The position numbers and the translations under genes were made by a program. From assembly GCA_021807675.1 (NCBI GenBank), contig JAKBCR010000009.1, positions 1 through 49,893 of the forward strand: a stretch of DNA of 49,893 bases, read 5' to 3'. Shown here piece by piece: positions 1-49,893 of this stretch. Numbering within the stretch: position 1 is the stretch's first letter; each line of letters begins with the position of its first letter. Below the pieces are notes generated by a model, which had not been told where the DNA came from, ran no database searches, and saw only the letters and a list, made by a program, of their open reading frames with translations. The DNA is from Pseudomonadota bacterium (GTDB lineage: Bacteria; Pseudomonadota; Gammaproteobacteria; Steroidobacterales; Steroidobacteraceae).

Positions 1-13
1 ATTAAAGGCTAAA

Positions 14-89
14 TGGTGGGCCGTGTAGGGATCGAACCTACGACCAAGAGATTAAGAGTCTCCTGCTCTACCAGCTGAGCTAACGGCCC
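14..89 (-). tRNA. tRNA-Lys (CTT anticodon)
   Basis: Read on the minus strand it folds as a full cloverleaf: 7-bp acceptor stem GGGCCGT/ACGGCCC, D-arm AGCTCAGCTGG, anticodon loop CTCTTAA with CTT at positions 34-36, T-arm GGTTCGATCC, discriminator A and encoded CCA. CTT reads AAG, hence lysine. It is the last gene of the leftward Arg-His-Lys cluster. Confidence 0.96.
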
Positions 90-99
90 ATCTAATTAG

Positions 100-176
100 T
101 GGGGTGGACGATGGGACTCGAACCCACGACAACCGGGATCACAACCCGGGACTCTACCAGCTGAGCTACGTCCACC
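100..176 (-). tRNA. tRNA-His (GTG anticodon)
   Basis: Minus-strand cloverleaf with anticodon loop TTGTGAT, giving GTG. The two hallmarks of tRNA-His are present: an extra G at position -1 (base 176) facing a C73 discriminator (base 103). CCA is encoded. It lies 10 bp upstream of tRNA-Lys. Confidence 0.97.
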
Positions 177-294
177 GTTGTCGCCTCCATCCATCCCCGT
201 CCCCTTGCCCTCGCGGGCCGGGGTGCCCGCCCGAAAGCGGCTGCAAGCCCGCCTGTCTCCCGGACGCATCTGCCCGCCGGATCCCTTCGGCGGC

Positions 295-371
295 TGGCGT
301 GCCCGGCAGGACTCGAACCTGCGACCACCGGCTTAGAAGGCCGGTGCTCTATCCAACTGAGCTACGGGCAC
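295..371 (-). tRNA. tRNA-Arg (TCT anticodon)
   Basis: Minus-strand cloverleaf: acceptor GTGCCCG/CGGGCAC, discriminator G, encoded CCA, anticodon stem CCGGC/GCCGG around loop CTTCTAA, so TCT reading AGA. It is the promoter-proximal tRNA of the cluster. The 118 bp between it and tRNA-His holds nothing I recognise. Confidence 0.96.
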
Positions 372-502
372 GCGGACTGCATCGCCCACTCGCCCGCACG
401 CGCCTTCCTGGCCTAGTCGCCAAGCATCATGCCCTGCCGCTCGGCCTCGCGCCACGGTAGCCGGGCATCACTGCCTGCCACGCCCACCGCACGGGGGCGC
501 GC

Positions 503-532
503 ATGATACGGAACCGGCCAGGGAAGCGTCAA
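503..532 (-). promoter_or_regulatory. Promoter of the tRNA-Arg-His-Lys operon
   Basis: On the minus strand, TTGACG (-35, 527-532) and TATCAT (-10, 503-508) are separated by 18 bp and followed by a very GC-rich discriminator (GCGCGCCCCCG). Such discriminators are typical of stable-RNA promoters under stringent control. Transcription would start near 496, leaving about 125 nt of leader before tRNA-Arg. It overlaps the alternative start at 503 of the rightward CYTH gene, which argues for that gene's start at 557. Confidence 0.7.
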
Positions 533-556
533 TTTGGGTTTATTCTTGGTGGTCCC

Positions 557-2335
557 ATGCCCCCCCGACCCCGACACCCCGTGCCCGCTGCCGCTGCGAC
601 CGCCGCCCCCTCTGCCGGCGGGGAGGGGCGCGAGGTCGAATGGCAGCTGGCGGCCCCGGATCTCGGCGTGGTTCGGCGCTGGCTCGAGCAGCACCCTCTC
701 TGGGAAGACCTCCGTATCGAGCCGCGGCCCACCCAGCAGCTTCACGATGTTTACCTCGATACCGAGGACTGGCGTCTTTTTCGCGCTGGGTTTGCGCTTC
801 GGCTGCGCGAAAACGAAGGTCGCATCGAGGCGACTCTGAAGGGCATACGATCCGCTCGCAACGACGCCGCCGACCGCAGGGAAATCTCTGAGCCGCTCCC
901 CAAAGGTGGAATAAAAGGCCTGGGAGACGCCACGGGCCCCGTTGGAAGCCGCGTCCGCGACGTGGCAGGCGTGAAGCCGCTTCGCCCCCTGTTCGAGGTC
1001 CGCAACTCGCGGCAGCGGTTCGCCGTCCGGCGCGGTAATCCGGCCGCGGACGTAGGCGAAATCGCTCTCGATGAGGCCCGATTCACGCGCACTAATGGCC
1101 GTCGCCGCCCATTGGTCATGACCCGCGTCGAGCTGGAAGCAATCGGCTCTGATTCCGCTCCCCTCGAGCGCCTCGCGGAACGGCTGCACACCGAATGCGG
1201 ACTGGATCCAGCGAAAGAAAACAAGTTCGCCGTGGGCCTGCGCGCGGCTTCCCTGGAGCTTCCTTGGCGCGAGGAGCCTTCGCCGAAAGGGGAGCTTGCG
1301 CAGCCGCTCATCGATGCCTCGACCCGAGCCAGCGACTTCGCCGCTGCAGTGCTCCAGCGGCTCCTGGATGAGTGGCATGCTCATGAGCCTGCGGCAAGGC
1401 TCGGAGAATGTCCGGAGGCGCTGCATGCGCTGCGCGTCACCGTTCGACGGGTGGATACCGTCCTCTGTCTCTTTGGCGGGCACCTGCCCGCCGCCGTCAG
1501 GAAGGGCCGACCGAGACTCAAGAATCTGCTAGACGCATTGGGGACCGTGCGGGATGCGGACATCCGCCTGGAAGCCGCCGCGAGATTCCGCGACAGCCTC
1601 CCCGAAGGGAGCCGCCGGATGCTCGACCCCCTGCTGCGCCAGCTCGAATCCGAGAGAGGCGAGGCGCGATCCACCATGCTGCGTGCGTTGGATGCGAAGC
1701 CTTCACGTGATTGGCTCGACTCCTTGCCCGCTGAGCTCACACGGACGGTATCCCGGGCGACATCCGCACCCCCAGGGACTGCCGCCGCGTTGGCCATCGC
1801 GCCCGGTCTGATCCGCAGGCGCTACCGGAAATTGCGCAAACGCGCGCGCCGGCTGAGCCCCGAATCCTCCCTGCGCGACTATCACGAGGTCCGGATACGT
1901 ACCAAGAAGCTGCGTTACGCCCTCGAGATCGTCGCGGCCACCTACGGGAGACCTGCCGAGGAGATGCTTGCCGGCCTGCACAAGCTGCAGGGCAAGCTCG
2001 GCGCCCAACACGACGCCGGTGCCGTCGCGCAATACCTGCAGCGACTCGCAACCCGTCCGCCGGCGGGCTTCGCCCCGGAGACCCTCTTCACCCTGGGCGC
2101 AATGGCGGAGCGGCATGCGCGGAAGGCAGGCCGGCTGGGCGGCAAGGTCGAGGTGCTCTGGCACAGGGTGCGCGGAAAGCGCTGGAAGGCTCTGCGCTCA
2201 CGCATGCGGGATCTGTGCGACGACGCGTCCGAAAGCAACAGAAAGCAAGACGGTCCCGACCGCGGCGGCGAGCGCAGCAGCAACCTCGCGAGTGCCTCCG
2301 GCGGATCGGCCTCCTCCGAGCCAGCCCGGCCATGA
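557..2335 (+). CDS. CYTH-CHAD domain protein (polyphosphate/triphosphate-associated)
   Basis: A 592-residue two-domain protein. The N-terminal half is a CYTH (triphosphate tunnel) domain: EVEWQ at residues 26-30 occupies the ExExK metal/phosphate signature, followed by YLDTEDWRLFRAGFALRLR. From about residue 250 to 540 is a CHAD helical domain rich in basic residues (HALRVTVRRVDT, YHEVRIRTKKLRYALE), a family known to bind polyphosphate. The signature Lys is Gln here, so classical triphosphatase activity may be altered. The tail is Ser/Gly-rich. An in-frame ATG at 503 exists, but it lies in the opposing tRNA promoter; 557 follows a GGTGG sequence. The stop overlaps the sixA start (ATGA), so the two genes are probably co-translated. 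CHAD genes often sit beside phosphohistidine phosphatase genes. The molecular substrate is unknown. Confidence 0.85.
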   Translation: MPPRPRHPVPAAAATAAPSAGGEGREVEWQLAAPDLGVVRRWLEQHPLWEDLRIEPRPTQQLHDVYLDTEDWRLFRAGFALRLRENEGRIEATLKGIRSARNDAADRREISEPLPKGGIKGLGDATGPVGSRVRDVAGVKPLRPLFEVRNSRQRFAVRRGNPAADVGEIALDEARFTRTNGRRRPLVMTRVELEAIGSDSAPLERLAERLHTECGLDPAKENKFAVGLRAASLELPWREEPSPKGELAQPLIDASTRASDFAAAVLQRLLDEWHAHEPAARLGECPEALHALRVTVRRVDTVLCLFGGHLPAAVRKGRPRLKNLLDALGTVRDADIRLEAAARFRDSLPEGSRRMLDPLLRQLESERGEARSTMLRALDAKPSRDWLDSLPAELTRTVSRATSAPPGTAAALAIAPGLIRRRYRKLRKRARRLSPESSLRDYHEVRIRTKKLRYALEIVAATYGRPAEEMLAGLHKLQGKLGAQHDAGAVAQYLQRLATRPPAGFAPETLFTLGAMAERHARKAGRLGGKVEVLWHRVRGKRWKALRSRMRDLCDDASESNRKQDGPDRGGERSSNLASASGGSASSEPARP

Positions 2336-2841
2336 GCCTGGAGCTTCTCATTCTCCGGCACGCCATCGCATTCCCGCGGAACGCGAAGCGCTGGCCCGCC
2401 GATGCCGAGCGTCCTCTCACCGCCGAGGGAGTCAGGCGGGCGCGGCGGGCCGCTGCCGGCCTGAAACGCATCGCCCCAGGGCCTTCCCTGGTCCTGACCA
2501 GCCCGCTGATCCGCGCGCGCGATACTGCGACGATCTTCACTCACGCGGCACGGTGGCCGAAAGCCGTGGAGTGCGAGGCGCTGGCGCCCGGAACAGACCC
2601 GGAGGAAATGCTGGAAACGCTGCGCCGCCACCGCGGAAAGGCCGCGTGCATCGCCGTCGTCGGCCATCAGCCTCATCTCGGCCGCCTGCTCGCGCTCGCT
2701 CTGCAGGGTAACACCCGCTCCGAGGCGTTCGAGCTCAAGAAGAGCGCCGTCGCGTGCCTGCGGTTCGAAGGGCCGCCACGCGCAGGCCAAGGCGTGCTCG
2801 CATGGTTACTCGCCCCGCGGATCCTCCGCCAGCTGCAGTGA
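2332..2841 (+). CDS. sixA: SixA-type phosphohistidine phosphatase
   Basis: A 169-residue histidine phosphatase superfamily protein. The catalytic RH pair is in LILRHA (His10) and the second conserved His in VVGHQPH. Length and motif spacing fit the short SixA branch, which removes phosphate from histidine on phosphotransfer domains, rather than phosphoglycerate mutase. The ATG at 2332 overlaps the stop of the CYTH-CHAD gene by 4 bp, so an operon is likely. What partner it dephosphorylates here cannot be told from sequence. Confidence 0.88.
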   Translation: MSLELLILRHAIAFPRNAKRWPADAERPLTAEGVRRARRAAAGLKRIAPGPSLVLTSPLIRARDTATIFTHAARWPKAVECEALAPGTDPEEMLETLRRHRGKAACIAVVGHQPHLGRLLALALQGNTRSEAFELKKSAVACLRFEGPPRAGQGVLAWLLAPRILRQLQ

Positions 2842-2933
2842 CACTCCCTTCGCCAGCCCTTCGCCAGCTGAAATAGCGGCAAGCACGTCACGCACCGCCT
2901 CTCCTCGAGCACCGTGCTAAAGCAAGTGAGTCA

Positions 2934-3016
2934 GCGGCTCAGGGCCGCTCCCTGAGCCGCGAGGTGAAATGCGGTCACACGGCTGGCCGCTAAAACGGCC
3001 GCAGGCCGGTTTTAGC
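2934..3016 (+). repeat. Family-2 double-hairpin element (copy X)
   Basis: Two hairpins joined by a 28-nt linker. Hairpin 1 is GCGGCTCAGGG/CCCTGAGCCGC with a 5-nt loop (2934-2960). Hairpin 2 is GCTAAAAC-GGCC/GGCC-GGTTTTAGC (2989-3016) with one bulge. The linker starts GAGGTGAAATGCGGTCAC. It is homologous to 27952-28035 downstream of aroC. Here it sits between the convergent sixA and emrB genes, oriented with sixA and 92 bp after its stop. Hairpin 2 may also terminate emrB transcription from the other side. Confidence 0.7.
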
Positions 3017-3022
3017 CAATAA

Positions 3023-4624
3023 TCAATGCGCGCCGGCGGCTGCTCCGCTCGCTGCGCCACCCTCCTGCTTCTCCGGACGGGCGAGCCACACGAGCCCGAC
3101 CAGCGCGACGAACAGAAAGCCCGACACGTAGAAGATGTCATCGGCCGAGAGCATATAAGCCTGCTGATCGACCAGCCTGTTGAGCAGGGCATAGCCCTGC
3201 TGAGTCGTCAAGCCCTCGGCATGCACCCTCGCCAGCATTTGCGTCATTGCGGCATTCGAGCCCGTCAGATGCTCGATGAGCTGCTCGTGATGCAGCGTGG
3301 CGCGCCGCGCCCAGAGCGTGGTGACGATCGAGGTCGCGAACGAGCCCGCCGTGATACGGGCGAAATTGATGACGCCAGAGGCCGATGGGACACGCTCCGG
3401 CCCGACTCCGGAAAGGGACAGTGTGAACAATGGGATGAAGAAGGTGGCCATCGCGATCCCCTGGATGATCGTCGGGATCAGCAGCGTGCGCATGTCCGCC
3501 TGCGTATTGAAATCGGAGCGCATGAACATCACCAGACCGAACACGAGGAATGAGATCGTGACGAACCAGCGCGGATCGACGCGATTGAGCAGCCGCCCGA
3601 CGACGGGCGTGATCAGGAATGCGAGGAATCCGACCGGCGCCAGCACGAGACCTGCGAGCGTCGCCGTGTATCCCATGTATTCCTGCAGCCACAGGGGCAG
3701 CAGCACGACGTTCCCGAAGAAAAGGCCATAGGCGATGAGCATCGATACCGTCGCCACCGAGAAATTGCGCAGCCGGAAGAGGGTGAGGTCCACGACCGGA
3801 TGCTCTTCGGTCAGCTCCCAGACAATGAAAACCAGGAAGCCGATGACCGAGACGATGGCGAGCGTCACGATGAACGGGGAGTTGAACCAGTCGAGATTCT
3901 TGCCCTTGTCGAGCAGGATCTGCATCGAGCCCACCCAGATGACGAGCAGCGCCAGCCCCACCTTGTCGATGGGCACGCGGGCGGTCGGCGACTCGCGCCG
4001 CTGGTAGATGACCCAGGTCACCACGGCCGCGACGATGCCGATCGGCACATTGATATAGAAGATCCACGGCCAGGAGATATTGTCCGTGATCCAGCCTCCG
4101 AGGACAGGTCCCACGACAGGAGCCACCAGGGTCGTGATCGACCAGATACCGAGGGCTGCGCCCGCCTTCGACTTAGGGTAGCTCGCCAGGAGCAGCGACT
4201 GGGAGAGCGGGATCATCGGGCCCGCGACCGCGCCCTGCAGCGCGCGAAACACGACCAGCATCGAGAGCGAGGGCGCGAGCCCGCAGAGAAACGAGGCCGC
4301 CACGAAGAGCAGCGTCGAGGCGGTGAACAGGCGCACCTGCCCGATCCGGCGCGTCAGCCACCCCGTAAGAGGCATCGAGATGGCGTTGGCGACGGCGAAA
4401 GAAGTGATCACCCACGTGCCCTGGTCGGGAGAGACCCCGAGATCACCCGCGATCGCAGGAATCGACACGTTGGCGATCGAGGTGTCGAGCACGTTCATGA
4501 AGGTCGCGAGCGAAAGCGCGATCGTGCCCAACAATAGCGTCGCACCCTGCAGAGACGCCGGCTGCGCCGGCGCCGCTGGCGTGGGCGGCGGGGGAGCCTC
4601 CGCGTCCCGAATGACGGCGTTCAT
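3023..4624 (-). CDS. emrB: EmrB/QacA-type multidrug efflux MFS transporter (DHA2, 14 TM)
   Basis: A 533-residue inner-membrane drug/proton antiporter. The conserved DHA2 region is visible as LDTSIANVSIPAIAGDLG in TM1 and TWVITSFAVANAISMPLTGWL in TM2, followed by the motif A segment RRIGQVRLF and motif C-like LVAPVVGPVLGGWI. Hydrophobic segments fit 14 helices. It starts 10 bp after the emrA stop, so the two are co-transcribed. With EmrA and an outer-membrane channel (not encoded here) it would form a tripartite pump. The substrate is unknown. Confidence 0.92.
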   Translation of the reverse strand: MNAVIRDAEAPPPPTPAAPAQPASLQGATLLLGTIALSLATFMNVLDTSIANVSIPAIAGDLGVSPDQGTWVITSFAVANAISMPLTGWLTRRIGQVRLFTASTLLFVAASFLCGLAPSLSMLVVFRALQGAVAGPMIPLSQSLLLASYPKSKAGAALGIWSITTLVAPVVGPVLGGWITDNISWPWIFYINVPIGIVAAVVTWVIYQRRESPTARVPIDKVGLALLVIWVGSMQILLDKGKNLDWFNSPFIVTLAIVSVIGFLVFIVWELTEEHPVVDLTLFRLRNFSVATVSMLIAYGLFFGNVVLLPLWLQEYMGYTATLAGLVLAPVGFLAFLITPVVGRLLNRVDPRWFVTISFLVFGLVMFMRSDFNTQADMRTLLIPTIIQGIAMATFFIPLFTLSLSGVGPERVPSASGVINFARITAGSFATSIVTTLWARRATLHHEQLIEHLTGSNAAMTQMLARVHAEGLTTQQGYALLNRLVDQQAYMLSADDIFYVSGFLFVALVGLVWLARPEKQEGGAASGAAAGAH

Positions 4625-4634
4625 CGGCGCCCGC

Positions 4635-5909
4635 CTAATCGCTCAGCGCGACAGGGGAACTCGCCGGTGCGGGCGTGGCAAGCATGGCTGGGCGGCGGGC
4701 GCCGAGCCGCGCCGCCAGGCGGTGAGGTCCGCTCGCCCCTGCTGCGGCCGGCTCGTTCTCGGCGATGATCCGCTGCACCGTCGCATCGGCCTGCGCGGCG
4801 ACGGACTGGAAGACGTCGGTCGAGTAGAGATGGCCGCTGCTCGCGACTTCGGGCAGCCTCTGGCCACTGTCATGACGCACGTCGACGTAGGCCTTCATCG
4901 ATAGGCCGATCTGCAGCGGATGCCGCGCGAGCTCCCGCGGGTCGAGCGCAATGCGCACTGGCACGCGCTGCACGATCTTGATCCAGTTGCCGGTCGCATT
5001 CTGAGCGGGCAGGAGCGAGAAGGCCGCGCCCGTCCCCGCCCCGAATCCGATCACGTGGCCGTGGAATACCACCCCGCTTCCATAGAGATCGGAAATCAGC
5101 CTCACCGGCTGCCCGACACGCATGTCACCCAGCTGCGATTCCTTGAAGTTGGCGTCCACCCAGACCTCGTTCAACGGCACGACGGCCATCAGCGGCTTTC
5201 CCGTACTGACGTGCTCGCCGATCTGCACGTCGCGCCGCGCTACGAAACCCGATACCGGCGCGGGCAAAACCGTGCGCGCATAGTTGAGATATGCCGCGTG
5301 CACTGCGGCAGCGGCATCGCGGACGGCGGGATTGGTCTTCACGGTGGTGCCGTCGACCCAAGCCCGATCGGCAGCGAACTGCTGCTGGGCTGCCAGCAGC
5401 GCCGCCTGAGCCGCGCTCACGGCATCACCCGCATGCTGCAGCTCCTCCTGCGAGATTGCGCCGGTACGGGCGAGCCGCGCACGGCGGGCATAGTCGCTCT
5501 GCGCCTTCGCCAACTCCGTGCGGCGGACCTGCACGTTCGCCTGCAACTCCGAGGTGGTGGCGAAGAGGTTGCGCACCTGGCGCACCGTCTTGGCAAGCTG
5601 AGCCTCCGATTCCTGCAGCGCCACCTTGGCGTCCGACGGATCGAGGCGCACCAGCGTCTGGCCGGCCTTGACGAACTGAGTGTTGTTGGCGCCAATCGCT
5701 ACCACGGTGCCGGAGACTCGCGGTGTGATCTCGACCACGTTGCCGCTGACGTAGGCGTCATCCGTGTAGACGCTATAGCGCAGGTCGCGCACCCAGTACA
5801 CACCGTAGGCCGCCCCGAGGATGAGACAGCCTCCGAGAATCACCGCCAGCCACCGTACCCTGGGTGTCTTCCAGGGCGAAGGCTTTGCGGTCTCATTGCG
5901 AGTCGTCAT
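4635..5909 (-). CDS. emrA: EmrA-type membrane fusion protein
   Basis: A 424-residue periplasmic adaptor anchored by one N-terminal helix (residues about 18-38, WLAVILGGCLILGAAYGVYW). It then shows the YTDDAYVSGNVVEITPRVSGTV lipoyl half-motif typical of EmrA, a long helical hairpin (about residues 95-200) and the second half-motif around VLPAPVSGFVARRDVQIGEHV. The start is ATG with GGGAG about 10 bp upstream. It follows marR, whose operator-like block is repeated 36 bp upstream of this gene. The C-terminal 60 residues are Ala/Pro-rich and look unstructured. Confidence 0.92.
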   Translation of the reverse strand: MTTRNETAKPSPWKTPRVRWLAVILGGCLILGAAYGVYWVRDLRYSVYTDDAYVSGNVVEITPRVSGTVVAIGANNTQFVKAGQTLVRLDPSDAKVALQESEAQLAKTVRQVRNLFATTSELQANVQVRRTELAKAQSDYARRARLARTGAISQEELQHAGDAVSAAQAALLAAQQQFAADRAWVDGTTVKTNPAVRDAAAAVHAAYLNYARTVLPAPVSGFVARRDVQIGEHVSTGKPLMAVVPLNEVWVDANFKESQLGDMRVGQPVRLISDLYGSGVVFHGHVIGFGAGTGAAFSLLPAQNATGNWIKIVQRVPVRIALDPRELARHPLQIGLSMKAYVDVRHDSGQRLPEVASSGHLYSTDVFQSVAAQADATVQRIIAENEPAAAGASGPHRLAARLGARRPAMLATPAPASSPVALSD

Positions 5910-5953
5910 GTCTCAGGTCTCCCATTCGGGGTTCTCATTGCCATGGCGAAAAA

Positions 5954-5971
5954 TGCCTAGGCAGACTTGTC
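5954..5971 (-). promoter_or_regulatory. Putative MarR operator, emrA copy
   Basis: TGCCTAGGCA (5954-5963) is a perfect 10-bp palindrome inside a longer block shared with the marR promoter. The shared minus-strand core is GACAA-(AG/G)-(A/T)C(A/T)G-CCTAGGCA. A second short palindrome, TTGTC-TC-GACAA (5968-5979), overlaps it. Placed between marR and emrA, it would let MarR control the pump separately. Inferred from repetition and position. Confidence 0.55.
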
Positions 5972-5976
5972 TCGAC

Positions 5977-5994
5977 AAAAAACCGGTCGCCGGC
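5977..5994 (-). terminator. Weak terminator-like hairpin after marR
   Basis: On the minus strand, CCGG-CGA-CCGG is followed directly by six T residues, one base after the marR stop codon region. The stem is only 4-5 bp, so this is more likely a partial terminator or pause between marR and emrA than a full stop. Confidence 0.3.
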
Positions 5995-5995
5995 C

Positions 5996-6460
5996 TCAGG
6001 CCGCGTTCTCCAGCATGCGCCCGAGCAGACTCTCGAGCTGGCGGGCGTCCGCGCGACTGAATCCGCGCAGGAAGCGGTTCTGAATGGTCATCGAGATCTC
6101 CCGCAACCGCGGATAGGCCGCCTGCCCCTGCTCCGTGATCTCCAGATAGACGAGCCGGCGGTCCTGCGGGCAGCGGACCCGGCGGATCAGGCCCTTGCTC
6201 TCCAGGCGATCGATCATGCGGGTCATGGCCCCCGCATCGTATGACATCTCTTTGCACAGATCGGAAGCGGACTTCTTGCGATCCGCCGCCGCGAGGCGTG
6301 CGATCACGATGAACTGGGCGGACGTCACGCCGATATCGGCGACATGCCTGTCCGCCGTCAGCTCGCGGTCGAGCGCGGCCAGCAGCTCGGTACGCACCTG
6401 GCCCACCATATGAGCCACGCTCCTGCAAGGCTCGTAGTTCTCGCTGTCGTAGATGCTCAC
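5996..6460 (-). CDS. MarR-family transcriptional regulator of the emrAB pump
   Basis: A 154-residue winged-helix regulator. The helix-turn-helix and wing are visible as KKSASDLCKEMSYDAGAMTRMIDRLESKGLIRR followed by DRRLVYLEITEQG. I chose the GTG at 6460: it has ACGGAGAG 8 bp upstream, and the predicted transcription start (near 6498) lies downstream of the longer reading-frame start at 6508. It is the first gene of a marR-emrA-emrB array. MarR repressors usually sense phenolic or lipophilic ligands and repress their own operon. The two CCTAGG blocks flanking it fit that model. Confidence 0.9.
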   Translation of the reverse strand: MSIYDSENYEPCRSVAHMVGQVRTELLAALDRELTADRHVADIGVTSAQFIVIARLAAADRKKSASDLCKEMSYDAGAMTRMIDRLESKGLIRRVRCPQDRRLVYLEITEQGQAAYPRLREISMTIQNRFLRGFSRADARQLESLLGRMLENAA

Positions 6461-6480
6461 CAAGATCGCTCTCCGTGAAT

Positions 6481-6498
6481 ATCTCCCTGATGGGAGAT
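6481..6498. promoter_or_regulatory. Dyad at the marR transcription start
   Basis: ATCTCCC-TGAT-GGGAGAT, 7-bp arms and a 4-nt spacer, lies just downstream of the marR -10 box. It could be a second regulator site or an mRNA 5' hairpin. No further evidence is visible. Confidence 0.35.
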
Positions 6499-6504
6499 GG
6501 CGCG

Positions 6505-6533
6505 ACATTAATTGCCTAGGCTGTCTTTGTCAA
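6505..6533 (-). promoter_or_regulatory. marR promoter with embedded operator
   Basis: On the minus strand, TTGACA (-35, 6528-6533) and TAATGT (-10, 6505-6510) are 17 bp apart. The spacer contains GCCTAGGC (6514-6521), the same palindrome found upstream of emrA. A repressor bound there would block RNA polymerase, consistent with autoregulation by MarR. Confidence 0.65.
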
Positions 6534-6669
6534 GGCGTCTATTGCTCCGGCAAGTTATTGCACGCGACAGCCCGCGGAGAGCGCGATCCCGGTGAGGCGT
6601 GAATGGGAAAAGCCACGGCAGTGCCGTGCCGCCAGCGCCCGTGAGAGGCGCTGGCAAGGACCCAGGAAT

Positions 6670-6746
6670 TGGTCGGGGCAGCCGGACTCGAACCGGCGAC
6701 CCTCTGCTCCCAAAGCAGATGCGCTACCAGACTGCGCCATGCCCCG
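6670..6746 (-). tRNA. tRNA-Pro (TGG anticodon)
   Basis: Minus-strand cloverleaf with acceptor CGGGGCA/TGCCCCG, discriminator A, encoded CCA, anticodon stem TCTGC/GCAGA and loop TTTGGGA, giving TGG for CCA codons. It is on the same strand as the Arg-His-Lys cluster but 6.3 kb upstream of it. Confidence 0.96.
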
Positions 6747-6796
6747 TCCGCGACTCCGGACGCCTCGCCGCAGCAGAAGCTTCCGGACCCGCAGGC

Positions 6797-6824
6797 ATGA
6801 TATGCGAGAATGCCCGCCCCTCAA
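6797..6824 (-). promoter_or_regulatory. Probable tRNA-Pro promoter
   Basis: On the minus strand, TTGAGG (-35, 6819-6824) and TATCAT (-10, 6797-6802) are 16 bp apart, followed by a GC-rich start region. The -10 sequence is identical to that of the other tRNA promoter at 503-508. It overlaps the leader of the divergent folD gene. Confidence 0.5.
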
Positions 6825-6833
6825 AGGGTTGGA

Positions 6834-7703
6834 ATGCCCATGACCGCGCAACTGATCGACGGCCGCAAGCTGGCGGCAGAGGTCAAGAATCAGGTCCGAG
6901 CCAAGATCGAGGCGGCTCTCGCGCGCGGCGGCCGGCGGCCGGCGCTCTCCGTGGTCAAAGTGGGCGAAGACCCCGCCTCCGAGGTCTACGTGCGCAACAA
7001 GCGCCGCACCTGCGAGGAAATCGGTATCCGGTCCGTGGCTCACGACCTGGCCGACTCGACCTCCCAGATCGAGCTGCTCTCACTGGTCGATGAGCTCAAT
7101 CGCGACCCGGACATCGACGGCATCCTGGTACAGCTGCCGCTGCCTCCACACATTCAGCAGACCGCGGTGATAGAGCAGATCGACCCGGTGAAGGACGTCG
7201 ACGGCTTCCATCCCTACAACGTTGGGCGCCTCGCGCAACGCATTCCGGTGATGCGCCCTTGCACGCCCTACGGGATCATCAAGCTGCTCGAGCACATTGG
7301 CGCCCCAATCAAGGGACGGCATGCCGTAGTCGTTGGCGCCTCCAACATCGTCGGCCGGCCCATGTCGCTCGAGCTGCTGTTGATGGGGGCGACCACCACC
7401 GTCTGTCATCGCTTCACGGTCGGGCTCGAAACCTACGTTCGCCAAGCCGATATCCTGGTCGTCGCAGCCGGCAAGCCCGGACTGATCGTCGGAGACTGGA
7501 TCAAGTCTGGCGCCGTCGTCATCGACGTTGGGATGAATCGGCTCGACAACGGGCACCTGGTCGGTGACGTTGAGCACGAGCCCGCCCGCGAGCGTGCCGG
7601 GTGGATCACGCCCGTGCCCGGCGGGGTAGGGCCCATGACGGTGGCCATGCTGATGCACAACACCCTGGAGGCCTACCACCACCGCGGCAACTTGGCGCGA
7701 TAG
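6834..7703 (+). CDS. folD: Bifunctional methylenetetrahydrofolate dehydrogenase/cyclohydrolase FolD
   Basis: Cytoplasmic one-carbon enzyme interconverting 5,10-methylene-, methenyl- and 10-formyl-tetrahydrofolate with NADP. The catalytic Lys is in [13 protein letters not shown]; the substrate loop is [10 protein letters not shown]; the dinucleotide site is [11 protein letters not shown], where the common GRS is GAS; and PGGVGPMT closes the C-terminus. The protein is 289 residues, the family's usual length. ATG codons at 6834 and 6840 are both possible; AAAGGG 5 bp upstream favours 6834. It is convergent with cysS, with only 15 bp between the stops. Confidence 0.95.
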
Positions 7704-7718
7704 CCGTTGAAATGCGCC

Positions 7719-9149
7719 CTAGGCGCGCCGCCAGACGGTCGTGCCGCCCGGCTTGTCCTCCAGGACGACTCCCGCTCGCGCCAGATCCTCCCTGATCCGG
7801 TCCGCCTCCGCCCAGTTCCTCGCCTTGCGCGCCTCGATGCGCGCTTCGATGCGCTGTGCGATGTCGGCATCGGCGAGGTCAGCGCCTGCGGCAACTCCCG
7901 AGCCGCCATGCGACACCCGCTTGGTGCCGAGAGAGAACCACTCCCTCGGGGTCACCGCCAGCCCGAGCACCGCGGCGAGGGCGCGCAGCTCCGCGCCGAG
8001 GGCCGCCGCTCGCGAAGCATCGTGCGCGTCCTTCGCGCTGTTGATCTCGCGGGTCAGCATCTGCAGGACGGCGATGGCTTCCGGCGTGTTGAAATCGTCG
8101 TCCATCGCCGCCTGAAAACGGGCGGTATGCTCGGAGCCCGGCACGATCCCCGGCGCCGCCTCGGGCAGGTCGCGCAGCGCCGTCATGATCCGGCCGAGCG
8201 CCGCATCCGCCTGCTCGAGTTGCTCGAGCGAATAGTTGATCGGCCCACGGTAGTGGCTCGAGAGCACGACGTAGCGCAGGACCTCGGGGTGCCGCACCGC
8301 CTTCTCTAGCACCTCGCGCACCGTGAAGAAATTGCCGAGCGACTTCGACATCTTCTCCTCGTCGATGTTGACGAACCCGTTGTGCATCCAGATCTCGGCG
8401 AAGCGGTCGCCGGTTGCCGCGCAGGTCTGGGCGATCTCGTTCTCGTGGTGCGGGAACTTCAGATCGAGGCCACCGCCGTGGATGTCGAAATGCGAGCCGA
8501 GAAGCGCCACCGACATGGCGGAGCACTCGATGTGCCACCCCGGGCGTCCCCTCCCCCATGGCGAGTCCCATGCCGGCTCACCGGCCTTGGCATGCTTCCA
8601 GAGCACGAAATCGAGCGGGTCGCGCTTGGACTCATCGACCTCGACGCGGGCGCCGGCGCGCAGGTCGGCGAGGCGCTTGCCGGAGAGCCGGCCATAGCCG
8701 GCGAATTTCGCGACCGCATACATGACATCACCGTTTGGGGCCACGTACGCGTAGCCGCCCTGAACGAGGCTCTGGACCATGCCGATGATGGCCGGCAGGT
8801 ACCGAGTGGCGCGCGGCTCGTGATCCGGCCGCGCCAGGCCGAGCCGTTCGCAGTCCTCGTGCATTGCGGTGATGAATCTCTCGGTGAGAGCGCCGATCGA
8901 CTCGCCGTTCTGCGCGGCGCGCTTGATGATCTTGTCGTCGATGTCCGTGATGTTACGCACGTATGTGACGCGGTATCCCCGGTGCCGCAGGTAGCGGTTG
9001 ACCACATCGAATACGATCAGCATGCGTGCGTGTCCCACGTGTATGAAGTCATACACGGTGATACCGCAGACATACATGCGGACCTCGCCCGGCGTGACGG
9101 GCTCGAGCGGCTGCTTCTCTCCGGTGAGCGAGTTGTGGATTCGGATCAT
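7719..9149 (-). CDS. cysS: Cysteinyl-tRNA synthetase
   Basis: Class I synthetase of 476 residues that charges tRNA-Cys. Cys28 in the CGITVYD segment is the first zinc ligand; HVGH at 37-40 is the HIGH motif; KMSKSLGN is the KMSKS loop; WHIECSAM and HHENEIAQ are cysteine-specific pocket motifs. I start at the ATG at 9149, where the family's N-terminus ([12 protein letters not shown]) begins. The frame runs back to a TTG at 9194 that would overlap the gltX stop. It is downstream of gltX on the same strand, so the two synthetases may be co-transcribed. Confidence 0.95.
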
Positions 9150-9186
9150 GTCGTCTGGATCGTGAGAATCGGAAGCGATCGAGGTG

Positions 9187-10620
9187 TCACGCAAAGCGGG
9201 CGAGGCGCGCCTGCGCCTGACCCGCCGGCATGGCTTTGAGGAGCGGCGCGAGCTCCGGTCCGTGGCTGCGGCCCGTCAGCGCGAGACGCAGGGGCATGTA
9301 GAGCTCCGCCCCCTTCTTCCCCGTCGACGCACGCACAGCCGAGACGATGGCCGGCAAGTCGTTGCCGCTGCGAGCCGCCGCTTGCGCCGCGGCCGCGAAG
9401 AATTGCTCGCCGGCTTTGCGGACGACTTCCTCACCGTCGGGCTCGAGCTCGGGCGGCGGACCGAAGACGACCCGTTCCCAGGGCAGCGCATCCTCGGGCA
9501 ACACCACGTTGGGCAGGATCGCGGCCACGAAGGCCTTGGCGTCGGGCTCGCCGAGCCCCGCCGGCAGCACCGGCGCGAGCCACGCCAGCGCCTGATCGGC
9601 CGGCAGGCGGTGCGCGGCTTCCTTCTGCCACACGCGCAGCTGCTGCGCATCGAAATGCGCCGACGCCCGGCCGAGGTGCGTGGGATCGAACGCGCGCGCC
9701 ATGCCCTCGAGATCGAGCAGGCCATGCTCTGCGCTCGAGTGCCCGAGGCGAAAGAGATGGTTGAGCAGCGCCTCCGGACGATAACCGCTCTCCCGATACT
9801 CGCGCACGCTCGTCGCGCCGTGCCGCTTGGAAAGCGGCGCCCCGTCGGGACCCAGGATGAGGGACACGTGCCCATAGCGGGGAACCGGCAAGCCCAGCGC
9901 CTCGAGTATCAGCAGCTGTCTCGGGGTGTTGGCCAGGTGATCCTCGCCGCGCAGGACATGCGTGACCCCCATCGAGGCATCGTCGATGGCGTTGCTGAAG
10001 AAGAACGCGGCCGTGCCGTCGGCCCGCCGGATGACGAAATCCCCGATGTCATCCGACAGGAAGCTCTGCGGGCCGTGGACCAGATCGATGAACTCGATGC
10101 GCCTGCCCGAGGGAACGCGAAAGCGAGCCGTCGCGGGCAGCCCCTGTGCCCGCTTGCGGCGGCGCTCCTCCTCAGAGAGGCTCCGGCAGGTGCCGGCATA
10201 TCGCGGCGGCCGTCCCGAGCCGAGCTGCGCGCGTCGCGACGCTTCCAGCTCGAGCGGCGTGCAGAAGCAGGGATAGATCGCCTCCTGCCGCTCGAGGGCT
10301 TCGAAGAAGCGGACGTAGAGCGCGCCGCGCTGCGATTGGCGGTAGGGTCCGCGGTCGTCCCCCCGGTCCGGCCCCGCATCCCAGTCCAACCTCAGCCAGC
10401 GCAGGTCCTCGAGGACGGCCGTCAGGTGCGCTTCCTGGCTGCGCTGCAGATCGGTGTCCTCGACGCGCAGCAGGAAGCGCCCGCCGGCGCGCCGCGCCAG
10501 TAGAAAATTGAATAGCGCCGTGCGCGCGTTGCCGAGGTGCAATTCCCCCGTCGGGCTCGGCGCGAAGCGCGTCACCGCGCCGTCGAACCCCGCGGGGGCT
10601 GCGCTGTCCATTCCGATCAT
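9187..10620 (-). CDS. gltX: Glutamyl-tRNA synthetase
   Basis: Class I synthetase of 477 residues. [19 protein letters not shown] carries the HIGH-type motif HLGN, and [11 protein letters not shown] the KMSKS-type motif. A zinc-site-like pattern CFC...YAGTCR is present at about residues 118-145. The C-terminal anticodon-binding part is complete. Its sequence style ([19 protein letters not shown]) resembles bacterial GluRS types that occur as one of two paralogues in some gammaproteobacteria, so the genome may carry a second gltX. ATG codons at 10620 and 10611 are both usable. Confidence 0.93.
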
Positions 10621-10720
10621 GCCGGCAATGGTACGGGGTTTGCCGCGGGAGCGACATCGCCCCCCGAGCCCCCGGCGCTGCTAAGATTCCGGCCTCAACG
10701 ATCTACGCGACGGAGACCAG

Positions 10721-11740
10721 ATGCGCGACCGGCACCGGACCCTGACATCGCGACCGATTCCTGGATCGCTCGCCGCCAAGACGGCGGGTCTGCGAGCGTT
10801 GCGCACGCGCGAAAGCCGGCTCGCGCCGGGCGGGTCACCTCGGCGCAAGCCCTCATACGCCTTGGCGGCCGCTTTCGCTTGCCTCATCGCCCTGGCGCAG
10901 CCTCGAGCGCGCGCGGACGAGGCGACCTCCACCAATCCCGAGGTACGGGTCACCACGAACATGGGCTCCTTCGTCATCGAGCTGCGGCCCAATCGGGCTC
11001 CCCTCACCGTCGCCGATTTCCTGCGCTACGTCCACGCCGGCTTCTACAACAACACGCTCTTTCACCGCGTGGTGGCCGACTTCGTCATCCAGGGCGGCGG
11101 GCACGAAGCGACAGCTCCCTACGCGCTGAAGCCCACCAATCCGCCGGTCGTCAACGAGTCGGGCAACGGCCTGCAGAACAAGCGTGGCACGGTCGGGCTC
11201 GCGCGCGCGGCGGCTCCCGACACCGGCAACTCGCAGTTCTACATCAATCTCGTCGACAACCCGGAGCTCGACCCGTTGCCCACCCGCTGGGGTTACGCGG
11301 TCTTCGGCAAGGTGGTACAGGGAATGAGCGTAGTCGACCGTATCGGCGTCGTCCCGACTGGCGCGTTCGGCCCCTTCAAGTCCGATGCGCCCCTGAAGCC
11401 GGTGGTCATCGAGAGCATGGAGGTCATCACTCCACCGCAGATCTCCTCGCCTTCGACGAGCGCGCCACCGGCCGCCGCACCCTCGGGAACACCCCCGTCA
11501 GGAGCGTCGGGATCGGCGAGCCCGCCAGCGAAATCTCCGCAATCCTCGACATCTCCCGCGGCCAGCCCTCCGGCGCAGCCGGCCAAACCGGGCACGCAGA
11601 CGGCGGCTCCAGCGAGCCCCAAGTCAGCGACACCGCCGCCGGGCGGGAAGAGCGACACGTCATCGGGCGGGAGCTCGCCGCAGTCGCAATCTCAGTCGGG
11701 TGAGGCCAGCCAGCCCGACGGCAGCCCTCCGCGGCAATGA
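10721..11740 (+). CDS. Cyclophilin-type peptidylprolyl isomerase with long Pro/Ser/Ala tail
   Basis: A 339-residue protein. A basic N-terminal stretch is followed by a hydrophobic segment (about residues 46-63, ALAAAFACLIALAQPRARA) that looks like an export signal, suggesting a periplasmic enzyme. The cyclophilin core (about 70-240) shows LFHRVVADFVIQGGG with the catalytic Arg, NSQFYINL and GYAVFGKVV. The last 100 residues are Pro/Ser/Ala/Gln low complexity, unusual for PpiA/PpiB, which end with the barrel. The stop overlaps the lpxH start (ATGA). The order matches the cysS/ppi/lpxH neighbourhood of other gammaproteobacteria. Confidence 0.9.
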   Translation: MRDRHRTLTSRPIPGSLAAKTAGLRALRTRESRLAPGGSPRRKPSYALAAAFACLIALAQPRARADEATSTNPEVRVTTNMGSFVIELRPNRAPLTVADFLRYVHAGFYNNTLFHRVVADFVIQGGGHEATAPYALKPTNPPVVNESGNGLQNKRGTVGLARAAAPDTGNSQFYINLVDNPELDPLPTRWGYAVFGKVVQGMSVVDRIGVVPTGAFGPFKSDAPLKPVVIESMEVITPPQISSPSTSAPPAAAPSGTPPSGASGSASPPAKSPQSSTSPAASPPAQPAKPGTQTAAPASPKSATPPPGGKSDTSSGGSSPQSQSQSGEASQPDGSPPRQ

Positions 11741-12510
11741 CGTCGGCGTCCGATCCCGCAGCGCGCCGGGCTCCGAGCTCGACCGCGGCACGGTGGTTGT
11801 TCGTCTCAGACGTGCATCTGGACGAGGCCGCTCCGGAGGCACAGCGGCAGTTCCTGGAGTTCTTGCGCACCGAAGCCGCGGGCGCTCGCGCACTTTACAT
11901 CCTGGGTGATCTCTTCGAGGCCTGGGTCGGAGATGACGATGCCGGCGGCGAGAGAGCGGCCGTGCTGGCGGCGCTCCGGGAGCTCACTGCCAGCGGCGTC
12001 GCCTGCTTCCTGCTGCAGGGCAACCGCGACTTTCTCATCAATGAGGACTTCTGCCGCCAGACGGGGTGTCATCTCTTGCCCGACCCAGTGATTGCCGAGC
12101 TCGATGGCGAGCGAGTGCTCCTGACGCACGGCGATGCGCTCTGCACCGATGACCACGCCTATCAGGAGCTGCGCACCATCGTGAGGACACCCGCCTGGCA
12201 GCGCCGGTTCCTCAGTCTGCCGCTATCGGATCGACGGCTCCTGGCGAGCGAGGCCCGAGCCGGCAGCCGTGCGCATACCGCGCGCACTGTCCCGAAGATC
12301 ATGGATGTCAACGCCGCGGCGGTAACGGCAGCATTCAAGGCTGCGTGTGTCCGCCGGATCATTCACGGCCATACGCACCGGCCCGCCGTGCACGATGTGC
12401 TGGTGGAGGGTGAACCCGTCCAGCGCATCGTGCTGGGTGCCTGGTACGAGCAGGGCAGCTATCTCATACGCGAGGCCGGACGATACGACCTGCGCACGCT
12501 GCACCGCTGA
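11737..12510 (+). CDS. lpxH: UDP-2,3-diacylglucosamine diphosphatase LpxH
   Basis: Calcineurin-like phosphoesterase of lipid A synthesis that hydrolyses UDP-2,3-diacylglucosamine to lipid X and UMP at the inner membrane face. Metal-binding motifs occur in order: SDVHLDE (usual DLHL), LGDLFEAWVGDDD, QGNRDFL, LTHGDALCTDD and HGHTHRP. Length is 257 residues, with about 15 extra N-terminal residues relative to typical LpxH. It is translationally coupled to the cyclophilin gene. Its TGA abuts the opposing gene's stop within the palindrome TGATCA. Confidence 0.94.
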   Translation: MTSASDPAARRAPSSTAARWLFVSDVHLDEAAPEAQRQFLEFLRTEAAGARALYILGDLFEAWVGDDDAGGERAAVLAALRELTASGVACFLLQGNRDFLINEDFCRQTGCHLLPDPVIAELDGERVLLTHGDALCTDDHAYQELRTIVRTPAWQRRFLSLPLSDRRLLASEARAGSRAHTARTVPKIMDVNAAAVTAAFKAACVRRIIHGHTHRPAVHDVLVEGEPVQRIVLGAWYEQGSYLIREAGRYDLRTLHR

Positions 12511-12969
12511 TCAATTCGGTCCGGGCCCCGGTCCGGCTCCCGGAGGGGAAGGCGGTCCCCGATCCCGGCCACGCATCATCATTCCATGCATCATCATGGC
12601 GCCCATGACCCTGTGCGGTCCCGGCAAGAGGACCTTGAATTTCCTCAGCTGCTCCGGGCTCAGCACCCCCGAAAGCTTCTCGATCGTGTCCTTGCGTACG
12701 GCCCGATGGGTGTCCCGCATCTGCCGCATCGCCTGCCGCACCGACTGCATCATGCGGGCATGCTCCGCGGCGAGAATGACCCTCACCTTCTGTTGCTGCG
12801 CGGGCGTCAAGTCGAGGAGCACCGTCAGCTGCTCCATTCTACGCGCCTCCATCCGTTGCACCATCTCGCGCCGTCCGTGCCAGTGGGGTGACGGCGGCGT
12901 GACAGGCGTCTGGGCGAGCGCCGTGGCAGAGATGCAAAGCAGCGCAACCACTACAACACTATGTCTCAT
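12511..12969 (-). CDS. Spy/CpxP-like periplasmic protein with Met/His-rich tail
   Basis: A 152-residue exported protein: signal peptide MRHSVVVVALLCISATALA, then a highly charged helical region with LDLTPAQQQKV and VLSPEQLRKF, which resemble the paired LTxxQ motifs of Spy/CpxP chaperones. The C-terminus holds a striking Met/His cluster (HRVMGAMMMHGMMMRG) and a Gly/Pro tail, features often linked to metal binding. The ATG at 12969 was chosen because the signal peptide starts there; upstream in-frame sequence is unlike protein. It follows the kinase gene by 70 bp, recalling cpxRA and cpxP. Target of its activity unknown. Confidence 0.75.
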   Translation of the reverse strand: MRHSVVVVALLCISATALAQTPVTPPSPHWHGRREMVQRMEARRMEQLTVLLDLTPAQQQKVRVILAAEHARMMQSVRQAMRQMRDTHRAVRKDTIEKLSGVLSPEQLRKFKVLLPGPHRVMGAMMMHGMMMRGRDRGPPSPPGAGPGPGPN

Positions 12970-13039
12970 CGATCGTCCCCTGTGTGAGCCTGACGGGCCG
13001 GACTCTAGCCCCATCGCGCGAGCCGCAACGTAAGCAATT

Positions 13040-14602
13040 CTAATTCCGCCGGGGCAGCGTGAGCCGGGCCTCCAGTCCGCCTTCGGGACGATTGCGCAGC
13101 ACGAGCGCCCCGCCATGCGCCTGCGCCACATCGCGAGCGATACTGAGCCCCAGGCCCGTCCCACCGGTGTCGCGGTTGCGGGAGGACTCCAGGCGATAGA
13201 AGGGCTCGAAGACCCGCTCGAGCTCCTCGACTGGAATGCCCGGACCCTGGTCGCAGACGCTGATCTCGAGCTGCTCGCCGTCGCGCACGAGGATGCGTGC
13301 CCGCCCACCGAAGTTGACCGCATTGCCAACGAGGTTGGTGATACAGCGCTTCAACGCCTGCGGTTTTCCCGGCAAGGGCTTGAGGGCGCGCCCCTCCACC
13401 GTCACGTCCTTACCCATCTCCACGAACTCGCCGCGCACCGTCTCGAGGAGCAGATCGACGTCGACGGGCTCCAGCGCCTCCTCGTCATTGAGCCCGCGAA
13501 AGAGCGCGAGGGCGCCCCGCACCATGCTCTCCATCTCATCGAGCTCTCGGCCGAAGCGCGCCTGAAGCGCCGGATCCTCGATCTGTGTCTCGACTTGAAG
13601 CCGCAGCCGCGTCAGAGGCGTCTTCAGGTCGTGGGACATCGCCGCCAGAACGCGTGTGCGGCTATCCAGGTAACGGTGCAAACGGTCCTGCATGGTGTTG
13701 AAGGCGCGCGCCGCGCGGCGCAGCTCGCGCGCACCCTTCTCTTCCAGCTTGGGCTGGCGGACGCCCCGTCCGATATTGTCTGCCGCGCTGGCGAGCCGGG
13801 ACAGCGGCCGGGTAATGCCGCGGGCGGCGATGTAGAGGGCGATGACGAGCAGGACGACCAGGAGGACCACGTTGAGCATCAGACCCAGCGGCAGCGGGGC
13901 CCCCGGCTCCATGCGCGTCACCCGGTAAAGCAGACTCGAGCGGTCCGGCAGCCGGACGGTGACATCGTAAGACTGAGCCGAGTGACTCGCCTGTGGCCCA
14001 AAGAAAACCGATGGGATCGGAATGACGAGAGCGGCCGCCGCCGCCGCCGGCCGTACGGTGATGCCGTAGCCGCTGCCCAAGTCCGCCTGCAACTGCCGAG
14101 TCAGCGCCTGCCTCAGCCCCGGGGCATCGGAAGTGAAAGGAAGTTGTACGAAAACGTGCGGCCATGAATGCGGCCGCAAAGGAAGCAGCGCGCGCGGCGG
14201 CGGTGGCGGACGGCCCGCAGTCAGGTTGGCACCTCCGGGACCGCCGTGAGCCAGGGAGAGGGACGGTGCCATACCGGACCCGACGGGCGGCAACAGGCGC
14301 ACCCCTCCGCGCCAGACAGGCGCGCCCGGTCTCAGGCCCCGCTCGCGATCCAGCTCCAGCCGGGCGGCCTGCTCCCTCAACCGCGCGATCGTGGCGGCCC
14401 GTTGCCCGGGCGGCAGCGGCTCGAGCACCAGGGTGGTCTCCGTGATCCGCCGCGACCACGCCCATACACTGGTGTCGAGCACCAGCTGCTCCAGGTGGCG
14501 CGTGAAAAGGTACAACGTCGTGGCCTGTGCCAGCACGACGGCGACCACCAGAGCGGCGATCAGGCGGCCGAACAGGGATTGCGGCCAGAGCGAGAGGCGC
14601 AT
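13040..14602 (-). CDS. Membrane sensor histidine kinase (EnvZ-like)
   Basis: A 520-residue two-component kinase. TM1 is about 12-34, a roughly 200-residue periplasmic sensor follows, TM2 about 240-260, HAMP from RGITRPLSRLASAADNIG, HisKA with the phospho-acceptor His324 in MSHDLKTPLTRL, and a HATPase domain with N (NLVGNAVNF), G1 (DQGPGIP), F and G2 (GTGLGLSIA) boxes. All catalytic motifs are intact. The sensor region has a Pro-rich stretch (RPPPPPRALLPLRPHSWPH). It starts 17 bp after its response regulator's stop. The signal is unknown; the linked Spy-like protein suggests envelope stress or metals. Confidence 0.93.
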   Translation of the reverse strand: MRLSLWPQSLFGRLIAALVVAVVLAQATTLYLFTRHLEQLVLDTSVWAWSRRITETTLVLEPLPPGQRAATIARLREQAARLELDRERGLRPGAPVWRGGVRLLPPVGSGMAPSLSLAHGGPGGANLTAGRPPPPPRALLPLRPHSWPHVFVQLPFTSDAPGLRQALTRQLQADLGSGYGITVRPAAAAAALVIPIPSVFFGPQASHSAQSYDVTVRLPDRSSLLYRVTRMEPGAPLPLGLMLNVVLLVVLLVIALYIAARGITRPLSRLASAADNIGRGVRQPKLEEKGARELRRAARAFNTMQDRLHRYLDSRTRVLAAMSHDLKTPLTRLRLQVETQIEDPALQARFGRELDEMESMVRGALALFRGLNDEEALEPVDVDLLLETVRGEFVEMGKDVTVEGRALKPLPGKPQALKRCITNLVGNAVNFGGRARILVRDGEQLEISVCDQGPGIPVEELERVFEPFYRLESSRNRDTGGTGLGLSIARDVAQAHGGALVLRNRPEGGLEARLTLPRRN

Positions 14603-14619
14603 GATGAATGTCGACGCAG

Positions 14620-15339
14620 TCAGGTGCTGTCGACCGGCACGCCTATGACATAACCCTCGCCGTACACGGTCTTGATGATCTCCGGCGCGCGAGCGTCGTC
14701 ACCCAGGATCTGCCGCAGCCGGCTGACCCGCACGTCGATGCTCCGATCGAACGGGTCCGCCTCTCGCCCCCGCAGCAGCTCGGTGAGCTGCGCCCGCGAG
14801 AGCACCCGATTGCCGGCCGACAGCAGCACCGCGAGGAGGCGGTACTCCGCGCCACTGAGAGAGACATCCTTGCCTGCAAGGTCGGTGAGCGACCGGCGCG
14901 TCGTATCGAGCCGCCAGCCGGCGAAAGAGAACCCACGGATCAACTGCGGGTTCGGGTCTCGCGGAGCATGCACGGCACGCCGCAAGACCGCCCGAATCCG
15001 CACCAGGAGCTCGCGCGGATTGAAGGGCTTCGGCAGGTAGTCGTCGGCGCCGACCTCGAGACCGACGATCCGGTCGACATCCTCGCCACGCGCGGTCAGC
15101 ATGATCACCGGAATCTGCGAATGGGTGCGCAGATCCCGACAGAGCGTCAGGCCGTCCTCGCCAGGCAGCATCAGGTCGAGTACGATCAGATCGACCGCCG
15201 CGCGGTCGAGGACGCGCCGCATCTCACGGCCGTCCACGACGGCTGTCGTGCGGAAATCGTTCTTCTCGAGATATTGACTCAACAGCGAGCGGATCTCGCG
15301 GTCATCGTCGACGATCAGCAGATGGGGACGGTCGGCCAT
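14620..15339 (-). CDS. OmpR-family response regulator
   Basis: A 239-residue transcription factor. The receiver domain has the acidic pair in LLIVDDD, phospho-acceptor Asp55 (VLDLMLPG), the conserved Thr in MLTARG and Lys in LPKPF. A winged-helix DNA-binding domain follows (SLSGAEYRLLAVLL, VDVRVSRLRQILGD-type recognition helix, YGEGYVI). I start at the ATG at 15339; the frame upstream runs through non-coding sequence and a repeat. It is the first gene of the regulator-kinase-Spy-like operon. Confidence 0.93.
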   Translation of the reverse strand: MADRPHLLIVDDDREIRSLLSQYLEKNDFRTTAVVDGREMRRVLDRAAVDLIVLDLMLPGEDGLTLCRDLRTHSQIPVIMLTARGEDVDRIVGLEVGADDYLPKPFNPRELLVRIRAVLRRAVHAPRDPNPQLIRGFSFAGWRLDTTRRSLTDLAGKDVSLSGAEYRLLAVLLSAGNRVLSRAQLTELLRGREADPFDRSIDVRVSRLRQILGDDARAPEIIKTVYGEGYVIGVPVDST

Positions 15340-15688
15340 GCGCCAGAGCCTCGGGTGTGCAAAGATACAGGACCTTCCGACCAGCGGCGCGGAAATTTGT
15401 GCAATCGCCTGCCGGTCGTTCTTGTAACCAATTGTCGCTCCGTGCCGCCAGAGGAGAGCTCGGGCACCTGCATCCTCCAGTGTCCACCCCACAGCGCGAT
15501 CATTGTTACGAGTTGCCAAGGCAGCGCTGGGCCGGGCAGGGTGCGCCGCATGCGTCGCACGGGTGGCCAGGGATGGACGCCCCGGAGCATTGCGCGCCGC
15601 ACGGACTGCGTAGCGCAATGCCCGGATCCAGCGCTCCTGAGTAGTTGTAAGCCGTGATGCGCGGCCTCGGCGCGGCAAATTCCCGCCG
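15340..15688. other. Intergenic region between miaE and the response regulator gene
   Basis: This 349-bp gap holds family-1 repeat copy A (15523-15636) and, between it and 15340, the presumptive leader of the leftward regulator operon. I could not identify a convincing -35/-10 pair there, and no small gene is supported. Confidence 0.5.
15523..15636 (-). repeat. Family-1 structured repeat, copy A (core only)
   Basis: The closing stem pairs AGCGCTGGGCCGGGC (15523-15537) with GCCCGGATCCAGCGCT (15620-15635). Between them are a GTGCG.CGCATGCG.CGCAC dyad, a GGGTGG segment and the arm pair GCATTGCGC/GCGCAATGC. Written in the sense of miaE (minus strand), the GCGCTGGATCC end is nearest the gene, 53 bp after its stop. 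The GCAAAAAG hairpin module of other copies is absent. Confidence 0.8.
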
Positions 15689-16303
15689 CTATGCGGTCGC
15701 AGCCTGCCAGGGCGGCCCCGAATGCAAGCGCAGCTCGCGATCGGCTGCAGTTACGAGCCCCGCCTCGTACTCTGCGAGGGCTCGCAAGCGCGAGGCCAGC
15801 TCCGACTCCGAGTCCGACGCCCCGCGAGCGAGATCGAGATAGTGCTCGAAATGCCGTCTCTCAGCCGCGGCGAGCTGCTCGTAGAATCCGCCCACCGGTT
15901 GCGGCAAGCGCGGGGCGAGGAGGCGGAAGCGCTCGCAGGAGCGAGCTTCGATCAGCGCGCCGGCGAGCAGCAGGTCGAGCTTGCGGCCGGGGTCCACCGT
16001 GCGCAGCCGGGCCCTGAGCTTCGAGGCATAGCGGCCGGGCCGCTGCCGCTCGAAAGGTACGTCGAGCGCTGCCATGAGCCTCTGCACCTGCTCGAAGTGC
16101 CGCAGCTCCTCGCGCGCGAGGCGCGACAGGGCCGTGGCGAGCCGCCGGTCCTGCGGATACGCGAACATCAGCGCGAGGGCCGTCGATGCGGCCTTCTTCT
16201 CGCACTGCGCGTGATCATTGAGCAGCTCCCGCCAACGCACGGCAGCCTCCTGCACCCAGGCCGCGGGCGTCGGCACGAGCAGAACCTCGGGCGCGCCGCT
16301 CAC
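15689..16303 (-). CDS. miaE: tRNA-(ms2io6A)-hydroxylase MiaE
   Basis: A 204-residue ferritin-like di-iron monooxygenase that hydroxylates ms2i6A37 in tRNA. The metal ligands can be placed in four helices: EKKAAS, REELRHFEQV (ExxH), EARSCERFRLL and AAERRHFEHYLDLA (ExxH). Length and motifs match MiaE rather than rubrerythrin. GTG start at 16303 overlaps the kinase stop (GTGA), so translation is coupled to the Ser/Thr kinase gene. The C-terminus has a short acidic Ser/Glu stretch. Confidence 0.9.
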   Translation of the reverse strand: MSGAPEVLLVPTPAAWVQEAAVRWRELLNDHAQCEKKAASTALALMFAYPQDRRLATALSRLAREELRHFEQVQRLMAALDVPFERQRPGRYASKLRARLRTVDPGRKLDLLLAGALIEARSCERFRLLAPRLPQPVGGFYEQLAAAERRHFEHYLDLARGASDSESELASRLRALAEYEAGLVTAADRELRLHSGPPWQAATA

Positions 16304-17208
16304 GGGCGCTGCACGAACCGCCCGAGCTGCCGCTCGAGCGCCTCGGCGGCTGCGAGCGCGCTCGGGAAACGCTCCTCCGGCCGCTTCGCCAGGAGCCGCT
16401 CGAGCAGGGGCTGCAGCCGCTCGAGTCCCTCTGCGAGCTGCGGCACCGGCTCCTTGCGGTGCTTGTAGATCACCGCCATGGGGCTGTCGGCACGGTATGG
16501 CTTGCCCCCGGTCACCATCTCGTAAAGGATGACGCCGAGGCTGTAGAGGTCGCTGCGCGCATCCGTCGGTTCCGCGTGCCCCTGCTCCGGGCTCATGTAG
16601 TGTGGCGTGCCGAAGATCAGGCCGCGCTCGCTCAGGTCGTGGCTGCGCGCCACATCCTTCGACATGCCGAAGTCGATCAGCGCGATGGTCCCATCCTCAC
16701 GCAACATCACGTTGCCGGGCTTCAGATCACGATGGACCACGCCTTCGGCATGCAACGCATCGAGCGCCCGCGCGATTGCCGCAGCGACGCGCACAGCCCA
16801 CCGCGGTGCGACCGGCGACTTCATCCGCCGACGCAGGTCGCCGCGCGGAAAGTACTCCATCACCAGCCACGCGTACTCGTCGCTGACGCCCAGATCGAAG
16901 AGCTGCACGATGCCGGGATGGCGGATGCGCTGTGCGATCTCGTATTCCTGCAGGAATCTCAGAAATGAGTCGGGCGCGGAGGTACGCTCATCCCGGCTCT
17001 CATGCTCATCGCGCACCACCTTGAGAGCGACCAGGGAGTGGGTCGCGACCCGCTCGGCCAGAAAGATATCGGCGCGCGCGCCCGAAGCCACTTGCCGTAC
17101 GCGCCGATAGCCGCGAACGAAGGCGCCACCGAAGCACTGCGACTCCGGCACGGCGCGCGGATCCTCAGGTGGGGTCGGGAGCGTCTCTTGGGGCATTTCC
17201 TGGGGCAT
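16300..17208 (-). CDS. Hanks-type serine/threonine protein kinase
   Basis: A 302-residue soluble kinase with no transmembrane segment. Subdomains are visible: a degenerate glycine loop (VASGARADIFLA), catalytic Lys in LVALKVV, HRDLKPGN, DFG in LIDFGMSKD, and GTPHYMSPEQ followed by DARSDLYSLGVILYEM. The substrate-binding and ATP-binding residues are intact, so it should be active. It lies between a glycerate kinase gene (22 bp upstream) and miaE (4-bp overlap). The substrate is unknown; the fixed linkage to MiaE is the only clue. A second ATG at 17196 is possible. Confidence 0.93.
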   Translation of the reverse strand: MPQEMPQETLPTPPEDPRAVPESQCFGGAFVRGYRRVRQVASGARADIFLAERVATHSLVALKVVRDEHESRDERTSAPDSFLRFLQEYEIAQRIRHPGIVQLFDLGVSDEYAWLVMEYFPRGDLRRRMKSPVAPRWAVRVAAAIARALDALHAEGVVHRDLKPGNVMLREDGTIALIDFGMSKDVARSHDLSERGLIFGTPHYMSPEQGHAEPTDARSDLYSLGVILYEMVTGGKPYRADSPMAVIYKHRKEPVPQLAEGLERLQPLLERLLAKRPEERFPSALAAAEALERQLGRFVQRP

Positions 17209-17230
17209 TCGGTACTGGCAGTGGCCGGTC

Positions 17231-18421
17231 TCAGAGGTTACAGCACAGCCAAGCCGGCGGTAACTTCAGTCCGATCACCAGATCGGCCACATTGGTGCCG
17301 GTCGGGCCAGTGCGCACCAGCGCCTGCGCGGCGGCGAGCGCCGTGCCGGAGTCGGCCCGCGACAGATGATCGTCAGGGTCGAGTCCGGCCCGAGTCAGGC
17401 GCGCGCAGGTGTCGGCATCCACCAGGCCCCCGGCAGCATCGGTCGGGCCATCCGTCCCGTCAGTGCCCGCGGCAAGCAGCAGCAGCTGCGGATGGTCCGC
17501 GAGGAGCCGGGCGGCGGCGAGGGCGAGGTGTTGATTACGTCCCCCACGGCCCGGGTGCGGCGGCAGGCGCACCGTCGACTCCCCGCCCCAGACACGGACC
17601 TGCTTCTCGCCGAGCAGCAGCTCGCGGGTGAAGCGCTCGGCCAGGCACGTCGCGTCTCCTGCATAACGCTCACGGGCTGGTTCCACAGTCAGTCCCCGCA
17701 CCAATGCCGCCCTGGCGACACCCTGCACCGCCCGATCCACGGAGGCGATGACCTGGCGCTCGATGCGATCCGGGCCCCCGTGGGCCAGACCCAGCAGCCC
17801 GGAGCCGATCACCGCCGGGTCGTCCTCCGGCACGTCGGATATGAAGAGGGCCCGCGCCGCACGGCCGCCGAGCTGGGCTGCGAGGCGCCCACCCTTGATT
17901 CGCGAGAGACGGGAACGACTTGCGTTGAGCTCGCCGATCGGGACGCCCTCGGCAAGCCCCCGGACAGAGAGTCGCTCGAGCTCCTCGAGCGAGACGCCGG
18001 GCTCGAGCACCTCCACCAGACTCGAGGCGCCTCCGGAGATGAGAAAGAGCGGTGACACCGTCGATGGCAGATGGCTCACCCAGGCGAGGAGCCGCGCCCC
18101 CGCCGCGAGCGAGCGCTCGTCGGGGACCGGATGAGCGCTCTCGTAAGCTTCCACGCCGGCAAGCGAGAGGAGCTCCGGTGCGAGATGTCCGCTCTTCGTG
18201 ACGACCAACACGCGCTCGAGCGAGCGGCCCAGCGCATCGGCAGCCCCGAGTGCCATGGAGGCAGCCGCCTTGCCGACCGCGGCGGCCCAGACCGGCGCAC
18301 CGTTCCGTGCCGGTGGCCTCGCGAGCAGCGCTTCCCGCACGCAGCGCCGTCCCTCGACGCTGTCGAGCCCGGCCCGGAGCAGCTCGAGCAGGAGCGCGTG
18401 CCGCCTGTCGGCGGAGCTCAT
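17231..18421 (-). CDS. Glycerate 2-kinase (GckA/TtuD, MOFRL family)
   Basis: A 396-residue protein of the DUF4147-MOFRL family, which phosphorylates D-glycerate to 2-phosphoglycerate and was long annotated as hydroxypyruvate reductase. Characteristic stretches are VGKAAASMALGAADAL, FLISGGASSL, the SRLSRIKGGRLA segment, LFISDVPEDDPAVIGSG and the C-terminal GTDGTDGPTDAAGG. It is complete and in line with family length. It is first in the array glycerate kinase-Ser/Thr kinase-miaE. Confidence 0.9.
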   Translation of the reverse strand: MSSADRRHALLLELLRAGLDSVEGRRCVREALLARPPARNGAPVWAAAVGKAAASMALGAADALGRSLERVLVVTKSGHLAPELLSLAGVEAYESAHPVPDERSLAAGARLLAWVSHLPSTVSPLFLISGGASSLVEVLEPGVSLEELERLSVRGLAEGVPIGELNASRSRLSRIKGGRLAAQLGGRAARALFISDVPEDDPAVIGSGLLGLAHGGPDRIERQVIASVDRAVQGVARAALVRGLTVEPARERYAGDATCLAERFTRELLLGEKQVRVWGGESTVRLPPHPGRGGRNQHLALAAARLLADHPQLLLLAAGTDGTDGPTDAAGGLVDADTCARLTRAGLDPDDHLSRADSGTALAAAQALVRTGPTGTNVADLVIGLKLPPAWLCCNL

Positions 18422-18450
18422 CTTAGTTTCCCATCTTTGTGCGGCCCCGA

Positions 18451-18625
18451 ATCATGAAGCGGTACAACAGGGTGACCAGGCACACGGACGTGCCCCGCCG
18501 CCGCAGGGCGAGGCGGGGCTTTCAGCGAAGCACTGCTTCGCTCCGCCGAGCGAGCCGCGGGCAAAAAACCGCGCTTTTTGCTCGCGGCGCGCTGGGCCGG
18601 CCAGGAGGGCCGGATCCAGCGCTTC
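18451..18625 (-). repeat. Family-1 structured repeat, copy B (short core plus insert)
   Basis: The closing stem GCGCTGGGCCGGCC/GGCCGGATCCAGCGC spans a 5-nt loop only, so the three inner arms of full copies are missing. Next to it is the GCAAAAAACCGCGCTTTTTGC hairpin region (18561-18581) and a GGCAC/GTGCC hairpin near 18478. Compared with copy C it carries about 40 extra bases including the hairpin AGCGAAGCA/TGCTTCGCT. It forms a direct repeat with copy C; together they fill the 380-bp purF-glycerate kinase gap. Confidence 0.8.
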
Positions 18626-18660
18626 ATCCTGGTTCCCCATCGACCGGTGGTCGACCCCGA

Positions 18661-18798
18661 AACCATGAAGCGGCACGAACCCGGTGACCAGGCACACGGA
18701 CGTGCCCCGCCGCCGCAGGTGGCGGAGCCGCGGGCAAAAAACCGCGCTTTTTGCTCGCGGCGCGCTGGGCCGGCCAGGAGGGCCGGATCCAGCGCTTC
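18661..18798 (-). repeat. Family-1 structured repeat, copy C (directly after purF)
   Basis: Nearly identical to copy B without its insert. In the purF sense it begins GAAGCGCTGGATCC exactly 3 nt after the TGA. On that strand the segment CCGCG-AGCAAAAAG-CGCGG followed by six T residues is a canonical intrinsic-terminator shape, so this copy probably ends purF transcription. Confidence 0.85.
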
Positions 18799-18801
18799 AA
18801 A

Positions 18802-20307
18802 TCAAGAGGCGCGGATCACCTTGAGCCGCCGCCGCCCGCCGCTCAGCTTCTTCGCCTCGTCCGAGCGCTCGAGCTGCAGCCGCTCCAGGTACTCCGGGGT
18901 CACATCGCCGGTGACATACTCGCCGGAGAAACAGGAGGTATCGAAGTCCTCGATGCGCGCATCCTCGTGCTTGCAGGCAGCGATCAGGTCCTCGAGGTCC
19001 TGATAGATCAGCCAGTCGGCACCGATGAGCCGCGCCACCTCATCGACGCGCCGTCCGCTCGCGACGAGCTCGCGCGCAGCCGGCATGTCGATGCCGTAGA
19101 CGTTGGGAAAGCGCACCGGCGGCGCCGCGGAGGCGAAATAGACCTTGCGCGCGCCGGCCTCGCGCGCAAGCTCGATGATCTGCGCGGAGGTCGTGCCGCG
19201 CACGATGGAGTCATCGACCAGCAGCACGTTCTTGCCGCGGAACTCCAGGTCGATGGCATTGAGCTTGCGGCGCACCGACTTCTGGCGCTCCTCCTGGCCC
19301 GGCATGATGAAGGTGCGGCCGATGTAACGGTTCTTGATGAAGCCTTCCCGGTACTTGAGCCCGAGCCGCTGCGCGAGCTGCAAGGCGCTCGTCCGGCTGG
19401 TGTCCGGAATCGGAATCACGACGTCGATGTCGTGGTTCGCGCGCTCGCGCAGGATCTTCTCCGCCAGCCGGTCGCCCATGCGCATGCGCGCGCGATACAC
19501 GGAGATGTTGTCGATCTTCGAGTCCGGGCGGGCGAAATAGACGTACTCGAATATGCAGGGAGTATGGCGCACGCTCACCACGCATTGATGCGAATGCAGC
19601 CGCCCGCCCTCGTCGATGAACACGGCCTCGCCCGGGGCGATGTCGCGCACCATGCGGAAGGAGAGGCTGTCGAGTGCGACGCTCTCCGAGGCGAGCATCC
19701 ACTCCGGCCCGCGCGGGGTATCGCGCTGCCCGAGGACGAGAGGACGGATGCCGTTGGGATCGCGAAAGCCGAGAATACCGTGCCCGATGACCATCGCGAC
19801 CACGGCGTAGCCGCCGCGGCAGCGGCGATAGACCGCGTTCAGCGCCGCAAACACGTCGGCCGGAGTGATGCGCGGAGTGCCTATGCGTTGCAGCTCAGAG
19901 GCGAAAACATTCAGCAGCACCTCCGAGTCGGAAGTCGTATTGAGATGCCGCCGGTCCTCACGGATCAGCACCTCGGCGAGCTCCGTGGCGTTGGTGAGGT
20001 TGCCGTTGTGCGCGAGGCAGATGCCGTAGGGCGAGTTGACGTAGAACGGCTGCGCTTCCGAGGCGCTCTCGCAGCCCGCCGTGGGATAGCGGACGTGGCC
20101 GATGCCGGCATTTCCCTTCAGCTCGAGCATGTGCTGTTGCTGGAAGACATCACGCACGAGCCCGCGGCCCTTTCGCACGCAGAGCCCCCCGTCTCCGTAG
20201 GTCGCGATGCCGGCGGCATCCTGGCCGCGATGCTGCAGCACCGTCAGCGCATCATAAATGCGCTGGTGCACCGCGCTCGTTCCGAGGACACCGACGATTC
20301 CGCACAT
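18802..20307 (-). CDS. purF: Amidophosphoribosyltransferase
   Basis: First committed enzyme of purine synthesis (PRPP plus glutamine to phosphoribosylamine). The N-terminal nucleophile Cys2 is in MCGIVGV, with no propeptide. The class II glutaminase domain shows HNGNLTN and DSEVLL; the PRTase domain shows the PRPP loop [14 protein letters not shown]. Length is 501 residues, as in E. coli. It starts 4 bp after the cvpA stop, the usual cvpA-purF operon. The stop is followed by repeat copies C and B. Confidence 0.96.
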
Positions 20308-20311
20308 GGTC

Positions 20312-20788
20312 CTACCTCAAAGAGCCCGCGCCGACCAGCACACGCAGACCGTTGGCCACCGAGTTACCGTAGGGAAGCAGCATGGAATGGCGCCACCAGG
20401 CTTCGCCATCGAGCTTGAGCAGCTGCCCCAGGATGACGAACACCCCGATCAGCACCACCCCGCGCGCCGCACCGAATAGAAATCCGAGGAAGCGGTCCAT
20501 GCCGCTGAAGATCGAGAGGCGCACGTAGTGCCCCACGATGGCGCCGAGACCCGCTCCGAAGAGCAGGATGAGCGCGACGATGATGACGCGCGCCGCCCAG
20601 GGCCGCACGTCGCTCGCCGCAAGGAGCCCGCCGAGATGCGGCTCGATCAGCGCCGAGAAATGCCATGCGACGAAGAGCGCCAGGATCCAGGTGCCGAGGG
20701 CAATCGCCTCGCGTAGAAAGCCGCGGACGGCACCCACGATCGCCGACAGTACGATGGCGGTGATCACCACATAATCGGCTATGTTCAT
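20312..20788 (-). CDS. cvpA: CvpA family inner-membrane protein
   Basis: A 158-residue membrane protein with four hydrophobic segments (about 5-25, 30-45, 65-87, 103-122), starting [29 protein letters not shown], a typical CvpA N-terminus. It belongs to the colicin V production family, whose exact biochemical role is unsettled. It is directly upstream of purF, as in many gammaproteobacteria. The start is ATG at 20788. Confidence 0.92.
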
Positions 20789-20878
20789 GCGACTGGCTGT
20801 GGCGAGGACGCCCCGGGAACCCCTCAGGGAAGCGCGGCGGATTGTACAAGACAGCTCTGCCTATCGCTCGGGAACCCA

Positions 20879-21634
20879 TCACCCTACCGGCAGCAGCTCG
20901 CCACGATGCCCGAGGGCTCGCAGGCGGGCGGCAAGGCGCAGCGCGCCGGCGCGATCGGGCGCGGGGCCGGCGCGTACCCGCCAGAGAATGCGGGAGTCCG
21001 CCCGTACCGGGGACACCGACATGCGAAAGCCCTTCGCCTCGAGCAGGCGTGCCAAGCGGACGGCGTTCTCATGGTCGGCAAAGCTGCCAAGCTGCACCAC
21101 CCAGCCCCGGGACAAAGTAGAAGAACGGGCCTTTCGCACTGCCCGATGTGCGGCCGGCTTCGCAACTTGCAAGCCTTGGCCGGGCCGGGCGGTGCGCTTC
21201 ACACGGCGCGGCGCGGGAGCGCGAGATGCCGGATGCACAGGGAGCACCGCAGGCACAGGGGCCATCGCATGCCCGGGGCCGGTGCTCTCCAAGGGCTTCT
21301 GCACCGGTTCCTGCGCAGGGCGCTTCCGGGAGCTCGCCAGCGAGCTTGCCGCAAGGCCGTGCGCGGCGCGGTGAGGAGAGGCCTTCGCGGGCTGCGCCGG
21401 TGCGGTCGATGGGGCACCGGCGCCTGGGGCGGGCGGTGCCGCTGCGAGTGTCAGGGTATAGGTTCGCAAGGGCGGCTGCGCGGATACCGGCGCGGCCGGT
21501 ACGCCTGGGGCAGAGGCGGCAGTCGAAGAGGCATCCGGCACTGACGTCATCCGGATCGGCCCGGTCAGGAGCTCCGGAACCAACAGCACCATCAGCGCCA
21601 CGAGAATGATGGCGCCCGTCAGTCGCTCTTTCAC
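20879..21634 (-). CDS. SPOR-domain membrane protein (DedD-like)
   Basis: A 251-residue bitopic protein: VKERLTGAIILVALMVLLVPELL is a short cytoplasmic start plus one membrane helix. A Pro/Ala-rich periplasmic linker of about 140 residues follows, then a C-terminal SPOR domain (GWVVQLGSFADHENAVRLARLLEAKGF ... RVRAGPAPDRAGA) that binds denuded septal peptidoglycan. I chose the GTG at 21634, which overlaps the folC TGA as GTGA and gives the family N-terminus; a longer GTG start at 21658 is possible. In the folC-dedD-cvpA position, consistent with a division role. Confidence 0.85.
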   Translation of the reverse strand: MKERLTGAIILVALMVLLVPELLTGPIRMTSVPDASSTAASAPGVPAAPVSAQPPLRTYTLTLAAAPPAPGAGAPSTAPAQPAKASPHRAAHGLAASSLASSRKRPAQEPVQKPLESTGPGHAMAPVPAVLPVHPASRAPAPRRVKRTARPGQGLQVAKPAAHRAVRKARSSTLSRGWVVQLGSFADHENAVRLARLLEAKGFRMSVSPVRADSRILWRVRAGPAPDRAGALRLAARLRALGHRGELLPVG

Positions 21635-22944
21635 GATGCTGAGTATACCCCAAGCCACTCGAGCGCCGGGCCCACCGTGTGCACGGAGCCGCAGACGACC
21701 ACACGATCTCCCGGGCTCGCGGCGGCAAGCGCCGCCTCACAGCCCTCGCGCACCGAGCCGGCAAGGGTCGGGTCACGCACGATGGGCTCGAGACGCCGGG
21801 ACAGCTCCGCCGCGCAGATCCCGCGCGGACCGTCCAAGCCGCAGAGGAACCAACGATCCAACACGGGCGCGAGCGCCTTCGCGATCGCCGGGGCGTCCTT
21901 GTCGCCGAGAATCCCCATGACGGCGAGCGTCCGTCCCCGACACGGCCGCTCCCTGAGCTGGGAGGCCAACACCTCGGCGGCGGGCGGGTTGTGCGCGATG
22001 TCGAGGATCCATTCGACCCGCCCGGGCACGATCTGGAAACGGCCCGCGAGCCGCACGCGGCGCAGCGCCTCGGCAACGGTGCTTTCATCGAGCGCCGCCA
22101 GGGCCCGCCCGGCCGCGGTGGACCGCCGCGCGTTGCCCGCAAGCGACTCGAGCGCCGCGAGCGCCGTGGCCGCGTTGCGGTACTGAATCGAGCCGGCGAG
22201 AGCCGAGGGCGGCAGATCGGTCAGGCTGAGGCGGGCCCCCCGGTAGCTCCAGCGCCCCGGCTCCACCCGCCAGCTGAAATCCCTCTCGGCCACGATCGGC
22301 ACGGCCCCGAGGCGCGCGATCGCGGCGTACACGCTCTGCGGCATGTGCTCCGTGCCGAGCACCGCCGGCCGGCCGGAGCGAAAGATGCCAGCTTTTTCCG
22401 CCCCGATCTCTTCCAGGGTCTCTCCCAGCCAATCGCGATGATCGAAGCCGATCGAGCAGACCACCGACACGTCCGCATCGATGAGATTGGTCGCATCGAG
22501 GCGCCCTCCGAGCCCCACCTCGAGCAGCGCCAGATCGACGCCGCGGTCCGCAAAGAGCTGCAGCGCCGCGAGCGTGTTGTATTCGAAGAAGGTGAGAGTG
22601 GTAGTACCGCGCGCCGCCTCGATGCGCTCGAACGCCGCGACGATCGCCGCATCGTCGGCCTCCACGCCGTCAATGCGGATACGCTCGTTGTAGCGCAGAA
22701 AGTGCGGCGAGGTGAAAAGCCCGACCGATTGTCCCGCGGCGAGCCACAACGCCTCGAGATGCGCCGCGGTGGAGCCTTTGCCATTCGTGCCGCCGACCGT
22801 GATGACCGCGGATTTCGGCCGGTCGAGCCCGAGCCGCCGGGCCACGCTCGCGACACGCGCGAGCCCGAGGTCGATCGACCTCGGATGGGCCGCCTCCTGT
22901 AGCGCCAGCCAGTCTGCGAGCGACCGCGCCATGGGACTCGTCAT
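21631..22944 (-). CDS. folC: Bifunctional dihydrofolate/folylpolyglutamate synthase
   Basis: Mur-ligase-like ATPase of 437 residues that adds glutamate to dihydropteroate and then to folates. The P-loop is VGGTNGKGST; the substrate and Mg sites are SPHFLRYNERIRI, LEVGLGGRLDATN and FDHRDWLGETLEEIGAEKAGI; the C-terminal domain shows DIAHNPPAA. It lies between accD and the SPOR gene, the usual order, and overlaps the SPOR start by 4 bp. Confidence 0.95.
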   Translation of the reverse strand: MTSPMARSLADWLALQEAAHPRSIDLGLARVASVARRLGLDRPKSAVITVGGTNGKGSTAAHLEALWLAAGQSVGLFTSPHFLRYNERIRIDGVEADDAAIVAAFERIEAARGTTTLTFFEYNTLAALQLFADRGVDLALLEVGLGGRLDATNLIDADVSVVCSIGFDHRDWLGETLEEIGAEKAGIFRSGRPAVLGTEHMPQSVYAAIARLGAVPIVAERDFSWRVEPGRWSYRGARLSLTDLPPSALAGSIQYRNAATALAALESLAGNARRSTAAGRALAALDESTVAEALRRVRLAGRFQIVPGRVEWILDIAHNPPAAEVLASQLRERPCRGRTLAVMGILGDKDAPAIAKALAPVLDRWFLCGLDGPRGICAAELSRRLEPIVRDPTLAGSVREGCEAALAAASPGDRVVVCGSVHTVGPALEWLGVYSAS

Positions 22945-22963
22945 GCGCTGCGCGCAGGTCTTA

Positions 22964-22992
22964 ACGGGGTTCGCTCTACGAGCGAACCCCGT
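22964..22992 (-). promoter_or_regulatory. Hairpin with the accD stop codon in its loop
   Basis: ACGGGGTTCGCT (22964-22975) and AGCGAACCCCGT (22981-22992) are perfect 12-bp arms around the 5-nt loop CTACG. The accD stop (TAG on the minus strand, 22976-22978) is inside the loop, so one arm is the end of the accD coding sequence. No T-run follows. It sits 20 bp upstream of folC and may modulate accD-folC coupling or mRNA ends. Confidence 0.6.
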
Positions 22993-23854
22993 CCATGGAG
23001 GGCGTCGGATGCTTCAATAACATTCGGAGGAGTGAGGCGATCCGCTCACGCATGTCGCGGCGGTCGACGATCATGTCGAGCGCACCGTGATCGAGCAGGA
23101 ACTCGCTGCGCTGGAATCCCTCGGGAAGCGTCTCGCGCACTGTCTGTTGGATCACCCGCGGGCCCGCGAAGCCGATGAGCGCGCGCGGCTCTGCGAGGTT
23201 GAGGTCACCGAGCATCGCCAGGCTCGCGGAGACGCCACCGGTGGTCGGGTCGGTCATGACGGACACGAACGGCAGGTGCGCCTGCGCGAGTTGCGAGAGC
23301 GCCGCGGCGGTCTTGGCCATCTGCAGCAGCGAGTAGAGCGCCTCCTGCATGCGGGCGCCACCGCTCGCCGTGAAGCAGATCAGAGGCTTGCCATGCTCGA
23401 TGCAGTGGTCGGCGGCGCGCTTGAAGCGCTCGCCGACGACCGAGCCCATGGAGCCGCCGAGAAACTGAAACTCGAACGCGCAAGCCACCACCGGCAGCTT
23501 CTCGAGCGTGCCGGCGAGCACGATCAGCGCATCGGTCTCCCCCGTCGCCTTCTGCGCTTGGGCAAGGCGGTCCTTGTAGCGCTTGCTGTCGCGGAACTTC
23601 AGCGGATCCTCGGGAGCGAGCCGCTTCCCGAGCTCGTCGGTGGAGGCCGGATCGAGAAAGCGCTCGAGGCGCTCGCGCCCGCCGATCCTCATGTGATGGC
23701 TGCACTTCGGACATACGTACAGGTTGCGCTCGAGCTCGGCGCGGTATAGCACGGCATCGCACGCCGGACACTTGATCCATAGGCCCTCGGGCACCGAGCG
23801 GGTACGGCGCTCGGTCTTGATGCGCGAGGGCATGATCTTCTCGAACCAGGACAT
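22976..23854 (-). CDS. accD: Acetyl-CoA carboxylase carboxyltransferase beta subunit
   Basis: A 292-residue subunit that with AccA transfers carboxyl from biotin to acetyl-CoA to make malonyl-CoA. The N-terminal four-Cys zinc ribbon is visible (CPAC at 34-37 and CPKC at 53-56). The crotonase-fold core has [21 protein letters not shown] and [29 protein letters not shown]. Length fits the family. It is followed by folC; trpF, often found near truA-accD, is absent here. Confidence 0.96.
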
Positions 23855-23916
23855 GAGAGGCGCCTAGCGTGGAAATCCAGCGGTGATGATAGCCGAAGCA
23901 GCGGCTTGCGCCGTCG

Positions 23917-24729
23917 CTATGCTCCCCCGCCGAGACCCCCATCGCCGAGGTCGATCGCCGCGCTTGAGGACGGAGGGGGGATCAGGAAAGCGGCCGGGTA
24001 GCGGACGTACCAGAGGTAGAGGCCATCCGCGGGCGCGGTGGGGGCACTCGAACGGCGGTCGCGTCCCGCAAGCACCTCCGTGGCCCAGGCCGGTGGCGCC
24101 TCACCCTTGCCGATCCGGATGAGAAGCCCGGCGATGTTGCGCACCATGTGGTGAAGGAAGGCGTTGGCCGTGGCCTCGATCGCGATCCAGTCGCCTTGCC
24201 GCGCGACGGTCAGCCGCTCCATGCGGCGGATCGGCGATTTCGCCTGGCATTCGGCGGCGCGGAAGGCGCTGAAGTCGTGCTCGCCCTCGAGCGCCGCGGC
24301 CGCGCATGCCATCCGCTCGGCATCGAGCGGTCGGTGGACCCATGTTGCCCGATTTGCGAGCAGGCCCGAGCGGGAGGCACGATTGAAGATGAGGTACCGG
24401 TACGTGCGCGCCTGCGCCGAATAGCGCGCGTGAAAGTGCGCGGGCACCGGCCGCGCCCAGGAGATGCTGATATCGCGCGGCAGCTCGGAGTTGGCGCCGA
24501 GCATCCATGCCCGCATGCCGCGGCTCGCGGCCGTATCGAAATGCGCCACCTGGCCGCGGGCGTGGACCCCCGCATCGGTCCTGCCGGCGCAGACGAGACT
24601 CACTGCTTCGGCCGCCACCTTGCCGAGGGCGTCCTCGGCGAGCATCTGCACCGAGTCCGCCGAGCGCTGACTCTGCCAGCCGGCGTAGCGCGTTCCCTGG
24701 TACTCGAGGCCGACCGCGATCCGCGTCAA
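23917..24729 (-). CDS. truA: tRNA pseudouridine(38-40) synthase
   Basis: A 270-residue enzyme that makes pseudouridine at positions 38-40 of tRNA anticodon arms. The catalytic Asp is in CAGRTDAGVHA; YRYLIFNR and FLHHMVRNIAG are further family motifs. The frame opens with TTG at 24729, overlapping the fimV TGA as TTGA. There is no ATG that would keep the family N-terminus (RIAVGLEYQGTRYAGWQ), so TTG is the likely start and translation is coupled to fimV. Confidence 0.94.
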   Translation of the reverse strand: MTRIAVGLEYQGTRYAGWQSQRSADSVQMLAEDALGKVAAEAVSLVCAGRTDAGVHARGQVAHFDTAASRGMRAWMLGANSELPRDISISWARPVPAHFHARYSAQARTYRYLIFNRASRSGLLANRATWVHRPLDAERMACAAAALEGEHDFSAFRAAECQAKSPIRRMERLTVARQGDWIAIEATANAFLHHMVRNIAGLLIRIGKGEAPPAWATEVLAGRDRRSSAPTAPADGLYLWYVRYPAAFLIPPPSSSAAIDLGDGGLGGGA

Positions 24730-27710
24730 CCCGGCAGCGACTCCATCAGCCGCTCGGCTTCCTGGCGCTGTGCCATCGAGCCCTCGTGCATGACTTCCTC
24801 GAGGATGTTGCGCGCCCCTTCGGGATCCCCCATGTCCATGTAGGCACGTGCGAGATCGAGCTTGGTGCCGACTTCGCTCATGGTGACAGGCTCGAGGTCC
24901 GGCAGCGCAAGATCATCCGCCGCAAGCTTCTGAGTCGCCGTAAAGGCGGTATCCGGCACAGTCGCCGTGCCGACATCGAGGTCAAGAGCGGCGCCGTTTG
25001 CTCCGTTCGCGCCGTTCAAGCCATGACGCGACTCCGACTCCTCGGGGCCGAGCTCGTAGTCGACACCGTCCGTATCGAGCGCGGCCAACCGCGAGGTGGC
25101 TGCCGTGTCATGTCCGTTCGCGCGGCCTTCACCCTCGCTGAGGACCGCCTCGAGCTCGCTCTCATCGAGCTGCCACGCGTTGGTGGTGCCCGTCGGCTCC
25201 GGTACCGGCTCGTCCGGCCGCTCACCCGCCTCCTGCATGATTCGGCGCGAGTGCTCGTCCAGCCCCGCGACCATCGTCGGAGCCTCGGGTGAGGCCTCCG
25301 TCCCCTCTTCCGCCTGCTCGGCCACGTCGAATGCCCCGAGATCGAGCCCGAGATCGTCGATCGCGAGCTCCGCGGTCTGCTCGGCACCGCCTTGCTTCAA
25401 GGCCATCTCGACCTTCTGCCGCATGGTCGGTTGCTCCGCCGCGTACAGCGCCGGTTGCTCGACGGTAGGACCTTCGATCTCCGTACCGAACTCGCCCGCA
25501 ATCTCCTCTGCGCCGGGCATGGTCGCCGTCATCTCCCGCGTGGAGCCGGTGGCATTGTCCCCGAAATGCGTATCGAGCAAGGCCATGTTGCGATCGGTGA
25601 CAGTGCCTGGCGCCTCGGCGGTCACCGCGGACGCGCTCTCGCCGAGCGCCGAGCCGATGTCGAGATCGAGCCCGTCGGCATGCTGACCGGTTTGACCTGA
25701 CGCCACGTCGAAGTCGAGGCCGTCGTCAGCACCGCTCTGTCCGCCCGCGAGATCGAGGTCGACCCCCGCCGAGACGGCGCCACTCACAGCGGTGCCGCCG
25801 GCGAAGAGCGGATCCTCCGGCGCGAGCTGCTTGCCCATGATCACGATCTTTTCCCACTCGCCCGGCGCAGCCTCGGCGCGGGTGTCGGCCAGCTCGTGCG
25901 CCGTCTGCAGGAACTGCTCCTTGTTGCCCCAGACGAAGAAAACCTCCAGGAGCTTCAGCTTGAGGTCCCGTCTCTGCGGCTCACGCCCGATCGCGATGCG
26001 GATGAGGTCGGCGGCCTGATCGTAGAGACCGTACGCCATGTGGAAGTCAGCTTCGGCGAGTGGGTCTCCCTGGTCCAGGTTGACCGCCGTCTCGCTGCTG
26101 ATCGTCTGATCCGCGCTGACGTGCCTGGCTGCAGGCACGGCGGCGGCGATCCTTGGCCGCTCATGTGTTCCCGTCTCCTCGACGACAAACGCGTCGTCAT
26201 GCGCCGCAGATACCGGGCGCATGGAGGCCGTGTCCGCCGCCGATGGCTCCAGCCTGGTGTACGGGGACGGTGTTCCTCCCGCCGCGGCAAGGCGGCCGAG
26301 CGAATCGTCGAGATCGGATTGTCGGCGCGAGCGCCAGGCGCGCAGGCCCAGATAGGCGAGGATCGCCGCGACCAGCAGCGCGATCGCCCACCAGTAGCTC
26401 GCAATCGTCTCGACGAGCGAATTGCCCGAAGACGCCTTGGCCGCGCCGGCAGGCGTCGCGACCGGACGATGTGCTGCTTGAGGCACGGGCGTCGGTGCCC
26501 GCTGTGGCGCCGGGGCATTCGCTGCCACCGGCGGCGCTGCCGCAGGCGTGCTCGGCGGCGGACTGGCTTCAGCGGGATGGCTGGGCGTGGCGGCCGGCGG
26601 CAGGGTGCCGGCCGTCGCCGGCGGCGCCTGCTTGCCTGCCAGCTGAGCCTGCATGCTCGCGAGCTGCGCGTCCTTCAGCTGCAGCAGACGATGCTCGCTC
26701 GCGAGCTGCGTCTGCAGGCTCTGAACCTGCGACTGCAGAGCCGTGACCTCTTTGGCGGAAGCTCCCGCGGCGGCAGACGAGCCGGATCCCGCCGCGCCGC
26801 CTGCAGGCGCCACCAGCCGGAGTCTTCCAGGACCGCTGCCCGTGCTGGACGCCCCCTGCGAGCCGCCACGCCAGGCGGCGTACTGGCGGCTGATCTCCGC
26901 CGTCGCAGCCGCGGGCGAGATGGCCGCGGCCGTGTCGGCCGGGGGAATCCGCAGGACGGAGCCCGAGCGCAGCAGGTTCATGTTGTGATCGAAGGCGTCC
27001 GGATTCGCCCGGTAGATGGCGACCATCCAGGTACGGGTGCGATCGGAGTCGAGTCCGGCGCCGCTCAGCCGATCGGCGATGCCCGAGAGCGTCTGGCCTT
27101 GGCGCACGACGAGCGAGTGGGGCGCCCGCGGCTTGGCGGCGGTGCCGGAGGAAGAGCCGGCGCCAGCCGGCGACTGGGCGGATGCCATCGCCGGGGCAGG
27201 AGCGGGAGCGGGGGCCGCCGAAGGCTGCAAGCGGGCTATGGCGCCCTCGCGCCGTGCAGTGCCGGTGACAGCCGGTGCGACCTGCGCAGCGGCGGCCTGC
27301 GATTGATTGGGTACGTACACCGGCGGGTTGAGGAGCACCGTGTACTCGCGGTAGAGATGCCCGCGGTTCCAGTTGGCCTCGACCAGCAGGGTCACCACCG
27401 GATCGGTGACGGGCTGATCCGACGTGAGCTCGACCACCTCTCTTCCGTCGGCGGCGCGCACGGTCTTCACGTGCACACTGCTCAGGAACTGCGGCCAGCC
27501 GAGGCCGTAGTGCGCAAAGGTGTCCTGGGATGCCAGCTTGACCTGCAGACTCTGCAGCGCATCAGGCGTGGCATCGAGGAGCCCGATCTGCGCCTTGAGG
27601 GGCTGACCGAGAGGAGAGAGGAGACGGATGTCCCCGAGGCCGAGGGCGAACGCTGCTGAGGGCACCACCAGCAGCAACGCCACTGCCCGGCTAGAGCGTT
27701 TGGCGACCAT
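24726..27710 (-). CDS. fimV: FimV/HubP-type polar peptidoglycan-binding protein
   Basis: A 994-residue inner-membrane protein organising polar type IV pilus and chemosensory machinery. Visible in order: signal peptide ending near AFALGLGDIRL, the FimV N-terminal domain (QPLKAQIGLLDATP), a LysM-like motif around residues 200-260 (HSLVVRQGQTLSGIADRLSG), a coiled coil (VTALQSQVQSLQTQLASEHR), one membrane helix near 445-465 (YWWAIALLVAAILAYLGL), a very acidic cytoplasmic region with Asp-rich repeats of the DLDLA type, and the C-terminal TPR-like FimV domain (TKLDLARAYMDMGDPEGARNIL). It leads the fimV-truA pair. Confidence 0.94.
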   Translation of the reverse strand: MVAKRSSRAVALLLVVPSAAFALGLGDIRLLSPLGQPLKAQIGLLDATPDALQSLQVKLASQDTFAHYGLGWPQFLSSVHVKTVRAADGREVVELTSDQPVTDPVVTLLVEANWNRGHLYREYTVLLNPPVYVPNQSQAAAAQVAPAVTGTARREGAIARLQPSAAPAPAPAPAMASAQSPAGAGSSSGTAAKPRAPHSLVVRQGQTLSGIADRLSGAGLDSDRTRTWMVAIYRANPDAFDHNMNLLRSGSVLRIPPADTAAAISPAAATAEISRQYAAWRGGSQGASSTGSGPGRLRLVAPAGGAAGSGSSAAAGASAKEVTALQSQVQSLQTQLASEHRLLQLKDAQLASMQAQLAGKQAPPATAGTLPPAATPSHPAEASPPPSTPAAAPPVAANAPAPQRAPTPVPQAAHRPVATPAGAAKASSGNSLVETIASYWWAIALLVAAILAYLGLRAWRSRRQSDLDDSLGRLAAAGGTPSPYTRLEPSAADTASMRPVSAAHDDAFVVEETGTHERPRIAAAVPAARHVSADQTISSETAVNLDQGDPLAEADFHMAYGLYDQAADLIRIAIGREPQRRDLKLKLLEVFFVWGNKEQFLQTAHELADTRAEAAPGEWEKIVIMGKQLAPEDPLFAGGTAVSGAVSAGVDLDLAGGQSGADDGLDFDVASGQTGQHADGLDLDIGSALGESASAVTAEAPGTVTDRNMALLDTHFGDNATGSTREMTATMPGAEEIAGEFGTEIEGPTVEQPALYAAEQPTMRQKVEMALKQGGAEQTAELAIDDLGLDLGAFDVAEQAEEGTEASPEAPTMVAGLDEHSRRIMQEAGERPDEPVPEPTGTTNAWQLDESELEAVLSEGEGRANGHDTAATSRLAALDTDGVDYELGPEESESRHGLNGANGANGAALDLDVGTATVPDTAFTATQKLAADDLALPDLEPVTMSEVGTKLDLARAYMDMGDPEGARNILEEVMHEGSMAQRQEAERLMESLPG

Positions 27711-27798
27711 TTACGACACCCCGGCAGGCATCAATGAGTGATATAGGTTGTAAAAACAATAGGATGGCTGCATTTCGGCAGGCTCATCCGATTGGGGC

Positions 27799-27826
27799 AA
27801 TATAACTTAATTGGGCGGAAAGCCAA
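27799..27826 (-). promoter_or_regulatory. Candidate fimV promoter
   Basis: On the minus strand, TTGGCT (-35, 27821-27826) and TATATT (-10, 27799-27804) are 16 bp apart, giving a leader of about 80 nt to the fimV ATG. The region is unusually AT-rich. A second AT-rich box (TATATC near 27750) could also serve. Confidence 0.35.
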
Positions 27827-27951
27827 AGCGACCGCAGCACGTAATGACTGAAGAGGCGACCACGACCCATAAGTAAGTTAAGTTCTATTGTCGACCGGCG
27901 GGATATTTGCGCAGCGGCAAGACATAAACTGTGTCGGGTTTCTAATACTTT

Positions 27952-28035
27952 GCGCAAAGTCGCCTGCGGCGCTTTGCGCGGGCCAGCCCAGTCACCGCCT
28001 TCGACCTCGCGGCCCAGGGAACGGCCCTGGGCCGC
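27952..28035 (-). repeat. Family-2 double-hairpin element (copy Y)
   Basis: Starts at the base after the aroC TGA. Hairpin 1 is GCGGCCCAGGG/CCCTGGGCCGC (28009-28035). The linker starts GAGGTCGAAGGCGGTGAC. Hairpin 2 is GCGCAAAG/CTTTGCGC (27952-27979). Compared with copy X at 2934-3016, the linker is conserved while arm bases change in pairs, keeping both stems. Confidence 0.75.
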
Positions 28036-29142
28036 TCAATTATTTGCTTTCGGGCCCGCGATATTGGGGGTGCTGGAGCGGACATCCGCGTTCTGTGCAC
28101 GATGGCGCAGGTAATGGTCGAGCAGCACGATCGCCAGCATGGCCTCGGCGATAGGCGTGGCGCGCAGCCCGACACAGGGGTCGTGCCGACCTGTCGTGAC
28201 GATCTCCACCGGCTGCCCCGCGACATCCACGGTTCGGCCGGGCACCTGAATGCTGGAGGTCGGCTTCAGGGTGAGATGGGCCACGATGTCCTGGCCGGAG
28301 GAGATTCCGCCGAGAATCCCGCCCGCATGATTGCTGGTGAACCCCTGCGGGGTGAGCTCATCGCGATGCTCGCTGCCGCGCTGCCCGACCGCGGCCGTGC
28401 CCGCGCCGATCTCGACCGCCTTGACGGCATTGATGCCCATGAGCGCACCGGCGATGTCGGCATCCAGCCGGCCGAAGACCGGCTCGCCGAGACCGGGCGG
28501 CACGCCCGTCGCGATCACGGTCACACGGGCCCCGATCGAGTCCCCCTCCGAGCGCAGCTTCCAGATGAGCGCCTCGAGCTCCGCGACCCTCCCCGGGTCG
28601 GGACAGAAGAAAGGGTTCTCGTAGGCGAGCGCCGGATCGCGCGCCTCGAGGGTGAGCGCGCCGACCTGGCTCAGGTATCCGTAGATCCTGACACCCAGCC
28701 GCGCCGCCAGATACTTGCGGGCGACCGCGCCCGCCGCGACGCGCATCACCGTCTCACGCGCGGATGAGCGGCCGCCGCCGCGATGGTCGCGCAGGCCGTA
28801 TTTCTGTTGATAGGTGTAGTCGGCATGGCCCGGGCGGAAGCGGTCCTTGATCTTCTCGTAGTCGCGCGAGCGGGCATCGGTGTTCTCGATGAGAAGCCCG
28901 ATCGGAGTGCCGGTTGTCCGTCCCTCGAAGACGCCTGAGAGGATGCGTACCTGGTCCGCTTCGCGGCGCTGGCTCACGAACTTGGAGGTGCCGGTGCGCC
29001 GGCGGTCGACGTGCTGTTGAATGTCTTCCTCCGCCAGGGGGAGTCCCGGCGGACAGCCGTCGATGATGCAGCCGAGGGCGGGGCCGTGGCTCTCGCCGAA
29101 GGTCGTCACCGTGAAGAGCCTGCCGATCGTGTTACCTGACAT
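28036..29142 (-). CDS. aroC: Chorismate synthase
   Basis: A 368-residue FMN-dependent enzyme that converts EPSP to chorismate, the last shared step to aromatic compounds. Family signatures are [18 protein letters not shown] at the N-terminus, [25 protein letters not shown], and [22 protein letters not shown] use the ATG at 29142 ([10 protein letters not shown]), the conserved N-terminus; a GTG lies 12 bp upstream. It follows prmB, a common pairing. A structured repeat begins right after its stop. Confidence 0.96.
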
Positions 29143-29190
29143 GCCGTGAATCACCTGGTTGCCACACCGCGCGCGAGCCCCCGATTCATG

Positions 29191-30126
29191 CTATCGAAGT
29201 TGGTCCGCGGTGAGGAGGAAGACTCCGCCGCCGCCGCGCTCGAATTCCAGCCAGAGGAAGGGAAGGTGCCTGAAGGCACGGCGCACGGCCGTCTCGGTGT
29301 TGCCGACCTCGACGATGAGCAGCCCGCGCGCGCGAAGATGCTCGCCCGCCTCCCGCAGGATCACCCGCACGGAATCGAGGCCGTCGCGGCCCGCGGCGAG
29401 CGCGAGGCGCGGCTCGTGACGATACTCGGGCGGTAGTCCTGACATCTCCCGCCGCCCCACGTAGGGCGGATTGGCGACGATGATATCGTAGCGCTCGCCG
29501 GAGAGGGCGCTGAAATGATCCGAGCGCACCAAACTCACGCGCGAGCCGACACGATGGCGGCGGACATTGATGGCAGCGACCTCGAGCGCCTCGGGTGAGA
29601 TGTCCACGGCATCGACACGAGCCCTCGGCAGAGCCTTGGCGCAGGCAACCGCGATGCATCCCGAGCCGGTGCCGATGTCGAGGATCCGTCGCACCCCTCG
29701 AGGATCGATCCACGGAGCGAAGCGTCTCTCGATGAGCTCCGCGATCGGCGAGCGCGGGATGAGCGCCCGCCGGTCGACCTGGAACGGCAATCCCGCGAAC
29801 CAGGTCTCGCCAGTGAGGTACACGGCGGGAATCCGCTCCTTGATGCGCCGCCCGATGAGCTCATCCACCCGCTGGATCCCACGGCTGCCGACGCGCCGCG
29901 CGTATATCGCGCGATCGCCACGATGCGGCAGACCCAAAGCGTGCAGCACCAGGGTTGCGGCTTCATCCCACGCGTTATCCGTCCCATGCCCAAAGAAGAC
30001 GCCTGCGCGATGGAGCCTGCGCGCGCCACGCTCGATGAGCGAGAGAGCGCTGAGGCGTGCTCGAGCCTCTCGCCCGGGAGAGGCAGGTCTCCGGGGGGTC
30101 TTTTGCCCGGCTTTCGCCCGCGCCAC
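29191..30126 (-). CDS. prmB: Ribosomal protein uL3 N5-glutamine methyltransferase PrmB
   Basis: SAM-dependent methyltransferase acting on the glutamine of ribosomal protein L3. The SAM-binding motif is ILDIGTGSGCIAVA, the catalytic NPPY is in IIVANPPYVGRREM, and the N-terminal domain shows VFFGHGTDNAWDEA and PVYLTGE-like sequence, which separate PrmB from PrmC. The frame starts at GTG 30126 and gives 311 residues; the first 25 are Arg/Pro-rich, so the true start may be slightly downstream. It is upstream of aroC. Confidence 0.92.
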   Translation of the reverse strand: MARAKAGQKTPRRPASPGREARARLSALSLIERGARRLHRAGVFFGHGTDNAWDEAATLVLHALGLPHRGDRAIYARRVGSRGIQRVDELIGRRIKERIPAVYLTGETWFAGLPFQVDRRALIPRSPIAELIERRFAPWIDPRGVRRILDIGTGSGCIAVACAKALPRARVDAVDISPEALEVAAINVRRHRVGSRVSLVRSDHFSALSGERYDIIVANPPYVGRREMSGLPPEYRHEPRLALAAGRDGLDSVRVILREAGEHLRARGLLIVEVGNTETAVRRAFRHLPFLWLEFERGGGGVFLLTADQLR

Positions 30127-30283
30127 GGGCTAAGCGCCCCGGCGCCCTGGAGCGGGGCATCGGTGAGGATCGCGGCGGGTCGCCGGCGATCCCGGGCCAC
30201 GGAGGCGCAGGCGCTCTGCGATGGGCGAGCGCGAAGGCGGCCGGTGGGACCGGGAAAGCGCCTGGGGAACGGAACCGGTGTGG

Positions 30284-30289
30284 GATAAT
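30284..30289 (+). promoter_or_regulatory. -10-like box just before the SCO1-like gene
   Basis: GATAAT ends 6 bp before the ATG at 30296. If it is a -10 element, transcription would begin at or near the start codon and give a leaderless mRNA. No good -35 box is visible at 17 bp upstream. Confidence 0.25.
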
Positions 30290-30295
30290 TGAGGC

Positions 30296-30916
30296 ATGAC
30301 AGCTCGACTCTTCTGGATCCTAGTCGGCCTCGGCGCCCTCTGCGCCGCGCTCGCCGGATTTCTGGTGCATGCGGAAATTGACAGCTCCCGGCCCGTGCTG
30401 GCAAGCGGCACCTGGTTGCCCGAGGCCAAGCCCATCACCGACTTTCACCTGATCGACAGCCAGGGACGTCCCTTCACCCGCGCGGCGCTCCTCGGGCATC
30501 CGACCCTGATGTATTTCGGTTTCACGCATTGTCCGGACGAGTGTCCGGACACGCTCGCGGCGCTCGCGCGAATCAAGAGGCAGGCGGGCCTGACAGGTCT
30601 CCAGGTGCTCTTCGTCACGGTGGATCCGCGTCGCGATACGCCTCCGGTGCTTGCCGCGTATCTGCGGCAATTCGACCCCGGCTTCATCGGGCTCACCGGA
30701 GCGCCCGCCGAAATCCACCACCTCGCCGCCAGTCTCGGCATTGCCTTCAATCGCATCCACCTGCCGGGCGGCGGTTATGACTTCGAGCACACGACGGCCA
30801 TACTCCTGCTCGACGCCCGCGCCCGGGAAGTCGGCGTGTTTACGCCACCATTCGATGTGCGGCAGCTCGCGCACTCCCTGCGGCGCGCAGCACCCGCGCT
30901 GCGGACTGCCGCCTGA
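30296..30916 (+). CDS. SCO1/SenC-family copper chaperone-like protein
   Basis: A 206-residue thioredoxin-fold protein anchored by an N-terminal helix (residues 5-25, LFWILVGLGALCAALAGFLVH). The copper-binding CxxxC is in FTHCPDECPD, and the third ligand His in GGYDFEHTTA. Family members deliver copper to or reduce cytochrome oxidase CuA, or act as redox proteins. No oxidase genes are nearby, so the client is not indicated. It lies 6 bp upstream of psd and is probably co-transcribed. Confidence 0.92.
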   Translation: MTARLFWILVGLGALCAALAGFLVHAEIDSSRPVLASGTWLPEAKPITDFHLIDSQGRPFTRAALLGHPTLMYFGFTHCPDECPDTLAALARIKRQAGLTGLQVLFVTVDPRRDTPPVLAAYLRQFDPGFIGLTGAPAEIHHLAASLGIAFNRIHLPGGGYDFEHTTAILLLDARAREVGVFTPPFDVRQLAHSLRRAAPALRTAA

Positions 30917-30922
30917 CGCGCG

Positions 30923-31819
30923 ATGGATGCGTCCACCACGCCCGCGGATTCTCCGGCGCTGCGCGCGCGCCTCTTCGTCGCGATGCAGTATGTGCTGCCA
31001 CAGCACTTCCTCTCACGGCAGGTCCATCGGCTGGCTCGCTGCCGCGTGAAGCCGGTCAAGGACGTGCTGATCGGCTCGTTCGTTCGGCACTTTCGCCCCG
31101 ACATGAGCGATGCGGTGGACCGCGAGCCGCACGACTACCCGAGCTTCAATGCTTTCTTTACCCGCAGCCTTCGGCCCGGCTCGCGGCCGAGCGATCCAGA
31201 CCCTTCCGCGCTCGTCTCGCCGGTCGACGGGACCGTGAGCCAGATCGGTCGGCTCGACGGCTCGACCCTGCCGCAGGCCAAAGGCCACCGCTATTCCGCC
31301 GAGGCGCTGCTCGGCGGCGCTGCGGCTTGGGCGGAGCGCTTCACCGGCGGCTCGTTCGCGACACTCTACCTCGCGCCCTACAACTATCACCGCATCCACA
31401 TGCCGGCGGCCTCCACCTTGCGCGCCGCGTGGCTCGTCCCCGGAAAGCTCTTCAGTGTCAACGCGGTGACCGCGTCTGCCGTACCGGGCCTCTTTGCCCG
31501 CAACGAGCGGGTCGTCTGCCTGTTCGAGGAGGGGCCCCTCGCCTTTGCGCTGGCGCTCGTCGGCGCGCTCTTCGTCGGCAGCATCTCGACCGTCTGGCAC
31601 GGCGATGTGACGCCGCGCAGCCCCCGCCGCGCCACGGAGCTGGCGGTCGACACCGCTCTCGCGCCGAGCCGGCTCGGTCGCGGAGCGGAGCTGGGCCGAT
31701 TCAACATGGGCTCCACCGTCATTTTGCTGCTCCCACCGGGAACGGCGGAGTGGTTGCCGGCGCTGCGGCCGGGCTCCACCGTGCGTGTCGGCCAGACGAT
31801 CGCCCGGCTGCGCTCGTGA
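30923..31819 (+). CDS. psd: Phosphatidylserine decarboxylase proenzyme
   Basis: Membrane-associated pyruvoyl enzyme producing phosphatidylethanolamine. The 298-residue proenzyme has VSPVDGTV, YNYHRIHMP and the self-cleavage motif near the C-terminus as MGST (FNMGSTVILL) in place of the common LGST. The Ser becomes the pyruvoyl group, and G-S is preserved. Its TGA overlaps the GTG start of epmA, so the two are coupled; psd and epmA are also neighbours in enterobacteria. Confidence 0.95.
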   Translation: MDASTTPADSPALRARLFVAMQYVLPQHFLSRQVHRLARCRVKPVKDVLIGSFVRHFRPDMSDAVDREPHDYPSFNAFFTRSLRPGSRPSDPDPSALVSPVDGTVSQIGRLDGSTLPQAKGHRYSAEALLGGAAAWAERFTGGSFATLYLAPYNYHRIHMPAASTLRAAWLVPGKLFSVNAVTASAVPGLFARNERVVCLFEEGPLAFALALVGALFVGSISTVWHGDVTPRSPRRATELAVDTALAPSRLGRGAELGRFNMGSTVILLLPPGTAEWLPALRPGSTVRVGQTIARLRS

Positions 31820-32814
31820 CCGCAGCCGCCGGCACGGCCTCCGCGGACTGGCGGCCCACCGCCTCGCGGGAAATGTTGGAGCGGCGCGCCGCGCTGCTCG
31901 CACGCGCGCGCGGCTTTTTCGCCGCCCGCGGCGTGCTCGAGGTGGACACGCCGATCGTGATCAACGCCCCGGTGACGGACGTGCACATCCACTCCGCGCG
32001 GGTGACGCTCGAAGGCAGTGTCGGGAGAAGTCCGTTTTTCCTGCACACCTCGCCGGAGTACGCGATGAAGCGCCTCCTCGCGGCGGGAATGGGCGACATC
32101 TACCAGATCTGTCACGTGGCGCGCGCGCTCGAGCGCGGCCGGCTTCACAATGCCGAGTTCACGCTCATCGAGTGGTACCGGCTCGGGTACTCGCTCGAGG
32201 CGCTCATGAGCGAGGTCGAGGCGCTGGTACGCGAGCTCCTCGGCCCACCGCTCCACCCCAGCGCACTGCGCCCCGCTCAGCAAGTGAGCTATCGCGAGGC
32301 CTTCCTGCGGGCGATCGCGCTCGACCCCTTCACGGCGCCACCTGCTCAGCTTGCGGAGCATGCGCGCCGGGCAGGCTTCGATGGCGCCGCGGCCGACCGC
32401 GACGAGCTGCTCGAGTTGCTGATGAGCACCGTCGTCGGACCGGGGCTCGGCGAAGGCGCCTTGACCTTCGTTTACGGCTATCCCGCGACTCAGGCGGCGC
32501 TCGCCCGGCTCGACCCGGACGATTCGCGCGCCGCGCAGCGCTTCGAGCTCTACTGCGACGGGATCGAGCTGGCCAACGGCTTTCACGAGCTCACCTCGGC
32601 GCGGGAGCAGCGCAGCCGTTTCGATCGGGACATAAAAGAGCGTCGCCGGCTCGGTCTTCCCGACACCTCGCTCGATGAGCGTCTGCTCGCGGCGCTCGAA
32701 GCCGGTCTCCCGGACTGCTGCGGCGTCGCGCTCGGCTTCGATCGCACACTGATGCTGGCAACGGGCGCCGAGCGCATCGATGCGGTGCTGCCCTTTCCAA
32801 TCGAGCGGGCCTGA
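31816..32814 (+). CDS. epmA: EF-P--(R)-beta-lysine ligase EpmA
   Basis: A 332-residue LysRS-like class II enzyme that attaches beta-lysine to EF-P Lys34. The class II core is visible: FFLHTSPEYAMKRLLAAG, IYQICHVARALERGRLHNAEFTLIEWYR (motif 2), ELANGFHEL and GVALGFDRTLML (motif 3). The anticodon-binding domain of true LysRS is missing, as expected. The GTG at 31816 overlaps the psd stop; the open frame extends further upstream but inside psd. Its substrate EF-P and partner EpmB are encoded immediately downstream. Confidence 0.94.
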   Translation: MTAAAGTASADWRPTASREMLERRAALLARARGFFAARGVLEVDTPIVINAPVTDVHIHSARVTLEGSVGRSPFFLHTSPEYAMKRLLAAGMGDIYQICHVARALERGRLHNAEFTLIEWYRLGYSLEALMSEVEALVRELLGPPLHPSALRPAQQVSYREAFLRAIALDPFTAPPAQLAEHARRAGFDGAAADRDELLELLMSTVVGPGLGEGALTFVYGYPATQAALARLDPDDSRAAQRFELYCDGIELANGFHELTSAREQRSRFDRDIKERRRLGLPDTSLDERLLAALEAGLPDCCGVALGFDRTLMLATGAERIDAVLPFPIERA

Positions 32815-32834
32815 GCGGGCAAACGGATGACCTG

Positions 32835-33035
32835 GTGTCCGACGTAAGCGCCTTCCCCGGACACCTCGCGTGCGATTCGGATTCGCAGTCGGAGATCGTC
32901 GTGCCGCTGATCGCGGCAACGCGCATCGTGGGCGTCCTCGACCTCGACAGCTATCGGCTGGCGCGGTTCGATGACGCCGACGCGCGCGGTCTGGAGCGGC
33001 TCGCCGCGCTCCTCGTTGAGGCGAGCCGGCTATAA
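32835..33035 (+). pseudogene. C-terminal remnant of free methionine-(R)-sulfoxide reductase (GAF)
   Basis: This 66-codon frame matches the last third of fRMsr/YebR: FPGHLACDSDSQSEIVVPLI, then VGVLDLDSYRLARFDDADARGLERLAALL. Full-length proteins are about 160 residues. The N-terminal half, with two of the three catalytic-centre cysteines, is absent, since epmA coding sequence ends 20 bp upstream. Only the ACD cysteine remains. Its GTG has no convincing ribosome site. A decayed gene is more likely than a functional mini-protein. The stop abuts the opposing efp stop. Confidence 0.7.
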
Positions 33036-33605
33036 CTACTGCTTCGCGCGCGAGACGTACTGGCCGGTGCGCGTGTCGATGCGGATGACCTCGCCCTCAT
33101 TGATGAAGAGCGGCACCCGCACGACCGCGCCGGTCTCCAGCTTGGCCGGCTTCTGGCCGCCCGTGGCGGTGTCGCCCCTCAAGCCCGGGTCCGTCTCCAC
33201 GATCTTGAGCTCTACGTGCGCTGGAGGGTTTATCACCAGTGGCTCGTTGTTCCAGAGCGTGACGATGCAGACGATGCCATCCTTCAGCCACTGCGCGTTG
33301 TCGCCGACCGCGGCCTTGCCGGCCGTGTACTGCTCGAAGCTGTCCGGCACCATGAAGTGATAGAAGTCCCCGTCCTGGTAGAGGTACTGCATCTCCGTAT
33401 CGACGACGTCCGCGGCCTCCAGCGACTCGCCCGACCTGAAGGTGCGCTCGATGGTACGGCCGGTCTTGAGGTTGCGCACCTTGATGCGGTTGAACGCCTG
33501 CCCCTTGCCGGGCTTGACGAACTCGTTCTCGACCACGGCGTAGGGATCGCCTTCGAGCAGGACTTTGAGACCCGAGCGGATCTCGCTGGTGGTGTAGCTG
33601 GCCAT
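33036..33605 (-). CDS. efp: Translation elongation factor P
   Basis: A 189-residue three-barrel protein that relieves ribosome stalling at polyproline. The modification loop [10 protein letters not shown] carries the Lys that EpmA/EpmB beta-lysylate in E. coli, which matches the presence of both enzymes on either side. The C-terminal domain ends [10 protein letters not shown]. The start is ATG at 33605, divergent from epmB across 179 bp. Confidence 0.97.
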
Positions 33606-33700
33606 TTCTTTCTCGCGGCTGGGACGGCAGAATGCGCGGCCCCTCTAATCAATTGGGAAAACTGCCCTGCGGCCGTTTTTCGGACAGCAGCTCCGTTGCC

Positions 33701-33728
33701 GCCGGTAAAAGGCGCGACTTTTGCCGGC
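33701..33728. promoter_or_regulatory. Hairpin in the efp-epmB divergent region
   Basis: GCCGGTAAAAG and CTTTTGCCGGC form 11-bp arms with a 6-nt loop; the only non-Watson-Crick pair is a U-G on the epmB-sense strand. It lies 56 bp upstream of the epmB ATG and could be a leader structure or a regulator site. Confidence 0.35.
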
Positions 33729-33784
33729 TGCTCGGTGCCACAATGCACGCATCGCAAGTCCGACGGACTGTCAGCGGGCCGCGT

Positions 33785-34807
33785 ATGATAACGGCATCGG
33801 TTCACCCCCGCCACCTCGAACCACGGACCTGGCAGCAGGAGCTCGCCGATGCGATCACGGCCCCTGAGGAGCTCGCCGCCGCACTCGGCCTGAGGCCCGA
33901 GGCGCTGGCGGGCGCGCACGAGGCCGGTCAGCGCTTCCGGTTACGCGTGCCGCGCAGCTTCGTCGCCAGGATGCGGCCGGGTGACATCGAGGACCCGCTG
34001 CTGCGTCAGGTTTTACCCGTGGGCGCGGAGCTGGCCGATGAGGCGGGATACGGCGCGGATCCGGTCGGCGAGCGTAGCGCTCTGCGTGCACCCGCCCTGC
34101 TGCAGAAATACCGCGGCCGCGCGCTTCTCGTCACGACACCTACGTGCGCCGTGCATTGCCGTTACTGCTTCCGCCGGGAATTTCCGTATGCGCAGCCGAG
34201 CACAGAGACGCCGCGCTGGAGCGAGGCGCTCGCGGAGATCGCCGCCGACACCTCGCTCGCGGAAATCATCCTGAGCGGCGGCGATCCGCTGTCATTGAGC
34301 AATGCGCGCCTCGAGAGTCTCACTCGCGCGCTCGCTGCCATCCCGCACGTGCGGCGGATTCGCGTGCACACGCGCCAGCCCGTGGTGTTGCCTTCGCGCA
34401 TCGATGAAGGGCTCCTGCAATGGCTGCGCGCGATCGTGCTGCCGCTCGTCTTCGTCCTGCACGTCAACCATCCCAACGAGATCGATGCTCAGCTCGCCGC
34501 CGCCTGCTCGAGGCTGCGCGCCACCGGCGTCACCCTCCTCAACCAGTCGGTTCTGCTGGCTGGCGTCAACGATGACGTCGAAGTGCTCGCGCAACTGTCG
34601 CTGCGACTGTTCGACGCCGGGGTGCTCCCCTACTACCTGCATGCGCTGGATCGGGTGAGGGGCGCGGCGCACTTCGCGGTACCGGACGAGCGCGCTCAGG
34701 CCCTCGCCGGGCAGCTTTCCGCGCGGCTGCCCGGATACCTCGTCCCGCGGCTCGTCCGCGAAGTCCCGGGTGCGCCGGCGAAGGTTGCTCTAAGCGCTAC
34801 AATCTGA
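33785..34807 (+). CDS. epmB: Lysine 2,3-aminomutase EpmB
   Basis: Radical SAM enzyme of 340 residues that converts (S)-alpha-lysine to (R)-beta-lysine for EF-P. The Fe-S motif is CAVHCRYCFRREFPY; the PLP/SAM glycine motif is ILSGGDPLSL; and LLNQSVLLAGVNDD and LPYYLHALDRVRGAAHF are family hallmarks. The protein lacks the C-terminal zinc domain of clostridial KAM, as EpmB does. The ATG at 33785 matches the E. coli N-terminus; the frame runs back to 33632 through non-coding sequence. Confidence 0.95.
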   Translation: MITASVHPRHLEPRTWQQELADAITAPEELAAALGLRPEALAGAHEAGQRFRLRVPRSFVARMRPGDIEDPLLRQVLPVGAELADEAGYGADPVGERSALRAPALLQKYRGRALLVTTPTCAVHCRYCFRREFPYAQPSTETPRWSEALAEIAADTSLAEIILSGGDPLSLSNARLESLTRALAAIPHVRRIRVHTRQPVVLPSRIDEGLLQWLRAIVLPLVFVLHVNHPNEIDAQLAAACSRLRATGVTLLNQSVLLAGVNDDVEVLAQLSLRLFDAGVLPYYLHALDRVRGAAHFAVPDERAQALAGQLSARLPGYLVPRLVREVPGAPAKVALSATI

Positions 34808-34887
34808 GACACAGTGCAACCGGAGGCACGCGGGGCCGGTGCTAGAATTTTCCCTTCTCGAAACCCGCCGCTTTTCCGGAGAGCGCC

Positions 34888-36936
34888 TTGACCGAGCAGA
34901 ACGCGGTGCCGCTCATCGTTCTTTCTCCCGCACGCGATCCTGTCGAGGCCATCAACAGCATCCTGCGCCGCGCCGGGCATCCGGTGCACTGCACCTGGAT
35001 TCCCGCGCTGGGCGATCTCGCCGACGCGCTGTCGCAGATCAACCCGGAGCTGCTGATCGGGGTTCCAGGGCCGGGGGACGACCTCAAGAGCATCATTGCA
35101 GTGCGCGATCAGGTCGCGCCCACCGTCCCGATCGTGCTCGTAGCGGAAGCTGTTGACGAAGGGGTGATCGCCGAGGCGATGTCGGCGGGCGCTCGTGACG
35201 TGGTGTCCCTGGCCAATCCCGTCCGCCTGGCGGCCGTCATGGGACGGGAGCTGCGCGCATTCAGGCTGGAGCGCGCGCTCACCTCCACTCTCAAATCCGC
35301 TCACGACGCCCGCAATCAGCTCGAGAGCGTGCTGCAGCGCTCGAACGATGCGATCGTACAGATCCAGGAGGGCATCGTGATCGATGCCAACCCGGCGTGG
35401 CTCGAGCTCTTCGGGGTCAAGGACTCGCTCGTCGGGCAGCCGGTGATGGACCTCTTCGACGAGGCGACGCAGCCGGCGCTCAAAGGTGCGCTGGCCGCCT
35501 GCCTGCAGGGTCGTTGGAGCGAGCATACGCTCAAGGCAACCGCCCTGCTCCCGCACGGCCAGACGATGCCCATGGAGGTCGTGCTCGCGTTGGGCGAGCA
35601 CGAGGGCGAGCCAAGCGTGCGCCTGGTGGTACCCGCCAAGGCGCGTGACGAGCGCAAGCTCGTCGAGGAGCTGAGCCAGGTGGTCCATTCGGACCATACG
35701 ACGGGGTTCCTGCATCGGCGCGAGCTGATGGAAGCGCTGCATGCGCGCCTCGCCACACCGAGTCCCGGCGGCATGCGCTGCCTTGCTCTGGTGAAGCTCG
35801 ACAAGTTCGCGGCCGTGGAGCGTGACGTCGGCGCCACAGCCAGCGAGGACGTGCTGATGGGCATCGCGGCACTTCTGAAGGAGACGCTCTATCCCAACGA
35901 GATCGTCGGCCGCTTCGGCGGCGTGAAGTTTCTCGCGCTGCTCGAGCGCGGGAACGAGAACGATGTGCAGACGTGGGGTAAGCAACTCGTTGCCCGGGTC
36001 CAGAAACATATCACGCGCGTCAAAGACAAGACCACGTCCGTAACCTGCACCGTTGGCCTCTCCGTCGTTCCTCCGAGCGCGCCCAAGCTCGACGCCGTCG
36101 TGGCGGACGCCCTGGAGGCATGCGCCAAGGGAGCCAAGCAGGGAGGCAGTCAGGTACTGACTTCCGGACGGGCGGACGTCGATAACCGCGTCCAGTCCTA
36201 TGATCAGGTATGGGTCAGGCACATCAAGGCCGCGCTCATGGAGAACCGCTTCCGCCTTGCGCAGCAGCCGGTGGCGAGCCTTCAGGGGGACGACCCGCAG
36301 ATGTGGGACGTGTTGGTCCGCATGGTCGACCTCCAGGACAAAGAGGTGCTGCCGGCCGAATTCATGGCGGCGGCCGAGCGCAACGATCTGCTGAAGAACA
36401 TCGACCGCTGGGTCGTCGGCGCCTCGATCTCCTTCGCCACGCAGCGGCGGCCGCAGTGTCTGTTCGTGCGGCTCTCGAAGGACACCGCGAGAGATGCGAC
36501 TTTCGTCGAATGGCTGGACGGGCACATCCGCTCCAAGCGCGCGGAGCCGCAGCGCGTCTGCTTCCAGGTGACCGAGGAAGTGGCGGCGAGCTTTGCGCAG
36601 GTGCGCCTCCTCGCGGACGCCCTGCGCCAGAGAGGGTTCCGCTTCGCGCTCGAGAGCTTCGGCTCGGGGCGCGATCCTCAGGCCCTGCTCGAATCGGTGC
36701 CGCTCGATTTCGTGAAGATCGACGGCGCGCTCGTGCAGGGACTCGCGCGCGATCCGCAGCTGCAGCAGCGCGTGCGCGCCCTGGTCGAGTCGGCGACCGA
36801 GCGCAGCATCCGGACCATTGCGGAGCGCGTCGAGGATGCCAACACCATGGCCGTCCTGTGGCAGCTCGGGGTGCAGTACATCCAGGGCTACTTCGTCAAC
36901 GCCCCCGAGGAAGTAGTGCTGCGGGCGGAGCGGTGA
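34888..36936 (+). CDS. FimX-like degenerate GGDEF-EAL c-di-GMP receptor
   Basis: A 682-residue soluble protein with a receiver-like domain (1-120), PAS (about 145-250), GGDEF-like (265-425) and EAL-like (440-680) domains. The GGDEF site reads GGVKF (344-348) and the EAL motif DVL in WDVLVR (473-478). The catalytic DDFG is ESFG, so neither activity is expected. This architecture and decay pattern match FimX of Pseudomonas, a c-di-GMP-binding regulator of type IV pilus assembly. QGYFVNAPEE near the end is retained. The start is TTG at 34888 with GGAG 6 bp upstream; no early ATG exists. Pilus role inferred, supported by fimV in the window. Confidence 0.83.
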   Translation: MTEQNAVPLIVLSPARDPVEAINSILRRAGHPVHCTWIPALGDLADALSQINPELLIGVPGPGDDLKSIIAVRDQVAPTVPIVLVAEAVDEGVIAEAMSAGARDVVSLANPVRLAAVMGRELRAFRLERALTSTLKSAHDARNQLESVLQRSNDAIVQIQEGIVIDANPAWLELFGVKDSLVGQPVMDLFDEATQPALKGALAACLQGRWSEHTLKATALLPHGQTMPMEVVLALGEHEGEPSVRLVVPAKARDERKLVEELSQVVHSDHTTGFLHRRELMEALHARLATPSPGGMRCLALVKLDKFAAVERDVGATASEDVLMGIAALLKETLYPNEIVGRFGGVKFLALLERGNENDVQTWGKQLVARVQKHITRVKDKTTSVTCTVGLSVVPPSAPKLDAVVADALEACAKGAKQGGSQVLTSGRADVDNRVQSYDQVWVRHIKAALMENRFRLAQQPVASLQGDDPQMWDVLVRMVDLQDKEVLPAEFMAAAERNDLLKNIDRWVVGASISFATQRRPQCLFVRLSKDTARDATFVEWLDGHIRSKRAEPQRVCFQVTEEVAASFAQVRLLADALRQRGFRFALESFGSGRDPQALLESVPLDFVKIDGALVQGLARDPQLQQRVRALVESATERSIRTIAERVEDANTMAVLWQLGVQYIQGYFVNAPEEVVLRAER

Positions 36937-37028
36937 GCCAGGACGCCGAGTTCGACCACTGCAGATCCGATGTCACTGTGCGGCGATTCGTTCCACGGCC
37001 GGCGGGGTTGCGATCGCCCAAGTCGCAG

Positions 37029-39089
37029 TTATTTGACGACAACGCGGACACTGGCCAGGTTCTGCACCTTCTCGTAGGGCGAAGTCTCGTCCGACGGTTG
37101 CGCCGTCACGCGGGCAACAGGGAAATAAGTCCCCGCCGTCCTGAATGTCATCGTTTGCCGCACACGGACCGACGGCGCGGGGCCGCCCGGCAACTTGTCG
37201 CCAAGAGGGAGCGATCCCCGATCGCCCGTGACGTCCCACGCGACCTTCGTCATATTCCCCGTTCCCGGCGGTGTTTGAGCATCCAAAGTCAGAGTCAACG
37301 GTTGATCGACCTTGACGTGGATGGTTTCATCCGATTTTCCATCCGGCCCCAGAATCGTTGCCACAGGCTGCACCCCACCGCGACTCGCGGCCGGGCCCGT
37401 TACCCGCACATTGTTGTAGCGATCGATCGTGTAGCTCGTGCTGGGAGGCGGCGCCTTTCCTCGACTGACCCACGAATCCAGATAGAGGAGTGCCTGTTGA
37501 AGCTCACCGGCGTAAGGCACGATGTGGTCGGCGGCGTCCGCCGCCTCGTAGGCAGCCGGACCTTCGCCGTTGTGATCAGCGTTGGCCATATACCAGAGCC
37601 GGTAGTGGTCGCTGAATCCCGATCCCAGGGCCGCCTCGGCCCGCCTGCGGTACCAGTCCGCGGACCAGGGGTAGGCCTGAACATCCATTGCGGAGGCCAG
37701 CATGATCATCTTTCCATGGAAATGTCCGTTCGGAACCGATCCGGCAGCCCCTCGGGCCAGGATCGGGCCGGCCAAATAGGGTCGCTGAGGGTAGATCGGC
37801 CTGCCCGACGAGTCGCGATACTGATTCCAGCCGTATTCGTCCGGGGTTGGCACCTCGTGCCGCGAGATGTATTCCAGCGCGAGCAGTGCGGAATTGTCTA
37901 TCTCCACAGCATCCCCCGCGGCGACGTCGAGTCCTCCGTGGAGAGTCACCGTATGGCCGGAAACGCCGGTGATCACGGTCGACCTGCCGGCAGAAGCCCC
38001 GCTGATGACTTTCAGGTCGGCATTGATCACTGCGCCGTGCGGCACACTCTCCAGTACCAGGCGGGTTGAATCGTCTACGGACGCGACACGGGTCCTGGAA
38101 CGGATACGAAGCGCTGCCACGCTCGAATCCCTTCCTTCATAACCGGCCTTGCTCCAAAAGTCCGATACATAGGTAGGATCGACGGCCCTGACGGTCCCCT
38201 CGACCATGGCATAGGCGCCCCCGCTCAGCGTCTTGTACTGCCACCATCCACGCAGAGGAAAGCCGAGCTTTGAGACCTCCTTCAGCACCGACCGTTGCTG
38301 CGCAGTGAGGCCCGCAAACGGATTGCCGCTCCCCTCGGGCGCCATGGCGGCAACGATCCCGGGAAAAGCACCGCGCAACACGCGCAATGCCAGCAGCTGC
38401 GAAGCTTGGAAGCTGGGGATTGCATTCGGGACACCCGGCACCATGGGTACGAAACCCTCCCAGACACCGCTCGTATTCTCTGCCGCCCCGAGTGTCTGGT
38501 ATGCGCCGCCGCTGGCGCCGCACAAGTACCCGCGCGGACGGCTCGCGTTTCCGTAGATCTGCGCGGCGATGAATCGCGAATACTTTGCAGCTGCGGCATT
38601 CGCGCGGTAGGGAGCGAGCGTGCCACCTGCCGGTACGCCGCCGGCGTTATTGCTCGAGACAACGTACGCCCCGTGGGAGAGTGCAAACACGACGAAGCAG
38701 ACCGTGGTGGACGTTTCACCCAGCTTCAGGCAGTCGGGCGAGGCTTTCGCTTGCCTGACGAGGGGATAGGTAGCCTCGAAGAAGCGCCCTTTGTACCGGT
38801 TCGCAGGCGGGAAATAATATGCGAAGCGGACCTTCGTGCCGACAAATCCACCATGAACATACGTGTATCGCACTGTAACGCCGGTGACCGGATCGGTCGC
38901 TGAGCCTGACGCTCTAACATCGATATAGGGCTTGTTCAGGACCGGATCGTCGCAGCTGCCGGTGATGAAAAGGGCATCATTGGACGCGGATTTCGAGCAG
39001 GTGGCCGCAGCGCCAGGCGCCGAGTGAATGCCCATCGCGATCGCAAGCGATGGCAGCAGCACGGCCAAGCGGGTTTTGCGCTGTTTCAA
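37029..39089 (-). CDS. Secreted alpha/beta-hydrolase-like protein (tannase/esterase-like)
   Basis: A 686-residue exported protein with signal peptide MKQRKTRLAVLLPSLAIAMG...APGAAA. A CGASGG nucleophile elbow (Ser193) lies beside a Cys, as in tannase/feruloyl esterases. Asp469 (ASAMDVQAYPW) and His506 (NADHNGE) sit where that family has its acid and base. Residues 325-400 form a beta-rich insert, and the last 130 residues look like a PKD/Ig-type domain. The start is TTG with GAGGA 7 bp upstream; this site overlaps the parC stop, 10 bp away, so translation is coupled to parC. The substrate is unknown, and assignment rests on motif spacing only. Confidence 0.6.
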   Translation of the reverse strand: MKQRKTRLAVLLPSLAIAMGIHSAPGAAATCSKSASNDALFITGSCDDPVLNKPYIDVRASGSATDPVTGVTVRYTYVHGGFVGTKVRFAYYFPPANRYKGRFFEATYPLVRQAKASPDCLKLGETSTTVCFVVFALSHGAYVVSSNNAGGVPAGGTLAPYRANAAAAKYSRFIAAQIYGNASRPRGYLCGASGGAYQTLGAAENTSGVWEGFVPMVPGVPNAIPSFQASQLLALRVLRGAFPGIVAAMAPEGSGNPFAGLTAQQRSVLKEVSKLGFPLRGWWQYKTLSGGAYAMVEGTVRAVDPTYVSDFWSKAGYEGRDSSVAALRIRSRTRVASVDDSTRLVLESVPHGAVINADLKVISGASAGRSTVITGVSGHTVTLHGGLDVAAGDAVEIDNSALLALEYISRHEVPTPDEYGWNQYRDSSGRPIYPQRPYLAGPILARGAAGSVPNGHFHGKMIMLASAMDVQAYPWSADWYRRRAEAALGSGFSDHYRLWYMANADHNGEGPAAYEAADAADHIVPYAGELQQALLYLDSWVSRGKAPPPSTSYTIDRYNNVRVTGPAASRGGVQPVATILGPDGKSDETIHVKVDQPLTLTLDAQTPPGTGNMTKVAWDVTGDRGSLPLGDKLPGGPAPSVRVRQTMTFRTAGTYFPVARVTAQPSDETSPYEKVQNLASVRVVVK

Positions 39090-39099
39090 TTCTTTGTCC

Positions 39100-41391
39100 T
39101 CAGCCCTTGGATGTCGGCGGCGAACTCATGGAGGCCGATGGCTGCGGGACGGCTTCGAGCCGATCCACCTTCCTCGGCCAGCCGCGAGGCAACACGGCCC
39201 CGCGCTGCGCTCGCTGGCCGCGGTAGGCCTTGAGCTCGCCCCAGTCGAGTGCTTTCTGCTTCTCCCCCGCCCAGAGCAGGAGCGAGCCCTTCGGCGGCAC
39301 CACGGCGATGCCGGTCACCAGCTCTTCACGCGCGGCCGCCTTCTTGCCCGGAATGTCGTAGAGCTTGTTGCCCTTGCCGCGGGGCATCTCCGGCACATCG
39401 CCCACGGGGAAGACGAGAAGCTTGCCCTCGCTGCTCACCACGGCGAGGAGCGAGTCCGGCGAGGCCACGGGCGACGGCGGCAACACCATGGCGTTGTCCG
39501 GCACGTTGAGCACCGTCTTTCCCGCGCGGCGGTCGGTGATCAGCTCCTTCAGGCGCACCGTGAAGCCGTAACCGGCATCGCTCGCGATCAGCCAGAGATC
39601 CTCGGGCTCGCCCATCATGACACCCGCGAACTTGGCGCCGTCCGGCGGATTCAGCCGCCCGGAAAGCGGCTCTCCCTGGCCGCGCGCCGAGGGCAGCGAG
39701 TGCGCCGGCAACGAATAGGTCCGTCCTGTGCTGTCGATGAACACCGCGGGCTGCAGGCTCCTGCCGCGAGCCATCGCCTGGAAGCCGTCACCGCTCTTGT
39801 AAGAGAGCGTGTGCGGATCGATCTCATGGCCTTTGGCGGAGCGCACCCAGCCGCCCGTCGACAACATCACGGATACCGGCTCGTTCGGAATGAGGGTGGT
39901 CTCATCGATCGCCTGCGCGGCCTCGCGCTCGATGATGCGGGTCCGGCGGACATCACCGTGCTTGTCCGCATCCTCGCGGATCTCACTCGCCACGAGCTTC
40001 TTCAATCTCGCCTTGCTCTTCAGCAACGAATCCAGCTCCTCGCGCTCTGCGGCGAGCTGCTTCTGCTCCTCGCGGATCTTCATTTCCTCGAGCCGCGCGA
40101 GGTGGCGCAGGCGGGTGTTGAGGATCTCCTCCGCCTGCTCTTCCGAGAGCTTGAAGCGCTTCATCAGCACCGGCTTCGGCTCATCCTCCCGGCGGATGAT
40201 GCGGATCACTTCGTCGAGATTCAGGTAGACGACGAGGAGCCCTTCGAGGATGTGCAGGCGTCTCTGGACTCGCTCGAGCCGGTGCTGCAGGCGCCGCGTG
40301 ACAGTGGCGATCCTGAAGTCGAGCCATTCCGCGATAATGGCTTTGAGCCCCATGACCCGCGGACGTCCGTCGAGGCCGATGATGTTGAGGTTGACGCGGT
40401 AATTGCGTTCGAGATCCGTCGTCGCGAACAGGTGGTTCATCACCTCCACCAGATCGATGCGGTTCGATCGAGGCACGAGCACGAGTCGCACCGGATGCTC
40501 GTGATCGGACTCGTCTCGAACGTCCTCGACCATCGGCAGCTTCTTGGCGCGCATCTGCTCCGCGATCTGCTCCTGAACGCGGGTGGGGGACACCTGGTAA
40601 GGAAAGGCGGTGATGACGACGTTGCCGTCCTCGATCCCGTAGGTGGCCCGCGCCTTGAAGGAGCCGACGCCCTTCTCGTAGAACTCCTTGAGGTCGGCTC
40701 GCGGCGAGATGATCTCCGCGCCGGTCGGCAGATCGGGGCCCTTGACGTGCTTCATCAGGGCCCCGGTGGTGGCCTCGGGATCCTCCAGCAGATGAATGCA
40801 GGCGGCTGCAACCTCTTTGAGGTTATGCGGCGGAATGTCCGTAGCCATCCCGACGGCGATTCCGGAAGTGCCGTTCAGTAGCAGATTGGGCAGCCGCGCC
40901 GGCAGCATCACGGGTTCTTCGAGCGTACCGTCGAAATTCTGCGTCCAGTCGACCGTGCCGTGGGCGAGCTCCCCGAGAAGCACGTCGGCGTACTTGGTGA
41001 GCTTGGCTTCGGTATAGCGCATGGCTGCGAAGGACTTGGGGTCGTCCTGGGAGCCCCAGTTGCCTTGGCCGTCGACGATCGGATAGCGGTAGGAGAAAGA
41101 CTGCGCCATGAGGACCATTGCCTCGTAGCAGGCGCTGTCGCCATGGGGGTGGAACTTGCCGATGACATCACCCACGGTGCGGGCGGATTTCTTGTGCTTG
41201 GAGGCGGCGGAAAGGCCGAGCTCGCTCATGGCGTAGGTGATGCGGCGCTGCACGGGCTTCAGGCCGTCGCCTATCGCAGGGAGGGCGCGGTCGAGGATGA
41301 CGTACATCGAGTAGTCGAGGTACGCCTTCTCGGTGAAGGTGCGCAGCGGTTGGCGCTCTACGCCTTCGAAGTTCAGTTCCTGGTCTTGCAT
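39100..41391 (-). CDS. parC: DNA topoisomerase IV subunit A
   Basis: A 763-residue subunit that cuts and rejoins DNA in chromosome decatenation. The quinolone region is [13 protein letters not shown] with the sensitive-type Ser; the catalytic Tyr is in [11 protein letters not shown] long coiled tower ([30 protein letters not shown]) and C-terminal beta-pinwheel repeats follow. It begins [31 protein letters not shown]-like, the usual ParC N-terminus. It is downstream of parE across a 174-bp gap with a structured element. Confidence 0.96.
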
Positions 41392-41432
41392 TGGACTCGT
41401 TTGCCTATCTCGATGATTCCCGCTCGGCGCCT

Positions 41433-41535
41433 CGGTCGAAAAGGAATTGTCCGGGACCGCCGTGAATCCCTCCCTGGAGGCTGCCGCAAAAACTTCCTAT
41501 TTTTTTGCGGCTCCCCGAAAATTCCTTTTCGACCG
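41433..41535. repeat. 103-bp inverted-repeat element between parE and parC
   Basis: Perfect 16-bp terminal inverted repeats, CGGTCGAAAAGGAATT (41433-41448) and AATTCCTTTTCGACCG (41520-41535), enclose 71 bp. Inside is a second hairpin, GCCGCAAAAA/TTTTTGCGGC (41483-41492, 41502-41511). There is no open frame with plausible protein. It resembles a MITE or other non-coding palindromic repeat, and could also act as an attenuator between parE and parC. Confidence 0.65.
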
Positions 41536-41565
41536 ATGCTCCTTTCTTACCGCTCGGTACCGCAG

Positions 41566-43458
41566 TTATACCTGCACGTCGGCGAGATTGCCTTTTTGCT
41601 CGAGCCATTCGCGGCGGTCGCCGGCGCGTTTCTTGGCGAGCAGCATGTCCATGAGCTGGTCCGTGTTGTCGGCGCCGTCGATGGTGAGCTGCACCAGGCG
41701 GCGCGTGCGCGGATCGATGGTGGTCTCGCGCAGCTGGGTGGGGTTCATCTCGCCCAGGCCCTTGAAGCGGGTGACCGTGGGCCTGGTGCGGGGGTTTTCC
41801 TTTTCGATGCGCTTCAGGAGCTGATCGCGCTCGGTATCATCCAGCGCGTAAAGCACCTGCTTGCCGGCGTCGATGCGGTAGAGGGGCGGCATGGCGACAT
41901 GCACGTGGCCGTTCACGACCAGGGGACGGAAGTGACGCAGGAACAAGGCGCAGAGCAGAGTTGCTATGTGCTGGCCGTCGGAGTCGGCGTCCGCGAGGAT
42001 GCAGACCCGGTGGTAGCGCAGTTGGCTCAGATCCTGCGAGCCCGGGTCGACGCCCAGTGCGACGCTGATGTCGTGCACCTCTTGAGAGGATCCGATCTGG
42101 CCGGGCTCGAGCTCCCAGGTGTTCAGGATCTTGCCGCGCAGGGGCATGATGGCCTGGAAGTCCTTGTCGCGCGCTTGCTTGGCGGAGCCGCCGGCGGAGT
42201 CGCCTTCCACGAGGAAGAGCTCGGAGCGGCGCGGGTCCTGGCTCGCGCAGTCGGCGAGCTTCCCGGGGAGCGCTGGACCGCCGGAGATGCGCTTGCGCAC
42301 GACGCGCTGTGCGGCCTTGGCCCGCTCCTGGGCGTTGGCGATCGCGAACTGAGCGATGCGCTCGCCGGCATCGGGGTGGCGGTTGAGCCAGAGCGCCACG
42401 GAGTCGCGCGCGAAGCCTTCGACGAGTCCGGCGGCGTCGCGCGAGGCGAGCCGCTCCTTCATCTGACCGGCGAACTGCGGCTCGTGAATTTTCACCGAGA
42501 GCACGTAGTTCGCCTTGTCCCAGATGTCCTCGGGAGCAAGCTTGACGCCACGCGGCACGAGATTGCGGAACTCGCAGAATTCCCGTACCGCTTGGGCGAC
42601 GCCGGAGCGCAAGCCATTGACGTGGGTACCCCCCTCGGTGGTCGGAATGAGGTTGACGTAGCTCTCGCCGATGGCGATCTCGGCGCCGGGCGCCCACACC
42701 AGCGCGAAGTTCACCGCATCGCTCTCCTCCTCGCGCTGTCCGGTGATCGGCTCATTCGGCAGCCGCTCGCTATTGGCCAGCTCCTCGAGAAGATAGGCAC
42801 CGAGGTCGCCGGTGTAGAACCATTCGTCCTTCTCACCCGTGGCCTCGTTGGTGAAAGTGATGCGCAGGCCGGCACACAGCACGGCCTTGGCCTTCAAGGT
42901 GTGCTTGAGCTGCGGGACGGAGAGCTTGTCGGAATCGAAGAACTTGGGGTCGGGCCAGAAGCGCACGGTGGTGCCGGTGTTGCGTTGACCCACGGTGCCC
43001 ACGACTTCCAGCTTGGAGTGGACCTTACCGTCCTTGAAGCTGATGTTGTATTCCTTGCCGCCGCGCTTGATCCAGCACTCGAGGTGCTTGGAGAGCGCGT
43101 TGACGACGGAGACGCCGACCCCGTGCAGGCCGCCGGAGAATTTGTAAGTCTTGTCGGAGAATTTGCCGCCGGCATGCAGGCGGGTCAGGATGAGCTCGAC
43201 CCCGCTCACCTTCTCCTTGGGATGGATGTCGACGGGCATTCCGCGGCCGTCGTCGGCGACCTGCAGGGAGCCGTCCTTGAAAAGCGTCACGTCGATCTGC
43301 TTGCAGTAGCCGGCGATCGCTTCATCGACGCTGTTGTCGATGACCTCGTGTGCGAGGTGGTTGGGCCGGGAGATGTGGGTGTACATGCCTGGGCGGCGGC
43401 GCACGGGCTCCAGGCCGCTCAGGACTTCGATGTCGGAGGCAGTATAGGAACTGTTCAT
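41566..43458 (-). CDS. parE: DNA topoisomerase IV subunit B
   Basis: A 630-residue ATPase subunit, the same length as E. coli ParE. The GHKL ATP site shows EVIDNSVDEA, DDGRGMPVDIHP and GGLHGVGVSVVNAL; the TOPRIM metal site shows LVEGDSAGGSA and DADSDGQH; and QRFKGLGEMN-like sequence appears as TRFKGLGEMNP. ParE rather than GyrB is indicated by the missing GyrB insert and by the adjacent parC. I use the ATG at 43458; the frame continues to a GTG at 43533. Confidence 0.96.
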   Translation of the reverse strand: MNSSYTASDIEVLSGLEPVRRRPGMYTHISRPNHLAHEVIDNSVDEAIAGYCKQIDVTLFKDGSLQVADDGRGMPVDIHPKEKVSGVELILTRLHAGGKFSDKTYKFSGGLHGVGVSVVNALSKHLECWIKRGGKEYNISFKDGKVHSKLEVVGTVGQRNTGTTVRFWPDPKFFDSDKLSVPQLKHTLKAKAVLCAGLRITFTNEATGEKDEWFYTGDLGAYLLEELANSERLPNEPITGQREEESDAVNFALVWAPGAEIAIGESYVNLIPTTEGGTHVNGLRSGVAQAVREFCEFRNLVPRGVKLAPEDIWDKANYVLSVKIHEPQFAGQMKERLASRDAAGLVEGFARDSVALWLNRHPDAGERIAQFAIANAQERAKAAQRVVRKRISGGPALPGKLADCASQDPRRSELFLVEGDSAGGSAKQARDKDFQAIMPLRGKILNTWELEPGQIGSSQEVHDISVALGVDPGSQDLSQLRYHRVCILADADSDGQHIATLLCALFLRHFRPLVVNGHVHVAMPPLYRIDAGKQVLYALDDTERDQLLKRIEKENPRTRPTVTRFKGLGEMNPTQLRETTIDPRTRRLVQLTIDGADNTDQLMDMLLAKKRAGDRREWLEQKGNLADVQV

Positions 43459-43599
43459 CAGAAGGCGATTGGTCGGGGATCTGTCGCTGAAGGGGCGAAT
43501 CTTACCCGGTTTTGAGTCCCGGATTTCCAGCACAGCAGGTAAGCGGAAGTAGGAGCGACCGAGCCCCGCAATTTATTGCTGTGGTTTCTCGGTCCCGGA

Positions 43600-43645
43600 G
43601 CGCGCCACAGAATGGTCTCTGGCCAGAGACCATTCTGTGGCGCGC
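43600..43645. repeat. 46-bp perfect palindrome after the DUF3501 gene
   Basis: Two perfect 23-bp arms (43600-43622 and 43623-43645, starting GCGCGCCACAGAATGG) meet with no spacer. It begins 7 bp after the DUF3501 gene stop. A nearby hairpin (GACCGAG/CTCGGTC around GCAATTTATTGC, about 43557-43594) makes this gap strongly structured. It may act as a transcription end or mRNA-stabilising hairpin, or be a mobile palindromic unit. Confidence 0.75.
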
Positions 43646-43652
43646 CTCCAAT

Positions 43653-44237
43653 CTAATTCAAGTCCGCGACGAGTGCGGCTCTTGCGGGCTCGGGGATGGG
43701 ATCGACTGAATGGCGGTAGTTGTCGTGATCCACGCCGACGGCCAGCGCTGCTCCGCCCTTCAATGACGAGACCATGACGGGGGTGAGCTCGAAGCGCAGG
43801 AAGTGCACGGCAGAGGTTTTCTCCTCGTTCTCGCGTTCGAGGTCTTCGTCGGCGATCGCATACACCCGGTCCTGGCCGCGCACTTGAACCCAGCAGCGGT
43901 CCTCGAGGGCGATGAGCCGGGCGAGCTGGCGCTGGCGCTCGGCGGGGTCGGGGAACTCGATGAGGAGAGTGGCTTTCCAGTTGCTGCCGTCGGGAACGAG
44001 TGGGTTGTAGGCCTCGAGCTCGTCTTGGATGCCTTCGAGCTCGAAGATGCGCTCGGCGCGCAGCATTTCCTGAATCTGGTACTGCATGGTCAGCCGGTCC
44101 TCGAACGACCAGGTGACGTTGGGGCCGACCGCGAGCTTGCGATGGCGCTTGTGCTCCAGCACGCGGGCGCGGAAGGCGGAACGCTCGCGGGCGTAGTGCT
44201 CGAGGCTCATGAGATCGGCGGCGGTGAGCTTGTCCAT
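43653..44237 (-). CDS. DUF3501 family protein
   Basis: A 194-residue cytoplasmic protein without known catalytic motifs. Its N-terminus (LTAADLMSLEHYARERSAFRARVLEHKRHRKLAVGPNVT) and the segment WSFEDRLTMQYQIQEMLRAERIF are typical of DUF3501, a family found next to CCG-domain Fe-S proteins and rubrerythrins. The function is unknown; the association suggests a role in a peroxide or redox reaction with those partners. ATG at 44237 chosen; it begins 31 bp after the Fe-S gene's stop. Confidence 0.85.
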   Translation of the reverse strand: MDKLTAADLMSLEHYARERSAFRARVLEHKRHRKLAVGPNVTWSFEDRLTMQYQIQEMLRAERIFELEGIQDELEAYNPLVPDGSNWKATLLIEFPDPAERQRQLARLIALEDRCWVQVRGQDRVYAIADEDLERENEEKTSAVHFLRFELTPVMVSSLKGGAALAVGVDHDNYRHSVDPIPEPARAALVADLN

Positions 44238-44268
44238 GGCGCGATGCGAAAGCAATGAGGATGCCGGG

Positions 44269-45657
44269 TCAGATGCCGTAGGCGAGCCGCAGGAGCGAGA
44301 GCGGATGCTCGGGCCCGGACTCGAGACTGCCCTCCAGGCCACTCTGAATCTGCTCCCCGGCCATGGGGCAGTCGCTGGCGTAGTGCTGCGCGCCGGCGGA
44401 CTGGACCCGCTGGATGACGGGACGGCCGATCTTCATCGAGGCGGCGCGGAATTCCTTCTTCACGCCATAAGTGCCGTTGTGCCCCGAGCAGCGCTCGATG
44501 GGCTCGACGGTGGTGTCGGGGACCAGACGCAGCACGTCGCGGGTCTTGAGGCCGATGTTCTGAACCCGCAGATGACACGGGACGTGGTAGCTGATCTTGC
44601 CGAGCGCGCTCTTGAAGTCGGTGCGCAGGACGCCCGCGCGGTGACGGTGCATCAGGTACTCGAAGGGATCGAAGATGCGCCTGGCCACTCGCTGCACGTC
44701 CGCCTCGTGCGGGAACATGAGCGGCAGCTCCTGTTTGAACATCAGCACGCACGAGGGGATCGGGGCGACGATGTCGAGGCCCGAGTCTATCGCGCGAATG
44801 AGCTGCGGGATGTTGTACTCCTTGAGCCGTGCCACGGCCTCGAGATCGCCGAGCTCGAGCCGGGGCATGCCGCAGCAGCGCTCCTGCTCCAGGAGCGCCA
44901 CCGCGATCCCGTTGTGCTCGAAGACGGCGACGAGGTCCTCATTGATCTGCGGCTGATTGCGGTTGCCGTAGCACGTGGTGAAGAGCGCCACCTTGCCGGT
45001 GGTCTCCGGCGTCGAGACTGCATTGGCGCCATCCGCATCGCGCAGCCGTCCCAGGCGCTTGCGAGCGGTACGGGAATAGTACTTCGGTACGGGTGCTGTT
45101 GCGTCTACGCCGAGCGTCTTCTCCAATACGGCGCGGCCGGCACGGGAGCGGTTGACTGCGTTTACGACCTCCACGACCACCGGGATACCGGCGATCTTCC
45201 CGACCGCGTCGGTCGCGGCCAGGGCGCGATTGCGTAAACTGACACCTTCCTTGCGAGTGCGCACCGCCTTCGCACGCAGCATCAAATGCGGGAAGTCGAC
45301 GTTCCACGGATGCGGTGGCACGTAGGGGCACTTCGTCATGAAGCACATGTCGCAGAGATAGCAATGGTCGACGACCTGCCAGAAGACCTTCCTGTCGACC
45401 GACTCCACCTCGCCCGAAGCGGTGGCATCCACCGCATCGAACAATGTCGGAAAGGCGTTGCAAAGGCTGAAGCAGCGGCGGCAGCCGTGGCAGATCTCGA
45501 AGACGCGCTCCAACTCCTTGGTGAGCGCGGCCTCGTCATAGAAACCGGGATTCTGCCAGTCGAGCGGATGGCGCGTGGGAGCCTCGAGGCTGCCCTCGCG
45601 GCCCGCGGCGGGCTGCCGCGATTCCCCATCGCCGGATGAAGTGGGTGTAGAGCTCAT
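44269..45657 (-). CDS. CCG-domain Fe-S oxidoreductase (heterodisulfide reductase/GlpC-like)
   Basis: A 462-residue soluble protein. Two 4Fe-4S motifs lie near the N-terminus, CHGCRRCFSLC and CYLCDMCFMTKCP. The two cysteine-rich CCG regions follow: ERCCGMP complete, and ERCSGHNG where the second Cys of CCG is Ser. Such proteins pass electrons between iron-sulfur centres and disulfide or quinone partners. It lies between a rubrerythrin gene and a DUF3501 gene, a recurring trio. The partner and electron donor are unknown; peroxide reduction by the rubrerythrin is the simplest guess. Confidence 0.88.
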   Translation of the reverse strand: MSSTPTSSGDGESRQPAAGREGSLEAPTRHPLDWQNPGFYDEAALTKELERVFEICHGCRRCFSLCNAFPTLFDAVDATASGEVESVDRKVFWQVVDHCYLCDMCFMTKCPYVPPHPWNVDFPHLMLRAKAVRTRKEGVSLRNRALAATDAVGKIAGIPVVVEVVNAVNRSRAGRAVLEKTLGVDATAPVPKYYSRTARKRLGRLRDADGANAVSTPETTGKVALFTTCYGNRNQPQINEDLVAVFEHNGIAVALLEQERCCGMPRLELGDLEAVARLKEYNIPQLIRAIDSGLDIVAPIPSCVLMFKQELPLMFPHEADVQRVARRIFDPFEYLMHRHRAGVLRTDFKSALGKISYHVPCHLRVQNIGLKTRDVLRLVPDTTVEPIERCSGHNGTYGVKKEFRAASMKIGRPVIQRVQSAGAQHYASDCPMAGEQIQSGLEGSLESGPEHPLSLLRLAYGI

Positions 45658-45730
45658 GGAGCAAAGGCCGTCAGCGCGGTTGCGTACCTGTTCTCGGTTC
45701 CCGTCGAGCGGCGGTACGATCCTGCAGAGC

Positions 45731-45915
45731 AGGCACAGGGAGGTGCCCGCCGCCGCGGGCGGCGAGCGGCGAGCAAAAAGTCACACCTTTTGCTCGCCGC
45801 CGCGCTGGGCCGGGCAGGGTGCGACGCAGGCGTCGCACGGGTGGCTACGGATGGCCACCCCGGAGCTTTGCGCGTAGCAGGGACTGCGCAGCGCAAAGCC
45901 CGGATCCAGCGCTTC
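45731..45915 (-). repeat. Family-1 structured repeat, copy D (full, after rubrerythrin)
   Basis: The most complete copy. In the rubrerythrin sense it starts GAAGCGCTGGATCC 3 nt after the TAG. Inside a closing stem GCGCTGGATCCGGGC/GCCCGGCCCAGCGC are three hairpins: GCTTTGCGC/GCGCAAAGC, GGGTGGC/GCCACCC and GTGCGACGC/GCGTCGCAC. Downstream modules are GGCGAGCAAAAG/CTTTTTGCTCGCC and GGGCAC/GTGCC. It fills most of the rubrerythrin to Fe-S protein gap. Confidence 0.88.
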
Positions 45916-45918
45916 AAA

Positions 45919-46332
45919 CTAGACCCCTTCGAGAGCCTTCTGGAAGCGATTGGCGTGCGAGCGCTCCGCCTTGGCCAGGGTCTCGAACCAGTCGGCGATC
46001 TCACCGAAGCCTTCGTCGCGCGCCTGCTTCGCCATCCCCGGATACATGTCCGTGTACTCGTGGGTCTCGCCGGCGATGGCCGCCTTGAGATTGAGCTTCG
46101 TATCACCGATCGGCAGTCCGGTGGCCGGGTCGCCTACCGCCTCGAGATACTCGAGGTGGCCATGCGCGTGACCAGTCTCACCTTCCGCTGTCGAGCGGAA
46201 AACGGCCGACACGTCGTTGAATCCCTCCACGTCCGCTTTGGCTGCGAAATAAAGATATCGGCGGTTCGCCTGAGACTCGCCCGCAAACGCGTCTTTCAGG
46301 TTTTTCTCGGTCTTGCTGCCTTTGAGGTTCAT
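45919..46332 (-). CDS. Rubrerythrin (erythrin type, no rubredoxin domain)
   Basis: A 137-residue four-helix di-iron protein. Glutamate ligands are in [35 protein letters not shown] and [10 protein letters not shown], including the ExxH pairs. The C-terminal rubredoxin domain of classical rubrerythrin is absent, so electrons must come from a partner, plausibly the adjacent Fe-S protein. Family members reduce hydrogen peroxide. ATG at 46332 has AGGAGA 8 bp upstream. The gene has its own promoter and a palindrome just before the ribosome site. Confidence 0.92.
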
Positions 46333-46348
46333 GCCACTGTCTCCTATC

Positions 46349-46363
46349 TTAGACTGGGTCTAA
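46349..46363. promoter_or_regulatory. Putative operator of the rubrerythrin gene
   Basis: TTAGAC-TGG-GTCTAA is a perfect 6-bp inverted repeat centred 24 bp upstream of the start codon and downstream of the predicted transcription start, a typical repressor position. The regulator cannot be named from this sequence; a redox or iron sensor would fit the gene. Confidence 0.5.
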
Positions 46364-46374
46364 CGAGGGGAGCG

Positions 46375-46403
46375 ACTGTAAGCCCGAAGTGCCGGCCCGT
46401 CAA
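46375..46403 (-). promoter_or_regulatory. Rubrerythrin promoter
   Basis: On the minus strand, TTGACG (-35, 46398-46403) and TACAGT (-10, 46375-46380) are 17 bp apart, followed by the operator-like palindrome and a good ribosome site. It is back to back with the xseB promoter, 5 bp between the two -35 boxes. Confidence 0.55.
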
Positions 46404-46408
46404 TCGCG

Positions 46409-46436
46409 TTGACCACCCCTTGTGTTCATGTATAGG
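46409..46436 (+). promoter_or_regulatory. Candidate xseB-dxs promoter
   Basis: TTGACC (-35, 46409-46414) and TATAGG (-10, 46431-46436) are 16 bp apart. The leader of about 120 nt to xseB contains small hairpins (GGCG/CGCC near 46450, CCGGGC/GCCCGG near 46495). Confidence 0.45.
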
Positions 46437-46564
46437 CTCCCTCCCCGGCGCGTAGCGCCGCCACGCGGGCGAGCGCCTGGACACCCTGTCCGGGCTGGAA
46501 GCCCGGCCGCCACGGGGGCCAGTGGCAGGACCTGTTTTCGAATGTGGAGACCTGCGCGCAGCTC

Positions 46565-46822
46565 ATGAATAGCACACCCGACTTCGAGCAGGCGCTCGCG
46601 GAGCTCGAGGCGCTGGTCACGCGGCTCGAGCGAGGCGACCTGCCGCTCGAGGAGGCATTGAAGACTTTCGAGCGGGGAGTAGAGCTCACGCGGCACTGCC
46701 AGGGCTCGCTCAAAGCCGCGCAGCAGCGCGTGGAGATCTTGCTGAAACGCAATGGCCAACCGGAGACGGAGCCGTTCAGCGCCTCTGAGTCCCAGGACGC
46801 AGGCGCATCGACTCGAGAATGA
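46565..46822 (+). CDS. xseB: Exodeoxyribonuclease VII small subunit
   Basis: An 85-residue helical protein, [40 protein letters not shown], the hallmark of XseB. It binds several-to-one to XseA (not in this window) for single-strand DNA degradation. ATG at 46565 gives the usual length; a GTG lies at 46544. The family's common xseB-ispA-dxs order is altered because ispA is missing between it and dxs. Confidence 0.93.
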
Positions 46823-46929
46823 GGAGCGAGACCCAGGAAATGCCGGGTCATGATCGCCAAGGTACTGTTGCAGTATCGCAACAAGAGAAACCAAGAGCGC
46901 CCCTGCGCGTCGTGTAAACTGTCGTCCCG

Positions 46930-48834
46930 ATGACTTCCCCGCCCAAAGCTTACCCGCTGCTCGACGCGATCGAGTCACCCGCCGACCTGCGACAAATGCC
47001 TGTGGCGAAATTGCCGGAGGTGGCGCAGGAGCTACGCGAGTTCCTGATCCACACGGTGGCCACACGCGGCGGGCATTTCGCCGCCGGACTGGGTGCGGTG
47101 GAGCTGGCCGTAGCCCTGCATTACGTCTTCGATACGCCGCGTGACCGGCTGGTCTGGGATGTGGGCCACCAGGCATATCCGCACAAGGTGCTGACGGGAC
47201 GGCGGGACCGGCTGCACACCATCAAGCAGCCCGGCGGCCTCGCCCCTTTCCCGGCACGCACGGAGAGCGAATACGACACTTTCGGCGTCGGCCATTCCAG
47301 CACCTCGATCAGCGCCGCCCTCGGCATGGCGGTTGCCAATGCCCGGCTCGGTGAGTCGCGCCGCGCCGTCGCCGTGATCGGCGACGGTGCGATGACCGCC
47401 GGCATGGCGTTCGAGGCGCTGAATCACGCCGGCTCGCTTCCCGCCGATGTCCTGGTCATCCTCAACGACAACGACATGTCGATCTCCGAGAACGTCGGCG
47501 CATTGTCCAATTATTTCGCCGCCGCCCTGTCGGGGCGTGTGTACAGACACCTGCGCGAAGGCGGCAAGAAGGTGCTGAAGCCGATCCCGCCGATATGGGA
47601 GCTCGCGCGCCGCTCCGAGGAGCATCTAAAGGGCATGGTGCTCCCCGGAACGCTCTTCGAGGAGCTTGGCTTCAATTACATCGGGCCCATGGATGGCCAT
47701 GACGTTCGCGCCCTGGTCAGCACGCTGCGCAACGTGAAGAAGCTGCGCGGCCCGCAATTCCTGCACGTGGTCACGCGCAAGGGCAAGGGTTATGCGCCCG
47801 CGGAGGCCGACCCGATCAAGTGGCACGGACCGGGCCCCTTCGACCCGGTGAGCGGTACGATTTTCAAGGAGGCCGCCTCGGGCCCTTCCTACTCGCAGAT
47901 CTTCGGCCAGTGGCTCTGCGACATCGCCGAGCGCGACCCGAAAATCATCGGCATCACCCCCGCCATGCGCGAGGGCTCGGGCCTCGTGGAGTTCTCCAAG
48001 CGCTTCCCCGATCGCTACTTCGACGTCGCCATCGCGGAGCAGCATGCCGTCACCTTCGCCGCGGGACTCGCCACCGAGGGCCTCAGGCCCGTAGTGGCCA
48101 TCTACTCAACCTTCCTGCAGCGCGCCTACGATCAGCTCATCCACGACGTCGCTCTGCAGAACCTTCCGGTGCTGTTCGCGGTCGACCGCGCGGGCCTCGT
48201 GGGCAGTGACGGCGCCACTCATCAGGGCAGCTACGATCTCTCTTATCTGCGCTGCATTCCCAACCTCGTCATCATGGCCCCGAGCGACGAGAACGAATGC
48301 CGGCAGATGCTCTACACCGGCACCACGCTCTCCGGCCCCAGTGTCGTGCGCTATCCGCGCGGCACCGGACCCGGCGTGCCGCTCGAGAAGTCCTTCACAG
48401 CCGTCCCGATCGGCCGCGCGCTCATCAAGCGCGAAGGCCGCTGCGGGCTCGCCCTCCTCGCCTTCGGCCCGATGCTGGAGCCCGCCACCTGGATCGCCGA
48501 GCGCCTGGATGCCACTCTCATCAACATGCGCTTCGTCAAGCCCCTCGATGAGGCGTTGATCCTGGATCTCGCCGGACGCCACCGCGCCTTCATCACCCTC
48601 GAGGAGAACGCCGTCCAGGGGGGTGCCGGCTCCGCCGTCGCCGAGCTCCTCGCCGCCGAGGGAGTCGCCCTCCCGCTCCTGCAGATCGGGATCCCCGACC
48701 GCTTCATCGAGCACGGCTCGCGCAACTCCTGCCTGGCAGCCGCCGGCCTCGATGCCGAGAGTCTCGGCGCCACGGTCGAGCGCTGGTGGTCCCTGCAGCC
48801 TCACGACCGGATCCGGTCCGTTGGCAGCGCCTGA
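46930..48834 (+). CDS. dxs: 1-deoxy-D-xylulose-5-phosphate synthase
   Basis: ThDP-dependent first enzyme of the MEP isoprenoid pathway, 634 residues. The cofactor motif runs from [19 protein letters not shown] to [24 protein letters not shown] holds an active-site His; and the pyrimidine-binding domain shows [14 protein letters not shown] and [16 protein letters not shown]. It begins 107 bp after xseB. A dyad TGTTGC-AGTATC-GCAACA (46866-46883) lies in that gap. Its isoprenoid product would be used by an IspA encoded elsewhere. Confidence 0.96.
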
Positions 48835-48871
48835 AGGCTTGAAAAGACCACCTTCTGGCCGGATCTAGGGA

Positions 48872-48889
48872 TATATCTCGATAGATATA
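48872..48889. promoter_or_regulatory. Palindromic site upstream of folE2
   Basis: TATATCT-CGAT-AGATATA is a perfect 18-bp dyad in an otherwise GC-rich gap, 34 bp before the folE2 ATG. The AT-rich core could also be part of a promoter. Shape and composition resemble operators of small winged-helix repressors, but the regulator is unknown. Confidence 0.55.
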
Positions 48890-48923
48890 GGTGCGGCGCG
48901 CGCGGATCCGGTAGGCTTCGTCC

Positions 48924-49760
48924 ATGACTCCACCCCCCGCCAACGTCAAGCTCGCGCGAGCCACCCTGGCCGAAGTCGAGGATGTCCAGGGCCGCGCCGA
49001 TACCCGCCGGCTGCCCATCAATCGTGTCGGCGTCAAGGACATCAGTCATCCCGTGCGCGTGAAGGACCGCTCCGCCGGCGAGCAGCACACCATCGCCACC
49101 TTCAACATGTACGTCAGCCTGCCGCACAACTTCAAAGGCACGCACATGTCCCGCTTCGTCGAGATCCTGCAGACCGAGCGCGAGATCTCCGTCGAGTCCT
49201 TCCGCGGGATGCTGGCGACCATGACCGACCGTCTCGAGGCCGACACCGGCCACATCGAGATGAGCTTCCCGTTCTTCGTGATGAAGCGCGCACCGGTCTC
49301 CGGCGTGGAGAGCCTGATGGACTATCGCGCCAGCCTCATTGGCGAGCGCCGCAACGGCCACACCGACATGTGGGTGAAGGTGGTGGTCCCCGCGACCAGC
49401 CTCTGCCCGTGCTCCAAGCGCATCTCCGCCTATGGCGCGCACAACCAGCGCTCGCACGTGACCATCACCGCGCGACTGCGCCACCACATCTGGATCGAGG
49501 AGCTCATCGAGATCGCCGAGAGCGAGGCCTCATGCGAGCTCTACGGGATCCTGAAGCGTCCCGACGAGAAGTACGTTACCGAGCGCGCCTACGACAACCC
49601 GAAGTTCGTCGAGGACATGGTGCGGGACGTCGCCACCCGGCTCAACGCGGACGATCGGATCGCGGCATACGTGGTGGAATCGGAAAACTTCGAGTCCATT
49701 CACAACCATTCAGCGTACGCGCTCATCGAGCGGGACAAGGACGCCGACAAGCCGTTCTAG
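48924..49760 (+). CDS. folE2: GTP cyclohydrolase FolE2 (type IB)
   Basis: A 278-residue enzyme of the GCYH-IB family that converts GTP to dihydroneopterin triphosphate, first step of folate synthesis. The family motifs are [13 protein letters not shown] at the N-terminus, [21 protein letters not shown] with the active-site Cys, and [14 protein letters not shown] at the C-terminus. Unlike zinc-dependent FolE it can use other metals, and in some bacteria it is induced under zinc limitation. It follows dxs by 89 bp, with a palindrome between them. Confidence 0.95.
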
Positions 49761-49763
49761 TAT

Positions 49764-49893
49764 GAAGCGCCGGATCCGGGCATTGCGCTGCGCAGTCCCT
49801 GCTCCGCGCAAGCCCGGGGTGTCCCTCCATGGCCACCCGTGCGACGCATGCGTCGCACCCTGCCCGGCCCAGCGCCGTTGCGGCAAAAAGCGC
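49764..49893 (+). repeat. Family-1 structured repeat, copy E (after folE2, cut by window end)
   Basis: Starts GAAGCGCCGGATCCGGGC 3 nt after the folE2 TAG and closes with GCCCGGCCCAGCGC (49862-49875). The inner GCGACGCATGCGTCGC palindrome is perfect. The GCAAAAAGCGC at the edge is the start of the next module. It is on the plus strand, the opposite of copies A-D, because folE2 is a plus-strand gene. Confidence 0.85.

Follow-up and report, generated by a model that had tools for sequence, protein, structure and literature searches.

Modular palindromic repeats with CTAG-like ends and stop-codon placement in Steroidobacteraceae: a candidate non-autonomous mobile element

Within the 49,893 nucleotides analysed here (contig JAKBCR010000009.1 of a gammaproteobacterium of the Steroidobacteraceae; the whole stretch is hereafter termed the window), five related, structured repeats raise the question of what kind of element they represent, how they are dispersed and what maintains their paired arms. 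The original prediction held that all five share a closing stem, that full copies enclose three further hairpins and that changes in the arms are compensated. The five elements lie where they were predicted (Table 1), the closing stem is seen in the sequence and the compensated arms, GCATTGCGC/GCGCAATGC against GCTTTGCGC/GCGCAAAGC, can be read directly from it, whilst a 124-nt core is 86% identical between positions 15521-15644 and 45799-45922. Three inner hairpins are present in three of the five copies (15.5, 45.8 and 49.8 kb), the last of which is incomplete, running off the contig end; the tandem pair at 18.4-18.8 kb does not fit this description, hairpin A there closing on a short loop, with B, C and D after it. 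The unit also extends beyond the closing stem, the left end of the 45.8-kb copy lying at 45922. The repeats are real, not an artefact, and form a new family; the original prediction missed their CTAG-like ends, their placement at stop codons and the differing hairpin sets found at one orthologous site.

Table 1. Element copies, cassettes and adjoining genes in the window.
Feature	Position	Strand	Basis
Element copy truncated after hairpin A (without hairpin B), cassette in loop A	15523..15636	-	
Three-hairpin cassette	15538..15618	-	nhmmer match
Gene Y (DUF4147/MOFRL), starts right after tandem unit 2	17231..18421	-	Pfam and gene caller
Tandem unit 2: hairpins A, B, longer C variant, D, right end GATGGGAAACTAAG	18426..18632	-	R1 match 18479-18625
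Tandem unit 1: hairpins A (without cassette), B, C, D, right end ...GATGGGGAAC	18629..18801	-	R1 match 18691-18798
Gene X, amidotransferase/phosphoribosyltransferase domains; cross-species locus	18802..20307	-	Pfam
Noted element: CTAG - TTTGAAGC - hairpin A with cassette - B - C - D	45731..45922	-	R1 match to B-D 45732-45834
Three-hairpin cassette in loop A	45816..45897	-	Cassette match and folding
Rubrerythrin gene, stop TAG within element's left CTAG; cross-species locus	45919..46332	-	Pfam PF02915
folE2 (GCHY-1) gene, stop TAG within element's CTAG	48924..49760	+	Pfam and gene caller
Element ended by contig end: CTAGTATGAAGC, hairpin A with cassette, start of B	49757..49893	+	
Three-hairpin cassette	49783..49861	+	nhmmer match

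The repeating unit spans about 110-190 bp and comprises a CTAG-like site, the hexamer TGAAGC and hairpins A, B (with variable arms), C and D; many copies also carry a right end, ...GTCGATGGGGAA-CTAG, and many others end after hairpin D. In a consensus built from 26 long copies for the full length and 113 for the left border, the conserved stretch runs from about CTAGTATGAAGC to GATGGGGAACTAG and drops off on either side, with conservation starting near CTAGTAT-GAAGC and ending after ATGGGNAACTAG. The arms of hairpin A are GCGCTGGATCCGGGC and GCCCGGCCCAGCGC, those of C are CCGCC and GGCGG and those of D are GGCAC and GTGCC, whilst hairpin B combines its variable arms with CAAAAAGCG.GGTTTTTG and hairpin D is followed by GCCGCTTCATGATTCGGGGTCGAC..GTCGATGGGGAACTAG. 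A right-end inverted repeat, GTCGAC..GTCGA, is present in the consensus (read from the letters). The consensus has no terminal inverted repeats, just the pair ATGAAGC/GCTTCAT, located well inside the right end, and the palindromic CTAG, apart from which the left and right ends differ in sequence. The site of the three-hairpin cassette varies, being the loop of A in the window copies and the loop of D at L051, L052 and L065, and at L029 the cassette connects A's left arm with D's right end. The predicted cloverleaf is an optional three-hairpin cassette of a modular element, not its basic architecture. Extra short hairpins (e.g. CGCCGAAGCGGCT) occur in the loop of hairpin B at L108:3607-3725, L131:2808-2925 and L293. 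An automated listing of loop inserts, in which 31 of 82 own loops were scored 'not closed', was too crude to give more than examples. Another repeat family, CGATTTTGG...GGCCCCGAAGGGGCGAGGCCCAGGA, with other hairpins, is found at L066:13860-13940, L069:8015-8058, L078:5936-6021 and L024 near 640-700, and adjoins or sits inside elements of the present family in L024, L066 and L067. Two elements in inverted arrangement are also observed in genome G065 (L285 near 2433-2680).

Exact GCTGGATCCGGGC sites number 87 in the 5.11-Mb genome to which the window belongs, the reversed-pattern control giving 0. A covariance model (R1), derived from 18 simple copies in six genomes and having 107 model positions, returned at least 136 matches in this genome at E<=0.01 (among the best 150 of 7658 candidates scored), of which at least one is an antisense duplicate; R1 may also miss copies without hairpin B, and copies at contig ends are possibly merged. 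The window holds three of the 136 matches, about twice the genome mean. Searching the genome and its relatives with covariance models thus uncovered further copies in both, as anticipated, although the forecast of hundreds per genome exceeds the 87 exact sites and at least 136 model matches found. Within the genus, 21 of 58 genomes (own included) are matched at E<=0.001, with from 1 to at least 67 matches each, and 37 of the 58 have no model match under stricter filters. In a sample of the order, 12 of 296 genomes (own included), representing 3 of 68 genera, are matched at E<=1e-6, and under the stricter filters all order-wide matches fall within the window's own family. True copies, among the matches listed, lie in metagenome genomes titled Proteobacteria or Gammaproteobacteria bacterium and in one titled Steroidobacteraceae bacterium; many listed matches in other phyla are due to chance and lack the element. 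Plasmids and phages gave no match in a distant DNA search (one query each). In Rfam searches of the window, just four tRNAs scored above the gathering score, none of them on the elements, and the elements of L035, L066 and L187 were likewise without a match, which rules out a known Rfam RNA family for these copies; the best weak match at 45.6-46.05 kb has an E value of 0.85. A c-di-GMP-I-GGC riboswitch (Rfam RF03167) is located at L066:5121-5205. At least 15 contigs carry a copy in their first 150 nt, those of G000 being C19, C48, C83, C101, C119, C125, C140, C152, C189, C213, C216, C312, C390, C403 and C414. With copies at so many contig starts, the assembly is probably interrupted by the element and the copy count probably in error.

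The elements are often placed at the ends of genes. In the window, the TAG of the left CTAG of the 45.8-kb element is the rubrerythrin stop and the TAG in CTAGTATGAAGC of the 49.8-kb element is the folE2 stop, whilst tandem unit 1 starts directly 3' of the gene X stop codon and the right end of tandem unit 2 directly precedes the ATG of gene Y. With genes called by a simple codon-usage caller, not from annotation, the left-hand gene of usable elements lies on the same strand in 35 of 51 cases in our genome and in 40 of 55 in the other genomes (75 of 106 overall, p 2e-5); the distance from its stop on to GCGC is 0-9 nt for 25 of the 35 and -1 to 9 nt for 34 of the 40. Counted from GCTGG, a stop triplet occupies offsets -11 to -9 in 56 of 156 left ends, with stop counts of at most 12 at other offsets between -30 and -7 and the element's own TGA at -6 in 91. 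A same-strand stop lies within 30 nt of the left end in 62 of 132 arrays and is absent in 70. At the commonest stop distance, the stop is TAG in 21 of 25 cases and sits within CTAG in 17 of 25, as against 72 and 16, respectively, of 290 sampled genes (Fisher 6e-9 for TAG, 2e-13 for CTAG). The left 4-mer reads CTAG in 30 of 134 arrays, as does the right one in 11 of 34, over a background of 0.0002 per base; CTAG is absent at 104 of 134 left ends, and therefore the target is loose or the ends decay. Of the right ends followed by another gene (n=31), four overlap a convergent gene's TAG. The frequency of CTAG is 0.21 per kb, and 42 of 88 sites lie inside called gene bodies, which make up about 90% of the sample. 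We read the target as a CTAG-like site that would be met often at TAG stops.

Further detail of the ends comes from individual copies. A pair of own copies shares an identical 116-nt sequence starting at TGAAGC but has different left flanks, each closing with CTAG and two bases that vary within the pair; on this single pair, the element itself would appear to start at TGAAGC, and CTAG to belong to the target. At locus X (the gene X junction), the tetramers are TTGA on the left and CTAA on the right, and in a candidate nested insertion (L066, one case) four other copies of the invaded repeat read CCCAGGA, not CTAG. Left and right 7-mers agree at 2.94 of 7 positions compared with 3.02 of 7 in shuffled pairs (34 arrays), a comparison in which a constant CTAG target would mask a duplication of CTAG. 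A full unit at L185 is preceded (near 1425-1460) by the remnant of a right end, which itself abuts the TGA stop of a gene.

Three element sites were compared across species. Locus X (window 18.4-18.8 kb) is occupied in 3 of 30 loci and lacks the element in 27 (by eye): our genome has two tandem units, G065 one unit with a cassette and G080 a shrunken unit, R1 at the junction having matched the own and G065 copies and missed that of G080. The gene X protein ends at the same codon in our genome, G065 and G032 and one codon earlier in G080; in G032 (94% identity) the stop is TAA, an ATG lies one base later and the reading frame appears shortened. At the rubrerythrin site, an element is found within about 25 nt after the stop in 6 of 30 loci (by eye), R1 matches the same six at E<=0.1 and the proteins end at the same codon in 30 of 30. 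Loop A of this element is bare in G032, G065, G079 and G080 and contains one cassette hairpin in G035 and three in our genome, whilst in G079 loop B holds an additional hairpin. G065 and G080 seem to have a broken hairpin B and G035 an imperfect one (these features all read by eye). The simplest account is a single ancestral insertion, the alternative being repeated insertion. In L288, L290, L294, L298 and L304, a different GC-rich hairpin stands right after the rubrerythrin stop and the element is absent (by eye). At the third locus (L053), the element occurs in our genome alone, according to a string test and R1 at the junction; third-locus R1 matches elsewhere, in L330 and L342, have E values of 6e-4 and 0.002. 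In G032 and G035 a TAG stop occupies the corresponding codon and no element was recognised, a short stretch in G032 being a possible remnant. Since two of the three compared loci are shared between species, some copies are old and inherited.

The predicted fold was examined as both RNA and DNA. As RNA, the 45.8- and 18.7-kb copies gave z values of -4.1 to -6.2 over both strands, and as DNA -5.3 and -4.7, with none of 200 dinucleotide shuffles as good in either form; the 15.5-kb copy as DNA gave -3.3, a value reached by 2 of 200 shuffles, and its minimum-energy fold differs from the three-hairpin one. Covariation was scored in two alignments. A1 contains 18 of the 21 distinct simple copies, a near-repeat and a pair with inserts in their loops having been omitted. 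Since these copies were picked by patterns in hairpins A, C and D, the choice itself accounts in part for the invariance of A and C. A5 contains 15 of 23 cassette copies, omitting those with an extra hairpin or with cut or rearranged ends. In A1, both sides of hairpin B change in 10 of 14 pairs, and the score over all 37 pairs is 0.207 compared with 0.060 shuffled (reached by 0 of 500) and 0.027-0.040 for slid partners, whilst in A5 both sides change in 8 of 27 pairs (reached by 2 of 500 shuffles) and the score is 0.140 compared with 0.070 (0 of 500), counts that are not probabilities, the shuffles keeping the relatedness of copies whose events are fewer than the cells recording them. Covariation exceeds the shuffles and all slid controls and further copies exist, and neither outcome named as refuting the original prediction arose, with the reserve that relatedness persists in the shuffles. 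The outer eight bases of hairpin B are perfectly complementary in 49 of 80 pattern-caught copies, in ten types. RNA under selection would favour G.U on its own strand. Among non-Watson-Crick cells, G.T and A.C occur 49 times each in 85 own rows, and 36 and 34 times, respectively, in 62 rows from other genomes, a symmetry that therefore leaves nothing to favour RNA read from one strand. It points to DNA, to equivalence of the two strands, to plain decay or to a palindrome-restoring copying process. Dispersal, structure and paired changes were thus correctly foreseen; selection on an RNA fold was not borne out.

The same symmetry weighs on the proposal that these are functional 3'-end RNA structures, in which post-stop hairpins protect mRNA ends or tune termination and are kept by selection, since G.U is not above A.C on either strand. 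The frequency of same-strand left neighbours given above and the strong fold favour this proposal, as does the occurrence of other GC-rich hairpins after the rubrerythrin stop in several species without the element. Terminator-like sites in hairpin B of both 18-kb units also speak for it, but they lie on the strand opposite to the upstream gene: between 15.0 and 19.5 kb four such sites were found (1.5 in shuffles), including the two opposite-strand ones in hairpin B, and between 45.0 and 49.9 kb one compared with 2.2, none in an element, so the 45.8- and 49.8-kb copies have none. (The hairpin B matches, a stem then CTTTTTGC, lie at 18556-18573 and 18729-18746 on the + strand.) Against it stand also the apparently broken or imperfect hairpin B of G065, G080 and G035 at the rubrerythrin site, the right ends that abut convergent stops, the locus X relatives without an element (L233 and L236), in which the next ATG lies a few bases past the stop, and the 37 genus genomes without a model match. 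We regard an RNA function of this kind as unlikely.

Two further models concern how copies arise. A REP/PATE-type element could be moved as single-stranded DNA by a Y1 transposase (IS200/IS605 or RAYT), a model that accommodates the subterminal hairpins, the tetranucleotide adjoining the left hairpin and the lack of both long terminal inverted repeats and visible duplication, and G065, which is element-rich, has an intact Y1 gene. However, the one Y1 gene (PF01797) of our genome, IS200-like by our reading, is broken (L061 near 2076-2437), and the 3.7-kb stretch around it contains none of the seven element motifs searched; PF01797 has no match in element-rich G032, G035, G070, G076 and G080 (completeness 97, 73, 96, 86 and 82%), and the tag GTAG is found in just 3 of 134 left ends. 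A Y1/RAYT enzyme was rejected as general mobiliser on the basis of these five rich genomes, three of them 73-86% complete, and the model as a whole is distinctly improbable. The search for a partner extended to the element ends. Compared by eye with the element list, our genome's 34 right ends comprise 30 that adjoin element bodies, three at contig starts (C34, C326 and C356) and one, C338:2643, that is the remnant of a right end and immediately follows the stop of a gene. Distinct CTAGTNTGAAGC places examined (n=38) lead into hairpin A in 32 cases and are variants or remnants in six; a listing of left-end places in six genomes gave 48, part of which were examined. No gene lies between element ends at the right ends or left-end places examined, and no parent IS with the same ends was found among the 34 right ends (the three at contig starts being unjudgeable) or the 38 left-end places. 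Growth without transposition, whereby hairpins grow, multiply and self-correct in place through replication template switching and gene conversion accounts for their likeness, would be in keeping with hairpin sets that differ at one orthologous site, with the ten arm types of perfect complementarity seen in 80 copies and with the existence of both shrunken and enlarged copies. The identical 116 nt with different flanks, the constant element ends and the own-specific array at the third locus all suggest instead a copy-and-insert step, and we hold purely local growth to be very improbable.

We favour, with a probability of roughly 0.6, the interpretation that this family is a non-coding, non-autonomous, modular palindromic mobile element with CTAG-like targets that is spread in trans. 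The observations behind it are dispersed copies with defined ends, placement at CTAG and stop codons, presence or absence at one site, differing modules and covariation. A candidate enzyme would recognise hairpin-bearing ends, namely TGAAGC-hairpin A on the left and GTCGAC..GTCGA-TGGGGAA on the right, and would insert the element at CTAG-like sites. Since CTAG has a low frequency in this GC-rich genome, and a far lower one within genes, tolerated sites would often be TAG stops, where insertion would leave protein ends intact. As a CTAG-like site is found at both ends, a further copy could land alongside, giving tandem arrays. Copies may acquire, lose and exchange modules (the three-hairpin cassette, extra loop B hairpins and the longer C) through recombination or template switching where hairpin loops match, and such exchange, as a putative cause of the paired changes, may also maintain arm complementarity. 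If this mobile-element interpretation is true, landing at stop codons would explain how more than 100 insertions are tolerated in a compact genome. The same site with zero, one or three extra hairpins across related species offers a natural series in which palindrome growth and maintenance can be traced stepwise. The element may also help to explain the poor assembly of such genomes, given the copies at contig starts, and the element-rich genomes narrow the search for the mobilising enzyme.

No description of this element was found in titles and abstract openings on REP, MITE, BOX, PATE and hairpin or palindrome elements, nor any literature pairing Steroidobacteraceae with REP. In organisation it appears closest to BOX elements and REP/BIME arrays. 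BOX elements of Streptococcus pneumoniae comprise boxA, boxB (absent or in several copies) and boxC; their mobiliser is only proposed and their terminal inverted repeats are likened to ISSpn2 (PMC3049150). BOX is likewise a small, non-coding, interspersed modular repeat with a strong fold and slow turnover, a likeness of organisation alone; unlike BOX, the present element lacks terminal inverted repeats, nests modules in loops, has CTAG/stop ends and occupies unrelated hosts. REPs are 20-40 bp long, tagged GTAG or CGTC and linked to RAYTs (PMC3733652; PMC2817692). REP/BIME arrays share with our family high-copy extragenic palindromes, a tetranucleotide beside a hairpin and arrays, whereas the element measures 110-190 bp and has several hairpins and CTAG-like ends. 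Membership of REP/BIME is rejected on the left 4-mers (CTAG in 30 of 134, GTAG in 3 of 134) and on size (107 model positions plus ends compared with 20-40 bp). A RAYT partner is likewise rejected, our genome having the broken copy without adjoining elements and the five rich genomes, three of them 73-86% complete, having none.

ERIC, Correia and RUP are examples of MITEs. MITEs have terminal inverted repeats and target duplications (PMC3049150). The present element resembles them in being short, folded, dispersed and non-autonomous, its mobility in trans being putative; it is rejected as a standard MITE for the lack of terminal inverted repeats in its consensus. PATEs are linked to IS200/IS605. 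PATEs have palindromes near their ends and perhaps no target duplication, features that our element may share, hairpin A folding at its left end; it differs in that no Y1 partner was found and in its internal array of covarying modules. Mitochondrial double-hairpin elements and yeast GC clusters are mobile hairpins that multiply as modules, and the present element differs from these in its location in a bacterial chromosome, greater length, fixed ends and stop-codon placement. A bolder and tentative possibility is that the family represents a new class, a bacterial counterpart of the mitochondrial hairpin elements, in which hairpin units colonise the loops of other hairpins and land on CTAG at stop codons, an undescribed enzyme would recognise folded DNA and CTAG, and arms would stay complementary as one arm serves as the template for its partner at every move or repair. 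What seems new in comparison with the known systems is the nesting of covarying hairpin modules in loops, the placement at CTAG and stop codons, and a site at which the hairpin sets differ between species.
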